Below, piece after piece: positions 1 through 64,000 of a DNA stretch of 64,000 nucleotides. The position numbers and the translations under genes were made by a program. This DNA is from Flavihumibacter fluminis (GTDB taxonomy: Bacteria > Bacteroidota > Bacteroidia > Chitinophagales > Chitinophagaceae), in the NCBI RefSeq assembly GCF_021491375.1, contig NZ_JAKEVY010000001.1, forward strand, positions 930,001-994,000, written 5' to 3'. The stretch's first letter is position 1. Each line of letters begins with the position of its first letter. The notes beneath the pieces were generated by a model. That model saw nothing but the letters and a program-made list of their open reading frames with translations, was not told the origin of the DNA and searched no databases.

Positions 1-2
1 TC

Positions 3-695
3 GCGATTGTGGCGTTGACACTTTCAACTGGCCTGTTTTTGCTACGCAAAGAATTGTTATCACATCAGGTAGAGATCGCTTCAGACAGCCGCTTTCGTTT
101 ACCCTCCGGAGGCCTGATCGGACTTTCCTTTATCTGCTTTGTCACCTTTATGGGAGAAGGTTGTGTTGCCGACTGGAGTGCACTCTACCTTCGTGAATCC
201 TTGAATGGCACCAAGGCAATTGCAGGAATCGGATTTGCAGGTTTCTCAATTGCAATGGCACTTGGCCGCTTTAATGGTGATGCGCTGATTCCAAAAATTG
301 GCAATAAAAATATAGTGATGGGAGGTTGTCTGGTAGCTGCTACAGGCTACCTGCTGGCGGTTAGTTTTACTTCGATCCCGGTTGCAATTGCAGGATTTAC
401 ACTAGTCGGACTCGGATTTTCCTGCGTTGTTCCCGTACTGTTCAGCACGGCCACAAAAGTACCGGGAATAAGCGCAGTTAGTGGTATATCTGCTGTTGCA
501 ACGGGTGGTTTACTTGGCTTTCTCGCCGGCCCCTCACTGGTAGGCATCATTTCCGAAAAGTTTACCATGGCAACCGGACTCAGCATGATTTTTATTCTGG
601 CTCTGCTCGCAGCTGCAACTGCCTGGAAGAATCGGTATCTTCAAAATTCAACAATCACCTCAAAGCAGGTAAATTATCCGGATCAGCTTTTGTAA
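3..695 (+). CDS. MFS transporter, C-terminal part (5' end outside window)
   Basis: Membrane carrier of the major facilitator superfamily; substrate unknown. About 230 residues remain, corresponding to the C-terminal six-helix half. The frame is open to the left edge, so the GTG at 9 is probably internal and the gene begins outside the window. The segment GEGCVADWSALYLRE followed by GIGFAGFSIAMALGRFNGD resembles the seventh helix and following loop of YbjJ-like MFS proteins (established family pattern, recalled). Successive hydrophobic stretches then follow up to a short polar tail. The next gene starts 44 bases downstream on the same strand. MFS membership is secure; specificity is not. Confidence 0.85.
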   Translation, partial: AIVALTLSTGLFLLRKELLSHQVEIASDSRFRLPSGGLIGLSFICFVTFMGEGCVADWSALYLRESLNGTKAIAGIGFAGFSIAMALGRFNGDALIPKIGNKNIVMGGCLVAATGYLLAVSFTSIPVAIAGFTLVGLGFSCVVPVLFSTATKVPGISAVSGISAVATGGLLGFLAGPSLVGIISEKFTMATGLSMIFILALLAAATAWKNRYLQNSTITSKQVNYPDQLL

Positions 696-739
696 GGATT
701 TACTTGCCGCTGGCTGGTATCATCAGAAACAGTAATCGT

Positions 740-1747
740 ATGAAAATCTGGAACCTCACTTTTCGCTTATTGCTCACCGTTAGTTTTCCAATTTATTCGG
801 ATGCCCAGAACATTCAGGAAGACGCAATTCGCATTTATCTCACCGGTGATTCTGCTGATGTACAAACTACAACCAAACCCGGATTACTGCTCGCTGGAGG
901 CAGTACGGATGTTAATTCCGCGATGCTTTGGTTGCTGGAACGGTCGGGTGGCGGTGACGTGGTGGTGATCCGATCCTCTGGTGCCGACGGCTACAATCAG
1001 TACCTTTTTGAACTCGCGAAAGTTAATTCCGTAGAAACCATCCTGATCAATAATCGGGATAAAGCATTCTTGCCCATTGTGGCAGAAAAAATCCGTAAGG
1101 CTGAACTTTTATTTATTGCCGGTGGTGATCAATGGAATTATACCCGCTACTGGAAAGACTCTCCCGTTGAAGAAGCCATCAACTTTTTAATCAATGAAAA
1201 GAAAGTGCCGGTAGGTGGCACCAGCGCCGGTTGTGCTATTCTGGGCGACTATTATTTTGCTGCTCAATACGAAACCATTCAATCAGAAACAGCACTTGAA
1301 AGTCCTTATCATATTGCTAACGCAATTGGCCGGAAGGATTTTATAGTAGCCCCAATCTTGCGTAATACCATCACCGACTCACATTACAGTCAGCGCAACA
1401 GGCAGGGCCGACATATCAGCTGGCTGGCAAGGTTGCTGCAAGAAGAAAAAACCAAAACAATCCGCGGCATTGGAGTGGATGAAAAAACAGCAGTAGCCAT
1501 CGATGAAGCGGGATGGGCAACTGTCTTCGGAAGCAACGAAGCCTGGTTTGTATGGAATGAAGCTAGCAAACCGGAGGTGTGTGAACCCGGAGAAGCGCTT
1601 CACTGGAGTCCTTCCAAAGCTCCGGTCAGGGCCTATATGATTAAAGGTTCAATAGAAGGAAACGGTCGTTTCAATCTGAATAACTGGAAACAAATGGAGG
1701 GCGGCACCACCAGGCAGCTAAAAGTTGAGCAGGGAGTCTTACGCTAA
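740..1747 (+). CDS. Cyanophycinase-like serine peptidase (peptidase family S51), secreted
   Basis: 335 residues. The family hydrolyses beta-aspartyl peptides such as cyanophycin or related isoaspartyl dipeptides. I chose the ATG at 740 because it gives a clean signal peptide (MKIWNLTFRLLLTVSFPIYS, then DAQ); an upstream TTG at 704 would only add 12 polar residues. The S51 nucleophile motif GGTSAGCAI is present, with Ser162 as predicted nucleophile, and the family signature DSHYSQRNRQGR follows about 60 residues later. FIAGGDQ is also typical. Export suggests a role on extracellular or periplasmic peptides rather than on cytoplasmic cyanophycin granules (inference). The 3' end overlaps the convergent DUF6580 gene by 9 bases. 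Confidence 0.85.
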   Translation: MKIWNLTFRLLLTVSFPIYSDAQNIQEDAIRIYLTGDSADVQTTTKPGLLLAGGSTDVNSAMLWLLERSGGGDVVVIRSSGADGYNQYLFELAKVNSVETILINNRDKAFLPIVAEKIRKAELLFIAGGDQWNYTRYWKDSPVEEAINFLINEKKVPVGGTSAGCAILGDYYFAAQYETIQSETALESPYHIANAIGRKDFIVAPILRNTITDSHYSQRNRQGRHISWLARLLQEEKTKTIRGIGVDEKTAVAIDEAGWATVFGSNEAWFVWNEASKPEVCEPGEALHWSPSKAPVRAYMIKGSIEGNGRFNLNNWKQMEGGTTRQLKVEQGVLR

Positions 1748-2296
1748 CTCTACTTTTTTGTTTCCGTAAAGAAGATAATAACCTCCGAATAACAGCAGAC
1801 TGAAAAACAGTGTGGAATAAACGCTTATGGGGTAAAATGGCAGTCCGTCTATATAGGTTGCCATCAATCCGGCAAATGATTTGGGATGTCCCCATCCGCC
1901 ACCAAATACCCATACACTAAAATTGGAAAGCAGAAAATATACGGTTGGTGCAGCTACAGATGCGAGCCCTACCTGCAGTACATTGATCTTTTTAATATAA
2001 AAACCAATCACCGTCATCAATGCAAACAGTGCGTAGTTCAAAACCTGTCCACTGTAAAATCCCTGCGTTGTTGTAATTCCAGCCTTGTACAGTCCATGAT
2101 ACAGAAGATCACTTAGAAACATGGAGAATATTGGCAAGGCGAAAGCCCACTTCTTATCCCTGATCAGCGCGCCACCAAATATGGCCATAGCCAGTTGAGG
2201 AGCAAATCCAAAAGGGCGGGACGGAATAATGCGGTATACGGCGGCAACCACAATCAACAGTACAAATGATACTATCAGAGATTTATTCAGTTTCAT
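1739..2296 (-). CDS. DUF6580 family membrane protein (ECF-substrate-component-like)
   Basis: 185 residues, almost entirely hydrophobic, with about five to six membrane helices. The RPFGFAPQLAMAIFGGALI and LPIFSMFLSDLLYHGLY segments are characteristic of DUF6580, a family that resembles the S components of energy-coupling-factor vitamin transporters. No substrate can be assigned. It begins with MKLNKSLIV at 2296 and ends inside the tail of the cyanophycinase-like gene on the other strand. No ATPase or T-component gene lies nearby. Confidence 0.8.
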   Translation of the reverse strand: MKLNKSLIVSFVLLIVVAAVYRIIPSRPFGFAPQLAMAIFGGALIRDKKWAFALPIFSMFLSDLLYHGLYKAGITTTQGFYSGQVLNYALFALMTVIGFYIKKINVLQVGLASVAAPTVYFLLSNFSVWVFGGGWGHPKSFAGLMATYIDGLPFYPISVYSTLFFSLLLFGGYYLLYGNKKVELA

Positions 2297-2343
2297 ATTC
2301 TAATGCTCGAATGTTAAGGATCAGGCACAAAAATAGGGGATTT

Positions 2344-3561
2344 TCACTTGGCAGCGGCAGGTACCGTGGCCCGAAAAGCCTGGCAGCCCCCCGCTGTGGA
2401 AATCTTTACGCTAGCTCCTGCTGTCAATAATACAGATTGCCCCCTGGACATGTTTTGAGAATATCCAGTGCCTTGCTCGCAGATTTCAAGTTCCCCCTCC
2501 AATACCAGTATGATGTCTGTAGTATCCGTTGTAAGCTGCAGTCCTGCAGCGGCTGGCAGCTCCAGCAAATGCAGTTCAAAATCATCCGCCGGTGTAATAA
2601 ATGCCTTTTCAAAAGGCTGAACATCCCTTCCTTCCAGCAGTTCCGGAACGCAGGGTTCAAATCTCACGTGTTTCATTAATTCAGGCACATCCACGTGTTT
2701 GGGGGTAAGCCCACCTCTCAACACATTATCCGAATTTGCCATAATTTCCACATTCTGACCTTCCAGGTAAGCATGCAAAACGCCTGCATCCTGAAATATC
2801 GCCTGTCCTTTCTTCATTTCTACCAGGTTCAACAGGTAGATACTGAAAATTCCACGGTCAATCCTTCCCGGCTGATTATAGGTAATAGCAGCTCTCGCAG
2901 CCCAGAAATCCGGATTGGACTTTACCAAACTACCGGCATGATAAGCAGGCAGGATACGATCGAGCAATGGTTGCAAATGCGCTGCTACTTCATCATCCGG
3001 CATTTCCATAACCGTACGATATAATTTCGCATACTCACTCTCTGCAAATACTTCCAGCAAAAATTGAAGTTCTGAACGCGCTGCCAACACCTCTTTCAAT
3101 GATGCAGCTTCCCTGAATCCATGCAATAACCAGAATTCACCCAAGGCATATGCCAGTTCAGGCTTGTGATTATCGTCTTTATAATTGCGATTGGATGCTG
3201 TTAACGCAACACCTGCCGCATTTTCAGCTGCATAACCCTTCTTGGCATTTTCTCGTGTTGGATGCACCTGAATACTCAGCATATCTTTTACATCCAGTAC
3301 TTTCAGCAGGTAAGGGAGTCGCCCGAATGTAGACTGAACAGCAGCCCCTAACAATTGGGGATGTTGCTGTAACAACGCATCCAGCTTTGCTTCTCCATTC
3401 ACGATGGATGGCGCCTGCACATGGGCACCCAGCCAGTATTCAGCAGATGGTTGTCCGGCTTTAACCTCCCGTGATAACAAGGTTGGTATGTAGGTAAAAC
3501 CACCCCATTGATAGGGCTGCACCGTTCCTTCCAGATCAAATAACTTATTTTGAATATCCAT
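2344..3561 (-). CDS. manA: Mannose-6-phosphate isomerase, class I
   Basis: 405 residues. Interconverts mannose-6-phosphate and fructose-6-phosphate in the cytoplasm, feeding mannose into glycolysis or supplying GDP-mannose precursors. The N-terminal GTVQPYQWGG is typical of type I enzymes. Zinc ligands are recognisable: the Q and H of SIQVHPTREN, the E of HKPELAYAL, and the H of AGVLHAYLEGQNVEI; the downstream LRGGLTPKHVDVPEL motif is also standard. Length matches the family. The ATG at 3561 is the only good start and lies 30 bases from the divergent YraN gene, so both genes share a very short promoter region. Confidence 0.95.
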   Translation of the reverse strand: MDIQNKLFDLEGTVQPYQWGGFTYIPTLLSREVKAGQPSAEYWLGAHVQAPSIVNGEAKLDALLQQHPQLLGAAVQSTFGRLPYLLKVLDVKDMLSIQVHPTRENAKKGYAAENAAGVALTASNRNYKDDNHKPELAYALGEFWLLHGFREAASLKEVLAARSELQFLLEVFAESEYAKLYRTVMEMPDDEVAAHLQPLLDRILPAYHAGSLVKSNPDFWAARAAITYNQPGRIDRGIFSIYLLNLVEMKKGQAIFQDAGVLHAYLEGQNVEIMANSDNVLRGGLTPKHVDVPELMKHVRFEPCVPELLEGRDVQPFEKAFITPADDFELHLLELPAAAGLQLTTDTTDIILVLEGELEICEQGTGYSQNMSRGQSVLLTAGASVKISTAGGCQAFRATVPAAAK

Positions 3562-3591
3562 AGCGCGCCGAAATTAGGACAAAATCAGTGA

Positions 3592-3945
3592 GTGAAACAG
3601 GCAAATCTGCATACTGGAAAATTGGGCGAAGAGGAAGCCATTAAGTTTCTGGAAAATCTTGGGCACCGCATTCTGCATCGCAATTGGAAATACTTCCGAA
3701 AGGAAATTGATATTATTTCCTGTTGCAACGAAGTATTACATTTCACAGAAGTAAAAACGCGCACCGGTGATGGTTTCGGCTCCCCGGAAAGCGCCGTGAA
3801 TACCAAAAAAATTCAACATATCCAATCAGTTGCGGCCGCATTCCTGGAGGTACATCCTCAATGGAAACGCATCAGCTTTGATGTGCTTGCTGTTGAATTA
3901 AAACAGGATGAAATAAAGATCCGGCATTTCCAGGATCTTTCTTAG
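3592..3945 (+). CDS. YraN/UPF0102 family protein (predicted endonuclease-like fold)
   Basis: 117 residues, the usual UPF0102 length. The N-terminal TGKLGEEEAIKFLENLGHRI and the motif FRKEIDIISCCNEVLHFTEVKTR match the family's nuclease-like core: the E-I-D-I-I segment followed by E-V-K corresponds to the (D/E)...(D/E)xK active-site pattern of restriction-endonuclease folds. Biological role is unsettled in the literature. The start is GTG at 3592, giving KQANLHTGKLGE; no better ATG is available. Its stop overlaps the convergent YkgJ-like gene by 4 bases. Confidence 0.9.
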   Translation: MKQANLHTGKLGEEEAIKFLENLGHRILHRNWKYFRKEIDIISCCNEVLHFTEVKTRTGDGFGSPESAVNTKKIQHIQSVAAAFLEVHPQWKRISFDVLAVELKQDEIKIRHFQDLS

Positions 3946-4484
3946 CGAACGCGGCTGATCTGAACCAGTGATAATGTCGCTTTTAACTTCTCTACCATTT
4001 TGAAGGTAGCCGGACAATACTCAATATTCTGTTTGTGTACATGCATATAATCCACCGCTTTCTTTTTACTCAGGTGGGGGAAACCGGCGCAGTCTGCAGG
4101 CCGCACTTCATAAATGCTGCACATATTGGTTTTGAGATCGAGGAACTGGCAGGGCTGTTTCACATTCATCCAGTCTTTATCTTTTTTATCGAAAAACAAC
4201 CACTTTTCCTTGAAAGCATCTACGGTCATATTGAGATGCGCGGAGATACGGATGAGATCCTGTTTTGTAAAAGTCGGACTCATTTTTTTACAGCAATTCG
4301 CGCAGGTAAGGCAATCCACTTCCGACCAAACTTCCTGTTCTATAACCGGAGTAATCTTATCAATTCCACGCGGACGTTCATTTTCCAATTTGGTCAAAAA
4401 TCGCTTCAGGGTACGTTTTCTTTCAATTACCTGCTTTTTAAACTGTCGCAGGTTAACAGCACGGGGATTGGTCGCCAGCTCCAT
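3942..4484 (-). CDS. YkgJ family cysteine-cluster (Zn/Fe-chelate) protein
   Basis: 180 residues. Contains the family's metal-binding cysteine set: CLTCANCCKKMSPTF near residue 60, then CQFLDLKTNMCSIYEVRPADC about 55 residues later. These cysteines are thought to bind a zinc or iron-sulfur centre; the function is unknown. The basic N-terminal region (KKQVIERKRTLKRFLTKLEN) precedes the metal domain. It converges on yraN with a 4-base overlap and is separated from xerD by 76 bases. Confidence 0.85.
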   Translation of the reverse strand: MELATNPRAVNLRQFKKQVIERKRTLKRFLTKLENERPRGIDKITPVIEQEVWSEVDCLTCANCCKKMSPTFTKQDLIRISAHLNMTVDAFKEKWLFFDKKDKDWMNVKQPCQFLDLKTNMCSIYEVRPADCAGFPHLSKKKAVDYMHVHKQNIEYCPATFKMVEKLKATLSLVQISRVR

Positions 4485-4560
4485 TCGGTCACTTGTTTAT
4501 GAAATCGCAATATAAAGGATTCAATGCGTTAATTTGCTTCCTGTACCGGAACAAATTATC

Positions 4561-5469
4561 ATGTGGGCATCTTATAAAAAAGGATTTAAAGCATGGCTGC
4601 GATTGGAAAAATCCCTGGCGGATCATTCGGTGGCTGCGTACCTGCATGATCTGGACCTGCTGATTCAGTACCTTGATATATCTGGCACAGCTCCTTCACC
4701 CGATAATATTTCTCCCGAACAATTACAGGCATTCCTGCGCTGGATTGCCGAACTGGGCATGAGCCAGCGTTCCCAGGCCAGGATCTTATCCGGACTCAGG
4801 AGTTTTTATACCTATTGCCTGGTAGAGCAAATCACCAAAACCGATCCTACCGCCCTGCTTGAAGCTCCCAAACTGCAGCGCAAGTTACCCGACACCCTGA
4901 GCTATGAAGAAATAGAAGCAATCATATCAGCAATTGATCTTAGCAAACCTGAGGGAGAAAGAAATAAAGCTATTCTGGAAACGATGTACAGTTGCGGACT
5001 TCGGGTAAGCGAGATTGTTAGTCTGCAAATTTCCTGTTTGTACCTGGATAGCGGATTTATACGGGTAATTGGCAAGGGAAATAAAGAACGGCTGGTACCC
5101 ATTGGAGAAAAAGCGATCCGCCAGCTGGAGATATACCTTAAACTGGTACGATCATATCAAATCATTAAACCGGGGGCAGAGGATATTGTTTTTTTGAACC
5201 GCCGCGGTCAGCCCTTAACTCGGGTAATGATCTTCCTGGTGATCAAAGAACTTGCAAAAAAAGCAGGTATTCAAAAGTCCATTTCGCCACATACGTTCCG
5301 GCATTCCTTTGCCACCCACCTGGTGGAAGGTGGAGCAGATCTTCGGGCCGTTCAGGAAATGCTGGGACATGAAAGCATCACCACTACCGAAATTTATACA
5401 CATCTTGACCGGGAATTTCTGCGTCGCACCCTGCATGAATTTCATCCTGCTTTCCGTTCATCCATTTGA
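4561..5469 (+). CDS. xerD: Tyrosine recombinase XerD/XerC (chromosome dimer resolution)
   Basis: 302 residues starting at ATG 4561 (a TTG nine codons upstream is less likely). The N-terminal SAM-like DNA-binding domain (about 1-90) precedes the catalytic domain. Catalytic residues are visible: Arg in YSCGLRVSE, Lys in IGKGNKERLVPI, HTFRH, the second His in MLGHESI and the nucleophile Tyr in TTTEIYTHLD. Acts with a partner recombinase and FtsK at dif sites during cell division (family knowledge). No integrase-type neighbours or attachment sites are seen, so the housekeeping role is preferred. Confidence 0.93.
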   Translation: MWASYKKGFKAWLRLEKSLADHSVAAYLHDLDLLIQYLDISGTAPSPDNISPEQLQAFLRWIAELGMSQRSQARILSGLRSFYTYCLVEQITKTDPTALLEAPKLQRKLPDTLSYEEIEAIISAIDLSKPEGERNKAILETMYSCGLRVSEIVSLQISCLYLDSGFIRVIGKGNKERLVPIGEKAIRQLEIYLKLVRSYQIIKPGAEDIVFLNRRGQPLTRVMIFLVIKELAKKAGIQKSISPHTFRHSFATHLVEGGADLRAVQEMLGHESITTTEIYTHLDREFLRRTLHEFHPAFRSSI

Positions 5470-5496
5470 TCTTAAACAATTAGTTTCGTTGCCCGT

Positions 5497-5504
5497 TATA
5501 TTTG
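5497..5504 (+). promoter_or_regulatory. Predicted Bacteroidota -7 box (TATATTTG)
   Basis: A perfect match to the Bacteroidota -7 consensus TAnnTTTG, placed 20 bases before the ATG of the DUF2911 gene, so transcription would start roughly 10-15 bases ahead of the start codon. No convincing -33 TTTG is visible at the standard distance, so the call rests on the -7 box alone. Confidence 0.5.
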
Positions 5505-5524
5505 TCATTCAAAATCAGCTCATC

Positions 5525-6358
5525 ATGAAAAAAATCATTCTTACGCTGTCTGTAGCGTTTTGTATCCTCCAGGGAGCACAGGCACAGCTCAAGACACCCC
5601 AACCGAGTCCGGCTGCCTACATAAAGCAGGAATTTGCCTTATCGAATGTTGAATTGTCTTATTCCCGGCCCGCCATGCGGAATCGTGCCATCTTTGGAGA
5701 TTTGGTTCCATACGGTAAAGTTTGGCGTACCGGAGCCAACGCCGCAACCACCATTACTTTTGGTGATGATGTGGAATTCGGTGGCAAACCTGTTCCAGCC
5801 GGCAAATATGGATTGCTTACTATTCCCGGTGCAAGTGAGTGGGTAGTAATTCTCACCAGGCAACTGGATGTTACAAGTCCGGCTGCTTATAAGCAAGACC
5901 AGGATGTAGTTCGTATAACTGTTCGTCCCGAGTCACTGCCTTTCAGTCTTGAAACCTTTATGATTGGTTTTGATAATATTCAGCCTACTTCCATGAATAT
6001 GGATATCGTATGGGACAGAACTGTTGTAACAGTTCCCATCAAGGCGAATATTGATGGAAAGGTAATGGCACAGATCCAGGAACTGGAGAAGGGTGATAAA
6101 TTCCCTTACTTCCAGGCGGCCATGTACTATATGGAGAATGGAAAGGACATGAACAAAGCGCTTACATGGCTTACCAAAGCAACTGAGCAAAATCCGAAAG
6201 CTTTCTGGGTACATCACCAGCGTGCTAATTGCCTGGCCAAACTGGGCAAAAAAGCAGAAGCAATTGCTGCGGCAAACAAATCCATGGAACTGGCTAAAGA
6301 TGCCAAAAACGATGACTACGTAGTTCTCAACCAAAAACTACTGGCCTCTTTGAAATAA
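5525..6358 (+). CDS. DUF2911 domain-containing secreted protein with C-terminal TPR-like helices
   Basis: 277 residues. The reading frame extends further upstream, but the ATG at 5525 gives a classic signal peptide (MKKIILTLSVAFCILQGAQA). The DUF2911 domain occupies roughly 25-180, with the family signature VELSYSRPAMRNRAIFGDLV and WRTGANAATTITF. Residues 200-277 form a helical, TPR-like tail (NKALTWLTKATEQNPKAFWV). Function is unknown; the family is widespread in Bacteroidota. It is followed directly by a strong palindromic terminator. Confidence 0.88.
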   Translation: MKKIILTLSVAFCILQGAQAQLKTPQPSPAAYIKQEFALSNVELSYSRPAMRNRAIFGDLVPYGKVWRTGANAATTITFGDDVEFGGKPVPAGKYGLLTIPGASEWVVILTRQLDVTSPAAYKQDQDVVRITVRPESLPFSLETFMIGFDNIQPTSMNMDIVWDRTVVTVPIKANIDGKVMAQIQELEKGDKFPYFQAAMYYMENGKDMNKALTWLTKATEQNPKAFWVHHQRANCLAKLGKKAEAIAAANKSMELAKDAKNDDYVVLNQKLLASLK

Positions 6359-6370
6359 AGATTGTCCAAC

Positions 6371-6406
6371 AAAAAGAAAGACCCGCAATTGCGGGTCTTT
6401 CTTTTT
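6371..6406. terminator. Bidirectional rho-independent terminator
   Basis: A perfect 36-base palindrome centred on ACCCGCAATTGCGGGT, with A-rich left and T-rich right flanks. It works on paper in both directions, terminating the DUF2911 gene (+) and the lipoprotein gene (-) that converge here. The phased heptamer array begins in the next base. Confidence 0.9.
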
Positions 6407-6469
6407 TCACGTCTCACGTCTCACGTCTCACATTTCACATCTCACATCTCACGTCTCACGTTTCAAGTG
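6407..6469. repeat. Heptamer tandem array A, nine phased units
   Basis: Nine consecutive 7-base units without a single indel: TCACGTC three times, then TCACATT, TCACATC twice, TCACGTC, TCACGTT and a degenerate TCAAGTG. It begins immediately after the palindromic terminator and ends 18 bases before the stop codon of the convergent lipoprotein gene. The same unit occurs at three other places in this window (36379-36420, 46759-46835, 55195-55229). Function unknown. Confidence 0.9.
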
Positions 6470-6487
6470 TTTATTAACCGTCCAGGA

Positions 6488-6913
6488 TTAATCAATTTTA
6501 CGGAACCGCTGGGGACAGCCGGTACAACTCAGGAAAGGCCGGAATCCGTTGGGTTCTACGGCAAAGGATTGTTTTCCATCCACCCATTCAAATTTTCCAC
6601 GGAAAAAATTTTCTAGTCCTGATTCCCGCATATTTAACGGGCGTGTAAATAACTCCCCACCACCCATTCGTACTTCATATTGATTCGTTAGCGGATCGAA
6701 GTTGTCGGAATTTTGCCGGATCGTTCTATAAGTGAGTGAGTTGTCCAGCAAAACAACTATTCCACCCTTCTTAAAAAACACGAGGGTATCAGCAGTATGA
6801 TTGACATCTACCCAGCTACCCACCAATTCCCGGCCGGAGCCGAGGTTTTCTTTTCCACAGGCAGTCAGTATGACCACTGTAGCCAAAAGTGGCAAAAGGT
6901 ATAAATGTCTCAT
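6488..6913 (-). CDS. Hypothetical lipoprotein
   Basis: 141 residues. The N-terminus MRHLYLLPLLATVVILTAC is a lipoprotein signal with the lipobox LTAC, so the mature protein starts at Cys19 and is membrane-anchored. The rest looks like a small beta-rich domain of the lipocalin-like type (LVGSWVDVNHTADTLVFFKK), with a late CTGC pair. I do not recognise a named family. It starts 12 bases after the stop of the sodium symporter on the same strand and is probably the last gene of that operon. Confidence 0.75.
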   Translation of the reverse strand: MRHLYLLPLLATVVILTACGKENLGSGRELVGSWVDVNHTADTLVFFKKGGIVVLLDNSLTYRTIRQNSDNFDPLTNQYEVRMGGGELFTRPLNMRESGLENFFRGKFEWVDGKQSFAVEPNGFRPFLSCTGCPQRFRKID

Positions 6914-6925
6914 GCAGTCGCTGCT

Positions 6926-8623
6926 TTAAGGCATTGACTGCTTTTTATTTCTGATCGTTGCATGGATCAGTATAGCAAGCAGAATTAATACCACTGCTCC
7001 TACAAGGTTCAACCAGAGAAAGGCCATTTTCCCTTTCCAGAAGATCAATACTACAATGGCCTCAGTTATTACTGCACTCCAGAAAGTGGCGGTACCACCC
7101 ACCCATTTGAAGAAAAAAGCAACCAGGAAAATACCCAGGATTACTCCGTAAAACAACGAACCCAATACATTTACTGCTTCAATCAGACTACCCATATTAT
7201 TTGCGAATTGGGCGGTTCCAATACAAAACAACCCCCATCCAAGTGTATACCATTTCGACATTTTATACTCCCCAATGGGCGTGAATTCGGTTTTGGAGTA
7301 TTGTTTATGAATATCACAAACAGTACTGGATGCCAGGGAATTCAAGGCAGCGGCAATACTGCCCCAGGAAGCAAGAAAGATCACTGCAATTAACAAGCCT
7401 ACAATGCCTTCCGGCAGATGGTCCACCACGAATCGAAGGAATACATAATTCGTATCATTCACGTCGGCCAGTGGTGCCGCCTTTTTTAGTGTGGATTTAT
7501 ATTCTTTACGATATTCCTGCAATTCCTGTTGATTAGCTTTAATCTGTTCAGCTATAACCGTATTCTCAGGTTCCTTAATGTATTGGCTTACCAGGCTGGA
7601 TTGTTTTGCTGATTTCTCTTCAAAAGCAGTTTCGATGCTTGCAAGTTCCTCCCTGGCAGTAGCGTCTACCACATTGGCAGATACGGCTTTATTGAAAAAA
7701 ACGGGGCCCTGGTTAAACTGATAAAACGTAAAGAGAAGGGCTCCGATCAGCAGAATCGCAAACTGCATGGGCACTTTTACGATGCCGTTCATAAGTAAGC
7801 CAATACGACTTTCGGTAAGGCTTTTTGCTGTGAGATAACGCCCCACCTGGCTTTGATCCGTTCCAAAATAGGATAGTGAAAGAAAAAAGCCGCCGATGAT
7901 TCCACTCCATATATTGTACCGGTCTGACCAGTTAAAGCCGTTTTCCGTTTGGCCGCTGGTAATCACATTTAATTTGCCCATTTGCCCACTCACTTTCAGC
8001 GCGTCAATAAATCCGATGCCTTCTGGCAACAGATGCATCATCATATAAGCCGCGATAAACATGCCGGAGAAAATAATAATCAGTTGCAATTGCTGGGTGT
8101 AGGCTACTGCTTTTGCACCTCCGGTAACAGTGTAGATAATCAGAAGTCCGCCCATGAAAATATTGGTCAGGTAAATATTCCAGCCCAATAAGGAAGAGAG
8201 AATGATGGAGGGCGCGTAAATGCTGATACCGGTTGATAAACCCCGACTCAGGAGGAACAATATCGAGGTAAATGTTCTCGTTTTTTTGTCGAACCGCTGC
8301 TCCAGGTATTCATAAGCGGTATACACTTTGAGTCGGTGAAAGATGGGCACAAAGAAGATGGAAATCACCACCATGGCAATGGGCAGTCCAAAATAATATT
8401 GCACGAACCGCATACCATCATCGAATGCTTGTCCGGGTGCGGAAATAAAAGTTACAGCACTTGCCTGCGTGCCCATGATACTTAACAACACGAGATACCA
8501 GGGCAGGGAGCGGTTGCCAAGAAAATAACCATCCAGGTTTTTGCTGCTGGCACTGCGGTATAATCCATAAAAGATGATACCGCAAAGCACAACCGCCAAT
8601 ATGATCCAGTCTAATACACTCAT
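6926..8623 (-). CDS. Sodium:solute symporter (SSS family)
   Basis: 565 residues with about 13-14 membrane helices. Family signatures include GYFLGNRSLPWYLVLLS near the N-terminus, VYTAYEYLEQRFDKK and TGGAKAVAYTQQLQ. Such carriers use the sodium gradient to import sugars, amino acids or related solutes; the substrate here cannot be read. A charged stretch at about residues 305-390 (ELASIETAFEEKSAKQSSLV onwards) looks like an inserted coiled-coil loop between helices. Its ATG overlaps the stop codon of the upstream 39-aa gene (ATGA overlap), which indicates translational coupling. Confidence 0.93.
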   Translation of the reverse strand: MSVLDWIILAVVLCGIIFYGLYRSASSKNLDGYFLGNRSLPWYLVLLSIMGTQASAVTFISAPGQAFDDGMRFVQYYFGLPIAMVVISIFFVPIFHRLKVYTAYEYLEQRFDKKTRTFTSILFLLSRGLSTGISIYAPSIILSSLLGWNIYLTNIFMGGLLIIYTVTGGAKAVAYTQQLQLIIIFSGMFIAAYMMMHLLPEGIGFIDALKVSGQMGKLNVITSGQTENGFNWSDRYNIWSGIIGGFFLSLSYFGTDQSQVGRYLTAKSLTESRIGLLMNGIVKVPMQFAILLIGALLFTFYQFNQGPVFFNKAVSANVVDATAREELASIETAFEEKSAKQSSLVSQYIKEPENTVIAEQIKANQQELQEYRKEYKSTLKKAAPLADVNDTNYVFLRFVVDHLPEGIVGLLIAVIFLASWGSIAAALNSLASSTVCDIHKQYSKTEFTPIGEYKMSKWYTLGWGLFCIGTAQFANNMGSLIEAVNVLGSLFYGVILGIFLVAFFFKWVGGTATFWSAVITEAIVVLIFWKGKMAFLWLNLVGAVVLILLAILIHATIRNKKQSMP

Positions 8624-8739
8624 GAAAAATAACGGGTAAATAAGTGAAAGGCAATTATCTGCAGCACCAGCAGGACCAGCACAAAAATGTACCAGGCTTT
8701 CCAGCTTTTGAATACGGGGATTTTTTCCTGTTCTTGCAT
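8620..8739 (-). CDS. 39-aa single-helix membrane microprotein coupled to the symporter
   Basis: Short gene found by reading the minus strand upstream of the symporter: MQEQEKIPVFKSWKAWYIF, then a helix rich in V, L and I (FVLVLLVLQIIAFHLF) and TRYFS. The TGA stop overlaps the ATG of the symporter by four bases, a strong sign that it is a real, translationally coupled gene. The predicted topology is a short cytoplasmic N-terminus plus one transmembrane helix. It could be a small accessory subunit of the carrier, as known for some other SSS transporters (inference). I recall similar small genes beside SSS genes in Bacteroidota but know no assigned function. Confidence 0.8.
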   Translation of the reverse strand: MQEQEKIPVFKSWKAWYIFVLVLLVLQIIAFHLFTRYFS

Positions 8740-8761
8740 GGTATATTTCTATTTTTCACTC

Positions 8762-8790
8762 CGCTCTGGCGGAAGACACCCGCCAGAGCG
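8762..8790. repeat. GC-rich inverted repeat
   Basis: Perfect 11-base arms CGCTCTGGCGG and CCGCCAGAGCG with a 7-base loop; the outer flanks (TTCTATTT and AAATAGAA) extend the dyad. It lies between the 53-aa and 39-aa genes inside the operon and lacks a T-tract directly after the stem on the minus strand, so it may be an attenuator, an mRNA-processing stem or a dispersed palindromic element. Confidence 0.8.
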
Positions 8791-8798
8791 AAATAGAA

Positions 8799-8960
8799 TT
8801 ATTTTTTTCGACCGGAAATCAGGCCGGCGCTCAGCAAACCGATGCCTAATCCGATTAATAAGCCGATATGAACCCGTTTGATAAAGATGCCGATGATCAA
8901 CCCAATGCCGATCGCCAGTGCAATTCCGATATCTCTTCTGCTGTTGTTATTCGTTGCCAT
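8799..8960 (-). CDS. 53-aa membrane microprotein
   Basis: Open frame of 53 residues beginning MATNNNSRRDIGIALAIG and ending LLSAGLISGRKK. Two glycine-rich hydrophobic segments (about residues 11-27 and 32-49) are separated by the short basic turn KRVH, giving a probable helical hairpin with both ends positively charged in the cytoplasm. The ATG starts one base after the TAA of the PIG-L gene, strongly implying co-translation. No family recognised. Confidence 0.75.
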   Translation of the reverse strand: MATNNNSRRDIGIALAIGIGLIIGIFIKRVHIGLLIGLGIGLLSAGLISGRKK

Positions 8961-8961
8961 G

Positions 8962-11469
8962 TTAGAATTGCTTTTTCTGATTCAACCCAATAAGATTCGC
9001 CAACAGCCGGTAAGATCCTGGCACACCTGCAGGCAGTTGCCGGAAGAAAACCAAACCCGTATAGGTGAAATAGCCTTTACCGTATTTCGCAATGATCAGG
9101 CTACCATCATCCGGCTTCTCATCCGGATCACTCATGGAAAGAATGGTTTCAAATCGGGAATCAAAATTCGCCGCATGATAAATGCTTCGTTCCTGCTTCC
9201 ATCCTTCAAAATCAGCCTGAGTAATTTTATTAGGAAAATTAAGTACGGGGTGAGTTGGATTGATGAAGGTAACTGGTGCATTTTCATCCGTAATACGATT
9301 GCGTACTATCGAAAACGGATACGGACCGATTTTTGACTTAACTGTTCCGAGTTGGTTGGAAGTATTGTATTGAACGATTAGATTCCCCCCTCCTTCCACA
9401 TAAGCCATCAATTTCGTGTAATGGTTACCGAGAGACTCCATCACGTTGTACGCCCGTACGCCGGTAATGATGGCATCCAGCTTTTTAAGATCATAAGAAC
9501 CAAGTGTTGCCTCATCCAATACCACAACGGAATATCCCATCTGTTTTAATGCTTCCGGAATCGCATCCCCGGAACCAGGAATATAACCAACCGTTTTGCC
9601 TGCCACCCGAATCTCTTCTTTCACCACCGTTACACTGGTTGGCAGGAAATAATGCATGTTGGGAATATGATCGTATTGAATCATTTTCAGACCATTGTTG
9701 TATCGTACCCGTCTGTTGGTCTCCGGAATTTCCACCCAAGGGTAAATACGATCTGGAACTTTTCCCTTAAACAACGTATCCAATGGCAAAGTAACCAACT
9801 GCATGGTGTTTTTAGGAAGTGGTAAAGTATAGGAAAGACTTTTTTGCGTATTCTTCTCCCCTTCCATAAGATCAAACAGTAATCTACCCTTTACCGTATC
9901 TCGTTGCTGATAACTTTTATAAATCAACTGCAGGTATTGAGGATTTTTGGGAACAAGATTTTGCAGCACTACGCCGGGTTGCAGGCCCAATACAACTGGA
10001 GAAACTACCATAACCGGCTGATAGATTTCGCCCTTCACCGGATCGGTGAATTTATATTGAAGGGGGATGCGCTGGCGAAACTCCGTATTCTCTACTTTAT
10101 ACCGCAATTCAATCTCATCCCACTGGAGTTCAGGATTGCCTATCAAACTGGGGGTTTTCACTGTAAAACTTCCGGAATCCATTTGCTCCCGTAACCAGTA
10201 CGGTTGCGTTTTATTAAAGTCTTCGACAATCCGACGCGAAATCTTTTTGCTCAGGTACTCATTGCCTGCAGCCACTGGCGCAAATTGGAAACTGGTATCT
10301 TCCAGTTCAAGGCTCAGGTCTTTAACAGGAACATTACTGGCATTTATGACATTGAAACTTATTTGCAGAGAATCACCTGTTACTGCAACCTGTTGATTGG
10401 CTACGGCTTCCACATAAAAGCCCAGGCAGGCATTGATCAGTTGTTGAATTTCTGCTTTCTTCTTGGCCTTCCAGTAATAATCCCGAACAGCCAACTCAAT
10501 TCTGTTATACAGGCGCACCAGGGAAGGCACGGAGGCAGCCGGATTAATTGGATTGAATTGCTGAATTAGCGAATCAATTGAAGCATTGAGTTGGTTTTCA
10601 TTCACTCTTGACCAGTCTGCGGTTACACCATCAAAGAGGTCCTTGCTGAGCGGATCGCCATCTGTATGTGAAAAATATTCATATTGGTGACCCCGTTGTG
10701 CGGGCACACCAAAACCCTGGCTTTTATGTTGACTTCTGCTTTCCGCTGATATTTCCCCATATCCTTTACCCAGCAATGGATTAAAAATACCAACATCAAT
10801 TTTATACTGATCTTCCAGCTGTGTATTAATAGAACCGAAATTGTAGGTATTCCACAAAATCCGTTTGGGTTTCCAGGGTTCCGTCATCACAAACTGTTCA
10901 GGAAATCGATTTGGATCACCAGCCGCCTTAAATGCTTCAATAGCGAGTGCGGCTGAGGCGGAATGATGCCCATGCCCAGCCCGGCTATCAGGAGGAAAAC
11001 GCGTGATGATGACATCTGGTTTAAAACGCCTGATCACAAAAACAACATCCGCCAAAATTTTTTCCTTATTCCAGATGCGCAATGCTTCGTCTGTGGATTT
11101 ACTGAATCCAAAATCAAAAGCACGCGTGAAAAATTGTTCTGCTCCATCTATTCTTCGGGCGGCAAGCAATTCCTGGGTGCGTATCAACCCAAGTGATACG
11201 CCCTGTTCATCTCCGATCAGGTTCTGTCCTCCATCCCCGCGGGTCAACGACAAATAACCGGTGCGGTATTTTTTTTCATTTGCCAGGTAAGCCAGCAGCC
11301 TGGTATTTTCATCATCGGGGTGTGCAGCAACATATAATACAGATCCCAGCACTTTTAACTTTTGCAATCCCTGTAAAATATCGGCAGAAGATTTGCTTAC
11401 CGGTTGTTGAGCCAGCAGACTGATTGGTAATAATGCCCCGAAAACAAAGGCACGTAAATATTTGCTCAT
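8962..11469 (-). CDS. PIG-L/LmbE family deacetylase with C-terminal GATase1-like domain, secreted
   Basis: 835 residues from the ATG at 11469, which gives the signal peptide MSKYLRAFVFGALLPISLLA; a start at 11502 would lie in the GGCGG palindrome. The N-terminal zinc deacetylase domain carries AAHPDDEN (His50, Asp52, Asp53) and the later GHGHHSASA zinc ligand. PIG-L enzymes remove N-acetyl groups from sugars such as GlcNAc conjugates. A central beta-rich region follows. From about residue 625 there is a GATase1/ThuA-like domain (VGYIPGSGDAIPEALKQMGY, YDLKKLDAIITGVRAY). The long three-part form is common in Bacteroidota. Probably periplasmic or outer membrane-associated. Confidence 0.88.
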   Translation of the reverse strand: MSKYLRAFVFGALLPISLLAQQPVSKSSADILQGLQKLKVLGSVLYVAAHPDDENTRLLAYLANEKKYRTGYLSLTRGDGGQNLIGDEQGVSLGLIRTQELLAARRIDGAEQFFTRAFDFGFSKSTDEALRIWNKEKILADVVFVIRRFKPDVIITRFPPDSRAGHGHHSASAALAIEAFKAAGDPNRFPEQFVMTEPWKPKRILWNTYNFGSINTQLEDQYKIDVGIFNPLLGKGYGEISAESRSQHKSQGFGVPAQRGHQYEYFSHTDGDPLSKDLFDGVTADWSRVNENQLNASIDSLIQQFNPINPAASVPSLVRLYNRIELAVRDYYWKAKKKAEIQQLINACLGFYVEAVANQQVAVTGDSLQISFNVINASNVPVKDLSLELEDTSFQFAPVAAGNEYLSKKISRRIVEDFNKTQPYWLREQMDSGSFTVKTPSLIGNPELQWDEIELRYKVENTEFRQRIPLQYKFTDPVKGEIYQPVMVVSPVVLGLQPGVVLQNLVPKNPQYLQLIYKSYQQRDTVKGRLLFDLMEGEKNTQKSLSYTLPLPKNTMQLVTLPLDTLFKGKVPDRIYPWVEIPETNRRVRYNNGLKMIQYDHIPNMHYFLPTSVTVVKEEIRVAGKTVGYIPGSGDAIPEALKQMGYSVVVLDEATLGSYDLKKLDAIITGVRAYNVMESLGNHYTKLMAYVEGGGNLIVQYNTSNQLGTVKSKIGPYPFSIVRNRITDENAPVTFINPTHPVLNFPNKITQADFEGWKQERSIYHAANFDSRFETILSMSDPDEKPDDGSLIIAKYGKGYFTYTGLVFFRQLPAGVPGSYRLLANLIGLNQKKQF

Positions 11470-11490
11470 TGTTTTTGTAAAATACAAAAG

Positions 11491-11512
11491 TTCATCCGCC
11501 AAGGCGGATGAA
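11491..11512. repeat. 22-base palindrome TTCATCCGCC-AA-GGCGGATGAA
   Basis: Ten-base perfect arms around a two-base centre, in the 47-base gap between the M14 and PIG-L genes (both minus). It contains the GCCnnGGC core also seen in the inverted repeat at 8762-8790. It has no T-tract; it may be a processing stem or dispersed palindrome in the operon mRNA. Confidence 0.75.
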
Positions 11513-11516
11513 ACTC

Positions 11517-14024
11517 TTATTGTCCTGTTAAAAATAATGCGTTACAAAGCAGCAGCTTACCGTTTTCCCAAAAGCTTCGGAAGATCGGGTTGTCAGCAAA
11601 ATAGATTACCTGTCCCCTACCCATATCCTGGGCACCAATCAGCAGCGCGTCATTTAATTTGGGACGAATATCACTTCCTGCAAATCCGCTGATATAATTA
11701 TCGCGTTTAATCACACCCACATTCCATCCCTCTTCTTTAAAGAATTCGTACAAGTTACCATCCTGCTTAAGGCTGTAATAATAATCAGGGTAACCAAATC
11801 CCAGTGGATGTGAATTATCCAGTTCGAGACGGAAAATGGATCCTGGCATGCTGTTTTTCAACCAGTCGCGCTCCCTGTTTTCAAATTTTTTCAATACTGA
11901 ATAGTCTGATTTTCCCTCTGATTTTTTATCCTCTCCATCTTTCATTTTGATCCCCCAGTCAGCCCTGGCCATCTGCGCAACTGCATTTTCTAGTGCAATG
12001 ATCTTGCCCCCCCTGCGAACCCATGCTTTCAGGTCTTCGTTGATTTCCTTTTTATTGAAGAAATCATAACTGCCATCAGCCAGTATCAGCACATCATAAG
12101 TATTCATACCCTCCCGGATAAAATCATTGGCGCTCATGACAGTAACGGGATACTTCAATTGTGTATCGAAGAAATGCCACAGTTCACCAAAGCCCAGAGA
12201 AGAAATATTCTCTCCAGCCAACAGTGCCACTTTTGGAGCATTAATGATTCGAACATTACTGGAACCAAAATCATATCCCTTATCCACAAAACCGGATGGA
12301 ATGGAATAAACCTGCGATTTGGTTACAGCAGCGATTTGCTGTACTTCTTTAAGGAGATCTTTTCCTGAATTGGCAGCTTTGGTTACCAGCAGGCTTCCTT
12401 TTTCAAAACTCTGATTGCCCGACTGGAAAGGCTGTTGCGCAAAACGGACTTTCAAACTTTTCTTCAGCGCAGCAGCGAGAAATTTAGCACTATTTAAACC
12501 ATCCCATTTAATCGCATATGCATATGCGTTAGGATCAAGTGCAATATCCTGAAGGGCGGGAGGAGTTTTAGTGGTGGCAGTAATAAGATTTGCTACACCA
12601 TATGCTTTTAATCCATACACATAGGGCATGGACCATGCGGTAATATCATAGGTAGCCGAATCGGTGATGGCTGAGTTACGCTCAAACAATACTTTGACGA
12701 AATTTCCTTTTGGCTGATTCAGGTTGATCACAATATCTCCCGGTTCTGCTTTGAAACTTTCTGATTTTCCGGTAAAATAATTGAGACCGGAATAACTGGC
12801 ACTGGATGCATAACTCCAGTCAACCAGGTTTTTATCAAGCAAAGAGGTGAGTCGGCTTACGCGATCCGTCCCATCATTTTTAATTACCCAGGATTTGAAC
12901 TCACCTGCCGGTTTGGCCAAAACATTGGTAAAGTAATTCCTGAATTCTTTCACAACACGTGCTGCATGCCGGGAAGTGATTTCAACCGTACTGATACCGG
13001 TTGTATAATGGTGCTGAACGCGATCAACCAGGGTCAGCGTATCACCATCTTCATTGATGATTCCCAATCCGGCCCGGATCCCACCCTGCTCATAAGTCAT
13101 ACCGATAGCACCATGATAAGTCGGGTAGGTATCACCGTAAGAAGGATAAAAAAGATCGAAGCGCTCTTTGGTAAAATACAACCATCCTTCTTTATCAAAA
13201 TACCGGGCATGATTCTTACCGATCATGGTCTGAAATTCCCGCTGCCAGGGCGTTATCACTTCATGAAATGGTTCTGCAGCAGGCGCGAAATAGTAGGGTT
13301 CATTGAATCCCTGTTCATGAAAATCAACATGCACCTGTGGCAACCAGGTATTGTATACTTTTAACCGATGCTGGCTTTCCTTCTGGGTTTGCCAGGCCCA
13401 GTCGCGGTTCAGATCAAAATTATAATGATTACTTCTTCCTCCAGGCCAGGGTTCGCGATGTTCTCTTGCGATTGGCTCCGGATTGATCGTTTGTCCGATT
13501 ACAGTTGTATACCAGTTTACATAGCGATCACGTCCGTCTGGATTCAAACAGGGATCAATCAATACCACTGTATTCTGCAGCCATTGTTGTGATCTTGTAT
13601 TGGATGGATTAACCAATTCATAGGCGGTCAACATGGCCGCCTCAGATGAAGAGGTTTCATTTCCATGCACATTATAGCTCAGCCACACAATAGCAGGAGC
13701 ATTTTCATTTGGTGCTGCTTTATCACGGGCGGCATTGACGAGCCGAAGATTGTTTGTTCGTATGGCTTCGATATTGGACATGTTTTGAGCGCTGGCAATG
13801 GTAGCCAGTAAAAGAGGACGACCTTCATTGGTTTCTCCGTACTGCTCCAGTTTCAGTTGCTGGGGAGCTTCCTTGGCGAGGTGCTGAAAATACTGTACGA
13901 TCCGGTAATGGGGAGTGTAGTGTGTACCTACCTTATATCCTAAAAATGCTTCCGGTGATTTTAGCTGTGCATGGGTTCCAGAAACCACCAGAAGGACTCC
14001 CGCCAAACAAATTAGTCTTCTCAT
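11517..14024 (-). CDS. M14 family zinc carboxypeptidase, secreted, with C-terminal GATase1-like domain
   Basis: 835 residues from the ATG at 14024, giving the signal peptide MRRLICLAGVLLVVSGTHA. Zinc ligands of peptidase family M14 are visible: His120 and Glu123 in NVHGNETSSSE, and His236 in HVDFHEQG; NPDGRDR and FDLNRDW are also typical. The central part is beta-rich. The last third (PKVALLAGENISSLGFGELW, YDVLILADGSYDF) resembles a GATase1-like fold, as in the adjacent PIG-L protein. Expected to trim C-terminal residues from peptides outside the cytoplasm. First gene of the probable M14-PIG-L-symporter operon. Confidence 0.9.
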   Translation of the reverse strand: MRRLICLAGVLLVVSGTHAQLKSPEAFLGYKVGTHYTPHYRIVQYFQHLAKEAPQQLKLEQYGETNEGRPLLLATIASAQNMSNIEAIRTNNLRLVNAARDKAAPNENAPAIVWLSYNVHGNETSSSEAAMLTAYELVNPSNTRSQQWLQNTVVLIDPCLNPDGRDRYVNWYTTVIGQTINPEPIAREHREPWPGGRSNHYNFDLNRDWAWQTQKESQHRLKVYNTWLPQVHVDFHEQGFNEPYYFAPAAEPFHEVITPWQREFQTMIGKNHARYFDKEGWLYFTKERFDLFYPSYGDTYPTYHGAIGMTYEQGGIRAGLGIINEDGDTLTLVDRVQHHYTTGISTVEITSRHAARVVKEFRNYFTNVLAKPAGEFKSWVIKNDGTDRVSRLTSLLDKNLVDWSYASSASYSGLNYFTGKSESFKAEPGDIVINLNQPKGNFVKVLFERNSAITDSATYDITAWSMPYVYGLKAYGVANLITATTKTPPALQDIALDPNAYAYAIKWDGLNSAKFLAAALKKSLKVRFAQQPFQSGNQSFEKGSLLVTKAANSGKDLLKEVQQIAAVTKSQVYSIPSGFVDKGYDFGSSNVRIINAPKVALLAGENISSLGFGELWHFFDTQLKYPVTVMSANDFIREGMNTYDVLILADGSYDFFNKKEINEDLKAWVRRGGKIIALENAVAQMARADWGIKMKDGEDKKSEGKSDYSVLKKFENRERDWLKNSMPGSIFRLELDNSHPLGFGYPDYYYSLKQDGNLYEFFKEEGWNVGVIKRDNYISGFAGSDIRPKLNDALLIGAQDMGRGQVIYFADNPIFRSFWENGKLLLCNALFLTGQ

Positions 14025-14065
14025 ATATATGTTATTCAAGTTGCTGAACAAAGTTCCGAAGCTAA

Positions 14066-14120
14066 GGAAAACTTCCCTTCACCCGACCGGTGCCATCAGT
14101 TGGGTGAAGGGAAGTTTTCC
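14066..14120. repeat. Inverted repeat with 19-base arms; contains 27-bp hairpin element copy 1
   Basis: Arms 14066-14084 (GGAAAACTTCCCTTCACCC) and 14102-14120 pair perfectly around a 17-base loop. The inner part, 14080-14106, starts CACCCGACCGGTGCCATC and ends GTTGGGTG; it recurs in inverted orientation at 37239-37265. It sits in the divergent region between the M14 gene and ggt, 12 bases before the ggt start. Confidence 0.9.
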
Positions 14121-14132
14121 TAATTTCGGGTG

Positions 14133-15842
14133 ATGAAGACCCGAATAACTGGTGTGCTGCTGGTACTACTGATCACCTTTGCAGCAAGCGCACAAACCAA
14201 CCTCACCCCCTACTCTTATTCCAGCAATAAAAAGGCTACCGGTAGAAACGGGGCCGTGGTTTCAGCGCATCCATTGGCCACACAGGTAGGACTCGTCATT
14301 CTTCAAAAAGGAGGAAACGCCATGGACGCCGCCATCGCCACCCAACTGGCACTGGCTGTCGTATATCCGGGAGCGGGCAACCTGGGTGGTGGAGGGTTTC
14401 TGGTAGCCCAGTTAGCCAATGGCCAACAAATCACACTGGACTATCGCGAAAAAGCCCCAGGAAAAGCCCATCGTGATATGTACCTCAATCCGGATGGAAG
14501 CCCCAATCTCGAAAAAAGCCAGCACGGGCATCTCGCTGCCGGCGTGCCCGGAACCGTTGCTGGTTTATGGCAGTCGCATCGATACGGTAAACTACCGTTC
14601 AAAGACCTCGTTCAACCTGCTATAGAACTGGCGCAAAACGGTTTCGTCATAACCGAAGCTGAAGCTCGAAGCCTGAACGGAGACCAACAAGATTTTCAAA
14701 AAACCAATACCCGTCCCCACCCATTTACCAAAAACCAGCCCTGGAAAGCAGGCGACACACTCTTTCAACCCGACCTCGCCGCTACGCTTATCCGTATCCG
14801 TGAGAAAGGCAGAAACGGGTTTTACAAAGGGAAAACAGCCAGCTTAATCACTGCTGAAATGCAACGGGGCAAAGGCATTATCTCCAAAAAAGACCTGCGC
14901 AACTATCGTGCAATTGAACGCACACCCAGCCTGTTCAGGTACAAGGAATACCAGGTACTTACCATGCCGCTGCCCAGCAGTGGGGGGGTGCTCCTTCCCA
15001 TGATGATGAAAATGACGGAAACCTATCCCATCGCCAGCTATGGCTTTCATTCTCTCGAAGCTGTACAACTTATGACTGAAATTGAACGCCTTGCTTATGC
15101 CGATCGCGCCAAATACCTGGGCGACCCGGATTATTACAAAGTACCTATTCAACAACTCCTGAGCCAGGAATATATCCAGCAAAGACTTCAGTTATACCAA
15201 CCCGGTAAAGCGGGCAACAGTAGAGAGATTATAGAAGGCACACTTCCGGCCTCATTCAAAGAATCGGAAGAAACCACGCATCTGAGTGTGTACGATAGTG
15301 AAGGTAATGCCGTTGCAGTTACCACTACGCTGAACGGCAATTATGGATCCCATACGGTTGTAGGCGGTGCAGGCTTCCTGCTCAATAATGAAATGGATGA
15401 TTTCAGCGTAAAACCTGGTGTACCCAATATGTATGGGGCAGTTGGAGGCGAAGCGAATGCCATCGTACCTGGAAAGCGGATGCTGAGTTCAATGACACCC
15501 ACTATTGTGCTGAAAAATGGCAAACCCTACATCATTACCGGAACCCCTGGAGGAACAACTATCACCACCTCCGTTTATCAAACACTCATGAACGCATTGG
15601 AATTCAAATTGGATGCTACAACCACGGTAAACGCGCCCAAATTCCATATGCAATGGCTACCGGATGTGATCTACACAGAACCAGGCTTCCCGGAAAACTT
15701 AATAAAACAACTCGAAGCCATCGGTTATACCATAAAAAAGAGAGGTCCCATCGGCAGAACCGAGTTGATCCTTGTAAAAGAAGATGGCAGCATTGAAGCC
15801 ATTGGGGATAATAGAGGCGATGACGCCGCACTCGCTTACTAA
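14133..15842 (+). CDS. ggt: Gamma-glutamyltransferase
   Basis: 569 residues from ATG 14133 (an adjacent GTG at 14130 is possible). Secreted via MKTRITGVLLVLLITFAASA. GGT cleaves the gamma-glutamyl bond of glutathione and gamma-glutamyl peptides. The propeptide processes itself at a conserved Thr: EETTHLSVYDSEG contains it as Thr382. GGNAMDAAIATQLALAVVYP and SSMTPTIVLKNGK are standard GGT segments, and length fits. It diverges from the M14 operon across the 27-bp hairpin; the DinB gene follows 21 bases downstream. Near-consensus -7 TAATTTCG lies at 14121-14128. Confidence 0.95.
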   Translation: MKTRITGVLLVLLITFAASAQTNLTPYSYSSNKKATGRNGAVVSAHPLATQVGLVILQKGGNAMDAAIATQLALAVVYPGAGNLGGGGFLVAQLANGQQITLDYREKAPGKAHRDMYLNPDGSPNLEKSQHGHLAAGVPGTVAGLWQSHRYGKLPFKDLVQPAIELAQNGFVITEAEARSLNGDQQDFQKTNTRPHPFTKNQPWKAGDTLFQPDLAATLIRIREKGRNGFYKGKTASLITAEMQRGKGIISKKDLRNYRAIERTPSLFRYKEYQVLTMPLPSSGGVLLPMMMKMTETYPIASYGFHSLEAVQLMTEIERLAYADRAKYLGDPDYYKVPIQQLLSQEYIQQRLQLYQPGKAGNSREIIEGTLPASFKESEETTHLSVYDSEGNAVAVTTTLNGNYGSHTVVGGAGFLLNNEMDDFSVKPGVPNMYGAVGGEANAIVPGKRMLSSMTPTIVLKNGKPYIITGTPGGTTITTSVYQTLMNALEFKLDATTTVNAPKFHMQWLPDVIYTEPGFPENLIKQLEAIGYTIKKRGPIGRTELILVKEDGSIEAIGDNRGDDAALAY

Positions 15843-15863
15843 CCTTTATCAATTTCCAACAAA

Positions 15864-16397
15864 ATGAACCTCGGACAACTATACCTCGACAGCACCAAAA
15901 AGCAATTCCGAGCTTACAAAAAGCTTGGCGATAATACGTTTACCCAATTAAGCGAAGAAGAGCTTAACCGCATCCCTGCAGCAGATTCCAACAGCATTGC
16001 CATCATTGTAAAACATATGCACGGCAACCTGCTCAGCCGCTTCACCAATTTTCTGACCGAAGACGGTGAAAAACCCTGGCGCCAGCGGGAAGAAGAATTC
16101 AACCCCGGCCAACATCTCAGCAAAAATGAGCTTCTCCAACTTTGGGAAGAAGGCTGGAACTGCCTTTTCAACACACTCGACCAGTTGGAGCCGGATGATC
16201 TGGTAAAAACTGTCACCATCCGAACTGAACCGCATTCTGCACTGGATGCAATCAACCGGCAATTGGCACACCATGCCTCCCATGTGGGACAAATCGTTTA
16301 CCTGGGCAAATTGTATCGCCAGACTAATTGGCAATCCCTTTCCATTCCCAGGGGAGGCACCGCATCTTTCAACGAAAAAATGGCAGGAAAATCCTGA
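15864..16397 (+). CDS. DUF1572 (DinB-superfamily) protein
   Basis: 177 residues, cytoplasmic, no signal peptide. IAIIVKHMHGNLLSRFTNFL and HHASHVGQIVYLGK carry the histidines (His of KHMHGN, His of HHASH) that form the three-His metal site of DinB-like four-helix bundles; WRQREEEF is typical of DUF1572. The family includes thiol-dependent transferases, but the reaction of this member is unknown. It probably shares a transcript with ggt, 21 bases upstream; a thiol link is tempting but unproven. Confidence 0.85.
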   Translation: MNLGQLYLDSTKKQFRAYKKLGDNTFTQLSEEELNRIPAADSNSIAIIVKHMHGNLLSRFTNFLTEDGEKPWRQREEEFNPGQHLSKNELLQLWEEGWNCLFNTLDQLEPDDLVKTVTIRTEPHSALDAINRQLAHHASHVGQIVYLGKLYRQTNWQSLSIPRGGTASFNEKMAGKS

Positions 16398-16506
16398 AAG
16401 GCTTGCAAATGCTGAAAATTCCGGTTTATTTTGTCCAGTCCAATCCTGTTTAATTCCTTCCAGTTCCGGAGAGAAACCATAAAATACCCTTTAAACACTC
16501 TATTTT

Positions 16507-17139
16507 ATGGTTATTCGCATCGTGCCCCTGGTCACATTATTGACCCTTTCTGTAATTGCTTATGCACAGCCCGTTACCTGGCAGGTTCGTGCCGGATGGC
16601 ATACCAGTTCTGCCCAGATTATTGATAAAGCAACCATGAAAAATGCTACCACCAATCACCTGAATGGCTTCACCGTGGGAACAGGTATAAGAGTTGAATT
16701 TGATAAGCAATTGTATTTTACCCCCCGCATCCAATACAGCCTCCATGGCTATGAGTTAGGAGCTGACAAACAGGAACCGGCACAGCAATTCCGGCTTCAT
16801 TACATTGAAATACCAGTCCTGCTTCAATATGACTTTTCAAAAACCAACAGGGGATTTTTTGCCCAGATAGGGCCATCGATTGGGGCAGCGATTGCAGGTT
16901 CTCAAAAATCAGGCAACCAGGTCTCCCCGCTCAGATTTGCCATGACACAATACAACCGCGTTAATGTGGATGCGCTGGCTCATTTCGGTTATCGCTTTAA
17001 GAATGGACTTAGCCTGGATGCTTCATACACCTATGGGCTAACCAGCATTACCAATGGCGATAGCCTTCCAATAGTAAGGATGGCACAATTTGGCATCGGC
17101 CTATCCTACCATTTCAACAAGAGAGGGAATCAGAAATAA
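16507..17139 (+). CDS. Outer-membrane beta-barrel protein (PorT/OmpW-like)
   Basis: 210 residues. Signal peptide about MVIRIVPLVTLLTLSVIAYA. The mature part alternates hydrophobic and polar residues in strands ending with aromatics (VGTGIRVEFDKQLYFTPRIQ, FGIGLSYHF), the pattern of an eight-stranded barrel of the Bacteroidota outer-membrane beta-barrel family. It ends with Phe near the C-terminus. Ligand or role unknown. The stop overlaps the convergent pspC-like gene by 10 bases. Confidence 0.82.
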   Translation: MVIRIVPLVTLLTLSVIAYAQPVTWQVRAGWHTSSAQIIDKATMKNATTNHLNGFTVGTGIRVEFDKQLYFTPRIQYSLHGYELGADKQEPAQQFRLHYIEIPVLLQYDFSKTNRGFFAQIGPSIGAAIAGSQKSGNQVSPLRFAMTQYNRVNVDALAHFGYRFKNGLSLDASYTYGLTSITNGDSLPIVRMAQFGIGLSYHFNKRGNQK

Positions 17140-17351
17140 CGAAGGGGGTTCCTTTTCCGGTCGTAGATATATTGTTTTATGTTCATCCAAAAGGCAGCGA
17201 TCGTATAAAAAATAATCGGCGAGCCCATAGTGAGCAGAGAAATATACATAAAGTACTTTCGGATGGTGGCAGGGGCGATGCCCATTTTTTCTCCCATATA
17301 GGAGCAAACGCCAAACACATGCCATTCAATAAAGTGTTTGAAGTTTTTCAT
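17130..17351 (-). CDS. PspC domain protein
   Basis: 73 residues, one PspC domain. GVCSYMGEKMGIAPATIRKY is the conserved N-terminal part, followed by one membrane helix (YISLLTMGSPIIFYTIAAFW) and a basic tail. In proteobacteria PspC belongs to the phage-shock envelope stress system; in Bacteroidota stand-alone PspC genes are common and of unknown role. Starts MKNFKHFIEW at 17351. Confidence 0.85.
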   Translation of the reverse strand: MKNFKHFIEWHVFGVCSYMGEKMGIAPATIRKYFMYISLLTMGSPIIFYTIAAFWMNIKQYIYDRKRNPLRYF

Positions 17352-17476
17352 ATCACCAAATTAGTAAATTCTAACAAATACAATGAGTAAAGGTTAAAAA
17401 CAAATCGCTTTTATCGGTAATTTCGCGATGTTTCGGAAAATTTACTGAAATAGCAAACTTCAAACATACAATCGTT

Positions 17477-19744
17477 ATGGTTTTTGACCTCGAGATGATT
17501 AAAAAAGTGTACGCCCAGTTTCCGGATCGGGTTGCTAAAGCCCGCCAGGTTGTTGGTCGCCCGCTAACCCTCACCGAAAAAATATTGTACGCCCACCTCT
17601 GGCAGGGAGATGCCACCCAGGCATATGAAAGAGGAAAAAGTTATGTAGATTTTGCTCCCGACAGGGTTGCCATGCAGGACGCTACCGCCCAGATGGCACT
17701 TTTGCAGTTTATGCAGGCCGGTCGGAACAAAGTGGCTGTTCCCTCCACAGTTCACTGTGATCACCTGATTGTAGCCAAGGACGATTCCAAAACCGACCTT
17801 GCCCGTGCCGTAAATGAAAGCAGTGAAGTTTACGACTTCCTCGCTTCCGTTTCCAATAAATACGGTATCGGATTCTGGAAACCCGGTGCTGGTATCATTC
17901 ACCAGGTGGTGCTTGAAAACTATGCCTTCCCCGGCGGTATGATGATCGGAACCGATTCCCACACCGTTAATGCTGGTGGTCTTGGTATGATCGCGATTGG
18001 TGTAGGCGGTGCAGATGCCTGTGACGTAATGAGTGGCCTTGCCTGGGAATTGAAAATGCCCAAATTGATTGGTATCAAACTGACCGGAAAACTCAACGGC
18101 TGGACTGCCCCCAAGGATGTAATCCTGAAAGTGGCCGGTATCCTGACCGTAAAAGGTGGAACCGGAGCAGTAGTTGAATATTTCGGCGAAGGAGCCACCA
18201 GCATGAGCTGTACGGGAAAAGGCACCATTTGTAACATGGGTGCGGAAATTGGTGCAACCACTTCCACTTTCGGTTACGACGAAAGCATGAGCCGCTACCT
18301 GAAGTCTACTGGTCGTGCAGAAGTTGCCGCCCTTGCTGATGGTATTCGCGAACACCTCACAGCTGACCCTGAAGTATATGCGAACCCTGAGCAATATTTC
18401 GATCAGGTGATCGAAATCAACCTGAGCGAACTGGAACCTCATTTAAACGGACCGTTCACTCCCGATCTGGCTACGCCTATTTCCAAAATGAAGGAAGAAG
18501 CAGCCAAAAACGGATGGCCAACAAAAGTTGAAGTAGGTCTGATCGGCTCCTGTACGAACTCTTCTTATGAAGATATTAGTCGCGCTGTGAGCCTCGCCCG
18601 CCAGGTTGCTGAAAAGGGTTTGAAAACCAAAGCAGAATTCACCATCACTCCTGGATCTGAGCAGGTTCGCTACACCATCGAACGCGATGGTTTCCTGAGT
18701 ACATTCGATCAGATCGGAGCGAAGGTTTTCGCAAATGCCTGTGGTCCCTGTATTGGTATGTGGGATCGTATGGGTGCGGAAAAGCAGGAAAAGAACACCA
18801 TCGTTCACTCTTTCAACCGCAATTTCGCGAAGCGGGCGGATGGCAACCCGAATACCTATGCGTTCGTCGCTTCTCCAGAGCTGGTAACAGCGCTGGCGAT
18901 TGCTGGTGATCTTACCTTCAACCCGCTCACCGACACTTTGACCAACGAAAAAGGTGAACAGGTGAAACTGGATCCCCCCAGCGGAAATGAATTACCTCCT
19001 AAAGGATTCGCTGTTGAAGATGCCGGTTACCAGGCTCCTGCTGTTGACGGCAGTGCGGTTCAGGTAAAAGTAGATCCAGCGTCCAAGCGACTGCAGCTCC
19101 TGGATCCATTCCCTGCCTGGGAAGGAACTGATCTCAAAGGATTGAAACTGCTTATCAAGGCAAAAGGCAAGTGTACAACTGACCATATTTCTATGGCAGG
19201 TCCCTGGTTAAAATTCCGCGGTCACCTGGATAATATATCTAACAACTTGCTGATAGGCGCCGTTAACTTCTTCAATGAAAAAACGGATTCCGTTAAAAAT
19301 CAGTTGACCGGAGCATACGGTCCGGTTCCTGCCACACAGCGTGCTTACAAAGCAGCTGGTATCGGCTCTATCGTAGTTGGCGATGAAAACTATGGTGAAG
19401 GTTCCAGTCGTGAACATGCTGCGATGGAACCCCGCCACCTGGGCGTTCGTGCCGTACTGGTGAAGAGTTTCGCCCGCATACACGAAACCAACCTGAAAAA
19501 GCAGGGTATGCTGGCGCTGACTTTTGCTGACAAAAACGATTATGAAAAAATCCTCGAAGATGATACCATTGACATCAATGGACTGACCAGCTTCACCCCT
19601 GGACAAGCCCTTGAGCTGGTATTACACCACGCTGATGGAAGTAAGGATACTATTCTGGCCAACCATAGCTACAATGAACAACAGATTGAATGGTTCAAAG
19701 CTGGAGCGGCCCTGAATATCATCCGCCAGCAATTCGCAGGTTAA
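17477..19744 (+). CDS. acn: Aconitate hydratase (mitochondrial-type)
   Basis: 755 residues. Interconverts citrate and isocitrate in the TCA cycle through a [4Fe-4S] cluster. Cluster cysteines are Cys359 (GSCTNSS), Cys422 and Cys425 ([10 protein letters not shown]). [11 protein letters not shown] and [20 protein letters not shown] are standard; the C-terminal swivel domain carries [20 protein letters not shown]. Length and sequence match the mitochondrial-type aconitase of Bacteroidota rather than the longer AcnA. A strong terminator follows the stop. Confidence 0.97.
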
Positions 19745-19760
19745 TCAACTTGAATACCGT

Positions 19761-19797
19761 AAAAGAGGCTACACATCAACGTGATAGCCTCTTTTTT
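19761..19797 (+). terminator. Rho-independent terminator after aconitase
   Basis: Stem AAAAGAGGCTA / TAGCCTCTTTT, loop of about 12 bases, followed by a run of T. It lies 17 bases after the acn stop. Confidence 0.9.
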
Positions 19798-19997
19798 TAC
19801 CCACAAACCATGGAATCTTAGTAAAAACCCGCGTTTTTTTGCTTGGTATATCTACATATCAACAGAATGTTTAACTTTATCCACACTTTCCCATTACTCT
19901 GACGGTAGCTTACCCTGTCTCCAATATCATTTCCTTAATACCACCGTATCCAAATATCCCTGGACCTTTCTTATTTATTGACAACTAAATTTCTGTT

Positions 19998-22793
19998 GTG
20001 AAGAAGTTAATCGCATGCCTGTTAATAGCAAGCTCTGCTGCTTATGGGCAAACCGGGGTGTTATTTTATGACCCTTGTGAATCCCTGCCGCAGTATGGTT
20101 GGAGCAACCCCTACCCCAATAATTTCTGGAGTGGCAAGACCGGTGATGAAGCAAAAACAAGCTTTTCCGTATCAAGCGATTTCAGTAGAGCTGGTAATAC
20201 GTCATACCGCTTTGAAATCAGAAGAGATGCAACAACTCATCAAAATGATAATTTCCGGCAAAATCAGCTTATCTACAATTTCCTTCCGGCAGGCACCAAT
20301 ACCGATGACGCTACTAAAATGGGTCAGGCAGTTGCAACAGGCAGAAATCCCCTGGACCTGCGATGGATTGGTTTGTCTACGCTGGTTCCGGCAGATTACC
20401 AGCCGAATCCTTATCCGGTTTCCATAGGCCTGTTATTGAAAAATATTCCGGATGATCATGCCACACCACAGGATTTGATTTTACAAAACGGTCAATATAA
20501 TTTTCATGTAGTTACCTGGGAGAATGGAGTACCGACATCCAGGGTAATCAATATCGGCGAAGTTCAGCCGGGTATTTGGGAAGACTGGGTAGTGGAAAGA
20601 AATTTCACACAATCTGCAAATGGATTTATAAGGTTGTACCGCTATGGCAACCTGGTTGCTAATGTAACAGGCCCCAATTGGCCAACTGACAACCCGGTAT
20701 ATGCGAAAGAGCCCTATATTAAAATTGGTCCTGCCAACTATGGATGGGCAGCAAATATCAACCAGGTAGTCAATAACAACCAGTCTGAATTGGCACCTAC
20801 GGTATTGTATGTGGATGAAATAAAATTTGGATCTTCCGCAGCCGCCACTTCTGAATTCCTTGCAACACAGCAGCAACCCCAACAACCACAACCGCTACCC
20901 TCCTTTATTTTTTACGACAACTGTGAAATCCCTGGTATGCCTTATCTGACCATGGACTATAACCTGCAACCACCAGTTCAGTGGGCCCATTTTCAAGGAG
21001 ACCCTTCCGTAAGTTCTGTTGTAAGGTCTGCCGAACAAAAAAGAGCAGGCGGTTTTTCGTATAAATTTGAGCTGAATGACGGTCCGGGTAATACCTGGCC
21101 ATTTTTCAAATCTGAACTCGTTTGGAATTTCCTGCCGGCGGGGTCACCATTAGGTATTTTGGGCAATACTGAAGCTTATTCAAGACAACCGCTCGGACTC
21201 CGATGGATAGCTGCATCAACCTTCATCCCCTCGTACAATACTGATTTCAATACACCGACCAGTATTCTTTTTAACACCAAAGCAGTAGATGATGATTGGC
21301 CGCAGCCCAATGCGCTTTGGATGGAGAATGGCCGGTATAAGTTTATTCTTACAAGAGTTTCTCCTAATGGCTCAACCCAAACAAGTTCAACTGATGTAGG
21401 ACCTGTTGTAAAAGATATTTGGGAGGATTGGGTCCTGAATAGAAATTATACCAGTGCAGATTCCGGCTACGTACGCTTATATAAAAACGGGCAACTTGTA
21501 TTTGAATACCTGGGTGGCAACTGGAAGGATGATGCTTTCCATAGTAAGGAACCCTATGTTCAAATGGGTATTTACAAGTGGGCATTTGGAAATAACTGGG
21601 CGATCCGGCCCGATGCATCCCGCATTACCTTATTTATCGACGAAGTACGATTTGGTGATGTATCCAACCGGCTGGAAGATTTTGCTGTAAAAGCGGCAGC
21701 CAATATTCCACCAGTATCCAATGCAGGCCAGGATCAACAACTATTTATCCCCGCAACACGTACCACGCTAACTGGTATTTCAACAGACAGTGACGGAACC
21801 GTTTATTCAAAAGTCTGGAGAAAAATTAATGGTCCTGCTGGTGGTAATATCTCAGACAGTACCCAGAATACTGTTACCATAACCAATCTTCAACCCGGCA
21901 CCTATACTTACCAATTTCTGGTTACGGATGATAATAATGCTGTTACCAGCGATGACGTTGTGATTAATGTATTACCGCCAGTAGTAACCATGGTTAACTA
22001 CAATCGTTTTGGCGGAGGTGCTAACCAGCCGCTGGCAAATGTTTGGAGAGGAGGAACTTCTCCAAATTCAACAGCAGTATCTGGAACCCAGGTAATTTCC
22101 GGAGACTTTAGTCTCCAGGTGACGGTCGGCAACCAATCATCCGGCGCATTCATTGCACTGGATACGGATGATACACTTCAACATGTTTACACACCCGGAC
22201 AAATTTGGATGGGTGTAGCCAATAATCGTTTGTATGCGGGCGATTTTCCAGGCTGGTTCCTGTATCGCCTAACCGATGCTACCGTAACTACGGGTGATTT
22301 TATACGAATCAGAAGACAGGGGGATATTTTACGCCTTGAATTCTCAAAAGACAATGGACAAACGTGGGCCCTGGCATACACTTACCTATTTAGAAGCTCC
22401 AATAATCTGTGGGTAAAAGCGACTTTTGATAACCAAAATTCAACCATCTATTATCCGGCTTTAATAACATCAAGCGGCACCCAAAATCAACAGGCAATGA
22501 CAGCTGCCCCAATTGAGTCTGCTGTTAACCCAACTGCCCAGGGAACCAAAATATATCCGATTCCTGCTAAGCAATGGATTAATGTGGTAATAGGAAATGA
22601 GTTCGGATCTGGTAAACTCAGCCTGGAAGTAGTTGACAACCTTGGAAAACTAGTAACCCGACAAGTAGCAAATTACCAATCAGGCCAAACCGTTCAAATT
22701 GATTCAAGGACCTGGAACCCGGGCTCTTATTACCTTATCATTAAAGATGACAAAGGGAACAGGCTACAGAAAAAAGTAGTAATCGTTAAGTAA
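19998..22793 (+). CDS. Secreted polysaccharide-lyase-like protein, two lyase domains, PKD-like domain, T9SS sorting domain
   Basis: 931 residues, GTG start, signal peptide MKKLIACLLIASSAAYG. Two copies of a heparin-lyase-I/PL20-like jelly-roll domain lie at about 20-285 and 302-552. Both begin FYD(P/N)CE, contain LRWI(G/A)(L/A)ST and IWEDWV, and end with YVDEIKFG or FIDEVRFG. A Q/P-rich linker joins them. A PKD/K319-like domain (PPVSNAGQDQ...) spans about 568-659, an unassigned beta domain about 660-835, and a type A Por sorting domain (YPIPAKQW ... GSYYLIIKD ... KKVVIVK) about 850-931. Probably exported through T9SS to degrade or bind an acidic polysaccharide; the substrate is unknown. Confidence 0.85.
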   Translation: MKKLIACLLIASSAAYGQTGVLFYDPCESLPQYGWSNPYPNNFWSGKTGDEAKTSFSVSSDFSRAGNTSYRFEIRRDATTHQNDNFRQNQLIYNFLPAGTNTDDATKMGQAVATGRNPLDLRWIGLSTLVPADYQPNPYPVSIGLLLKNIPDDHATPQDLILQNGQYNFHVVTWENGVPTSRVINIGEVQPGIWEDWVVERNFTQSANGFIRLYRYGNLVANVTGPNWPTDNPVYAKEPYIKIGPANYGWAANINQVVNNNQSELAPTVLYVDEIKFGSSAAATSEFLATQQQPQQPQPLPSFIFYDNCEIPGMPYLTMDYNLQPPVQWAHFQGDPSVSSVVRSAEQKRAGGFSYKFELNDGPGNTWPFFKSELVWNFLPAGSPLGILGNTEAYSRQPLGLRWIAASTFIPSYNTDFNTPTSILFNTKAVDDDWPQPNALWMENGRYKFILTRVSPNGSTQTSSTDVGPVVKDIWEDWVLNRNYTSADSGYVRLYKNGQLVFEYLGGNWKDDAFHSKEPYVQMGIYKWAFGNNWAIRPDASRITLFIDEVRFGDVSNRLEDFAVKAAANIPPVSNAGQDQQLFIPATRTTLTGISTDSDGTVYSKVWRKINGPAGGNISDSTQNTVTITNLQPGTYTYQFLVTDDNNAVTSDDVVINVLPPVVTMVNYNRFGGGANQPLANVWRGGTSPNSTAVSGTQVISGDFSLQVTVGNQSSGAFIALDTDDTLQHVYTPGQIWMGVANNRLYAGDFPGWFLYRLTDATVTTGDFIRIRRQGDILRLEFSKDNGQTWALAYTYLFRSSNNLWVKATFDNQNSTIYYPALITSSGTQNQQAMTAAPIESAVNPTAQGTKIYPIPAKQWINVVIGNEFGSGKLSLEVVDNLGKLVTRQVANYQSGQTVQIDSRTWNPGSYYLIIKDDKGNRLQKKVVIVK

Positions 22794-23112
22794 AACACCG
22801 GGAAAAATACCCCCCTTTCATTCGTGTTAAAACGGGTGGAAGGGGGAATTCCAGGAACTATATTTGCTTCAGGGATGACACTTGATCAATTACCAGTAAA
22901 CCATTACCTTATCTTCCCTGAAACCAACTTTATTTATAACCTGCCACTGGCAGGTTATTTTTTTACGGGAAAAATGCCCCCTCCCAGCGTGTATTCTCCC
23001 ATTGGCCAACACCTCATCCACTCCTAGTTTTGAATTCTAAACAGGTTCGGTCGGTCATGGTTGTGGTTGTCTCAGACGCCACAGCCTTACCGGCAAAACA
23101 CCAATTCATTAC
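22794..23112 (+). other. 319-base intergenic region with three hairpins, no gene seen
   Basis: Between the lyase gene and the next small gene. It holds an imperfect stem CCCCCTTTCA / TGGAAGGGGG (22811-22845), a terminator at 22937-22963, and an eight-pair stem GGTTGTGG / CCACAGCC (23059-23086) just before the 46-aa gene. A 67-codon open frame at 22824 crosses the terminator and shows no protein-like features. Confidence 0.6.
22937..22963 (+). terminator. Rho-independent terminator
   Basis: Compact stem TAACCTGCC / GGCAGGTTA with a three-base loop followed by seven T. Probably ends transcription of the lyase gene 140 bases upstream, or of an unseen short RNA in between. Confidence 0.8.
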
Positions 23113-23253
23113 ATGAAACGATTACTTGATCTTTCTGTTCATACAATCCCCTGGTTGATGCTGATTCTAGCAGCCCTTACTCTGATTACCATGTTTATAG
23201 TGCTGATGCAAAAAAAACAGCAGGACAAAGACATGAACGGAAATGATTATTAA
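23113..23253 (+). CDS. 46-aa single-helix membrane microprotein
   Basis: Open frame MKRLLDLSVHTIPWLMLILA, continuing ALTLITMFIVLMQKK and ending in a polar tail QQDKDMNGNDY. One membrane helix at about residues 13-32, with basic residues on both sides and an acidic C-terminus. Good composition for a real short protein and no overlap with other genes. It precedes the lipoprotein and signalling genes by 89 bases. Family unknown. Confidence 0.55.
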   Translation: MKRLLDLSVHTIPWLMLILAALTLITMFIVLMQKKQQDKDMNGNDY

Positions 23254-23342
23254 AAAATGTTGCTTCCTTCCACTTGCCGGGGATATATCTGCAACAACCC
23301 TGGCATTTTTATATCTATTTTTAAACTAATAATTTTTCAATC

Positions 23343-23747
23343 ATGAAACAGGTTATAATTATTCTATTCTGTTTAATTGGAATGGCTGCGTGTAAAACTG
23401 GCAAGCCAATTACCATTCCAACCGATGAGAAATTTATTGCGATAAAAATTACAGCCGCGCAAGCCACCGAGTATGAACGTGCATACCAGGCCGATCAACA
23501 TTTTAAGGCAGCCTTCCGTAATGGAATGTATCTGCCAGTTTCCGTAATTGATGAAATTCGAAAAGCCGTAGGAATTGAAGGAATAGCTGTTAACTATGGC
23601 AAACATCCGGATTATACCAGCCCTGTATTCATACTATTTGCAACCAGTACCAAACCTACGGATACGGAAAAGAAATCAGACGGCACAGAAAATGTCATCT
23701 ATTTAGTTTATTATCCTTGCCCTACCGTATGCGGCAAAAACCCTTAA
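23343..23747 (+). CDS. Hypothetical lipoprotein
   Basis: 134 residues. MKQVIIILFCLIGMAAC is a lipoprotein signal (lipobox MAAC, Cys17). The mature part has a helical ITAAQATEYERAYQADQHF segment, a GIEGIAVNYGKHP turn and a C-terminal YYPCPTVCGKNP with two cysteines that could bind metal or form a disulfide. I recognise no named family. It is 13 bases upstream of the 7-TM gene and is probably co-transcribed with it. Confidence 0.75.
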   Translation: MKQVIIILFCLIGMAACKTGKPITIPTDEKFIAIKITAAQATEYERAYQADQHFKAAFRNGMYLPVSVIDEIRKAVGIEGIAVNYGKHPDYTSPVFILFATSTKPTDTEKKSDGTENVIYLVYYPCPTVCGKNP

Positions 23748-23760
23748 TCAGGTATTTAGA

Positions 23761-24396
23761 ATGAATTATTGGATCACAACCCTCATAAAACTTTCTATTA
23801 TTGTTTTCGGAATTAGCATTGGATTTGCAAGAGAAAAGAAGCTTACCCGAACCAATTATGAATTTTTACTAATCCTGCTTGTAGCAGGGGCAGGAGAACT
23901 GCTGGAATGGCTGATGGCCCAATACTACAACCATAATTTTGTTTATTATCACGTTTTTCGCCCCCTGTTTTATTCCCTAATAACCCTTGCCCTTGCACCC
24001 CATCTGGGTAGGATGAAAAGAAGTTTCCGGCTATCCATCATTTTTGTATGGATAGCCGCCTACTTCAATGCCAGGTTCCTCCAACCACCGGAAGATTCGC
24101 TGAACACAGTTATCATCAGTCTCACCTGCCTGCTGCACATTCTGGCGGTTTTATTTTATATCGCCCGGTTGTTTGATAAGTACAGCTGGAATGAAACCAT
24201 TTACCAACATAGTTTTTGGATCGCAATAGGCATCCTTCTTCATTCTATCAGTTCCTTCCTTACTCTCGGATTGCACAATTTTCTTGGTGCTGACGGACAG
24301 AAAATGGTAACCTATGTTCTGATTGTATCGGAATGGTTATATTACGGTTCATTTGTTGTCAATTTCAGCTTGCAAAAAGAAGCATCGCCAGAATAA
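23761..24396 (+). CDS. Seven-helix membrane protein of unknown function
   Basis: 211 residues with about seven hydrophobic segments (starting about 8, 33, 65, 88, 117, 150 and 183) and short loops. Several His and Tyr lie in or next to helices (YYNHNFVYYHVF). The architecture resembles membrane sensory domains of the 7TM type, but no signature residue assigns it. The histidine kinase starts only nine bases downstream and has just one helix, so this protein may be the sensing partner (inference). Confidence 0.7.
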   Translation: MNYWITTLIKLSIIVFGISIGFAREKKLTRTNYEFLLILLVAGAGELLEWLMAQYYNHNFVYYHVFRPLFYSLITLALAPHLGRMKRSFRLSIIFVWIAAYFNARFLQPPEDSLNTVIISLTCLLHILAVLFYIARLFDKYSWNETIYQHSFWIAIGILLHSISSFLTLGLHNFLGADGQKMVTYVLIVSEWLYYGSFVVNFSLQKEASPE

Positions 24397-24405
24397 GTTG
24401 TTACC

Positions 24406-25224
24406 ATGAACGCCAGTCAGATAGAAATTATCCTAACGATGGCGGCCGCCGTTTTCATTATGCTGACGCTTAGTGCATTCGTGGTGTATTTTATTCTTTC
24501 TAGCCAGAAACGCAGAATTCGCCTTCAACACGAACAGGAACAAATGAAGGAAAACTATGAAAAGGAAGTACTCACTACCCAGATAGAAAGCAGGGATCAG
24601 ACTTTACGGGATATCAGCCAGGAAATCCACGACAATATGGGGCAACTGCTAAGCGTATCAAGGATCAATTTGAATATTCTCGAAAAAGAACTGGAAAAAC
24701 ACCCTTCGGTTAACCGTATACGTGACACAAATCTGATTCTGGCCGATGTCATTAAGTATATCCGCATGCTTTCCAAAGGTCTGAATTCCGACATGCTGGC
24801 TAGCTATGGACTAAGAGAGTCCATCAAATTCGAATTGGATCGTATTTCTCAAACAGCCCTTATTGAATGTAAATTTGAAACGGAAGGTGATGATTTTCTA
24901 ATCGACGCAAAAAAAGAAATTATTCTCTATCGCATGATTCAGGAGATCCTGAATAATATTTTGAAACATGCAGACGCTTCTGAAATTCATATTCAAATGA
25001 AGTACACAGAATCTGCATTTATTCTGAACATAACCGACAATGGGAAAGGATTTAATCCTGAACACCTTGTAAACCTGTCGATAAATGATGCCGGATCCGG
25101 ACTCAGGAACCTTCAGAAAAGGGCCCAATTGGTTGGAGCCACTTTGCAAATAAGTTCAGAGCCATTCAAGGGAACCCGTATCAATATTGTTTTACCCAAA
25201 CAACCTCAACATGCAATTTCCTAA
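24406..25224 (+). CDS. Sensor histidine kinase (NarX/LiaS-type, HisKA_3)
   Basis: 272 residues. One N-terminal membrane helix (about 8-32), a coiled-coil linker (33-68), the HisKA_3 dimerisation helix with phospho-acceptor His75 in DISQEIHDNMGQLL, then an HATPase domain: EILNNILKHADAS (N box), NGKGF (G1) and GSGLRNLQKRAQLVGATL (G2). There is almost no extracytoplasmic region, so it probably senses through the membrane or a partner. The 3' end overlaps the response-regulator start by 14 bases, making an evident two-component pair. Confidence 0.93.
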   Translation: MNASQIEIILTMAAAVFIMLTLSAFVVYFILSSQKRRIRLQHEQEQMKENYEKEVLTTQIESRDQTLRDISQEIHDNMGQLLSVSRINLNILEKELEKHPSVNRIRDTNLILADVIKYIRMLSKGLNSDMLASYGLRESIKFELDRISQTALIECKFETEGDDFLIDAKKEIILYRMIQEILNNILKHADASEIHIQMKYTESAFILNITDNGKGFNPEHLVNLSINDAGSGLRNLQKRAQLVGATLQISSEPFKGTRINIVLPKQPQHAIS

Positions 25225-25879
25225 TACAACCAAACATACAGTTGCTATTGCCGATGATCATCGGCTTATTGCAGAATCGCTTTCCTACCTGATTAATGAC
25301 AGCCCGGAATTCAATGTTATACTCCTTGCAAACAACGGAAAATTATTACTCGAAGCTTTAGAAAAATCCGGCGACTTACCGGATATCTGTATCCTGGATA
25401 TCAATATGCCGGTATTAAATGGGGTAGAAACCGCTCGTGAAATCAACAATCGTTTCCCCGACATCAAACTGCTGGCACTTAGTATGAACGATGACGAAGC
25501 CTCTGTTATACAGATGATCCGGGCCGGTTGCAGAGGATACTTACTGAAAGACTGTACACAAGCTGAATTGCACAGAGCCCTTCATGAAATCTTTACAAAA
25601 GGGTTTTATTATTCCGATTTTGTAACAGGAAAACTCGTACATACCATTCATAAGGAAGAAAAAACAACAGAGCCTGGCGTCCGGCTAACTGAGCGTGAAA
25701 TGGAATTCATTCGCCATGCTGCCTCAGAAATGACGTATAAGGAAATTGCCCTCACCATGAAGTTAAGCGAACGCACTATCGACGGATACAGGGAAGCGTT
25801 GTTTGAAAAACTCCAGGTCAAAAGCAGGGTTGGTTTGGTTCTTTACGCAATACGTGCAGGATGGGTTCTGGCAAATTAG
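25211..25879 (+). CDS. NarL/LuxR-type response regulator
   Basis: 222 residues from ATG 25211. Receiver domain: acidic pocket in AIADDH, phospho-acceptor Asp63 in ILDINMPVLNG, Lys in GYLLKD. C-terminal LuxR helix-turn-helix: LTEREMEFIRHAASEMTYKE, then LSERTIDGYREALFEKL. Partner of the overlapping kinase. Likely targets include the beta-barrel gene just downstream, whose promoter has two palindromes (inference). Confidence 0.93.
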   Translation: MQFPNTTKHTVAIADDHRLIAESLSYLINDSPEFNVILLANNGKLLLEALEKSGDLPDICILDINMPVLNGVETAREINNRFPDIKLLALSMNDDEASVIQMIRAGCRGYLLKDCTQAELHRALHEIFTKGFYYSDFVTGKLVHTIHKEEKTTEPGVRLTEREMEFIRHAASEMTYKEIALTMKLSERTIDGYREALFEKLQVKSRVGLVLYAIRAGWVLAN

Positions 25880-25946
25880 AATATTATTAGAACGTTCTAT
25901 TTTATAAGTTCTTTAAAGAATTCTAAAATACGGCAAAATAGATTTG
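25876..25946 (+). promoter_or_regulatory. Promoter with two 12-bp palindromes 21 bp apart
   Basis: Two perfect palindromes, TAGAACGTTCTA (25888-25899) and TTCTTTAAAGAA (25909-25920), have centres exactly 21 bp apart, about two helical turns. Further TTAGAA and TTCTAA half-sites flank them (25876-25881, 25921-25926). The -7 box TAGATTTG follows at 25939-25946, so the second palindrome covers the -33 region. Candidate operator for the LuxR-type regulator encoded immediately upstream. Confidence 0.6.
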
Positions 25947-25950
25947 CGGC

Positions 25951-26850
25951 ATGAGACTCCTGACCGTATTGTTGCTGTGCCTGAACCTGCCTTACGAACT
26001 GTACGCCCAATCTGAATCCGATTCAGTTAAAATACAAAAAACCATCCTGGATAGCGTTTATATATCCGAAGTGGAATCTCCAAGGCAAAAGCCTAAAGTA
26101 CTGCATGCAGAACCTCTCTTTATCGACCTCATCCGCGACCTCGGTGCCCGTAAGGGAGAAAAGGAATGGAATATGGGTCTTGGCATCACCGACAACAATA
26201 AATACGATTCCTATGCTGCATTGATAGAATATGAATTTGCACCGGTTGACCGCCTGGGCTTTGAGGTGGAACTGCCCTTTAGCTTCTACTATCCGGCAAA
26301 CGGAAATGATCGCAATTCAATACCCCAAAGCCGCCTAAACAGTTTAAAATTGGCTACTCAATATACATTACTGGTGTCTGATCAGGCAAATACCTCACTG
26401 GCGCTCGGATACATTCATGAATTTGAACTCCCTTCCTTTAATCAGTATGGCAAAGGCAGTCTACTTGAGGGAAATGTTTTTAATCCATTTTTTGTTGCAG
26501 CAAAACGCTGGGGCAGCAATTACCACACCCTTATTTATACAGGACCTGTTATTCACAAACCACAGCACCAAACTGCTAAAACACACTGGCAACTGAATAG
26601 CAACTTTCATTACATGATCAGCGGCACCCGAAATTTTATCGGCCTTGAATTCAATAAAACCTTCCGGCAAAATGATTTTGATATGACTATCCGACCACAA
26701 ATGCGGGTAGGCATAGCTGATAACTTCATGGTCGGAATTGTAACAGGGATTCCTATACGAAGAGAAAATGAAAGATTTAGTTCTTTCATCCGGTTGATTT
26801 ACGAACCCGGACATAAAGCCATACGAGCCCATCACCAGCCGATTCCATAA
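25951..26850 (+). CDS. Predicted outer-membrane beta-barrel protein (HAEPLFIDLIRDLGARKGE family)
   Basis: 299 residues. Signal peptide MRLLTVLLLCLNLPYELYA. A short disordered stretch leads into the conserved block HAEPLFIDLIRDLGARKGE, which I recall from a Bacteroidota family often mis-annotated with a purine-synthesis name; the rest has amphipathic strands with aromatic ends, typical of a barrel. Role unknown. The ATG lies four bases after a -7 box, suggesting a leaderless transcript. The tail overlaps the convergent GGT-like gene by 19 bases. Confidence 0.7.
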   Translation: MRLLTVLLLCLNLPYELYAQSESDSVKIQKTILDSVYISEVESPRQKPKVLHAEPLFIDLIRDLGARKGEKEWNMGLGITDNNKYDSYAALIEYEFAPVDRLGFEVELPFSFYYPANGNDRNSIPQSRLNSLKLATQYTLLVSDQANTSLALGYIHEFELPSFNQYGKGSLLEGNVFNPFFVAAKRWGSNYHTLIYTGPVIHKPQHQTAKTHWQLNSNFHYMISGTRNFIGLEFNKTFRQNDFDMTIRPQMRVGIADNFMVGIVTGIPIRRENERFSSFIRLIYEPGHKAIRAHHQPIP

Positions 26851-28667
26851 TCTTCCCCGTGATTACTGGAACCACCCCAAAAGCTCCCGTGTTTCCAATC
26901 AAACCAGATTGCATTTATGGGTCCGGAAGTTCTTGGCTCAAATCGCAGGATATAACCTTTATCTCTTAATTCTTTTCGTATCCAATCGGGCGTGGAGTTG
27001 TGCAATAATAAATGACCAGGTTTCGGCTTCCGATCCTTACCTCCCAACGATAACCAATATTGATAGGTATTAAAATTCGGAGCCTCCGCTGCTTCCTGCA
27101 CATTCATGCCAAACTCCACCATATTCAAAAAAAACTGCAATAGGTTCTGATCCTGGGTATCCCCACCCTGAACGGCAAAAGATAAGAATGGTTTCCCCTC
27201 TTTCAAGGCAAGTGTAGGTGTGAGCGTTACCCTCGGGCGCTTCCCCGGAGCCACCACATTAAACGGATTCAGTGATGCATCACAAACAAAACTTTGCATC
27301 CGCTGGCTCATGCCAACACCGGTTTCACCTGCAATACAGGCAGGTATCCACCCTCCACTGGGTGTAATCGACACTACCCATCCTTCTTTATCTGCTGCCT
27401 CCACACTGGTGGTGCCTCTCCATACCTGGTCGAGGTACTCGCGATCCGGTGCAGCTACTACTTCAGTTCCTGTAAATCCGGTCCATTTTTCCAATTCTTT
27501 TTTAAATGGATTTACTTCACCCTGGTGCGGGTAGGGATCACCTGGAACAATTGCCGGATCATTTTTCTCTGTAAGCAAAAACTTCAACCGTTCCCTCGCA
27601 TATGACTCAGATAACAACCCTTTAATTGGCTCAGCTGGCGGGAAATAGGGATCGCCATAGTAAAAATCGCGATCCGCGAAAGAAAGATTCAATGCCTGAT
27701 AAACCGTATGTATATAACGAGCAGAATTATAGCCCATGGATTTCAGGTCAACCTGTTTCAGTAATTGTAAACTCTGCAACAACATCGGCCCCTGGGTCCA
27801 TTGCGATAATTTGTACACTTCAATACCCTTATAATTTACCTGCAACGGTTCCTCTATTAGTACTTTCCAATTTGATAAATCCTGTTTGGTTATAAGTCCG
27901 CCCTGTTCCTGGCACCCTCTTACAAACTCATCTGCAATATCTCCTTTATAAAATCGATCATACGCTGCATAAATAGCTTCTTTTCTGCTTTTCCCCTTTT
28001 TTAGTGCCGCCTTTTCCGCTTCCACCATTTTTTGAAGGGTCTTTAATAAATCGGCTTGAACAAAGATCTCACCAGCTTCCGGTGCTTCCCTCTCCTGCCC
28101 TTTATGTGGTAGAAATACTTTTGAGGAATAGGGCCATTCCTTAATTCTTTTTTTCTCCCGCTCTATACTGTTCGCCGTTTGTGCCTCTATGGGATACCCT
28201 GCCGCTAATTCTAAAGCAGGAGCCAGTACTTCTGACAGGCTCATCGTTCCGTATTCTGCGAGCATGGTACATAGCCCGCCAGGGGTACCGGGAGTAACCG
28301 CTGCCAACGGACCATATTCAGGAGGAAAATCATACCCTTTTGATTTGAAAAATTCAGGTGTTGCACCGGTTGGCGCTACTCCCAATGCATTTATTCCAAT
28401 CACTTTTTTCAGTTTGGGATGATAAATCAGCGCCTGTGTTTCCCCACCCCAACTCAACACATCCCACATGGTACAGGTTGCCGCAAGCATAGCACAGGCA
28501 GCATCTACTGCATTACCGCCTTTTTGAAATAACGACGCACCTGCTGTGGCAGCCAACGGCTTTCCAGTTATCGCCATCCAGTTTTTCCCATGCAATACAG
28601 GTTTCTGTGTAGGCTGCGCTACTAAACCTAACGGTAACACGAACAATATAAGAAGTGCATTTTTCAT
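26832..28667 (-). CDS. Gamma-glutamyltransferase family protein, second, divergent copy
   Basis: 611 residues with signal peptide MKNALLILFVLPLGLVA. GGNAVDAACAMLAATCTMWD and VTPGTPGGLCTML are GGT-like. The presumed autocatalytic Thr pair is in WRGTTSVEAADKEG, but the His that normally follows (TTH) is Ser. It shares only the family fold with the ggt at 14.1 kb. Substrate may differ from glutathione. Both convergent neighbours are close. Confidence 0.88.
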   Translation of the reverse strand: MKNALLILFVLPLGLVAQPTQKPVLHGKNWMAITGKPLAATAGASLFQKGGNAVDAACAMLAATCTMWDVLSWGGETQALIYHPKLKKVIGINALGVAPTGATPEFFKSKGYDFPPEYGPLAAVTPGTPGGLCTMLAEYGTMSLSEVLAPALELAAGYPIEAQTANSIEREKKRIKEWPYSSKVFLPHKGQEREAPEAGEIFVQADLLKTLQKMVEAEKAALKKGKSRKEAIYAAYDRFYKGDIADEFVRGCQEQGGLITKQDLSNWKVLIEEPLQVNYKGIEVYKLSQWTQGPMLLQSLQLLKQVDLKSMGYNSARYIHTVYQALNLSFADRDFYYGDPYFPPAEPIKGLLSESYARERLKFLLTEKNDPAIVPGDPYPHQGEVNPFKKELEKWTGFTGTEVVAAPDREYLDQVWRGTTSVEAADKEGWVVSITPSGGWIPACIAGETGVGMSQRMQSFVCDASLNPFNVVAPGKRPRVTLTPTLALKEGKPFLSFAVQGGDTQDQNLLQFFLNMVEFGMNVQEAAEAPNFNTYQYWLSLGGKDRKPKPGHLLLHNSTPDWIRKELRDKGYILRFEPRTSGPINAIWFDWKHGSFWGGSSNHGEDYGIGW

Positions 28668-28787
28668 ACAGCAATTTTTCAGAATGTGTTAATCACCTTT
28701 AACAAATATACCTCTTAACTTATTCACATTTTTCTACTTTGGAACAGTTTTGGAAAGACCACTCACAACAATAAAATGTTGTTACTT

Positions 28788-29588
28788 ATGAAAACAAGCG
28801 TATTACAATCCCTTGTTCTGGGAACAGGCCTTGCCTTTTTATTAGTGGCTTGCAGCCAGCAGGATGATACCAATCCAAATGATGCCCGCATCGAAATCAG
28901 ACTCACCGATGCTCCCAATCCAAACATCAAAGAGGTTTGGGTAGATATTAAAGAGATTCAAATCAATATGGGTTCAGATTCTAATGGCTGGACTACCTTA
29001 ACCGGTACCCATCCGGGTGTTTACAACCTGCTGGAACTTACCAATGGCAGAGATACCCTGCTTGCAAACGCAAGTCTTCCATCTGGTAAAATGAACCAGC
29101 TGCGTTTGATTCTCGGAGAGAACAATTATGTTATTACACAGGATGGACAAAAAGAAATGCTGAGTACACCTAGTGCACAGCAATCAGGATTAAAAGTTTT
29201 AGTGAATACTGAACTGAGTGGTGGTGTATTGTACCGATTGGTTTTAGATTTTGATGCTGCGAAATCTATTGTACCCGCCGGCAATAGTGGCAAGTACATT
29301 CTTAAACCGGTTATCCGTGTTTTATCCTTTGTTCCTTCCGGTGGAATTATTAAAGGGTTTGTTGCTCCCGATTCCGTATTAACCACCGTTTTCGCCCTCC
29401 AGGGTTCAGATACGGTTTCCTCTACTGCCACCAATCAGGGTAATTACCAGTTTTCAGACATACCTGCAGGAAACTATTCCCTGCATTATTATCCTGCTCC
29501 CGATAGTTTTAAAACTGCTCAGAAAGATATTACTGTTACACTCGGACAAACTACCGTCGTGGATACGATTCGTCTTGAGTTAAAATAA
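28788..29588 (+). CDS. DUF4382 lipoprotein with C-terminal carboxypeptidase-regulatory-like domain
   Basis: 266 residues from ATG 28788, chosen for its lipoprotein signal MKTSVLQSLVLGTGLAFLLV with lipobox VAC (an ATG at 28776 adds four residues). DUF4382 covers about 35-165 (RIEIRLTDAPNPNIKEVWVD, LPSGKMNQLRLIL). A small beta sandwich follows (YQFSDIPAGNYSLHYYPA). Surface-exposed, function unknown. A strong terminator sits 23 bases after the stop. Confidence 0.88.
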   Translation: MKTSVLQSLVLGTGLAFLLVACSQQDDTNPNDARIEIRLTDAPNPNIKEVWVDIKEIQINMGSDSNGWTTLTGTHPGVYNLLELTNGRDTLLANASLPSGKMNQLRLILGENNYVITQDGQKEMLSTPSAQQSGLKVLVNTELSGGVLYRLVLDFDAAKSIVPAGNSGKYILKPVIRVLSFVPSGGIIKGFVAPDSVLTTVFALQGSDTVSSTATNQGNYQFSDIPAGNYSLHYYPAPDSFKTAQKDITVTLGQTTVVDTIRLELK

Positions 29589-29611
29589 ATTTCTCGGTTA
29601 TCTGGACAAAT

Positions 29612-29640
29612 AAAGAGGCTCCGTTATCGGAGCCTCTTTT
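29612..29640. terminator. Bidirectional rho-independent terminator
   Basis: Perfect 12-base stem AAAGAGGCTCCG / CGGAGCCTCTTT with a TTAT loop. T-runs occur on both sides, so it can stop the DUF4382 transcript (+) and the LysM transcript (-), which converge here. Confidence 0.92.
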
Positions 29641-29641
29641 A

Positions 29642-30619
29642 TTAGTATTGTACTTCTACAGAAAACCGGGCCTCACCATTTCCTGCTCCCAATTCAGCCG
29701 CTGCCGCATTGCTGATTCGAATGGCAAGTCCGGTATTTTCTTTAATATCAGACAATTGCCCCAACACTTTCGCATATACTACCTTGTTAGAACCGGTATG
29801 ACGGATTTTAACAATCGTTCCAACAGCCACATTATCCATTAAAGCATAATATTTTCCATCTTTCCATCCACTGGTGCTACGGAAAATGGTTGCCTGACCA
29901 TTTGCTGAATTGGAACCATTCCGAAACTGTGAACGAAAAAATCCGCCGTTGAAATCAACTGATCCCGATATAGCTACAGGTTCCTGCTGCTTCAATACTG
30001 GCACAGGAGCCGGTTTATCAGTAGTAGTTTTTGGCGTCTGCGTGGTTGTTACAACCTGTTTTTCTTCTTTTGGTGGCTCAATTGGTGCTTTCGGTTGGCT
30101 TACCACTGCAGGTTGTTTGCCTGCTGTGCTTTGCACCGCTTGCTGCGCCAATGCAGATTGCTCCCGCTTTACTTTCAGAAAGCCAACAACCAATTGCATA
30201 CCAGATCGAACCTGGTTCCTCGTGATTCCATTCCATTTCTCCAGCTTTTCAAGTGCCACTTTGTTGTGATTCACACTTACCCGGTACATCCACTCTCCCT
30301 CTGCTACCTGGTGATACACCGGCACCAATACTTCATCCGCTTCCTTTCGTTCATCCTGGGAAAAATTACCGGCAATCAGGGGAATTTTCAATAGCTGACC
30401 GATCTTCAGGCCGGTATTTAAATCAGTACTGTTAAATGGGGCTATTTCCTTTGGATGCAAATTGTACATCCTTCCAACACTGAACCAGGTTTCCTTGGCA
30501 ACTACTTTATGTTCGAGATATAAATCAGGGGTTTTGCCTTTCACCTCCAATTTTGACTGGGCAAAGCTGCTTAGGGATAGACATAAAAACAATATCCAGA
30601 GTATCGGCTTTTGTTGCAT
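29642..30619 (-). CDS. Secreted LysM protein with C-terminal double-psi-barrel-like domain
   Basis: 325 residues. Signal peptide MQQKPILWILFLCLSLSSFA. Two LysM-like modules at about 34-80 (ETWFSVGRMYNLHPKEIAPF) and 102-150 (GEWMYRVSVNHNKVALEKLE) should bind peptidoglycan. A Q/P/T-rich linker (about 160-215) leads to a C-terminal RlpA/expansin-like region (NVAVGTIVKIRHTGSNKVV). Predicted periplasmic cell-wall protein; lytic activity is not evident. Confidence 0.82.
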   Translation of the reverse strand: MQQKPILWILFLCLSLSSFAQSKLEVKGKTPDLYLEHKVVAKETWFSVGRMYNLHPKEIAPFNSTDLNTGLKIGQLLKIPLIAGNFSQDERKEADEVLVPVYHQVAEGEWMYRVSVNHNKVALEKLEKWNGITRNQVRSGMQLVVGFLKVKREQSALAQQAVQSTAGKQPAVVSQPKAPIEPPKEEKQVVTTTQTPKTTTDKPAPVPVLKQQEPVAISGSVDFNGGFFRSQFRNGSNSANGQATIFRSTSGWKDGKYYALMDNVAVGTIVKIRHTGSNKVVYAKVLGQLSDIKENTGLAIRISNAAAAELGAGNGEARFSVEVQY

Positions 30620-30698
30620 CAGGACGATGAATTTTAGTATTGCTGCAAATATGGTGCTTTCTCCGCAAAATAGCTGCCAAAAGCAGGTTAACAGGCTT

Positions 30699-32072
30699 TT
30701 ACCTGCCGGATTGCATCAGAATTCGCCATTCCTTAGGATAATAATTATTGGACCGGTTTGGCAGCACCTTTAACCAGCCAAGTGAAAGTCCCTTATAACA
30801 AGCCAGGTTCCAGCCCGGCGCTGAACCCGGCACCTGAATTTCTTCTTTTCGTAAATACTGCAGTGCCTGAGGCGCTGATAATTCGATCCGGTTAACAGCC
30901 TCATGTACTTCATTACTCAATGCCAGGCCATGATCCGGGATTAATTTCCTGTCTGCCCATTTACCTAGTGTTACTCCTGCTCTCCGAACATACAGGGAAC
31001 CAAGTTCGCTCAATAATGAATCAACCTGCTCAGGCATCCCAACCATATTCTCCTGGATCATATAAAACTGGCTAAGTCCTGGCTTCAACCATTCTGAAAT
31101 ATCTGCAACCTGCTGTTTACTCACCTTCTCCAGTTTATTCTTTCCTTTTCGCCCCGATACGGTACCAGCAGCTTCACGCTTGCGAAAAGCGGTCAGAAAA
31201 AACCCTTCCCCTCTCACCTGGTCCGGATAAAACCGATACCCAAATGCAGCTTTCTGTGCTGATTTAGTTTCTACAATATTCCAGGCAGGATCAACCTGCA
31301 GCGGTTCTGATTCAGCTTCAACCTGTGATAACAGCCAGTCGGCTATTGCTTCGTCTTCCTGAAGCGAATAGGAGCAGGTTGAATAAATGAGTAAGCCTCC
31401 CTCTTTAAGACAGGGCCAGATATCCGTGAGTATGCGCTTTTGTCGCTGACTGCATAGCTCCACTGCCGATTCCGACCATTCTGCCATTGCTTTGGGATCT
31501 CTGCGGAACAGGCCGCTTCCACTGCAGGGTGCATCAACTACAATCAGGTCAAACAATCCGCCTAATTCAGAAAAATCACGAGGATCATTATTGGTAATTA
31601 ATTGATTGCTGTTCCCCCATTTCACCAGGTTTTCTTCCAGGATGGTTACCCTTGATTTAATCACTTCATTGCTGACCAGTACTGCGTCATCCGGTAACAA
31701 GGATAGAAGGTGCGTTGATTTACCACCCGGGGCGGCACACAGATCCAGCACCCGAATACCCCCACGCTCCGGCAGTAACTGTTTCACTGCCTGCTCCAGG
31801 AACATACTGCTGGCTTCCTGCACATAATAAGCCCCTGCGTGCAATAGCGGATCCAACGTGTATTTGGGCCGCTCATCGAGGTAATAACCAGTTTGAGTCC
31901 AGGGAATAGCTGCTTCCACAGGAAAGGAAAGCGACTGTGAATCTGTCCATTTGCGGGGATTGAGCCGTATGCTTTGCACCTGCTCACCGGTTTCCAGCAC
32001 CCTGCAATAAGCTGCTTCCTGCCAGCCCGGAGTACCAGCCATATGGCGAATAAAATCAGGAGGGATCGTCAA
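30699..32072 (-). CDS. rsmF: 16S rRNA cytosine-C5 methyltransferase, RsmF-like
   Basis: 457 residues. NOL1/NOP2/Sun-family enzyme that methylates a cytosine in RNA using S-adenosylmethionine. AdoMet site in VLDLCAAPGGKSTHLLSLLP; the two catalytic cysteines are in VVDAPCSGSGLFRRDPKA and YSTCSYSLQEDEAI. The RsmF-like C-terminal PUA-type region is present. Symbol by resemblance; the exact rRNA target is not provable here. It lies 23 bases after pntB on the same strand. Confidence 0.88.
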   Translation of the reverse strand: MTIPPDFIRHMAGTPGWQEAAYCRVLETGEQVQSIRLNPRKWTDSQSLSFPVEAAIPWTQTGYYLDERPKYTLDPLLHAGAYYVQEASSMFLEQAVKQLLPERGGIRVLDLCAAPGGKSTHLLSLLPDDAVLVSNEVIKSRVTILEENLVKWGNSNQLITNNDPRDFSELGGLFDLIVVDAPCSGSGLFRRDPKAMAEWSESAVELCSQRQKRILTDIWPCLKEGGLLIYSTCSYSLQEDEAIADWLLSQVEAESEPLQVDPAWNIVETKSAQKAAFGYRFYPDQVRGEGFFLTAFRKREAAGTVSGRKGKNKLEKVSKQQVADISEWLKPGLSQFYMIQENMVGMPEQVDSLLSELGSLYVRRAGVTLGKWADRKLIPDHGLALSNEVHEAVNRIELSAPQALQYLRKEEIQVPGSAPGWNLACYKGLSLGWLKVLPNRSNNYYPKEWRILMQSGR

Positions 32073-32095
32073 TCTTTTTTTTGTAAAACTACGAC

Positions 32096-33541
32096 TTAGA
32101 GATTTTTTATTTCCGTACTGATAGCCTCCAGTACTTTTTTTGCATCTCCAAATAACATAGAGGTCTTGGGTTGAAAGAAAAGCTCATTCTCAATTCCGGC
32201 ATAACCTGGCTTCATACTGCGCTTGTTCACGATACAATTTTTTGCCAGTTCCACTTCCAATATGGGCATACCATAGATGGGTGATGCAGGATCCGTTTTG
32301 GCAGCTGGGTTCACCACATCATTCGCTCCTAATACCAGCACCACGTCCGTATTGGAAAATTGTTCATTGGCTGCTTCCATCTCCAATAACTGATCGTAAT
32401 CTACATCGGCTTCCGCCAATAACACATTCATATGTCCGGGCATCCTGCCTGCAACGGGATGAATGGCATATTTCACTTCTACTCCTTTTTCCGTCAGCAG
32501 TTTTTCCAACTCGTGACAAGCATGTTGCGCCTGTGCTACTGCAAGTCCATAACCGGGAACAATCATAACTTTGTGCGCATAAGTCAATAGAATGGCGGTA
32601 TCAGACAGCGAGATTTCTTTATAATTGCCTTGTGCCCTGGCAGCGGCAACACCACCGGCATGGCCACCAAAGGATCCGATCAGTACGTTGAGCAGCGAGC
32701 GGTTCATCGCTTTACACATCAGAATGGTCAACAAGGTACCTGCTGCTCCAACCAGGATTCCCCCTGTTAACATCGCTTTGTTATTATACAAAAATCCACC
32801 GCAGGCTGCTGCTACTCCGGTAAAAGAATTCAGCAAAGAAATCACTACCGGCATATCCGCTCCGCCGATCGGCAACACAAAAAATACCCCGTATAACAAG
32901 GACAAAATCAACAGCACATAGAATACCGTTGTATTTGCATTTTCATATACACCTGCAATCCAGCCTGCCAACCCCAATAGCACCAGGAACAAAAGCCCAT
33001 TTATAAGATGCTGTCCTTTGAATGCGAAATCGTGAATCTTTCCATTCAATTTTCCCCAGGCTATTACACTGCCGGAGAAAGATACCGATCCGATAATCAG
33101 TCCAGCTAAAATAACAATTGATTTTCCTACCCAGGCACTATAGGCCGCACTTGCCGGGAAAATCTCTCCCAGTTGAACATCGTGTGGCTGGTGCAGGGTT
33201 TCTGCCAGGTGATTGAATTCGGTTATGGAGATAAGCGCCGCGCAGGCACCTCCCATCCCATTAAATAAACTCACCATCTCCGGCATGGCAGTCATCTTTA
33301 CTTTCTTAGCTGCCAGTGTGCCAATTACTGTTCCGATGATCAATCCGCCAAAGATCCATCCATAGTTGCCCAATTTTGTTCCATCTGATTCCTCGTAAAG
33401 AAAAATGGTTCCAAGGATTGCCAGTCCCATACCAGCTGCCGCAATCAGGTTGCCTTTCCGGGCGGATGCAGGGTTCGACAACATCTTTAACCCCAGGATA
33501 AAACTTACCGAAGCAAGCAGGTATATAACGGTGAGCAACAT
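32096..33541 (-). CDS. pntB: NAD(P) transhydrogenase subunit beta
   Basis: 481 residues. Proton-translocating transhydrogenase domains II (part) and III. About nine membrane helices occupy residues 1-260, followed by the NADP-binding domain with VPGYGLAVAQAQHACHEL and VAGRMPGHMNVLLAEADV. Works with the two alpha subunits to make NADPH at the expense of the proton gradient. Last of the three-gene operon. Confidence 0.96.
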   Translation of the reverse strand: MLLTVIYLLASVSFILGLKMLSNPASARKGNLIAAAGMGLAILGTIFLYEESDGTKLGNYGWIFGGLIIGTVIGTLAAKKVKMTAMPEMVSLFNGMGGACAALISITEFNHLAETLHQPHDVQLGEIFPASAAYSAWVGKSIVILAGLIIGSVSFSGSVIAWGKLNGKIHDFAFKGQHLINGLLFLVLLGLAGWIAGVYENANTTVFYVLLILSLLYGVFFVLPIGGADMPVVISLLNSFTGVAAACGGFLYNNKAMLTGGILVGAAGTLLTILMCKAMNRSLLNVLIGSFGGHAGGVAAARAQGNYKEISLSDTAILLTYAHKVMIVPGYGLAVAQAQHACHELEKLLTEKGVEVKYAIHPVAGRMPGHMNVLLAEADVDYDQLLEMEAANEQFSNTDVVLVLGANDVVNPAAKTDPASPIYGMPILEVELAKNCIVNKRSMKPGYAGIENELFFQPKTSMLFGDAKKVLEAISTEIKNL

Positions 33542-33558
33542 AGGCTAATCTTACTAAT

Positions 33559-33870
33559 TCATTTTTGTTTGTGCCGGAACATTTCCAGCATGCGATCCGT
33601 TACCACAAATCCTCCCACCACATTGAGTGTTCCCAATATCACAGCTAGGAAACCAAGACCCAATGCCAGGTAATTGGATGGATCGGCTTTCCCCATTACG
33701 ATGATAGCTCCAATGATTACTACCCCGTGGATAGCGTTTGCTCCACTCATTAAAGGGGTGTGTAATACACTGGGCACGCGGCCGATCACCTCTATTCCCA
33801 GGAAGATCATCAGCACCACGATGTAGATATAATCCTGGTGCAAGGCGATTTTTTCCAGTAGTGTTTCCAT
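33559..33870 (-). CDS. pntA2: NAD(P) transhydrogenase subunit alpha, membrane part
   Basis: 103 residues, three membrane helices. EVIGRVPSVLHTPLMSGANA is the conserved first-helix loop signature of the domain II alpha segment. In this organism the alpha chain is split into two genes, a common bacterial arrangement. Gaps of 10 and 17 bases separate it from its neighbours. Confidence 0.94.
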   Translation of the reverse strand: METLLEKIALHQDYIYIVVLMIFLGIEVIGRVPSVLHTPLMSGANAIHGVVIIGAIIVMGKADPSNYLALGLGFLAVILGTLNVVGGFVVTDRMLEMFRHKQK

Positions 33871-33880
33871 TCTTAATAGT

Positions 33881-34993
33881 TTACAACGCTTTTACACGCT
33901 CGTGTACCAGCGCCTGATCATGGGTGATACAGGCTCCTTTTACCAGGTCATCTTCCCAGTTCAATTTAACCACGCCAGCCTCTCCCGTTATAAGTGCCAG
34001 AAATTGCTGGATATTTTTTCCATACAATTTGCTCGCATCTGAAGGAAGCGTGGCCGCCAGGTTGGAATTGCCGATAATGGTTACGCCTTTGTATCGAATC
34101 GTTTTATTATTTTCTGTTTTAGTTGTGTTACCCCCGGTTGCAGCTGCGAGGTCAACGATCACAGACCCATTCCGCATCGCTTCCAACATGTAGTCTGTAA
34201 CCAATACCGGCGCAGCTTTACCAGGTATCTGCGCAGTAGTAATAACGATATCTGCTTTAGCGATGCTTTCCGCAATTTTCTGTTGTTGTCGCTGTTTGAA
34301 TTCTTCCGATTGTTCAACGGCATAACCACCGGCCTGACTGGGATCTGCCGCACCTTCCACTTCAATGAATTTTGCACCCAGGCTTTTTACTTCTTCCTTT
34401 ACAGCCGGACGGGTATCAAATACTTCAACAACTGCCCCTAACCTGCGTGCGGTTGCGATCGCCTGTAAACCAGCAACACCGGCTCCCAGCACCAATACTT
34501 TTGCCGGAGCAATACTTCCGGCTGCTGTCATAAATAAGGGGAAATAACGGGGATAGGTAGCCGCAGCTAACAGTACAGCTTTGTATCCGGCAATATTGGC
34601 CTGCGAACTCAAAACATCCATGGATTGCGCACGGGTGGTACGTGGCAGCATATCCAGACTAAAACTGGTAATGCCTGCTGCAGCCCACTGTTCCATCAAT
34701 GTCTTGTGATAAAGCGGCTGGTAAACTCCGATTAGAATCTTTTGCCTGAGCTGCTCCATTGGCATTCCTTCCGGATGCTGAATGCATAAGATGCAATCGG
34801 CCTGCCAGATTTTTTCGCGATGCAACACCTGCGCACCTGCTTTTTCGTACTGCCCATCCGAAGCAAAGGCGAGTTCTCCTGCATCCTGTTCCACCCATAC
34901 CTGGTGACCAGCTTTTACTAAGGCAATTACAGCCTCCGGTAAGATGGAGACCCTGGCTTCTGAAGCGGGCTCTTTCAATACGCCAATGGTCAT
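33881..34993 (-). CDS. pntA1: NAD(P) transhydrogenase subunit alpha, NAD-binding part
   Basis: 370 residues. Domain I of the transhydrogenase, homologous to alanine dehydrogenase. VLVLGAGVAGLQAIATARRL is the NAD Rossmann motif; FDTRPAVKEEVKSLGAKFIE is family-typical. Starts MTIGVLKEPASEARV. First gene of pntA1-pntA2-pntB. A short stem (AGGGAG / CTCCCT) sits just ahead of the start codon. Confidence 0.95.
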   Translation of the reverse strand: MTIGVLKEPASEARVSILPEAVIALVKAGHQVWVEQDAGELAFASDGQYEKAGAQVLHREKIWQADCILCIQHPEGMPMEQLRQKILIGVYQPLYHKTLMEQWAAAGITSFSLDMLPRTTRAQSMDVLSSQANIAGYKAVLLAAATYPRYFPLFMTAAGSIAPAKVLVLGAGVAGLQAIATARRLGAVVEVFDTRPAVKEEVKSLGAKFIEVEGAADPSQAGGYAVEQSEEFKQRQQQKIAESIAKADIVITTAQIPGKAAPVLVTDYMLEAMRNGSVIVDLAAATGGNTTKTENNKTIRYKGVTIIGNSNLAATLPSDASKLYGKNIQQFLALITGEAGVVKLNWEDDLVKGACITHDQALVHERVKAL

Positions 34994-35061
34994 AAGGGAG
35001 CGATTTTTCTCCCTGAATTTAAGTTTTATTACGGATACTTAAGAACGTTATAGGAATTAAT

Positions 35062-35865
35062 TCAAAAGCGAATGGTAAAATGCTGCGGACTTTTAAAAGA
35101 ATCTGAAAAAAATACCAGTCCGATGAAAAAAAGATCAACTGTACAGCGTACTTCGGGATGTTGCTGAATTGCTTTCCAGGCCGCTTCCATTTCTTCACTC
35201 CAGTGAATATCATCAAATATAAGCACGCTGCGGGATTGGCATTTCTTCAAAAGCTGTTCAAAATAACGCAGTGTGGGAGCATAGCGGTGATTGCCATCGA
35301 TGTAAGCAAGGTCAACTTTTTCAAGTTTCGCTAATAGAGGCTCAAGCGTTTCATCGAAATTTCCGGTTATGGTGCTTATACCGGAGTAACCGAGCTGGTT
35401 GAAATTTTTGTTGGCCTGTTCCGCTACCGCTGGTGCTCCTTCCAACGTATATACTTCCGATTTCGTATTGCCTGCATAGAGATAAGCCGCCGACAACCCC
35501 ATGGAAGTACCTAACTCTACAATGGTAGCAGGCTGAAAATAGTTAGACAAGCGAAAAAGCAGCCTGCCCAGTTTTTGCGATTTTGAGGTGCGTTTGGTAA
35601 TGGCGGAAATGCGTTCCTGGCGGATTCCTTTACCTCCGGCACCAAGATCTACCAGTTCGATGCGTTCATGGGTCTGCTCCAATTGCAGTCTCAGTTTTTC
35701 AATAGATGAGTAGGCATAATATTCACCACGATCATTCAGCACATCCCGGATCAGGGCAAATACAAAAGGAGAATGTATACCATGCCCCTTCCCATTACCG
35801 GCATTTATCCAGTATTGCAGAAATTTCATTCCTAATTCAATTGCACTGTAGGGCTTATGCTTCAT
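35062..35865 (-). CDS. Class I SAM-dependent methyltransferase
   Basis: 267 residues starting MKHKPYSAIELG; an ATG three codons earlier (35874) is equally possible. ATIVELGTSMGLSAAYLYAG is the AdoMet motif I, VYTLEGAPAVAEQA motif II, VDLAYIDGNHRY the catalytic-region motif found in CatE/O-methyltransferase-like enzymes. Substrate unknown. It overlaps the 3' end of folA by 11 bases and is probably translated from the same message. Confidence 0.85.
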   Translation of the reverse strand: MKHKPYSAIELGMKFLQYWINAGNGKGHGIHSPFVFALIRDVLNDRGEYYAYSSIEKLRLQLEQTHERIELVDLGAGGKGIRQERISAITKRTSKSQKLGRLLFRLSNYFQPATIVELGTSMGLSAAYLYAGNTKSEVYTLEGAPAVAEQANKNFNQLGYSGISTITGNFDETLEPLLAKLEKVDLAYIDGNHRYAPTLRYFEQLLKKCQSRSVLIFDDIHWSEEMEAAWKAIQQHPEVRCTVDLFFIGLVFFSDSFKSPQHFTIRF

Positions 35866-36367
35866 TCGGATCATTTCCTATGCGATCCCATATTTCAAAA
35901 CTGTAGGGATATGCGTGTTTGGCATCAGCCGGAAAATCCAGTCGGGAATGCAGTGTCCATTCCGCTGCCGGTAATTCCGGAAAATAGGTATCACCTTCAA
36001 TGGTAGTGTGCACGCGGGTCTGGTACACCCGGTGACAAAAAGCAAGGCTTTGCTGATATATGTCTCCACCCCCAATTACAAAAACTTCCTTTGCATCTGT
36101 CTCACGGGCAGCAGTAAGCGCAGTTGTCCAGTCGTGTGCCACAATCACGCCCTCCGCTTCCCAATTATTTCGGGTAGTCAGTACGATATTAGTTCTCCCA
36201 GTAAGTGGTTTGCCCAGGCTCTGAAAGGTTTTTCTGCCCATGATAACCGGCATCGCCCAGGTTGTATTTTTGAAAAACTTCAGATCATTCGGTAGTCTCC
36301 ATAAAAGCTGATTATCCTTACCAATCACCTGGTTTTCACTTACCGCCACCACTAAACTTATTTTCAT
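35855..36367 (-). CDS. folA: Dihydrofolate reductase
   Basis: 170 residues. Reduces dihydrofolate to tetrahydrofolate with NADPH, regenerating the cofactor consumed by thymidylate synthase. ISLVVAVSENQVIGKDNQLL, WRLPNDLKFFKN (catalytic Asp), VIMGRKTFQSLGKPL and FVIGGGDIYQQSL are classic. Downstream of thyA, with the gap filled entirely by heptamer repeats. Confidence 0.97.
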   Translation of the reverse strand: MKISLVVAVSENQVIGKDNQLLWRLPNDLKFFKNTTWAMPVIMGRKTFQSLGKPLTGRTNIVLTTRNNWEAEGVIVAHDWTTALTAARETDAKEVFVIGGGDIYQQSLAFCHRVYQTRVHTTIEGDTYFPELPAAEWTLHSRLDFPADAKHAYPYSFEIWDRIGNDPNEA

Positions 36368-36421
36368 AATCTCATCTTTTACATCTCACATCTCACTTCT
36401 CACATCTCACTTCTCACTTCT
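36368..36421. repeat. Heptamer tandem array B filling the thyA-folA gap
   Basis: Six phased units at 36379-36420 (TTACATC, TCACATC, TCACTTC, TCACATC, TCACTTC, TCACTTC), with one or two degenerate ones towards folA. The array occupies the whole intergenic region and abuts the thyA stop codon (TCA on the plus strand, 36422-36424). Confidence 0.88.
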
Positions 36422-37216
36422 TCATACCGCTACCGGCGCCTTTATCCCCGGATGACTCTGATACCCCACCAGTTCAAAATCCTCATACCGGAATCCAAAT
36501 ATATCTCTCACTTCCGGGTTGAGTTTTAGTTGCGGCAGGGGGAATGGAGTTCTGCTTAGCTGCAGTTTCACTTGTTCGAAATGATTGCTGTAGATATGTA
36601 CATCTCCAAAGCTGTGAATGAAATCCCCTGGTTCAAGGTCACATACCTGTGCCAGCATGAGTGTTAATATGGCATAAGATGCAATGTTAAAGGGTACACC
36701 CAGAAACACATCAGCCGATCGCTGGTACAACTGGCAACTGAGTTTGCCATTTGCTACATAAAACTGAAAGAGTGTATGACAAGGCATCAGGGCCATTTCG
36801 GGCAGATCGGCCACATTCCAGGCGCTGACGATCAACCGCCGGCTATCCGGATTGGTTTTTAGTTGTTTTACCAGGTCACTGATCTGGTCCACCACTTTTC
36901 CATCTTTCCCTTCCCAGGAACGCCATTGTTTTCCATAAACCGGTCCCAGTTCCCCATTTTCATCTGCCCATTCATCCCAGATGCTCACCCCATTTTCCTT
37001 GAGGTAGGCAATATTGGTAGAGCCCTGCAAAAACCAGAGTAACTCGTGGATAATACTTTTCAAATGAACTTTCTTAGTGGTGACAAGCGGAAAACCCTGC
37101 GATAGGTCAAACCGCATCTGGTAGCCAAAACAACTGATGGTGCCGGTTCCCGTGCGATCCGATTTCTCCACACCGTTCTCCAGGATATGTTGCAATAATT
37201 GATGATACTGTTGCAT
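36422..37216 (-). CDS. thyA: Thymidylate synthase
   Basis: 264 residues, the standard ThyA length. Makes dTMP from dUMP with methylenetetrahydrofolate. [19 protein letters not shown] is the N-terminal signature, [11 protein letters not shown] carries the catalytic Cys, and [20 protein letters not shown] binds dUMP. Paired with folA in the usual order. Confidence 0.98.
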
Positions 37217-37238
37217 GCTCGCAAGTTACAGATAAATT

Positions 37239-37280
37239 CACCCGACCGATGGCACCGGTCGGGTGTCACCGGTCGGGTGA
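37239..37280. repeat. 27-bp hairpin element copy 2 (inverted) plus a half copy
   Basis: 37239-37265 is the reverse complement of the 14080-14106 element except for two bases. It is followed at 37266-37280 by an extra half, TCACCGGTCGGGTGA. Located between thyA (-) and the fRMsr gene (+), again in a divergent promoter region. Confidence 0.88.
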
Positions 37281-37305
37281 GGGAAACTTGTGGAAACAAA
37301 ATGAT

Positions 37306-37313
37306 TAATTTTG
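37306..37313 (+). promoter_or_regulatory. -7 box TAATTTTG directly before a start codon
   Basis: Exact TAnnTTTG match; the ATG at 37318 begins four bases later, so the expected transcription start falls at or within the start codon. This suggests a leaderless mRNA for the sulfoxide reductase. Confidence 0.5.
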
Positions 37314-37317
37314 CACC

Positions 37318-37788
37318 ATGGCAGAAGACTTACAGATTTTGAAAGGCACCAAAGAAGAACAGTACCGTTCCCTGATTCCGCAGATTAAAGGTTTACTGGA
37401 TGGCGAAACAGATGAGATTGCCAACCTCGCCAATATAGCCGCCGCCCTGAAAGAGCAGTTTGGCTGGCTTTGGGTCGGTTTTTACCTTGTGAAAAACGGA
37501 CAACTGGTACTCGGACCTTTTCAGGGACCCGTTGCCTGCACCAGAATCCAATTGGGTCGTGGCGTTTGCGGTACGAGCTGGAAAGAAGCGCGCACACTGA
37601 TTGTACCCGATGTTGAGAAATTCCCCGGACATATTGCCTGCAGCAGCTTATCCAGGTCTGAAATCGTGGTTCCCCTGTTCCGCAACGGAGAAGTGATCGG
37701 GGTGCTGGATGTTGACAGTTCCGAATTAGATCAGTTCAACGAAACCGACCGCCGTTTTCTTGAAGAAATCGTTGCCCTTTTGCAGTAA
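37318..37788 (+). CDS. msrC: Free methionine-(R)-sulfoxide reductase (GAF-type fRMsr)
   Basis: 156 residues, a single GAF domain. Reduces free L-methionine-R-sulfoxide with thioredoxin. The three family cysteines are present: ACTRIQLGRGVCGTSW gives two and HIACSSLSRSEIVVPL the third (the catalytic one). Starts MAEDLQILKGTKEEQ. Monocistronic; a minus-strand coiled-coil gene converges on it. Confidence 0.93.
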   Translation: MAEDLQILKGTKEEQYRSLIPQIKGLLDGETDEIANLANIAAALKEQFGWLWVGFYLVKNGQLVLGPFQGPVACTRIQLGRGVCGTSWKEARTLIVPDVEKFPGHIACSSLSRSEIVVPLFRNGEVIGVLDVDSSELDQFNETDRRFLEEIVALLQ

Positions 37789-37822
37789 TCTCCCTGCCGG
37801 TAACCAACGGATACAGATAAAA

Positions 37823-38368
37823 TCAACCAACGGCCACCAGTGGAGAGGGTGCTTCACGATGCCCCTGCAGCCGTTCCATCCCCTGAACCAGTTGCTCCTG
37901 CAAACCGGAAAGAAAACGGGCCTGTTGCTGCAACCGATCCTGCAATCCATGTAGTTCAGCTTCTTTAACCTGTACTGTCTGCTTTAATTCCTGAAGCGCA
38001 TTTTCTTTGTGCTGCAATTCCTGGCGGATCTGCTCCTCGCGGGCTTCCACATCATGGTAATTACGAATCCGCTGCGAGAGTTGGTTCTGCAAAAATTCAA
38101 TCTGCAATTGTTTTTCCTGCAGCATGTCCTGCAAAAACCGAACATCCGTTTCTGTTTGTTTGAACTCCTGTTCCATAGCCTGGATTTTTATTTTTTGTGA
38201 AATGGTTTCGCGAATCTGCGCTTCCTGTGGATCCAGTTTTCTCCTTCGGCGATAATGCAACCACAGAACCCCAAAAAAAGTGAGTACGATTACGGGAATG
38301 CTGCAGATCACTACTACCTGCGCGTATCGTCCTACCTCGTAGGTAGTAACGGCCAATAACTGAATCAT
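37823..38368 (-). CDS. Membrane-anchored coiled-coil protein, function unknown
   Basis: 181 residues. N-terminal membrane helix at about 18-38 (VVVICSIPVIVLTFFGVLWL), a basic stretch YRRRRK, then a long coiled coil (about 50-165) of E/Q-rich heptads such as LQDMLQEKQLQIEFLQNQLS. The C-terminus is a short variable tail. No recognised family; could be a scaffold or cell-envelope linker (inference). Confidence 0.7.
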   Translation of the reverse strand: MIQLLAVTTYEVGRYAQVVVICSIPVIVLTFFGVLWLHYRRRRKLDPQEAQIRETISQKIKIQAMEQEFKQTETDVRFLQDMLQEKQLQIEFLQNQLSQRIRNYHDVEAREEQIRQELQHKENALQELKQTVQVKEAELHGLQDRLQQQARFLSGLQEQLVQGMERLQGHREAPSPLVAVG

Positions 38369-38471
38369 AGAAAGTAGTTTTGCGTAGAAGTCAACCCATG
38401 CTGCTTCTAACGCATCAACTATGGTACCAAAGCAAAAAAAAGTGGATAACTACCCCGGTTGTAAAAGGATT

Positions 38472-39695
38472 TTAACCTTTTGACCTGCGCTTTAATTCTT
38501 TCCGGATCAGGCTTAATTCTCTGCCGGTTTGTCCGGCTACCGAACTATTCTCCTGCGCGCGCCGCATCAGGTATGGAATCACATCGCCAATGGGGCCAAA
38601 TGGCAGGTATTTGCTAACCGGGCAATTAGCTTTTGCCAGGTTAAAGGTGATATGATCACTCATGCCGTACAACTGAGAAAAATGTATATGCGGATGGTTG
38701 TGTGAAAGCCCTTTTTGATCAAGCAACTGAACCGCATAGAGATTACTGTATTCATTGTGCGAGGCAACGATGGTTGCTATCCGCTCCAGGTGCTCAATGC
38801 AAAATTCAACCGCCCAGTTATAATCCCGGTCACACGCTTCCTTATTTGGCTGGATGGGCGAGCGGTAGCTCATTTCCTCCGCACGCTTTCGCTCTTTCTC
38901 CATATATGCGCCGCGTACCAGCTTGGCTCCGAGTATAAAATCCTTTTTCTCCGCCTGTTGATAACTGTCTTTCAGAAACTGTAACCGATCATGCCGATAC
39001 AACTGAACCGTATTGTAAACAATTGCCTTACCCTTATTGTACTTTTCCATCATCTGCATCACCAGCGCATCTACAGGATCCTGAATCCAGCTTTCTTCCG
39101 CATCAATCAATACACCCACCTGCTGCCTTGCCGCAGCATCACAGATCCGTTCCATACGTACCACTACCCGATTCCATTCGGCACGTTCTGATTCCCTCAA
39201 TACTTCAGTATGAACACGACCTTCAAAACCGCTTTTCGCCTGTGCTGCCGTATCCAGCTTTTCAAGCAAACCGAATCTTGCCAATCCCGTCACCTTGATA
39301 CTCATGAAGGGAACATTTGTTTGAGTGGCCGCATAATTCACCACTTTCAAAAACTCCTCACAGGCATGGTCCAGTCCGGCCTCACCATAATCACCTCCTT
39401 CCACACCATAATCAAGGATCACCTGTACTTTGTATTTACCCAGCAGGTTAGCAACGTTTGCGGTCTCCTCAAGGGTTTCACCCCCCACAAACTGTTCGAA
39501 TAAAGTATTTCGTATTACGCCTTTAACCGGCAATCCCGCTTTAATTGCCCAGGGAGTGATCCAGGTCCCTAATTTTACCAATGGGGCAAACCCCATAGAG
39601 CCAAAAAGAAAAGCCGCTTTTTTTAAGGCTTTATCAGATTTATAGGCAAACGCATTTTCAGTATTGTCGAAAGACAGTAGGGATTTTGGATCCAT
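38472..39695 (-). CDS. Proline dehydrogenase
   Basis: 407 residues from the ATG at 39695 (MDPKSLLSFDN); a longer frame upstream is not needed. FAD enzyme that oxidises proline to pyrroline-5-carboxylate. VQVILDYGVEGGDYGE, VTGLARFGLLEKL, VLIDAEESWIQDPVD, LVRGAYMEKERKRAEE and VASHNEYSNLYAV trace the TIM-barrel core. Stand-alone, not fused to the P5C dehydrogenase. Confidence 0.92.
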   Translation of the reverse strand: MDPKSLLSFDNTENAFAYKSDKALKKAAFLFGSMGFAPLVKLGTWITPWAIKAGLPVKGVIRNTLFEQFVGGETLEETANVANLLGKYKVQVILDYGVEGGDYGEAGLDHACEEFLKVVNYAATQTNVPFMSIKVTGLARFGLLEKLDTAAQAKSGFEGRVHTEVLRESERAEWNRVVVRMERICDAAARQQVGVLIDAEESWIQDPVDALVMQMMEKYNKGKAIVYNTVQLYRHDRLQFLKDSYQQAEKKDFILGAKLVRGAYMEKERKRAEEMSYRSPIQPNKEACDRDYNWAVEFCIEHLERIATIVASHNEYSNLYAVQLLDQKGLSHNHPHIHFSQLYGMSDHITFNLAKANCPVSKYLPFGPIGDVIPYLMRRAQENSSVAGQTGRELSLIRKELKRRSKG

Positions 39696-39729
39696 GCCGG
39701 TACATTGAGGCCGCAAAAATAAGGCAATT

Positions 39730-40446
39730 TCAGATCGCCTGGTGATTGAAAGGTTGGAGCACCATTTCACTTACCACCCCACTGGCAGGTTGCTGGCAGA
39801 GAAACCAGATCGCACGTGCAGCCTCTTCCGCTGTTACCATTTTATCTCTCTGCACGCGTAAATCAATAGTATCCCAAAAAGGCGAATCTACACCTCCCAG
39901 AAAAAGATTGGTAAAACGTACATCCGTACGCTTCAATTCTTCCCGGATACTTTGCAACATACCAACCAATCCATATTTGGATGCACTATAGGCAGCAGCA
40001 CCCGCCATAGGAACCTTTCCCAGAATTCCAGGAACATGAATGATCAGTCCTTTTTTCTTTGCCTTAAACTCCGGGAGGAATTTCCGGAGCAATAAAAATG
40101 GAGCAAACAAATTCAACTGCAGGGTATGCATAAACTCCTCAGAAGTCAACTGATCAGCCGGTTTGATAATACCAATACCAGAGGCATTTATGAGTACATC
40201 AATGGAAGGCATAACAGCAGTAAATTGCTGAAACAGCCGATCTGCTTCTGCTTCTTTGGTCAGATCCGCAGCCATCCAGTTTTGCGGATCCAGGTTCAGA
40301 CTATCAGCCAGTATTTTGAGTTTACTTTCCGTACGGCCCGTTAAAAACAAGTTCGCTCCCGAAGCCGCCAGCATTTTGGCTACAGCCTGACCGATTCCTC
40401 CTGTTGCACCTGCCAATAGTATCGATTTCCCTTTTATGGATTCCAT
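39730..40446 (-). CDS. Short-chain dehydrogenase/reductase
   Basis: 238 residues. Cofactor motif LAGATGGIGQAVAKMLAAS, structural INASGIGIIKPA, and active site AYSASKYGLVGML (Tyr, Lys). Substrate unknown. It diverges from the photolyase gene across a 50-base gap, so the two promoters are shared or adjacent; the pairing may be functional (inference). Confidence 0.92.
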   Translation of the reverse strand: MESIKGKSILLAGATGGIGQAVAKMLAASGANLFLTGRTESKLKILADSLNLDPQNWMAADLTKEAEADRLFQQFTAVMPSIDVLINASGIGIIKPADQLTSEEFMHTLQLNLFAPFLLLRKFLPEFKAKKKGLIIHVPGILGKVPMAGAAAYSASKYGLVGMLQSIREELKRTDVRFTNLFLGGVDSPFWDTIDLRVQRDKMVTAEEAARAIWFLCQQPASGVVSEMVLQPFNHQAI

Positions 40447-40496
40447 GAATCTGTTTTACCTAGCAACAAAGCGCATTGGTTTTTGTTTATTCCTGC

Positions 40497-41993
40497 ATGC
40501 AAAAGCAAGCTGTTCTGCTATTACCGAATCACCTTTTTGAAAAGCATCCCGCACTTCAAAAAGATCGTTTGATTGTTCTGATTGAAGAAGAATTATTCTT
40601 TAAACAATACGCATTTCACCAGCAGAAAATCCTGTTCCACCGGGCCAGCATGAAAGCTTTTGAAAGTGAATTAAAAGAGAAGGGGTATTCGACACTCTAT
40701 ATCAATTCCAATGAAAAAGCATCGGCCATTCGATTCCTGCACGAAGGTTTAAAAAAACAAAAGATAACCGATTTGCATCTATGTTATCCAGCAGATAACT
40801 GGGTGGAAAAACGCATCAAAGAAACAGCCCAAAAAAACAGGCTAAGCCTCCACTGGTATTCAAACCCTGGCTTTTTACTGCAACCTGCTGATGCCGACCT
40901 TCATTTCAATAAACGCAGTACTTTTTTTCAAACCGATTTTTATATCTGGCATCGTAAACAACTGAATCTCCTGCTGGATGAAAAAAAACAGCCCCTGGGC
41001 GGCAAATGGAGCTTTGACGCAGAAAACCGGGAAAAAATTCCCAAAGGTCTCAAAATACCTGCATTGCCGGTTACCCCAACAAATGCCTTTATCGATGAAG
41101 CAATCAATTATTGCGCAACCAACTTTCCAGATAACCCTGGCACTACCACCCATTTTAAATATGCCGTCACGCATAAGGATGCCCGTTACCAGTTACAACA
41201 ATTTCTGGAACAACGCCTGGCAGGTTTCGGCGCCTATGAAGACGCGATGCTGGAAAGCGAATCCTACCTTTTTCATAGTGTACTGACCCCCTACCTGAAT
41301 GCCGGATTGATTACTCCCGGAGAAATTATTGACCAGACCATTTCATTCGCCGGCAGAAATCAAATTCCGATGAATTCACTGGAAGGTTTTATCCGTCAAA
41401 TCATTGGGTGGCGTGAATTCATTCACCAGGTTTATTATCGAGCCGGCAGCCGCCAAAGAACCCGTAATTACTGGGGATTCATTCGCCCGATCCCACACCC
41501 ATTCTATACCGGAGAAACAGGCATTCATCCAATTGACAACGTAATAAAAAAATTACAGCACACTGCCTATAACCATCATATTGAGCGCCTCATGGTGTTG
41601 GGCAATTTTTTCCTGCTCTGCGAATTCGATCCCGATTCCGTGTACAAATGGTTCATGGAATTTTACATCGATAGTTATGATTGGGTAATGGTGCCAAATG
41701 TGTACGGGATGACGCAATTCGCTGATGGCGGACTTATGACTACCAAACCCTATATCAGCGGATCAAATTATCTACTGAAAATGGGCGACTGGAAAAAAGG
41801 GCCCTGGCAGGCTACCTGGGATGGATTGTTCTGGCGGTTCATGCATGTACATCGCGATTTTTTCCTCAGCAACCCACGCCTGGGAATGCTGGTAAAGACT
41901 TTTGATAAAATGGCTCCCGAAAAACAGGCTTTGCATCTTCAGCACGCAGAAGAATTTTTAAAACAACTCGACCAATGGAATCAACAACACTAA
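40497..41993 (+). CDS. Cryptochrome/photolyase-related protein, FeS-BCP-like without the Fe-S cysteines
   Basis: 498 residues from ATG 40497. Relative of bacterial (6-4) photolyases of the FeS-BCP/PhrB class: N-terminal antenna-like domain (AVLLLPNHLFEKHPAL), then the all-helical FAD domain (ESYLFHSVLTPYLNAGLITP, FIRQIIGWREFIHQVYYR, YDWVMVPNVYGMTQFADGG). In PhrB four cysteines hold a [4Fe-4S] cluster. Here the first position is Val349 (PIDNVIK) and the CxxC-and-C segment is replaced by the short GDWKKGPW (about 431-438). So the cluster is lost (inference from recalled family alignment). Its 3' end overlaps DUF2805 by 19 bases. Confidence 0.88.
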   Translation: MQKQAVLLLPNHLFEKHPALQKDRLIVLIEEELFFKQYAFHQQKILFHRASMKAFESELKEKGYSTLYINSNEKASAIRFLHEGLKKQKITDLHLCYPADNWVEKRIKETAQKNRLSLHWYSNPGFLLQPADADLHFNKRSTFFQTDFYIWHRKQLNLLLDEKKQPLGGKWSFDAENREKIPKGLKIPALPVTPTNAFIDEAINYCATNFPDNPGTTTHFKYAVTHKDARYQLQQFLEQRLAGFGAYEDAMLESESYLFHSVLTPYLNAGLITPGEIIDQTISFAGRNQIPMNSLEGFIRQIIGWREFIHQVYYRAGSRQRTRNYWGFIRPIPHPFYTGETGIHPIDNVIKKLQHTAYNHHIERLMVLGNFFLLCEFDPDSVYKWFMEFYIDSYDWVMVPNVYGMTQFADGGLMTTKPYISGSNYLLKMGDWKKGPWQATWDGLFWRFMHVHRDFFLSNPRLGMLVKTFDKMAPEKQALHLQHAEEFLKQLDQWNQQH

Positions 41994-42256
41994 CCACTGC
42001 AGAGATAGATCGTATTATTGAAATGGCCTGGGAAGACCGCACCCCGTTTGAGGCCATCGAATTTCAATTCGGTTTGTCAGAACAACAAACCATCCAGCTC
42101 ATGCGAAGAGAAATGCTTCCTTCCAGTTTTAAACGCTGGCGTAAAAGGGTACAATCCAGGAAAACCAAACATTTCATGAAACGGGAGGAGGCAGTTCAAC
42201 GATTCAAATGTTCCCGTCAACGTACAATAAGTCTCAATAAAATAAGCAAACGTTAA
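41975..42256 (+). CDS. TIGR03643/DUF2805 family protein
   Basis: 93 residues. EIDRIIEMAWEDRTPFEAIE, FGLSEQQTIQLMRREMLPSS and FKRWRKRV are the family hallmarks. The composition is basic and helix-rich, and the FGLSEQQTIQLMRRE segment looks like a helix-turn-helix, so nucleic acid binding is plausible. Starts within the photolyase gene and ends four bases before the FAD-domain gene, indicating one operon. Function unreported as far as I know. Confidence 0.88.
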   Translation: MESTTLTTAEIDRIIEMAWEDRTPFEAIEFQFGLSEQQTIQLMRREMLPSSFKRWRKRVQSRKTKHFMKREEAVQRFKCSRQRTISLNKISKR

Positions 42257-42260
42257 CCAG

Positions 42261-43361
42261 ATGGATGGCAACTTCCCCACCGATTATCAAAGCATATTGG
42301 AACGGGTTCATTCCGTTTCACCTCAGCAATATGGAAAAACCAGGAACTACCTGAACGGATCCGTCACCTATCTTTCTCCTTATATTTCAAGAGGAGCTAT
42401 TACCCTACCAGAAATTTGGGACCTTCTCAAAAAAGATGGTCACACGTTAAAAAATGCTTACAAACTGGTACAGGAACTCGCCTGGCGTGAATTCTTTCAA
42501 CGCTGCTGGTGGCAATTCGGCGATCGCATCTGGGAAGATATCCGGAACCCCCAGTATCCGGTTTCCCACCATGAAATTCCGGATGCACTCATCCATGCAG
42601 GAACGGGTATTAATGCCATCGATGAGGGAATCAAAAATCTCTACAAAACCGGATATCTGCACAATCATCTTCGTATGTACATCGCCGGTATAACCTGCAA
42701 TCTGGGACGGGCACATTGGAAAGCTCCTTCAAAATGGATGTACTACCACCTGCTTGATGGTGACCTTGCCAGTAATACACTTAGCTGGCAATGGGTAGCC
42801 GGAACTTTCTCTTCCAAAAAATACATTGCGAACCAGGAAAACATCAACCAATACCTGAATAGTAAACAGAGCGGAACCTTTCTTGATCATTCCTACGATG
42901 AAATCTTCAACCAGGAAATTCCGCAAAGCCTCAAATGCACACAACCCCTCAGCCTCCAAACCACCTTACCGGATACTGCACCTCCTAATATTCGTACTGA
43001 TAAGCCTGTGCTGATCTATACCTCTTATTGGCTTAATCCAAATTGGCGAAAAGAACAATCGGCCAACCGGATCTTATTATTGGATCCCAAGCATTTCAGC
43101 CAGTACCCCGTTAGCAAAAAAGTATTGGACTTTATACTGGAACTGGCCGTTGATCTGATCCCGGATATACAGATCGTTACCGGATCACCGGAAGATTTTC
43201 CTGAGCTGCTGCAGTGCCCTTCGATCCATACCATGGATCATCCCCTGACCCGGCACTACCCTGGTGAGAAGGATGCTTATCCCTGGTTAATTCCGGGTTA
43301 CACAGGAAAACTTTCTTCCTTTTTTAACTTCTGGAAAAAAGCAGAAAACCTCTTGAAATAA
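42261..43361 (+). CDS. Photolyase/cryptochrome-like FAD-domain protein with C-terminal antenna-like domain
   Basis: 366 residues. Residues 1-240 are the FAD-binding half of the photolyase family: TYLSPYISRGAITLPEIWDL, LAWREFFQRCWWQFG, KTGYLHNHLRMYIAG and NTLSWQWVAGTFSS. No antenna domain precedes it. After a linker, residues 248-366 form an alpha/beta segment (PVLIYTSYWLNPNW, RILLLDPKHFSQYPVSKKVL, IQIVTGSPEDFPELL) that looks like the usual N-terminal photolyase domain moved to the C-terminus. DNA repair versus light sensing cannot be told from sequence. Confidence 0.82.
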   Translation: MDGNFPTDYQSILERVHSVSPQQYGKTRNYLNGSVTYLSPYISRGAITLPEIWDLLKKDGHTLKNAYKLVQELAWREFFQRCWWQFGDRIWEDIRNPQYPVSHHEIPDALIHAGTGINAIDEGIKNLYKTGYLHNHLRMYIAGITCNLGRAHWKAPSKWMYYHLLDGDLASNTLSWQWVAGTFSSKKYIANQENINQYLNSKQSGTFLDHSYDEIFNQEIPQSLKCTQPLSLQTTLPDTAPPNIRTDKPVLIYTSYWLNPNWRKEQSANRILLLDPKHFSQYPVSKKVLDFILELAVDLIPDIQIVTGSPEDFPELLQCPSIHTMDHPLTRHYPGEKDAYPWLIPGYTGKLSSFFNFWKKAENLLK

Positions 43362-43395
43362 GCGCTTTGTTTTATTTTCGGTCATTCGTTTACGT

Positions 43396-44496
43396 ATGAT
43401 CATTACACATATTGATATTTATCGCTACAGCATTCCAATGGAGCCTTTTACCATTGCTACGGGAACCATGGATTTTGCACAGAATCTGTTCATCCGCGTC
43501 CACACGGATGAAGGCATTTATGGTGTGGGAGAATGTTCCGCTTTCCCGATGATTGTGGGTGAAACGCAATCCACCTGTTATGTTATGGCACAGGATTTTG
43601 CCAAACTCTGGAAAGGAAAAGATCCCCTGGAGATTGCAGATCGAATGCAGGAACTCCATCTCTTTACTGCACGTAACTCTACCGTAAAGAGTGCGTTTGA
43701 TATGGCTCTTTACGATCTGGCCGCCAAAACGGCCGACCAGCCTTTATATCGTTTTCTCGGAGGAACCTCAACAATCCGGATTGAAACAGATCTTACCATT
43801 GGAATTGATACGGTGGAAATGATGGCAGCAAAAGCCGTTGCGTATGTTAGCAACGGAGTACGCATTATCAAGATCAAATTGGGTAAGGATCCAATTACCG
43901 ATATTGCCAGAGTGAAAGCGATCCGCGAAGCTGTTGGTGATGAAATTGTATTGCGAATTGATGCCAACCAGGGCTGGAGTTTCGAAGGCGCTGTGCAAGC
44001 ACTTACGGGGATGCAACCCTACAACATCCAGTTTTGCGAGCAACCCATGCGTACCTATAACGATCACCTGGGCCCGCAACTCAAAGCCCTCTCTCCCGTT
44101 CCTATAATGGCGGATGAGTCTGTTTTTGATCACCGGGATGCCATTCGCGTGATTGATTCGGACGCCTGTCAGTATGTGAATATCAAACTCTCGAAAAGCG
44201 GCGGACTGCTGGAAGCTATTGAAATCAATCGCGCCTGTGCCGATCGAAATATTCCCTGCATGATGGGTGGCATGCTCGAAAGCCGCCTGGCTGTTACCGC
44301 CTGTGCACATTTTGCTACGGCTCATCGTAATGTCGAATTTTATGATATGGACACCTGCCTGTTGGGGCATAAAGCAGATCCCGTTACAGGAGGCATCACC
44401 TACCACGGATTCCTGGTTGAACTGTCTGATGAGCCTGGATTAGGAGCAGATGTGGACGATTCATTCCTGCACGAGCTCGAGCAGATCAGGATCTGA
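43396..44496 (+). CDS. Dipeptide epimerase (L-Ala-D/L-Glu type), enolase superfamily
   Basis: 366 residues. Enolase-superfamily barrel with KxK in RIIKIKLGKD, metal ligands in RIDANQGW, FCEQPM and MADESV, the acid/base Lys in VNIKLSKSGG, and the DMDTCLL aspartates typical of dipeptide epimerases. It would epimerise L-Ala-D-Glu from murein tripeptide recycling or similar dipeptides; exact specificity unproven. Follows the photolyase cluster by 34 bases on the same strand. Confidence 0.87.
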   Translation: MIITHIDIYRYSIPMEPFTIATGTMDFAQNLFIRVHTDEGIYGVGECSAFPMIVGETQSTCYVMAQDFAKLWKGKDPLEIADRMQELHLFTARNSTVKSAFDMALYDLAAKTADQPLYRFLGGTSTIRIETDLTIGIDTVEMMAAKAVAYVSNGVRIIKIKLGKDPITDIARVKAIREAVGDEIVLRIDANQGWSFEGAVQALTGMQPYNIQFCEQPMRTYNDHLGPQLKALSPVPIMADESVFDHRDAIRVIDSDACQYVNIKLSKSGGLLEAIEINRACADRNIPCMMGGMLESRLAVTACAHFATAHRNVEFYDMDTCLLGHKADPVTGGITYHGFLVELSDEPGLGADVDDSFLHELEQIRI

Positions 44497-44558
44497 CTAA
44501 AAATCTGGCATCAAAGTTCCTAAACTGGCGTAGCTTGCGACCGGATAAAATCTAGCAT

Positions 44559-45074
44559 ATGCAAAAGAAAAAACCGGCTGAAAGCCAGGTAACCATGACA
44601 GAACTGGTATTACCCAACGATACCAATGTGTTTGGGAACCTGATGGGTGGACGGCTGATGTACTGGATGGATATCGCTGCAGCGCTGGCTGCTGGCAAGC
44701 ATTGTAATGCACCTGTGGTTACAGCTTCCGTGGATAATATCTCCTTTGAATCGCCTATCAAACTGGGCAATGTGGTACATATCGAAGCAAGAGTGACCCG
44801 CGCTTTTACTACCTCCATGGAAATCCACCTGAGTGTTTGGGGAGAAGACTTGACACATCAATACCGGTATAAAAGCAATGAAGCCTATTATACCTTCGTT
44901 GCGCTGGACCCAAATCGGAAACCCCGTCCTGTGCCTGTTTTAGAACCGGAAACAGAACAAGAGAAAAAATTGTATGATGGCGCCCTGCGCAGAAGACAAC
45001 TCCGGCTAATCCTGGGAGGAAAAATGAAGGCGGCAGATGCCACTGAATTGAAAGCGCTGTTCAGCGAAGCTTAA
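44559..45074 (+). CDS. Acyl-CoA thioesterase, hotdog fold
   Basis: 171 residues, YciA/cytosolic acyl-CoA hydrolase type. LVLPNDTNVFGNLMGGRLMYWMD contains the family NxFGxxxGG core, shown here as PNDTNVFGNLMGG; DNISFESPIKLGNVVHIEAR follows. Hydrolyses medium- or long-chain acyl-CoA. It converges on the plsC-like gene with a 4-base overlap, and the two act on the same acyl pool. Confidence 0.9.
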   Translation: MQKKKPAESQVTMTELVLPNDTNVFGNLMGGRLMYWMDIAAALAAGKHCNAPVVTASVDNISFESPIKLGNVVHIEARVTRAFTTSMEIHLSVWGEDLTHQYRYKSNEAYYTFVALDPNRKPRPVPVLEPETEQEKKLYDGALRRRQLRLILGGKMKAADATELKALFSEA

Positions 45075-45883
45075 TTACCGGATTGTTCAGCAGCTTTGCT
45101 TTCCCGGCGAAGCTGCTGTTCTTTTAGCGCCTCTGCCAGGTGCGGCACTTTCATCATGAATTTTTTACTTTGTTCAATCGCATCCATGATCTGCTCCAGG
45201 ATTTCTTCATTGGATGCTTCATAATCTATTTGCAGCGGCTCTTTAAACCGAACGGTAAGCAGGGATCCCCGCTTTTTGAAGCTCAATCCTTTTTTGGTAA
45301 ACGCCCGCCAGAAGCCGTTTATAACTACCGGTACTACAATCGGACGATTCTTTTTAATGATCAATGCGGTTCCTTTTCTTCCCGGCGCGAAAGCCTTGGT
45401 AGTTCCCTGGGGAAAAGTAATTACCCAGCTGCCCTGTAGCGCCCGTTCAATTTTCCGGGTGTCAGAAGGATCGAGTCCCCGTCTCACTTCCGTTGCCCCC
45501 TGTCTCCAGGTACGCTTTACTGTTAGTCCGCCTGCCAGCATAAAAAACTTACTGATCAAACTTCCCTTCATAGTTTCCTCCGCTGCCACATAATATACAT
45601 TGGTGAAGGGGTTGAGCAGGTAATAAGGAATACCCAGTTCATTTCGCTTTCCCCATTTTACAGCACAAAAAATATGGAGGAAGGTGATCACATCCGCAAA
45701 ATATGTCTGGTGATTACTGACAAACAATACATTGTTACGGGGTAATTTCTCAAGATGCTCCGTACCAGAAATTTTGAGTTTATTAAACCATACCAGTCCG
45801 GGATACGATACGAATCCGACAATCGCATATACCAGTTTACGAACCAGTCTGATTTGTTTCAATCGGTCGATGAATTGACTCAT
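45071..45883 (-). CDS. 1-acyl-sn-glycerol-3-phosphate acyltransferase (PlsC-like)
   Basis: 270 residues. The HX4D catalytic motif is FVSNHQTYFADV, the glycerol-phosphate motif is VITFPQGTTKAF (FPEGTR-like, with Gln instead of Glu), and PIVVPVVINGFWRAF is motif IV-like. One N-terminal membrane segment. Makes phosphatidic acid or a related lipid. The EGTR-to-QGTT change is common in Bacteroidota but reduces certainty about the acceptor. Confidence 0.88.
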   Translation of the reverse strand: MSQFIDRLKQIRLVRKLVYAIVGFVSYPGLVWFNKLKISGTEHLEKLPRNNVLFVSNHQTYFADVITFLHIFCAVKWGKRNELGIPYYLLNPFTNVYYVAAEETMKGSLISKFFMLAGGLTVKRTWRQGATEVRRGLDPSDTRKIERALQGSWVITFPQGTTKAFAPGRKGTALIIKKNRPIVVPVVINGFWRAFTKKGLSFKKRGSLLTVRFKEPLQIDYEASNEEILEQIMDAIEQSKKFMMKVPHLAEALKEQQLRRESKAAEQSGN

Positions 45884-45963
45884 GCATTGAAATTGGGTGA
45901 GCTAACCGGTTGCAATATAAGGATTTGGCAATACAATAACGGTTTTATCAAAAGCCCAGAGTG

Positions 45964-45971
45964 TATATTTG
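45964..45971 (+). promoter_or_regulatory. -7 box TATATTTG directly before a start codon
   Basis: Exact TAnnTTTG match ending three bases before the ATG at 45975, implying a leaderless message for the HAD phosphatase unless the true start is further downstream. Confidence 0.5.
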
Positions 45972-45974
45972 CGC

Positions 45975-46637
45975 ATGTCTCAAAACGCTGTGATTTTTGA
46001 TATGGACGGCCTGCTGATCGACTCTGAACCATTATGGCAGCAAGCTGGCATGGATACCCTTAAACTTTTCGGAATTCAGCTTACGCATGAACAATATATA
46101 ACCAGTACCGGACTCCGAACACCTGAATGGATTGATTATTGGTTTCACCAGTTTGGGATTGATCCTGACCATGCTCCAAAAGCAATTAGCACTATTGAAG
46201 AAGCCGCCATGGAAAAAATCCGCTTACAGGGCGAACCCATGCCCGGTGTTGGAACTATCCTGGAGTTTTTCCGTTCCAAGGGTTATCCTATCGCCATTGC
46301 CTCTTCCTCTCCCATGCGGATGATCGAAATGGTCATTCAAAAGCTGGGAATAGGATCTTATGTTCAAAAAGTCAGTTCCGCAGGTGAACTGGCTTTTGGC
46401 AAACCTCACCCGGAAGTCTTTATTCATTGTGCCGCGCAATTACAGGTAAAACCCATGCAATGCCTGGTTTTTGAAGATTCCTTCAATGGCCTCATTGCAG
46501 CCAAAGCCGCTAAAATGAAATGTGTGGTAGTGCCCGCTCCCGAAGTTTTTCACCAACCCAAATGGAGCGCCGCCGATCTGAAACTCGGCTCATTGGTGAA
46601 TTTTAATGAGCTGTTGTTGCAGGCGATATGGAAGTGA
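45975..46637 (+). CDS. HAD-family phosphatase (hexitol phosphatase/phosphoglycolate-like)
   Basis: 220 residues from ATG 45975. HAD motif I VIFDMDGLLIDSEP, motif II IAIASSSPMRMI, Lys of motif III in AFGKPHPEVF, motif IV in VFEDSFNGL. The cap domain is of the beta-PGM type. Small-sugar phosphatase activity is likely, substrate unknown. The stop TGA lies inside an inverted heptamer copy. Confidence 0.9.
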   Translation: MSQNAVIFDMDGLLIDSEPLWQQAGMDTLKLFGIQLTHEQYITSTGLRTPEWIDYWFHQFGIDPDHAPKAISTIEEAAMEKIRLQGEPMPGVGTILEFFRSKGYPIAIASSSPMRMIEMVIQKLGIGSYVQKVSSAGELAFGKPHPEVFIHCAAQLQVKPMQCLVFEDSFNGLIAAKAAKMKCVVVPAPEVFHQPKWSAADLKLGSLVNFNELLLQAIWK

Positions 46638-46651
46638 GACGTCAGATGTGA
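46634..46651. repeat. Inverted heptamer copy overlapping the HAD stop codon
   Basis: GTGAGACGTCAGATGTGA is the exact reverse complement of an 18-base segment that occurs twice in array C (46766-46783 and 46787-46804). The stop codon TGA of the HAD gene is bases 46635-46637 of it. A purine-rich stretch (46652-46690) follows. Confidence 0.9.
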
Positions 46652-46698
46652 AAAGGGAGAAAGGAGACGGGAGAAAGGAAACGGGAAAAAACAAAAAT

Positions 46699-46736
46699 AA
46701 AACGGGCAACCTAATTGGGTTGCCCGTTTTTATTTT
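46699..46736. terminator. Terminator between HAD and accC
   Basis: Thirteen-base stem AAAACGGGCAACC / GGTTGCCCGTTTT with a six-base loop, T-rich on the right and A-rich on the left, so it can serve both converging genes. Confidence 0.88.
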
Positions 46737-46758
46737 GGTGATCGACTTTAAACTCATT

Positions 46759-46835
46759 TCACGTCTCACATCTGACGTCTCACGTCTCACATCTGACGTC
46801 TCACGTCTCACATCTGACGTCTGACGTCTCACTTC
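46759..46835. repeat. Heptamer tandem array C, eleven units with 21-bp higher order
   Basis: Eleven phased 7-base units. The first nine form a triplet pattern repeated three times (TCACGTC, TCACATC, TGACGTC), so the period is 21 bases; then TGACGTC and TCACTTC. The accC stop codon (TCA on plus, 46829-46831) is the first part of the last unit, which therefore also encodes the penultimate Lys of AccC. Confidence 0.92.
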
Positions 46836-48166
46836 ATCTTAAACGTTTCCAAAAACTTAGTCGTGAAATTTCCGCTGCGGAAATCATCATTCTGCATCAG
46901 TTGTAGGTGGAATGGAATGGTTGTTTTTACACCTTCGATTACATACTCACTCAAGGCCCGATACATGGTATTGATGGCTTCATCACGGGTACGCGCAACC
47001 GTAATCAATTTTCCGATCATGGAATCATAATACGGAGGAATGGTATAACCTGCATACACGTGGCTGTCTACCCGCACCCCATGACCACCCGGGGTATGAA
47101 GTGTTGTAATCCGACCCGGACTTGGACGAAAATCATTATAGGGATCTTCGGCGTTGATCCGGCATTCAATTGCATGCATCTGGGGTTCATAATCCCGTCC
47201 GCTGATGGATTCACCCATCGCAATCTTTATCTGTTCCTTGATCAGGTCAAAATTGATTACTTCTTCCGTTACACAGTGCTCCACCTGGATACGGGTATTC
47301 ATTTCCATGAAATAGAAATTCCGGTGTTTGTCTACCAGGAATTCGATGGTACCAACACCTTCATAGTTGATAGCGGAAGCGGCTTTCTTTGCTGCCTCAC
47401 CCATAGCCTGGCGTAATTCAGGCGTCATGAACGGTGAAGGAGATTCTTCTACCAGTTTCTGGTGACGGCGCTGAATAGAGCAATCCCTTTCACTCAGGTG
47501 GCAGACTTTTCCATAGCGGTCGCCGGCAACCTGGATTTCAATATGACGGGGCTCTTCCACAAATTTCTCCATGTAAACGCCATCGTTTTTGAACGCTGCC
47601 AGTGCTTCTGCCTTGGCGGTATTATAAGCCCGCTCCATTTCTTCTTTCTGCCATACTACACGCATCCCTTTACCACCACCACCGGCAGTTGCTTTTAAAA
47701 TCACGGGATAACCCATATTTTCCGCAACAGAATAGGCTTCATCCAAACTGTCAAGGAGCCCTTCGGAACCGGGAATCACCGGAACGCCTGCACGAATCAT
47801 GGTTTCCTTGGCCGTGATCTTATCACCCATAGAGCGAATCTGATCAGGTTGGGGACCGATAAATTTAATGCCGTGCTCACCGCAGATTTCCGCAAAACGG
47901 GCATTCTCCGCCAGGAATCCGTATCCGGGGTGAATAGCATCCGCATTGGTGATTTCTGCCGCCGCCATCAGGTGCGGAATATTGAGGTAGGAATCAGCGC
48001 TTTGAGGGCGACCGATACAAACTGCCTCATCAGCAAATTTTACGTGTAAACTATCTTTATCCGCTGTGGAATAGACCGCAATGGTTTTAATACCCATCTC
48101 CCGACAGGTACGAATAACCCGAAGCGCAATTTCACCGCGGTTAGCGATTAATACTTTTTTAAACAT
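46829..48166 (-). CDS. accC: Acetyl-CoA carboxylase, biotin carboxylase subunit
   Basis: 445 residues. Carboxylates biotin on AccB using ATP and bicarbonate, the first step of fatty-acid synthesis. [41 protein letters not shown] (ATP), [20 protein letters not shown] and [13 protein letters not shown] are standard. Third gene of efp-accB-accC. The C-terminus MK-stop lies in a heptamer repeat. Confidence 0.98.
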
Positions 48167-48186
48167 CTTCGGAAAGAATTAGTGCA

Positions 48187-48687
48187 TTAAGCGGGTTCTA
48201 CCAGGAATAAAGGCTGGTCGTATTCAACCGGAGACGCATCGTCTACCAGGATCTTAACTACTTTACCTTTTATCTCACTCTCGATCTCATTGAAGAGTTT
48301 CATGGCTTCGATGATACAAACCACTTTACCTGGATTGATTTCATCTCCCACTTCAACAAAAAGCGGTTTATCGGGTGAGGGACGACGATAGAAGGTTCCG
48401 ATCATGGGACTTTTAATCGTAATCAGATTGCTTGGAACTGCGTCAGCCGATTTAGGTTTATCTCCGTTGCCAGCAGGAGCAGTGGCCGCAGGGGCGTTAG
48501 CAGCCGGTGCAGCGGGAGCCTGGGCGGCAGGTGCAGCGGGTGCATACATAGGAGCAGCAACCACCTGCTGAATGTTGTCTTGTTTTTGCTTAATCGTGAC
48601 CTTGAACCCTTTTTCTTCAATCGTCAGTTCACCGATGTTCGACTTGTTGATCAATCGGATCAACTCCTGAATTTGTTTGAAATCCAT
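48187..48687 (-). CDS. accB: Acetyl-CoA carboxylase biotin carboxyl carrier protein
   Basis: 166 residues from ATG 48687 (MDFKQIQELIRL). N-terminal helix, an Ala/Pro-rich linker (about 45-80) and the C-terminal biotinyl domain with the biotin site CIIEAMKLFNEIESE. The linker is typical of AccB. Located between efp and accC, an arrangement common in bacteria. Confidence 0.97.
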   Translation of the reverse strand: MDFKQIQELIRLINKSNIGELTIEEKGFKVTIKQKQDNIQQVVAAPMYAPAAPAAQAPAAPAANAPAATAPAGNGDKPKSADAVPSNLITIKSPMIGTFYRRPSPDKPLFVEVGDEINPGKVVCIIEAMKLFNEIESEIKGKVVKILVDDASPVEYDQPLFLVEPA

Positions 48688-48738
48688 TGTACTGAATTTA
48701 CAGTTGGTGATCAATTTAGGCGGCTAAGATAAGGAAAA

Positions 48739-48758
48739 TGCCCCTCCGCAGAGGGGCA
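48739..48758 (-). terminator. Weak terminator or attenuator between efp and accB
   Basis: Eight-base stem TGCCCCTC / GAGGGGCA with a four-base loop; on the minus strand it is followed by TTTTCCTT. It may lower accBC expression relative to efp. Confidence 0.6.
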
Positions 48759-48778
48759 CTAACATCTTTCATTAAAAA

Positions 48779-49345
48779 TTACTCTTTTACGCGCTCCACG
48801 TAGTCACCGGTTTTGGTGTTCACGCGGATCAATTCCCCTTCGTTCACAAAAAGCGGAACCATCACGGTTGCACCGGTTTCCACTGTTGCGGGCTTAAGGG
48901 TACGGGTAGCCGTATCCCCTTTCATGCCGGGTTCGCTATAAGTTACCTTCAGAACTATTTTATCCGGCAGTTCGATACTCATGGGAGTATCGGTTTCGGT
49001 ATTTACCAGCACGGATACTTCCTGTCCGTCTTTTAAAAACTGGGGAGCATCCACCAGACTCTCCTGGGCTACGATTTGTTCGAAGGTTTCATTGTCCATG
49101 AAGTTATAACCGCTGTCGTCTTTGTAGAGGAACTGAAAATTCTTGCGCTCTACACGAATGGGATAAATGGTATCGCCACTGTTCCAGGTTTGTTCTATCG
49201 TACGGTTATTGTCCACACCTTTCAGCTTTGCCCAAACCTTGGCGGCTGCACGTGCAGTCTTGTTTTCTCCAAACTCAACGATCTTGTACAGGCTTCCATC
49301 GAGTTTGATAATCAGGCCACGGCTGATATCGGAGGTATTTGCCAT
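48779..49345 (-). CDS. efp: Translation elongation factor P, Arg32 type
   Basis: 188 residues. Relieves ribosome stalling at polyproline stretches. The three-domain structure is intact (KGDTATRTLKPATVETGATV near the C-terminus). The tip of domain I reads FGENKTARAAAKVWAKLKG: Arg32 takes the place of the usual conserved Lys, and the loop resembles the rhamnosylated EF-P of Pseudomonas (NKSGRNAA) more than the PGKG loop. Modifying enzymes are not in the window. Its own -7 and -33 boxes lie at 49387-49419. Confidence 0.96.
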   Translation of the reverse strand: MANTSDISRGLIIKLDGSLYKIVEFGENKTARAAAKVWAKLKGVDNNRTIEQTWNSGDTIYPIRVERKNFQFLYKDDSGYNFMDNETFEQIVAQESLVDAPQFLKDGQEVSVLVNTETDTPMSIELPDKIVLKVTYSEPGMKGDTATRTLKPATVETGATVMVPLFVNEGELIRVNTKTGDYVERVKE

Positions 49346-49386
49346 AATTAATTACAGTTTTCTGCTATATACAATTAGTAAGGGAG

Positions 49387-49419
49387 CAAAATTACTGCAA
49401 TTCGGCAATAGGCAGCAAA
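49387..49419 (-). promoter_or_regulatory. Predicted efp promoter (TTTG, 21 bases, TAATTTTG)
   Basis: On the minus strand TTTG (49416-49419) and the exact -7 box TAATTTTG (49387-49394) are 21 bases apart, near the Bacteroidota standard. The efp ATG lies 41 bases further on. Confidence 0.6.
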
Positions 49420-49430
49420 TTTTTAGCAGA

Positions 49431-51272
49431 TCACTGTTTTTTTCTCATCACTACAATTACCCCGTTTTTTCCTTTAGCTCCGAATCGTTCAGTTGCCTTT
49501 TTATCTTTATAAACAGTAATGGACTCAATAGACTCTGGTTTCATTTTCTTAAATTCTTCCGGACTCATCTCCTGACCATCAACAATATAAAGCGGACTCG
49601 CTTCAGACTTCGCATAACCGGTAACTGTTATGGGTTCAAGTTTACCGACAGGATCAGCAGCAGCATTGTCCGATTTTGTATCGATCAGGATAACGCCCTC
49701 TTTCGCCCGCTCCCCGTACTTAACAACCGCCTGTTCATTTTTTATTACATGGATTGCTTTGATTCGGTTGGGATCAATTAGAGATACATCTTCTTTTGTC
49801 CACTCCTTACCATTTACAAAATAAAGAGGCCCTCCATCTTTTGGCATTTGCAGTTCAACCCGCTTGCCAGTGATTGTTGCATTTTGTTCCTCATCAACTT
49901 CCACCTTTGAATCTCCTTCACTGATCACCATCAGTTTTTGCTTATCAGGAGCCGGTGGGGCAGCGGGTGGCGCTGGTGGCGCCGGCGTTGCAGGCGAAAC
50001 TGGAGCCGCAGGAGCAACGGGTATCGTTTTTCCAGGAGCAGGAGGAGCAGGAGGTGGTGGTGGTGGAGGTAGAGGTGGAGGTGGTAGCTCACCATACTGC
50101 TGCTCATATAGTGCCTTATTGGCATTCCATTCATCCAACGACATGGATTTTACCTTCTTTTTTTTCTGATCCAAAATGGTAACTTCTCCAATCCCGTTCT
50201 TTTCGGTTATCCTAATGTGATACCCTTTATCGGTTGGTCCAGCCAGGTAGGATCTCTTAGAGGCTGGTACCGTGTCGTTTTGCTGTCCTGCTAAACCTGG
50301 TAACAGTTCAGGAATATGTTCCAGATTTGTATGCTGTACCTGTCCCTCATCCTGTACCAGCCGAAGTAATGCTGGAGAATGGACTGCTTCAGGAACTTCC
50401 TGCAACTCCTGTTTTTTTCTAAAGGCCAGTAATAATATGGCGGCCAGCGGCACCGCAAAAGCAAATTTTACCAGGTGTATGCGCGCTGATCTGATTTTGT
50501 TCATCATAACAATTCTTGTTTTTAAGGCTGAAAAATTGAGGTGACTAGCCATGCTGAAATTGCGCTGGCCCACCACTTTTACCAGGAGGTATTGATATTG
50601 CCTCCGATCAACGCCATGTGTTAGTACCTGCCGGTCTGCAATGAATTCCAGATTTTGCCGGATGGCATGCCGAAGTATCCAGGCAAACGGATTAAACCAA
50701 TTCAATACCAGCAGTAGTTCAGCCAACATCATGTCCGCGGTATGATGCTGCCGAACGTGTACCATTTCATGACGAATGATATCTTTTAAATCCTCTTCAC
50801 TGTGCAAAGCAGGATTGACATAAACAGAACGTCCAAAGGAAAACGGAATAATGTTTCCCGTTACTGCATACAATTTAATATCCTCACCCCCCAACAATGC
50901 CGCCCTTTTGGATAAACGACGATAAGAAAGGTACTGCATGAGAATTCGTAAGGCCATCATTATTGAACCGGCAACTATAATCCCATTCAGCAAATACCAG
51001 TAATTGAAATTGCCTGTACCTGCAGCTACGGATGAAGGCTTCCAGTTACCTAATGCAGGCAGTTGCTGCAATGCGCTCAAATCGACCCTGTCAGCTTCCA
51101 GCCACCAACCAATATCCAGCAATGGAAGCAGGAAACAACTTAAGGGATAAACCAGCAGATACCACCTGTTCCAATTATAGAAGGTCAGCTTTCGCAGGAA
51201 CAACTGGTAAAAAATCGTTACCAGCGATAAACTGATGGTAAATTTTACCAGATATACAAGCATATCATTCAT
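49431..51272 (-). CDS. M56 family (BlaR1-like) membrane metallopeptidase with proline-rich linker and two SusC-plug-like tails
   Basis: 613 residues. N-terminal membrane helices and the zinc site HEMVHVRQHH (His168, Glu169, His172), then VLNWFNPFAW: a BlaR1/MecR1-type signal-transducing protease. After the last helix (about 270-285) comes a periplasmic part with a long Pro/Ala-rich linker (about 392-442), then two related modules: HVIKNEQAVVKYGERAKEGV and TVYKDKKATERFGAKGKNGV. These resemble the plug signature of SusC-type TonB receptors. Paired with blaI four bases upstream. The ligand is unknown; beta-lactam sensing should not be assumed. Confidence 0.9.
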   Translation of the reverse strand: MNDMLVYLVKFTISLSLVTIFYQLFLRKLTFYNWNRWYLLVYPLSCFLLPLLDIGWWLEADRVDLSALQQLPALGNWKPSSVAAGTGNFNYWYLLNGIIVAGSIMMALRILMQYLSYRRLSKRAALLGGEDIKLYAVTGNIIPFSFGRSVYVNPALHSEEDLKDIIRHEMVHVRQHHTADMMLAELLLVLNWFNPFAWILRHAIRQNLEFIADRQVLTHGVDRRQYQYLLVKVVGQRNFSMASHLNFSALKTRIVMMNKIRSARIHLVKFAFAVPLAAILLLAFRKKQELQEVPEAVHSPALLRLVQDEGQVQHTNLEHIPELLPGLAGQQNDTVPASKRSYLAGPTDKGYHIRITEKNGIGEVTILDQKKKKVKSMSLDEWNANKALYEQQYGELPPPPLPPPPPPPAPPAPGKTIPVAPAAPVSPATPAPPAPPAAPPAPDKQKLMVISEGDSKVEVDEEQNATITGKRVELQMPKDGGPLYFVNGKEWTKEDVSLIDPNRIKAIHVIKNEQAVVKYGERAKEGVILIDTKSDNAAADPVGKLEPITVTGYAKSEASPLYIVDGQEMSPEEFKKMKPESIESITVYKDKKATERFGAKGKNGVIVVMRKKQ

Positions 51273-51276
51273 GGTA

Positions 51277-51639
51277 TCATTTTGTTTTTTTTCCTTCTAT
51301 CATGTCCAGGATTTCTTTCAATTCTTCCTTGCTTAATTGATCCTGTTCCACAAAAAAATTGACCATCGCCTTATAGGAATTATCAAAATAACCTTTGATA
51401 AAATCAGTCATAAACCGCATTTTATACTCCTCTTCGCTTATGGCTGCCCGATAGACATAGGTATTGCCGATCAGCCGGCTTTTTAAGAAGCCTTTTTTCT
51501 CCAGGTTCTTCACCGTGGATGCCAGGGTGGTATAAGGCGGCGCTTCTTTCATTTTCTCCAAAAAGGCTTTTACATTACCCTCCCCTGTCTGCCAGATCAC
51601 CTGCATGGCCTGTTCTTCCGGTAAACTCAACTTTTCCAT
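51277..51639 (-). CDS. BlaI/MecI/CopY family repressor
   Basis: 120 residues. Winged helix (LPEEQAMQVIWQTGEGNVKA, YTTLASTVKNLEKKGFLKSR) followed by a dimerisation tail ending in EELKEILDMIEGKKTK. Represses its own operon until cleaved by, or released through, the M56 partner (family knowledge). Twin operators lie 4-38 bases upstream of the ATG. Confidence 0.93.
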   Translation of the reverse strand: MEKLSLPEEQAMQVIWQTGEGNVKAFLEKMKEAPPYTTLASTVKNLEKKGFLKSRLIGNTYVYRAAISEEEYKMRFMTDFIKGYFDNSYKAMVNFFVEQDQLSKEELKEILDMIEGKKTK

Positions 51640-51642
51640 TTC

Positions 51643-51677
51643 TACGAAGTTTTCGTAAACCTACGATATTTTCGTAG
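51643..51677. promoter_or_regulatory. Twin BlaI-type operators
   Basis: Two dyads with identical arms TACGA and TCGTA and five-base spacers: TACGAAGTTTTCGTA (51643-51657) and TACGATATTTTCGTA (51662-51676). Their centres are 19 bases apart. Placed directly before blaI and 66 bases before the divergent thioredoxin-like gene, so both directions may be controlled. Confidence 0.85.
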
Positions 51678-51743
51678 ATAATTCCAAATTAAATTCTAAA
51701 AAAAATAGTTAATGAATTTAATAGGTAATGGCAGCCTATTTTT

Positions 51744-52307
51744 ATGAAAAATCAACACGCACGCATGTACCGATACTGCATAAGCAACAAGAGCTTTCAA
51801 CCAGTGGGCAAATTTATTCTGGCGATCCTTTTTCTGATAGCAACGCAGGAATTCAGCTTTTCCCAGGAAAAGGCGGCCGCCACTCCCGCCCCCTATGAGC
51901 GTTTTAAAAACCTCCCCCCTTTTGAATTGAAGGGACTGGATGGGAAAACAATCAAACGCGATAACCTGCTTAAAAACCGGGGCACGATCCTGATGTTCTT
52001 CAGTCCGGATTGCCACCACTGCCTCCAGCAAATGGATTGGATGAAACAGGTTAAGGAAGAATTGAAACCTTACAATTTTGTATTGGCTACCTACCAGCCG
52101 CTGGAAGATCTTAAAGGATTTTACCAGAGCTATAAACTGGATGAATGGAAAAATATTTATATCGGGAGGGATGAGAAATATTTTCTGCCACCCTATTTCA
52201 GGATCAAAAACCTGCCATTTATAGCCCTCTATGATAAGAAGGGGCAGCTCCTATCAGTATTTGAAGGTAATACCAAAACAGACCTGATTCTTGCTTCTTT
52301 TAAATGA
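51744..52307 (+). CDS. Thioredoxin-like (TlpA/redoxin) protein, exported
   Basis: 187 residues from the ATG at 51744; an internal ATG at 51765 is possible. The N-terminal segment (GKFILAILFLIATQEFSFSQ) acts as signal or anchor. Thioredoxin fold with active site MFFSPDCHHCLQQM (CHHC). Cis-Pro is in IKNLPFIALYDKKG. Probably a periplasmic thiol oxidoreductase. Divergent from blaI across its operators. Confidence 0.82.
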   Translation: MKNQHARMYRYCISNKSFQPVGKFILAILFLIATQEFSFSQEKAAATPAPYERFKNLPPFELKGLDGKTIKRDNLLKNRGTILMFFSPDCHHCLQQMDWMKQVKEELKPYNFVLATYQPLEDLKGFYQSYKLDEWKNIYIGRDEKYFLPPYFRIKNLPFIALYDKKGQLLSVFEGNTKTDLILASFK

Positions 52308-52327
52308 ACAGAAGTAGTTGCAAGTCC

Positions 52328-52335
52328 TATCTTTG
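52328..52335 (+). promoter_or_regulatory. -7 box TATCTTTG upstream of mdh
   Basis: Exact TAnnTTTG match 38 bases before the mdh ATG. The leader contains two CACCGCA direct repeats (52336-52342, 52354-52360). Confidence 0.5.
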
Positions 52336-52373
52336 CACCGCAAATTATTATTTCACCGCATAATTTTATTTCC

Positions 52374-53303
52374 ATGAAAGTTACCGTAGTTGGTGCCGGA
52401 GCCGTTGGAGCTACCTGTGCAGACAACATTGCCAGAAAGGAACTCTGTGAAGAGCTGGTTTTATTAGATATCAAAGAAGGTTTAGCCGAAGGAAAGGCGC
52501 AGGATATGATGCAATCTGCTACCCTGCTCGGATTTGATACCCGCATTATTGGAAGCACGAATGATTACAGTAAAACTGCCGGCAGTGATGTGGTAGTGGT
52601 AACTTCCGGTATTCCCCGTAAACCCGGAATGACCCGTGAAGAATTGATCGGCACTAACGCAGGTATAGTACGTACTGTTTGCGAAAATATTCTGAAATAT
52701 TCCCCTAACGCTATTTTTATCATCATTTCCAACCCGATGGATACCATGACTTACCTGGCATTGCAGGCAACCGGTATCGCTAAAAACAGAATCATTGGTA
52801 TGGGTGGAACATTGGATAGTGCCCGTTTCAAATACCAGCTCAGCCAACGCCTGAACTGCTCACCTTCTGATCTGAATGCAGTTGTAGTAGGTGGTCATGG
52901 TGATACTACCATGATTCCATTGATCCGGTATGCCACCTGGAATTCTGTTCCAGTTACGAATTTCCTTTCACAAAACGACCAGGAAGCAATCGTAAAAGAC
53001 ACTATGGTTGGTGGTGCTACGCTTACCAAACTAATCGGAACCTCAGCCTGGTATGCTCCCGGAGCAGCTGGTGCGGCCCTGGTGGAAAGCATTGTGCGCG
53101 ATGAGAAAAAACTCTTCACCTGCTGCGTAGCCCTGGAAGGTGAATATGGTCTTTCTGACATCTGCCTGGGTGTTCCGGTGGTAATCGGAAAGAACGGCTG
53201 GGAAAAAATTGTTGAATTCGGACTGAATGAAGAAGAGCAGGCTTTGTTCAACAAAAGTGCAGAAGCTGTTCGTACTATGAACGATGTTCTTAAAACTCTC
53301 TAA
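52374..53303 (+). CDS. mdh: Malate dehydrogenase
   Basis: 309 residues, LDH-like malate dehydrogenase. Oxidises malate to oxaloacetate with NAD in the TCA cycle. VVGAGAVGATCADNIARKEL binds NAD, the substrate Arg is in GIPRKPGMTREEL, and the catalytic His is in VVGGHGDTTMIPL. Single gene followed by a strong terminator. Confidence 0.97.
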   Translation: MKVTVVGAGAVGATCADNIARKELCEELVLLDIKEGLAEGKAQDMMQSATLLGFDTRIIGSTNDYSKTAGSDVVVVTSGIPRKPGMTREELIGTNAGIVRTVCENILKYSPNAIFIIISNPMDTMTYLALQATGIAKNRIIGMGGTLDSARFKYQLSQRLNCSPSDLNAVVVGGHGDTTMIPLIRYATWNSVPVTNFLSQNDQEAIVKDTMVGGATLTKLIGTSAWYAPGAAGAALVESIVRDEKKLFTCCVALEGEYGLSDICLGVPVVIGKNGWEKIVEFGLNEEEQALFNKSAEAVRTMNDVLKTL

Positions 53304-53323
53304 GTCAACTGATTAGAATAAAC

Positions 53324-53349
53324 AAAAAGCCGCCCTGTGCGGCTTTTTT
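53324..53349 (+). terminator. Rho-independent terminator after mdh
   Basis: Stem AAAAAGCCGC / GCGGCTTTTTT with a five-base loop and T-run, 21 bases after the mdh stop. Confidence 0.92.
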
Positions 53350-53402
53350 CATTTCATTCATCGAATTTTTTTTTAATTTCTCAAAAAAAACAAGCCCAAC
53401 TA

Positions 53403-53433
53403 TTTTGATGGCAATAGTATTCTATTAGATTTG
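53403..53433 (+). promoter_or_regulatory. Predicted promoter (TTTTG, 18 bases, TAGATTTG)
   Basis: -33 element TTTTG (53403-53407) and exact -7 box TAGATTTG (53426-53433) with 18 bases between them. The start codon of the INP-repeat gene is 101 bases further on, leaving a leader of about 95 bases. Confidence 0.6.
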
Positions 53434-53534
53434 TACTGCTATCTCTCCAACACCTATTTAAAGCTCTTAGGGTTATACCCGGTTTACCAAAGCCTAGAAG
53501 GCCGATTTCTGTAACCTATACAAACAAAAAGAGC

Positions 53535-54110
53535 ATGATCAAGCCCTTACTCGTATTAGCATTTAGTGTGTTGGGAATTAGTGTCCTCGCCCAGGAACCC
53601 CTTGAATTGCCCAAACAACGTGACCCGCAGGTTAATAAGACAATTAGCCCTGCTGATAATCCCCGTATTAATCCAGAGAAGAATTTCCGCATCAATCCCA
53701 AACACAACTGGAACATCAACCCGGCTATGAACGAGGGTATTAATCCGGATAAAAACAAACTCATCAATCCTAAATTCAACAAGGATTTTAGTCCGCTTCA
53801 TAACCAGAGTATTAATCCTATGTATTCTTTCAGTCTGCACCCGCTTACCAACCAGAACTGGAAGGGCTATTACATGTTTGACAAGGAAAACAAATTAACG
53901 GGTTACCTCGTAATCGCTAACCAGTTCGTTGTGTTGGATTTTGACGACAAGGGAATCTGGAAAGGATACCTGGTTAAAACAAGTACGAACACCTACAATT
54001 ATTTCAATCTGCAGGATGAATGGACCCGCACTTTTTTCTGTGAAGATTCCATGGTTGGTTTCAACATATTTAATGCTGCCGGAGAATGGACCGGTGCATT
54101 TGCCAAATAA
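53535..54110 (+). CDS. Secreted protein with INP octapeptide repeats
   Basis: 191 residues. Signal peptide MIKPLLVLAFSVLGISVLA. From about residue 33 to 108 there are nine or ten tandem octapeptides with consensus INPxxNxx, for example INPEKNFR, INPKHNWN, INPAMNEG, INPDKNKL and INPKFNKD; later units drift (FSPLHNQS, INPMYSFS, LHPLTNQN). The C-terminal part (GYYMFDKENKLTGYLVIANQ) is a small beta-rich domain. I recognise no named family. Own promoter and terminator. Confidence 0.75.
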   Translation: MIKPLLVLAFSVLGISVLAQEPLELPKQRDPQVNKTISPADNPRINPEKNFRINPKHNWNINPAMNEGINPDKNKLINPKFNKDFSPLHNQSINPMYSFSLHPLTNQNWKGYYMFDKENKLTGYLVIANQFVVLDFDDKGIWKGYLVKTSTNTYNYFNLQDEWTRTFFCEDSMVGFNIFNAAGEWTGAFAK

Positions 54111-54142
54111 AGCTCTGGCAGACCTTTTTAGAATTTGAATGG

Positions 54143-55189
54143 TTAGCGCGCGGCAAGCAATTGCCGCGTTTTTTTATGCAAGTCCTGTAAATCAATTTGC
54201 TCCATGCACTTGAAATGCCCTTTCGGACAGGCATCGTGTCCAATTTTGGAGCAGGGCCTGCAACGAAGCCCAATAACCTCCACCTGGTCGGTTCCTCCAT
54301 TTGAATTACCTGTCACAGGCAATGATATACCATTAATCAAAACTGCTGGAGCCCCCGGTTGATTGATATAAGGTGTCATGCCAAATGCCGGTACCGTATT
54401 GCCCCACACTGAAATAACCGGTTTTCTGAATGCTGCAGCGATATGCATGAGTCCGGTATCGTGCGTGATAATCAGTTTGGCCTTTCTTACCAGATCAGCA
54501 GATTCATTCAAACTGAATTTACCACATGCATTATACACACGGATGGGGTCCAGTTCTGCAAGGACTTCACCTGTTGAACGATCCTCAGGTCCGCCTAATA
54601 TTACCAGGGGATGATCAATCAGTTGAACCAGCTCTTTCAGTTTATGAAGCGGCAATCGTTTTGTTGCATGCGCTGCCCCTACAACCAGCCCGATATATCC
54701 GAGTTGATGAGAAGCCGGCAAATCTGATGGTTTGATTTCTTCATTGGCAGGAATAAAATAATCGAGGCCTGCACCATCGTTTCTAACTCCCAGGTGCGAA
54801 ACGGTTTCCAGGTAGCGATCGACTATATGTTTTTGCGGCAGAAAATTCAACTTGAAATTCGTAAGCAACCATTTCTGAATGTTGAGTTTATTAAAACTCT
54901 TCGAAGGACATTTCAGCACTTTCTTGATTCGTAATGTCCGGAGATTGTGGTGCAAATCAATCACCCAGTCGAAACCTTCTTCCGCAAGTGCGGCAATTGT
55001 GTTATCCAGTGATTCATCCAGTAAATGAAGTTTATCAATATACGGATTCGATCTAACCACAGATGCAAAATTCTTTTTGGTCAAAAAATGAACTTCCGCA
55101 TCCGGCACCTGCATTTTAACGCAGCGTATAACCGGAGTTGTTAGTACAATATCACCAATAGAAGAAAACCGTATAATCAGAATTTTCAT
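54143..55189 (-). CDS. Glycosyltransferase family 9 (heptosyltransferase-like)
   Basis: 348 residues starting MKILIIRFSSIGDIVLTTPV; codons upstream of 55189 are in repeats. Two Rossmann domains. HDTGLMHIAAAFRKPVISVW and GGPEDRSTGEVLAEL are GT9 traits. Transfers heptose (or a similar sugar) to the lipopolysaccharide core. A Cys-rich tail CRPCSKIGHDAC is present near residue 320. It follows the dedA gene with only repeats between. Confidence 0.9.
   Translation of the reverse strand: MKILIIRFSSIGDIVLTTPVIRCVKMQVPDAEVHFLTKKNFASVVRSNPYIDKLHLLDESLDNTIAALAEEGFDWVIDLHHNLRTLRIKKVLKCPSKSFNKLNIQKWLLTNFKLNFLPQKHIVDRYLETVSHLGVRNDGAGLDYFIPANEEIKPSDLPASHQLGYIGLVVGAAHATKRLPLHKLKELVQLIDHPLVILGGPEDRSTGEVLAELDPIRVYNACGKFSLNESADLVRKAKLIITHDTGLMHIAAAFRKPVISVWGNTVPAFGMTPYINQPGAPAVLINGISLPVTGNSNGGTDQVEVIGLRCRPCSKIGHDACPKGHFKCMEQIDLQDLHKKTRQLLAAR
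54149..54175 (+). terminator. Terminator lying within the convergent GT9 coding end
   Basis: Stem CGCGGCAA / TTGCCGCG with a four-base loop and seven T on the plus strand. It ends the INP-repeat gene while occupying the last codons of the GT9 gene (54143-55189, minus). Confidence 0.88.
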
Positions 55190-55194
55190 ATGTC

Positions 55195-55229
55195 TCACGT
55201 CTCACTTCTCACGTCTCACGTCTCACTTT
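55195..55229. repeat. Heptamer tandem array D between dedA and GT9
   Basis: Five phased units (TCACGTC, TCACTTC, TCACGTC, TCACGTC, TCACTTT). The DedA stop codon (55216-55218) starts the fourth unit, and its last three codons (Ser-Glu-Thr) also lie in the array. Only 26 bases separate the DedA stop from the GT9 start. Confidence 0.92.
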
Positions 55230-56184
55230 GTTTCCTCCGCCCTGTGATCAGCTTAATCAACACAGGTGCAGTTGTAACCAGCACAATCACAATGATGATC
55301 GCTTCCAGGTGGTCCTTCAGGTCGAAGCCAAACTGCGCCTGTACCCATTTTTGTAAAAAATGTCCGGCAAATATCATACTCACCACCCAGGCGATACAAC
55401 CCACAATATTGTAGAAGGCGAATTTCTTTTTATCCATTCCAACAATACCTGCAATGATCGGTGCAAACGTACGTACGATGGGCAGGAAACGCGCAAAAAC
55501 AATCGCACCACCGCCATGTTTATCATAGAATTCATGCGCCTGCTCGAGATAGTGTTTTTTGAAAAAGAAATTGTCTTTCCAGCGAAACATGGTAGGACCA
55601 ATCTTTTTTCCGAACCAGTACCCTACTGTATTACCTATAATTCCGGCAAAAGAGATCAGGGTAACCAGTAGCAGCAGGTCGAACCATTCTCCTCGCTGCC
55701 AATCCAGCCCAAATGATTTGAACAACTCATTAATCAGGTTGGTGCTATAGATACCGGCTACAAAAAGCAGACTGTCACCCGGCAGGAAAAACCCGGCGAA
55801 CAATCCGGTTTCCGCAAATACAATCAGCAGGATAATCCAGAGCCCGCCCATTACGATATAAAACATCGGGTTCAGCAGGTCTTTCCAGCCAAAGGATTTT
55901 GTCAGTACCACTGTTTTGGAATTATCTAATCCTGCATAACTGAAACTAGCAGTATCATGCAAGGGAGCAGTAATTTTTACTTCGGTAAGGGAATCGAGCG
56001 GCAAGAGTACATATCCCTCCTTATCAGCCACAAACTCTTTTGAATCGGCGCCCTGCATCAGGGTAAATTGTCCCACGGAGGATTCATACTGATTAATCAC
56101 CCGCAAACGGATCTCCTCCTGTGCAATAAGGCCACTACAAACAAAAACTAATACCGTCAGCAGAAACAGCTTCTTCATCTTCAT
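55216..56184 (-). CDS. DedA/SNARE-associated membrane protein with N-terminal secreted domain
   Basis: 322 residues from ATG 56184 (MKMKKLFLLTVLVFVCSGLI). After the signal sequence come about 90 residues of periplasmic beta-rich sequence (IRLRVINQYESSVGQFTLMQ), then the DedA/VTT core: GFFLPGDSLLFVAG, GNTVGYWFGKKIG, and FARFLPIVRTFAPIIAG. The usual DedA is about 200-220 residues, so the N-terminal part is an extra domain. DedA proteins act in lipid and membrane homeostasis. C-terminal RRKQSET is completed by the heptamer array. Confidence 0.88.
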   Translation of the reverse strand: MKMKKLFLLTVLVFVCSGLIAQEEIRLRVINQYESSVGQFTLMQGADSKEFVADKEGYVLLPLDSLTEVKITAPLHDTASFSYAGLDNSKTVVLTKSFGWKDLLNPMFYIVMGGLWIILLIVFAETGLFAGFFLPGDSLLFVAGIYSTNLINELFKSFGLDWQRGEWFDLLLLVTLISFAGIIGNTVGYWFGKKIGPTMFRWKDNFFFKKHYLEQAHEFYDKHGGGAIVFARFLPIVRTFAPIIAGIVGMDKKKFAFYNIVGCIAWVVSMIFAGHFLQKWVQAQFGFDLKDHLEAIIIVIVLVTTAPVLIKLITGRRKQSET

Positions 56185-56201
56185 CTTCTTTATTTCTATC
56201 G

Positions 56202-57437
56202 TTAACTCTCTAATTCTCCTTCCCACTTGCTTACCGCAGAAGTGGCCAGTGCATTTCCAAGTACATTGGTCATGCTTCGGAACATATCACAAAAATGGTC
56301 TATTGGTAAAATGAGTGCAATACCTTCAGCAGGAATACCAAACATGGCGCAGGTTGCCGTTACCACAACCAGTGAAGCACGTGGTACACCGGCAATCCCT
56401 TTACTGGTTAACATCAGTACCAGAAGCATGGTAAGTTGAGTTCCAAGATCAAGGTGAATGCCATATGCCTGCGCTATAGCAAGGCTGGCAAAGGTCATGT
56501 ACATCATACTTCCATCGAGGTTAAAACTATAACCAAGGGGCAAAATAAATGCTACAATTTTATCCTTACATCCAAAACGTTCCAGTTCCTCTGTCAGCTT
56601 TGGGAATACTGCTTCACTGGAAGTGGTACTGAACGCGATCAGCAATGGCTGTGCAATTCTCTTTAACAACACAGGCACGCGGTTACCCAGAATAAAATAG
56701 CCAACCGCAAGTAAGACCATCCACAATACTGTGATTCCAATCAGGAAATACAGCATATACAGGCCATAAAAGCTAAAGATACTTAACCCATTGGTTGCAA
56801 TTACTGCAGCCAGTGCACCAAATACACCCAGCGGCGCAAATGCCATCACATAACCTACCATTTTAAGGATAATGTGCGCTACACCATCCAATGCTTTTAT
56901 CACTGGTTTAGCATAGTCGCCCATGGCCGTGGCTGCAACTCCAAAAAAGATGCTGAATACTACCAACTGCAGTATTTCATTGGTTGCCATTGCTTCGACA
57001 ACACTTTTTGGAAATACATGTTCAACAAAATTCTGAAGTGAAAACACTTTTGTTTTTCCAATCAGGTCCTCTGCATTGCTGGTATCTGCATTTCCTAAAT
57101 TAATAACGGATCCAGGCTGGAAGAAATTCACCAGTACCATTCCGATGAGCAGGCTAATCAAAGAAGCCGTAACAAACCAGAGCAATGCTTTTCCTCCAAC
57201 TCTTCCAACTGTTTTCAAATCACCTAGTTTGGCAATACCAACCACCAGTGTAGAGAAAACAAGTGGGGCAATAATCATCTGAACCAGTCGTAAAAAAATG
57301 GTGGTCAGTAATTTTATTTTCTCAGAAAAAGAGGCAATAAATTCAGGAGTAGCATTCTTGTGAACGATATACCCAACGATAATACCCAATACCATTGCAA
57401 TCAGAATGTAAAGGGTCAACCTGTTCTTTTTCGTCAT
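56202..57437 (-). CDS. Dicarboxylate/amino-acid:cation symporter (DAACS family)
   Basis: 411 residues, about eight helices plus two re-entrant loops. The C-terminal substrate site is recognisable: AFSTTSSEAVFPKL, GYSFNLDGSMMYMTFASLAI, TSKGIAGVPRASLVV and LPIDHFCDMFRSMTNVLGNA. Imports glutamate, aspartate or C4-dicarboxylates with Na or H. Starts MTKKNRLTLYIL at 57437 and leads the operon with dedA and the GT9 gene (17 and 26 base gaps). Confidence 0.95.
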   Translation of the reverse strand: MTKKNRLTLYILIAMVLGIIVGYIVHKNATPEFIASFSEKIKLLTTIFLRLVQMIIAPLVFSTLVVGIAKLGDLKTVGRVGGKALLWFVTASLISLLIGMVLVNFFQPGSVINLGNADTSNAEDLIGKTKVFSLQNFVEHVFPKSVVEAMATNEILQLVVFSIFFGVAATAMGDYAKPVIKALDGVAHIILKMVGYVMAFAPLGVFGALAAVIATNGLSIFSFYGLYMLYFLIGITVLWMVLLAVGYFILGNRVPVLLKRIAQPLLIAFSTTSSEAVFPKLTEELERFGCKDKIVAFILPLGYSFNLDGSMMYMTFASLAIAQAYGIHLDLGTQLTMLLVLMLTSKGIAGVPRASLVVVTATCAMFGIPAEGIALILPIDHFCDMFRSMTNVLGNALATSAVSKWEGELES

Positions 57438-57606
57438 TTTAGGTGCTTAAGCTTTTGAACGGAAGGCCGAAAATTCGAAAAATTCCTGATGCTACCAAAA
57501 TAATCGGCCGAAATCCGCTTCCATTCAAAGTTTAGCGGCTGCGAATTAAATAATTATTTATTTTACGCCCTTCTAAACAGCTTATCAAAACACAATTAAA
57601 ACTGAT

Positions 57607-59151
57607 ATGAGTTTATTCAGGAAAAAATCCCTGTCCGCTCTGCTGGCGTCGGCTGCTGATTCAGAAAAAGGTTTAAAACGAACATTGGGGGCTACCAACC
57701 TGGTAGCACTTGGAATAGGCGCCATTATTGGCGCCGGTTTGTTTGTAAGAACTGCTGCAGCTGCCGGACAGGCAGCCGGACCAGCAGTAACAATTTCATT
57801 TATCATTGCCGCTATCGGTTGCGCATTTGCCGGACTTTGTTATGCAGAATTTGCTGCGATGATTCCCATCGCGGGAAGTGCTTATGCCTATTCCTATGTT
57901 ACCATGGGTGAGCTGATCGCCTGGATCATTGGCTGGGCGCTTATCATGGAATACGCACTGGGGGCTGCTACTGTTTCTATTGCCTGGAGTGAATATTTGA
58001 ATACGTTGCTGGGGGGACGAATACCCTATGAATGGTCGCATTCTCCATTTGAAAGCTTTACGGATTCAAATGGAGTGCTGCACCAGGGAATCATTAATGC
58101 ACCTGCATTGGTGATCCTGCTACTTCTTACACTTTTGTTGATTAAAGGAACACAGGAGTCTGCCATGGTGAATGCTATTATCGTATTCATTAAAGTTGCT
58201 ATTGTACTGATTTTTATTGCAGTAGGCTGGCAGTTTATAGATCCCGCAAATCATACTCCCTATTTGATTCCTGCAGGAACTCCAGAATTTAAAGACCAGG
58301 CAGGTAAAACGATCGCTGATTATTCCGGAGTGTTTAAACATGGCTGGGGCGGAGTTTTGGGTGGTGCTGCTATCGTGTTCTTTGCTTTTATCGGATTTGA
58401 TGCGGTTAGTACGGCAGCTCAGGAAGCTAAAAATCCTGCCCGCGATATGCCAATTGGTATCCTGGGCTCACTGGCAGTTTGTACCGTATTGTATATTTTA
58501 TTTGGCCATGTTTTAACCGGAGTTGCTCCCTGGACCGATTTTGTGGATCCGGTTAAGGGCCGTGAAGCTTCCGTTGCTTATGCGATTTCGGAATACATGC
58601 ACGGTTATCAATGGTTATCCACCGCTGTTACGATCGCCATCCTGGCAGGATTCTCCTCTGTTATCCTGGTGATGCTAATGGGACAAAGCCGAATCTTTTT
58701 TACTATGAGTAACGACGGACTGATACCAAAGGTATTTGGAGATCTCCATCCGAAATTCAAAACACCTTATAAGGCCAACTGGATCCTGTTTGTTTTTGTT
58801 GGATTATTTGCCGCATTTGTACCCGGACACGTAGCTGGTGACCTCACCAGTTTCGGTACCCTTTTCGCTTTCGTTCTGGTAAGTGCAGGTGTTTGGTTGA
58901 TGCGTAAAAGCGAACCTAACACAAAACGCCCCTTCCGCACTCCCTGGGTACCGTTTGTTCCCATCATGGGTGTGCTCGTATGCAGCGCTATGATTTTTGC
59001 CCTGGATGCACAAACACTGGAAGTTGCAATTATTTGGATGGTGGTAGGTATTGTAGTTTATTTCCTGTATGGCAGGAAAAACTCCAAGCTCAATGATCCC
59101 GGTCATACTCCTGGAGAGATCCTTCCCAAAAAATCGGATTTCGAAGGATAA
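57607..59151 (+). CDS. APC-family amino-acid permease (CAT-like)
   Basis: 514 residues, 12 or more helices. GLKRTLGATNLVALGIGAII followed by GAGLFVRTAAAAGQAAGPAV is the N-terminal signature of the cationic amino-acid transporter subfamily; FFAFIGFDAVSTAAQEAKNP and GQSRIFFTMSNDGLIP are also typical. Imports an amino acid of unknown type. Single gene with terminator. Confidence 0.94.
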   Translation: MSLFRKKSLSALLASAADSEKGLKRTLGATNLVALGIGAIIGAGLFVRTAAAAGQAAGPAVTISFIIAAIGCAFAGLCYAEFAAMIPIAGSAYAYSYVTMGELIAWIIGWALIMEYALGAATVSIAWSEYLNTLLGGRIPYEWSHSPFESFTDSNGVLHQGIINAPALVILLLLTLLLIKGTQESAMVNAIIVFIKVAIVLIFIAVGWQFIDPANHTPYLIPAGTPEFKDQAGKTIADYSGVFKHGWGGVLGGAAIVFFAFIGFDAVSTAAQEAKNPARDMPIGILGSLAVCTVLYILFGHVLTGVAPWTDFVDPVKGREASVAYAISEYMHGYQWLSTAVTIAILAGFSSVILVMLMGQSRIFFTMSNDGLIPKVFGDLHPKFKTPYKANWILFVFVGLFAAFVPGHVAGDLTSFGTLFAFVLVSAGVWLMRKSEPNTKRPFRTPWVPFVPIMGVLVCSAMIFALDAQTLEVAIIWMVVGIVVYFLYGRKNSKLNDPGHTPGEILPKKSDFEG

Positions 59152-59174
59152 TTACAGCATTAAATAATATCCCG

Positions 59175-59213
59175 AAAGAGACTGTCAGCCTGAATTGCGA
59201 CAGTCTCTTTTTT
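59175..59213 (+). terminator. Rho-independent terminator after the permease
   Basis: Twelve-base stem AAAGAGACTGTC / GACAGTCTCTTT, twelve-base loop, T-run. Confidence 0.92.
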
Positions 59214-59294
59214 TATTCGGAGTACTGAAAATTTTTTCTTTATTGTACCTTTGCTGACCATAAGAACAATCTAACAAACCAGTAATACATTTAT

Positions 59295-60017
59295 ATGGGT
59301 CGCATTTTTGAAGTTCGTAAAGCTACCATGTTTGCCCGCTGGGACCGCATGGCCAAACAATTTACCCGAATTGGAAAAGAGATCGCCATCGCCGTAAAAG
59401 CAGGGGGCCCCGACCCGCATACCAACCCTGCTCTTCGTCGTTGCATGCAGAATGCGAAATCCGTAAACATGCCGAAAGACCGGGTAGAAGCAGCCATTAA
59501 GCGAGCACAGGGCAAGGACATGGAAACCTATGAGGAAATTCTATATGAAGGTTACGGCCCGCATGGAGTAGCCATCCTTGTAGAAACCGCCACCGACAAC
59601 CATGTACGAACTGTTGCAAACGTGAAAGCAATTTTCAATAAAGGAAATGGTACCCTCGGAAATAGTGGAAGCGTAAGCTTTCAGTTTAAGAAGATGGGTG
59701 TTTTCAAATTAAAGCCGGAAGGTTTGAACACGGAAGATCTGGAACTTGAACTCATTGATTTTGGCCTGGAAGAACTGGGAGAAGGAACGGGCGAAAATGG
59801 GGAGGAAGTGATGGTTTTACGGTGTGGGTTCACCGATTTTGGAAATATGCAAAAAGCACTGGAAGAAAAAAACCTCACTACCATCAGTGCCGAAGTGGAA
59901 TGGATTCCCCAAAATACGGTTGAACTCGGTGAAGAACAGGCACAGGAAGTTCTGAAACTCGTTGACAAACTGGAACAGGACGAAGATGTTCAGAAAGTTT
60001 TTCATAACCTGGCTTAG
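59295..60017 (+). CDS. yebC: YebC/PmpR family protein (TACO1-like)
   Basis: 240 residues. [20 protein letters not shown] differs slightly from the common GHSKW form, a variant seen in Bacteroidota. The three-domain family is recognisable from [34 protein letters not shown] and [14 protein letters not shown]. Described both as a DNA-binding regulator and, in more recent work, as a translation factor for difficult motifs. The TAG stop lies in the loop of its terminator. Confidence 0.93.
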
Positions 60018-60031
60018 TGCCAGGTTTTTTT
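60006..60031 (+). terminator. Terminator containing the yebC stop codon in its loop
   Basis: Stem AACCTGGC / GCCAGGTT with the loop TTAGT; the stop TAG is bases 60015-60017. T-run follows. The last YebC codons form half of the stem. Confidence 0.9.
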
Positions 60032-60141
60032 ATGGATATGCGCAGTAATTGATGTAACTTACTAGTAAAGATTCCGCACCTGCTCCGCCCCTATTATTCC
60101 GCACCATATTCAAAGTGATTCATCACCCTCAATCTTTGTAT

Positions 60142-61023
60142 ATGGAAGCAATTTATCAACGATGCTCCGCCTGTTATACAACAAGCCGACGAAGCCGCCT
60201 CTCTGCCATAATCGCAAACTTAATGCTGGTTGTAGCGCTTGCCTTTCCCAACCAGGTTCGATCGCAGGCTCCTAAAATTCCGGTCTACCTGGAAGTAACC
60301 ATGTACAAAGTTACCCAGGGAAAAACAGAAGCCTACCTTAACCTTGTAAGGAATTATGGCCTTCGTATTTATGAGGCCATGGTTCGCGACAATACCATAC
60401 AGGGCTGGTATTTTTATGAGGTAGTCATGAGCCCGGAAAACAAGCAACCATATGATTTTATTGGCGTTAAGGTTACTACCCGATTCAGCGATATGATTGA
60501 CAATTCCAATTCGTTGAAAGAATACTACAATAAAATTAAAGGTCCCAAAGAACCTGCTTTTGAGCAGATTTTTGGCCAGCTCCAGGAATACCGTTTTCCG
60601 GTGAGAAAAGAAATCTTTATTCACCGGGCCGGTCTTGACCCTAAAACACCGGTATCAAAATTTGTGCAGATCGATTTCATGAAGCCAATGGCCGGGAAAA
60701 GAGAAGAATACGTCAGGATGGAATCACAGGTATTTTATCCAATCCACCAGGAACGCATCAAGATCGGAGCATTGACCGATTGGGCACTGTATGAAAAGTT
60801 TCTGCCGTTTACCAATAATGCAGAATTCGACTTTGTAACTGCTAACTTTTTTGATAATCCCGCTGCAATCATCGATCCTAAATATGAAGAGGCGTTTAAT
60901 AATATTCCAAACAATATAGACTTTATTCGCCTGAGTGGTCAGATTGATCAAACCCGCACACTGGTCAGAAGTGATATCTGGAAGCTGGTAATGCATGCGG
61001 ATCAGCTGAGTGTACGGAAGTAA
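60142..61023 (+). CDS. Hypothetical secreted protein
   Basis: 293 residues from ATG 60142 (MEAIYQRCSACYTTSRRSRL), followed by a hydrophobic segment ANLMLVVALAFPNQVRS that probably serves as signal peptide. The start is uncertain. The mature part (VYLEVTMYKVTQGKTEAYLN ... FVQIDFMKPMAGKREEYVRM) contains two similar halves reminiscent of alpha/beta-barrel dimeric (NIPSNAP/ABM-like) folds. No family named. A purine-rich hairpin follows the stop. Confidence 0.7.
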   Translation: MEAIYQRCSACYTTSRRSRLSAIIANLMLVVALAFPNQVRSQAPKIPVYLEVTMYKVTQGKTEAYLNLVRNYGLRIYEAMVRDNTIQGWYFYEVVMSPENKQPYDFIGVKVTTRFSDMIDNSNSLKEYYNKIKGPKEPAFEQIFGQLQEYRFPVRKEIFIHRAGLDPKTPVSKFVQIDFMKPMAGKREEYVRMESQVFYPIHQERIKIGALTDWALYEKFLPFTNNAEFDFVTANFFDNPAAIIDPKYEEAFNNIPNNIDFIRLSGQIDQTRTLVRSDIWKLVMHADQLSVRK

Positions 61024-61093
61024 GGGAAGAGGGAGGAAGGGAAGAGGGAGGAAGGGAGGCGTCTTCCTTTCCTCCCTCTTCCCTTCCTCCCTT
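61024..61093. repeat. Purine/pyrimidine hairpin with tandem 15-mers
   Basis: Two exact copies of GGGAAGAGGGAGGAA (61024-61038, 61039-61053), a short turn, then the complementary pyrimidine arm. The stem 61030-61053 / 61069-61092 has 24 perfect pairs. It lies between the convergent secreted-protein and TRIC genes and could act as a terminator; no simple T-run follows. Confidence 0.88.
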
Positions 61094-61098
61094 ATCTG

Positions 61099-61710
61099 CT
61101 ACTGATAGGTAGCCGGCAACTTCCACCGATACCTGAGTGCCAGCATTCGGATTGAAAAAATTACCAGGATGCAGAATATGTTATTCAGCTCAATTGAAAG
61201 CGTTGTGTTTTTGAGCAGGAAGTAAAGGATCCCTCCCAGAATAGCCGCAGAGGCATAAATCTCTTTCCGAAAAAGATAGGGAACATTATTTAATACCACG
61301 TCTCTAATAACCCCTCCAAAACAACCGGTCATCACACCCAGAGAAATGCAAATACCGGGAGGGTACCCCCAAAGCAATCCTTTTTCTATTCCAACCAGGG
61401 TGAACAATCCCAATCCCAGCGCATCAAATACCGAGAGCACCGGTTCCATTTTTTTCAGGCGGGATGCAAACAATAAAACAGAAACGGCAGCTAATAGTAT
61501 GACTGCAATCGTGATATTGTTACTAAGCCATGCAACCGGCAAATCTCCAATCAGGATATCACGAATGGAACCACCACCAATAGAGGGAATAAAAGCAAGA
61601 ATAATGACACCGAAGGGATCCAGTTTTTTTTCAATAGCCGCAAATGCCCCGGATACCGCAAACGCAAACGTACCCAACAAGTCAATTGTGGTCAGGAAAC
61701 TAAACTCCAT
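61099..61710 (-). CDS. TRIC-type (UPF0126/YadS) cation channel
   Basis: 203 residues, seven helices in two repeated halves. GGGSIRDILIGDLPVAWL and GCFGGVIRDVVLNNVPYL are the two copies of the family motif. Homotrimeric potassium-permeable channels. Starts MEFSFLTTIDLLGTFAFAVS, one base after the stop of the E1 gene, so probably co-transcribed. Confidence 0.92.
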   Translation of the reverse strand: MEFSFLTTIDLLGTFAFAVSGAFAAIEKKLDPFGVIILAFIPSIGGGSIRDILIGDLPVAWLSNNITIAVILLAAVSVLLFASRLKKMEPVLSVFDALGLGLFTLVGIEKGLLWGYPPGICISLGVMTGCFGGVIRDVVLNNVPYLFRKEIYASAAILGGILYFLLKNTTLSIELNNIFCILVIFSIRMLALRYRWKLPATYQ

Positions 61711-61711
61711 T

Positions 61712-64000
61712 TTATTCAGCCATCATTTCTTTCACAAGTTCCACAATATCTTCCAGATTTGGTTTGCTAAAATAATCACCATCGCTCGCATAAGCCGGAC
61801 GATGAGCCTGTGCCGTTAAGGTTCTGGGAGCCACATCCAGCCAGCGGTAGCCCCCCTGCTCTTCCATGACCTTATTGAACATATAGGCTGCAGCTCCACC
61901 GGGAACATCTTCGTCAATGAAAAGAATCCGGCTGGTTTTTTTCAGTGATTCCAGTATGGAATGATGAATGTCAAATGGCAGCAGGGTTTGCACATCTACC
62001 ACTTCAGCATCAATTCCATAAATTGCCAGCTGAGCAGCTGCTTCCTGCACAATTCGCAGTGTGGACCCGTAAGAAACCAGCGTGATATCAGTCCCTTTTC
62101 TTACAATCTCAGGTATTCCTAACGGCACTGTATATCCTAAAAGATCCTGAGGCAATTTCTCTTTCAAGCGGTAGCCATTCAAACATTCCACCACTATGGC
62201 AGGATCATTAGACTGCAAAAGGGTATTATACATTCCAACTGCCTGCACCATATTCCGGGGAACACAAACATGCATACCTCTCAGGGAGTTAAGAATCATG
62301 CCCATAGGAGATCCACTGTGCCAGATTCCTTCCAGGCGGTGTCCGCGGGTTCTGACAATAAGCGGACAGCTTTGCTTCCCAAAAGTGCGGTAATGGGTGG
62401 TGGCCACATCATCACTCAAAGGTTGCAAACCATACAGCAGATAATCCAGATATTGAATCTCTGCAATCGGCCGCAGGCCTCTGAACGCTGCACCTATACC
62501 CTGCCCCATAATAGTTAACTCACGGATACCAGTATCCGAAATACGGTCAGCACCATACTTGGCTTGTAATCCCGCAAACCCCTGGTTAACATCTCCGATG
62601 TAACCAACATCTTCACCAAAGGCAATAACTTTCGGATTACTGGCAAAGAGCTGATCAAAATATTTATTCAGTATCTCATAACCGTTTACAATCGGAGCAT
62701 CTGCCGCGAATGTCAGGGTTGAACCCTTTATATTCAGTGCAGACTTTGGCCCCTCATTGTATAGGTGAGAATTATATAATGCTTTATTTTCTTTTTTCAG
62801 ATCCTGGTAATAATCCTTTAACCAGAAAGCATGATCCGTTTTACCGGCAAGCTGAATCAGCTTGTGAAGACTGCTCATAACATCCCGGCGCATCGGTTCC
62901 TTTTCGGCTTTTAATTTTCTTATTTCAGCTTCAAGTACTCCAGCTTTTTCGGGTAACTGCAGCATAAGGGCCGATGCCAGTTCAAGTACCCGGCTAACCT
63001 GGTCCTTGATTGGTTGCTGGTAAGTAGCCCAGGCCCTGTTCTTACAATCGCGCACAAACTCTTTTGCCTTCAGTTCAATATCTGATAATTCCTCTTCGCT
63101 GCTTAACGCATTTTCAAGAATCCATTCCTTGAATTTTTTAATACAATCAAAACTACGCTCCCATTCCAGGCGCTCCGGGCTCTTATAACGTTCATGACTA
63201 CCCGAAGTAGAATGTCCTTGTGGTTGGGTAATTTCTTCAATGTGAAAAATAGCCGGAATATGCGTATCCCTTATCTTTTGAATAGCAGGTTCCAGTAACT
63301 CTACCATACTTGCATAGTCCCAGCCCTTCAGTTTGTAAATATCAAGCCCATTGGTGCCTTCCCGTTGCTGGAATCCTTTCAGCACTTCAGAAATGGAACC
63401 TTTGGTGGTTTGTAATTTTTTTGGAACAGAAATTCCATATCCATCATCCCAAACAAAAATCGCCAGGGGAATCTGCAATACTCCCGCGGCATTTACTGCT
63501 TCCCAGAAATGGCCTTCTGACGTTGATGCATCGCCAATTGTACAAAAACAAACCTCATTGCCATTATTCGATAACTCAGGAAATGCTTTCAGTTCATCCA
63601 CTTTCCTGAAGAGTTTGGAGGCAAAAGCAAGACCAACTGCCCTCGGCATCTGTGATGCCGTAGGGGCCATATCACTTGATATATTCTTCTGACGGGCAAG
63701 TGGTAACCAATTACCATCCGCATCCGTATTGGGTGTAGCAAAATGAGAATTCATTTGCCGGCCGGCACTGAAAGGATCCTGGTTTACATCCGGGTTAGCA
63801 TACAATTGGGCAAAAAACTGTTCAATAGAAGCCTGTTTGCTGGCAAATACAAAGGTCTGGTCGCGGTAATAACCAGCCCGGTAATCACCTGGCCGGAAAA
63901 ATTTCGCTGCTGCGATCTGTGCTACTTCCTTACCGTCTCCGAAAATTCCAAATTTGGCTTTACCGGTTAATACCTCTTTTCGGCCCATCAGACTGGCCTC
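61712..64000 (-). CDS. 2-oxoacid dehydrogenase E1, fused alpha/beta subunit (5' end outside window)
   Basis: At least 762 residues. The frame continues past the internal ATG at 63988 to the right edge (EASL before MGRKEVL), so the true start is outside. N-terminal half is E1 alpha with the TPP motif CFCTIGDASTSEGHFWEAVN; C-terminal half is E1 beta (VIAFGEDVGYIGDVNQGFAG, VVDVQTLLPFDIHHSILES, ILFIDEDVPGGAAAYM). Decarboxylates branched-chain or similar 2-oxoacids within a dehydrogenase complex. Fusion is common in Bacteroidota. TRIC starts one base after its stop. Confidence 0.93.
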   Translation of the reverse strand, partial: EASLMGRKEVLTGKAKFGIFGDGKEVAQIAAAKFFRPGDYRAGYYRDQTFVFASKQASIEQFFAQLYANPDVNQDPFSAGRQMNSHFATPNTDADGNWLPLARQKNISSDMAPTASQMPRAVGLAFASKLFRKVDELKAFPELSNNGNEVCFCTIGDASTSEGHFWEAVNAAGVLQIPLAIFVWDDGYGISVPKKLQTTKGSISEVLKGFQQREGTNGLDIYKLKGWDYASMVELLEPAIQKIRDTHIPAIFHIEEITQPQGHSTSGSHERYKSPERLEWERSFDCIKKFKEWILENALSSEEELSDIELKAKEFVRDCKNRAWATYQQPIKDQVSRVLELASALMLQLPEKAGVLEAEIRKLKAEKEPMRRDVMSSLHKLIQLAGKTDHAFWLKDYYQDLKKENKALYNSHLYNEGPKSALNIKGSTLTFAADAPIVNGYEILNKYFDQLFASNPKVIAFGEDVGYIGDVNQGFAGLQAKYGADRISDTGIRELTIMGQGIGAAFRGLRPIAEIQYLDYLLYGLQPLSDDVATTHYRTFGKQSCPLIVRTRGHRLEGIWHSGSPMGMILNSLRGMHVCVPRNMVQAVGMYNTLLQSNDPAIVVECLNGYRLKEKLPQDLLGYTVPLGIPEIVRKGTDITLVSYGSTLRIVQEAAAQLAIYGIDAEVVDVQTLLPFDIHHSILESLKKTSRILFIDEDVPGGAAAYMFNKVMEEQGGYRWLDVAPRTLTAQAHRPAYASDGDYFSKPNLEDIVELVKEMMAE

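Follow-up and report, generated by a model that had tools for sequence, protein, structure and literature searches.

A putative light-dependent DNA-repair operon in Flavihumibacter fluminis with a photolyase homologue that begins with its FAD domain

Why would a bacterium keep two different photolyase-family genes in one translation unit, with a gene for a small DUF2805 protein, a family for which we know of no assigned function, set between them? This arrangement lies within a window of 64,000 nucleotides of Flavihumibacter fluminis (contig NZ_JAKEVY010000001.1), at window positions 39730–43361, where a first-pass annotation made from the sequence alone had described three plus-strand genes that overlap or abut and an SDR gene in divergence. 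That observation is confirmed, with coordinates and frames correct, and the features are as follows.

39730..40446, minus strand: SDR family oxidoreductase (PF00106, E = 8e-42), divergent from the operon
40447..40496: 50-bp divergent intergenic region, presumed site of the operon promoter (from sequence)
40497..41993, plus strand: P1, prokaryotic 6-4 photolyase/cryptochrome (DPRP) without Fe-S cysteines (PF04244, E = 2e-57)
41975..42256, plus strand: DUF2805/TIGR03643 protein of 93 aa, P0002 (PF10985, E = 8e-35; TIGR03643, E = 7e-34)
42261..43361, plus strand: P3, photolyase homologue of 366 aa with the FAD domain first, short photolyase-like (SPL) type (PF03441 FAD_binding_7, E = 3e-21, residues 70–207)
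42261..42965, plus strand: P3 residues 1–235, catalytic helical FAD-binding domain (PF03441, A. nidulans photolyase, Foldseek)
43008..43355, plus strand: P3 residues 250–365, C-terminal alpha/beta domain, read as a relocated antenna domain (AF2, hhalign)

The frame of P1 is open over 40476–41993 from a TTG at 40476, with the ATG at 40497 as the likely start. DUF2805 starts 19 nt inside the 3' end of P1, and a gap of four bases separates its stop from the ATG of P3. A quick scan of 40447..40496 for a Bacteroidota-type promoter consensus found none, and no LitR/CarH-like light-regulator gene was identified adjoining the operon. Elsewhere in this genome there are two MerR-like frames that match B12-binding_2.

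We consider it quite probable that this is a light-dependent DNA-repair operon in which P1 would act on 6-4 photoproducts, a circularly permuted P3 on cyclobutane pyrimidine dimers (CPD), and DUF2805 as a DNA binder. The likeliest function is the repair of both types of UV lesion, driven by light. The membership of P1 is the simplest part of this reading, as PF04244 together with whole-length homology to PhrB places it in the published DPRP family. P1 matches PhrB and the S. elongatus 6-4 photolyase with E values of 3e-80 to 5e-80 and the structures 5kcm and 4dja with 3e-80 and 4e-80 over residues 28–501. Compared with the FeS-BCP proteins PhrB, SePhrB and CryB as a group, it gives near whole-length matches (E = 3e-80 to 7e-68) and has the HH motif of the aligned bacterial 6-4 photolyases, but it does not have the four 4Fe-4S-binding cysteines that define that class. 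In the alignment to PhrB, the segment holding three of the four residues that we take to be the cluster cysteines is missing from P1, and the fourth position is not a cysteine; the CxxC...C motif is likewise missing in 49 of the 51 members of the P1 cluster, which bears out the description of this protein as lacking an Fe-S cluster. A published Fe-S-free "subgroup M" of 6-4 photolyases includes P. marinus PromaPL, and P1 resembles the subgroup in its missing cysteines, the single feature compared. As a 6-4 photolyase-type protein without an Fe-S cluster, P1 most likely repairs 6-4 photoproducts.

The FAD domain of P3 aligns over residues 23–185 with A. nidulans photolyase (E = 1.4e-17). Using the published A. 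nidulans residue numbers and roles, the equivalents of E283, W286, N349, M353, W392, the flavin-N5 residue N386, and W390 are found in 78–81 of the 81 P3 members, while the R350 equivalent is a histidine in 81 of 81, so that 7 of the 8 compared positions are conserved. P3 carries most of the CPD-binding residues and the flavin-N5 asparagine of the class I CPD photolyases (A. nidulans, E. coli) and differs from them in its reversed domain order, in the histidine at R350, and in the absence of the outermost (third) tryptophan of the classical triad. With these active-site residues, P3 most likely repairs cyclobutane pyrimidine dimers, and its repair may be altered because the third tryptophan is absent and R350 is a histidine. 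Flavin reductases, which are often encoded near P3 elsewhere, could keep the FAD of P3 reduced, a role that we propose because the outermost tryptophan of the electron chain is missing.

The arrangement extends well beyond this genome. Within 198 Bacteroidota genomes, 15 of the 16 full-length P3 genes (a fragment in genome G101, a 112-aa frame, was left out) have DUF2805 and/or a P1-family gene within 4 kb on the same strand. We also compared 80 named loci, the best 80 of 578 relatives and hence biased to the closer kin of P3, to which all of the following counts out of 80 refer. Of these 80, 74 contain one or more of three genes: DUF2805, P1 and a third photolyase (c3). Among the 51 of the best 80 of 578 whose sequence extends 4 kb or more to either side, the same is true of 49. 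P3, P1 and c3, three photolyase-family genes, are found together in 19 of the 80; the total for c3 is 28 of 80 by HMM, which may include other photolyases, versus 25 by clustering. A flavin reductase occurs in 30 of the 80 and an SDR family gene in 17, with four of the latter genes on the strand of P3, which makes the SDR a looser member of the neighbourhood. Three sequence sets were drawn from these loci, each with the corresponding protein or domain of the window added: A2 covers 75 of the 80 loci, A3 covers 36 of the 38 with DUF2805, and A4, the domain set, covers 72 of the 80. Since the grouping of P1, DUF2805 and P3 recurs in other genomes, it is more than chance; the random neighbourhood that had been named as the outcome against a functional link is not what is seen, as the three families co-occur in varied orders and in several families of bacteria.

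One may still ask whether a loose UV-stress island, held together by co-transfer or descent and with no functional coupling among its products, would explain the cluster. Its content is indeed variable, with just one of DUF2805, P1 and c3 in 35 of the best 80 of 578 loci, two or three in 39 and none in 6, and in the closest relatives of the window synteny extends further, to proline dehydrogenase and thioesterase genes, as in vertical descent. Against this, the same-strand linkage persists through rearrangement in several families, and the junction between DUF2805 and P3 is kept to a few nucleotides: where DUF2805 lies on the same strand (42 of the best 80 of 578), the distance from its last sense codon to the first in-frame start codon of P3 is −4 to +6 nt in 35 loci. 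We therefore regard an uncoupled island as improbable. DUF2805 itself is dispensable to the grouping, being absent from 37 of the 80 loci, and in the closest syntenic relatives of the window, such as L076 and L091, P1 adjoins P3 without it.

P0002 is a full member of DUF2805/TIGR03643, scoring 119.4 bits against PF10985 (curated cut-off 22.5) and 115.7 bits against TIGR03643 (66.55). Its AF2 model (pLDDT 77, pTM 0.57) contains a predicted helix-turn-helix formed by helices 25–32 and 36–46, followed by a basic C-terminal tail that is modelled poorly. The earlier suggestion of a small possible DNA-binding protein agrees with this prediction but gains nothing from the structure search, in which the model had no significant match. 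DUF2805 is most likely a small DNA binder of the predicted helix-turn-helix type, translationally coupled to P3 where present, and it could regulate the operon or help the enzymes find or bind DNA. Outside the P3 loci, DUF2805 is often distant from photolyases, with at least 17 of 62 genes lying no more than 6 kb from one (a lower bound, as the other FAD_binding_7 genes counted are the stronger part of the full table). In a marine-metagenome study, the passages concerned group DUF2805 abundance with translation domains and not with repair (PMC3597751), the literature passages that name DUF2805 hold no mention of photolyases, and open-licence PMC yielded no TIGR03643 paper. Translational coupling to a photolyase is a concrete, testable lead on the function of this family.

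A different reading takes P1 and P3 as blue-light sensors (cryptochromes) and DUF2805 as a DNA-binding output that controls, for example, the divergent SDR. The predicted helix-turn-helix of DUF2805 and its tight coupling to P3 where present would suit such a scheme, as would the SDR or flavin-reductase genes near DUF2805 in 6 of 20 further loci, and one member of the P1 family, CryB of R. sphaeroides, has a role in gene regulation according to PMC9178010. The scheme has no known output target, however, P3 keeps the residues for lesion binding and at flavin N5 that are characteristic of repair enzymes, and the joint occurrence of three photolyase-family genes suits repair better. A sensory function accordingly seems doubtful to us, and the term "photoreceptor-like" that had been applied to both flavoproteins is less likely to be apt than "photolyase", given most of the CPD-site residues and the flavin-N5 asparagine in P3 and the HH motif in P1. 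Returning to the repair reading, we find that the interpretation offered by the first-pass annotation is partly supported overall. Its view of the locus as an undescribed system holds only in part, as P1 is in a published family, P3 is probably in a published class, and DUF2805 adjoins a cryptochrome/photolyase gene on an Acinetobacter plasmid. A related precedent is the UV-B operon of Synechococcus sp. PCC 7335, which likewise has two (overlapping) photolyase-family genes in one operon (PMC9649867). As described in the passages of that paper, it differs in pairing a photolyase with a second, bifunctional CPD/(6-4)-like enzyme and in its narrow distribution, and those passages make no mention of DUF2805.

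Photolyases and cryptochromes are described as having an N-terminal antenna domain followed by the FAD domain. Because residue 23 of P3 aligns with A. nidulans residue 226, no antenna-sized domain can precede its FAD domain. The AF2 model (mean pLDDT 96.9, pTM 0.94) places a further domain after it, with strands at 250–254, 269–274, 304–307, 322–325 and 336–338, helices between them, and the order beta-beta-alpha-alpha-beta-alpha-beta-beta-alpha, a predicted topology like that of the photolyase antenna. The best Foldseek matches of the model are photolyases, mostly over about 200–240 of the 366 residues by length and with TMq up to 0.48, a partial coverage as would be expected of a permutant if a sequential alignment can follow just one of its domains.

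The homology of the C-terminal domain can be followed through FAD-first relatives in Deinococcus. In strain QL22 a separate C-terminal ORF matches PF00875 with E = 2.3e-4 and 21.6 bits (curated cut-off 26.6) over model positions 27–152 of 164, and an alignment of four Deinococcus C-terminal sequences matches 15 canonical N-terminal domains by hhalign with a probability of 96.8 and E = 2.3e-10. Sequence comparison thus indicates that the C-terminal domain of the Deinococcus relatives is homologous to the canonical antenna domain, although for two of them the C-terminal parts searched as single sequences against the PDB gave nothing significant (one photolyase chain at E = 1.3). The C-terminal profile of P3 in turn matches the Deinococcus profile with E = 3e-4 and 6e-5 (scores 30.3 and 33.9), exceeding by a small margin all 48 control clusters (highest 28.2; 26.0 outside two photolyase clusters), and this link rests on QL22, as the other three sequences singly give E values of 0.03–0.14. 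The control score of 28.2, between the P3 C-terminus and the P1 family, was rejected because it covers just 12 columns, in the wrong region.

Direct tests of the P3 domain were negative: no PF00875 or DPRP match was reported for 73 members at E ≤ 10 (with filters that drop most matches above 0.1), its profile found no photolyase among PDB sequences, and hhalign was null against canonical N-terminal domains and very weak against that of c3. For this reason the permutation claim rests on the Deinococcus bridge and on model topology. The same failures would be seen if the domain were an unrelated Rossmann-like one gained by fusion, and such folds resemble each other, as an SDR control illustrates by scoring nearly as well against the weakly linked C-terminal domain of the alphaproteobacterial relatives. 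A fusion nevertheless appears unlikely given the homology seen in Deinococcus, the rank of Deinococcus as the best match of the P3 profile among all compared, and a strand order that fits the antenna domain. We infer that the C-terminal domain of P3 is an antenna domain docked in the same place, and P3 would then be a circular permutant, FAD domain first and antenna last, that folds into an enzyme with both canonical domains. The earlier label of a permuted FAD protein stands by domain order and by homology through the Deinococcus relatives, and is weaker for P3 itself. A viral origin of P3 was set aside, as 10 phage-record matches each cover at most 44% of P3 and end at residue 182, and viral contigs held no relative.

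In a tree built from 13 of the 81 P3 sequences, 7 of 25 c3, 8 of 51 DPRP, 9 relatives and 15 canonical photolyases (Novosphingobium sp. THN1, which is out of frame beyond the FAD domain, was dropped), P3 and the Deinococcus and alphaproteobacterial relatives are separated, with support of 100/100 in each case, from the group of canonical photolyases and c3 and from DPRP. The best tree does not unite them (86/39), and a topology that does is not rejected (p-AU 0.416). P3 is short and led by a class I/III-like FAD domain that no alpha/beta domain precedes; on this architecture, and on descriptions in citing papers, it probably belongs to the published SPL class, which includes proteins of R. fascians and S. 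elongatus (SePhrC). Some SPLs are said to have four cysteines, as do the Deinococcus relatives, while P3 lacks them. Passages in the citing papers mention an Fe-S cluster and describe the class (Xu et al., 2021) as lacking the alpha/beta domain, unlike P3 and its relatives with their antenna-like C-terminal domain. On balance we lean slightly towards the broader reading that the whole published class is a natural circular permutant with its antenna domain at the C-terminus, and that in Bacteroidota it works within a repair cluster of several photolyases, in many cases with coupling to DUF2805. No permuted photolyase was found by title or abstract start in open-licence PMC, and as far as that collection shows, such a permutant, if widespread in nature, would represent a new architecture. 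It would have consequences, too, for the proposal, in passages of PMC9649867 and PMC9498864, that SPLs are the ancestral photolyase/cryptochrome form: if the permutation is true, any case for SPL ancestry built on the missing domain falls.

The gene cluster at 39730-43361 is as the first-pass annotation described it, and family scans match the names given there. It is best read as a conserved operon for the photorepair of two types of lesion, in which P1 (a relative of prokaryotic 6-4 photolyases) and P3 (a photolyase homologue with its FAD domain first, and a probable circular permutant) would carry out light-driven repair with the DUF2805 protein as a candidate DNA binder. The genes are laid out as follows.

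From 39730, minus strand: SDR oxidoreductase gene, divergent from the three-gene plus-strand group that ends at 43361
40497-41993, plus strand: P1
41975-42256, plus strand: DUF2805
42261-43361, plus strand: P3, starting with ATG

The end of P1 runs 19 nt into DUF2805, whose stop lies four bases before the P3 ATG. The DUF2805 product would be a translationally coupled small protein, probably DNA-binding. The 4.7 Mb host genome, in which the window lies on contig C11, carries one more FAD_binding_7 gene about 97 kb away; the named relatives of the window's genes point to Bacteroidota. Flanking the cluster (38472-39770, minus; 43396-45074, plus) are genes for a proline dehydrogenase, a mandelate racemase/muconate-lactonising-type enzyme and a thioesterase, in an order shared by several named relatives (L076, L091, L112). 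A repeat-like stretch with TSDVRRE units in the minus-strand frame lies between two genes at 46590-46832. Elsewhere in the genome, the MerR-like proteins L175 and L176 both match B12-binding_2; their make-up is LitR/CarH-like, and they are possible light regulators.

Full-length P3 occurs in 16 of 198 genomes of the phylum, the window's own included (counting G150, matched in two pieces, and excluding a fragment in G101), and a same-strand DUF2805 or P1-family gene lies within 4 kb of it in 15 of these; in the sole exception, G041, the three genes sit on three contigs. For two target genes and a genome of about 4 Mb, we estimate that chance would produce such proximity in far fewer than 1 in 100 genomes. 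Among the best 80 named P3 loci, HMM searches find the P1 family at 53, DUF2805 at 43, a third photolyase/cryptochrome family, c3 (PF00875 and PF03441 in the one member scanned), at 28, two families of flavin reductases (PF01613 in the one member of each scanned) at 30 and the SDR at 17. At least one of P1, DUF2805 and c3 is present at 74 of the 80, all three being missing from L085, L089, L099, L122, L134 and L136. The window-type flank (proline dehydrogenase, SDR, P1, thioesterase) recurs at 9 of the 80, and since DUF2805 is not seen at 8 of these 9 it is a frequent and not a constant partner of P3.

P1 aligns over nearly its whole length with the bacterial 6-4 photolyases PhrB and that of S. 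elongatus (E 3e-80 to 5e-80) and of V. cholerae (2e-73), with the Fe-S ligand positions absent or substituted. The CxxC...C motif is missing in 49 of 51 members of the P1 cluster (exceptions L078 and L088), and the HH motif is present in at least 47. The Fe-S-less state is known, since an Fe-S-free 'subgroup M' of this family is described in PMC9178010.

Residues 23-185 of P3 align with residues 226-398 of the A. nidulans photolyase (1.4e-17). Counted along this alignment, the equivalents of E283, W286, N349, M353, W392, N386 and W390 are kept in 78 to 81 of 81 P3 members and that of W367 in 80, while the R350 position is His in all 81 and the W314 equivalent is absent. We take E283, W286, N349, M353 and W392 to be the CPD-binding residues and N386 the flavin N5 residue in A. 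nidulans numbering. This pattern of residues suggests that P3 is a CPD-type photolyase whose electron chain is altered.

The FAD domain of P3 begins close to the N-terminus, and the last 120 residues form a distinct domain kept across the relatives aligned. In the AlphaFold model (pLDDT 96.9, pTM 0.94), the strands and helices of this C-terminal domain follow the canonical order of the photolyase alpha/beta domain, with loops in place of the first and fifth helices. Foldseek searches with the model retrieve photolyases at TMq up to 0.48, mostly over about 200-240 columns that presumably cover the FAD domain; the few longer matches have rmsd of at least 7 Å. Comparing the C-terminal domain directly with the photolyase domain at the sequence level gave negative results.

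A plasmid search found FAD-first relatives of P3 in Deinococcus and alphaproteobacteria. Both Deinococcus proteins checked (D. wulumuqiensis and QL22) carry a Cys plus a CxxC...C group, a pattern reported for some short photolyase-like proteins (SPLs). On the plasmid of Deinococcus sp. QL22 (L182:3878-5169), two separate, overlapping genes encode the FAD-first relative, the first the FAD domain and the second the C-terminal alpha/beta domain, apparently a natural two-chain version. The QL22 C-terminal domain matches PF00875 (DNA_photolyase) at 2.3e-4, under the curated cut-off. For the D. wulumuqiensis C-terminus the match is no better than 0.22, and the three alphaproteobacterial C-termini scanned give no PF00875 match. 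An alignment of four Deinococcus C-terminal domains matches one of 15 N-terminal domains from canonical photolyases at E=2.3e-10, and the P3 C-terminal profile matches the Deinococcus alignment at E=3e-4 and 6e-5, ahead of all 48 control clusters by a small margin that depends on the QL22 sequence; the link to the alphaproteobacterial domain is weak. In the FAD-domain tree, P3 and the FAD-first relatives fall outside the canonical photolyases plus c3 and outside the family of P1; the best tree does not unite them in one clade, but a topology with all FAD-first proteins in a single clade cannot be rejected. P3 is a probable circular permutant, and if the R. fascians SPL of Xu et al. 2021 has such a C-terminal domain, SPLs would be permutants and not a one-domain ancestral form. 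Genes for AarF/ABC1/UbiB kinases lie near the alphaproteobacterial relatives on three plasmids (L177, L179, L180).

In the predicted structure of the DUF2805 protein there are four main helices, with a helix-turn-helix, and a basic tail that is modelled poorly. Its structure search gave no significant match (best E 1.9), and many of the best-ranked, non-significant matches are helix-turn-helix proteins. Mentions of DUF2805 in the open-licence papers searched assign it no function; one groups its abundance with translation domains, and PMC6856373 lists a DUF2805-NUDIX fusion. When without P3, DUF2805 is often elsewhere: at least 17 of 62 genes, P3-adjacent ones included, have a photolyase-family gene within 6 kb. 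At least 7 of 20 further loci contain c3 or else a flavin reductase or SDR from the P3-locus families. Four of five DUF2805 plasmid regions, with incomplete gene tables, show no annotated photolyase; in the fifth, from Acinetobacter sp. WY4, one small gene separates DUF2805 from a cryptochrome/photolyase. There, DUF2805, DUF2256 and the cryptochrome/photolyase stand in a row (L189:6974-8913), adjoining nudC, lipocalin, desaturase, DUF1365 and cyclopropane-fatty-acid synthase genes.
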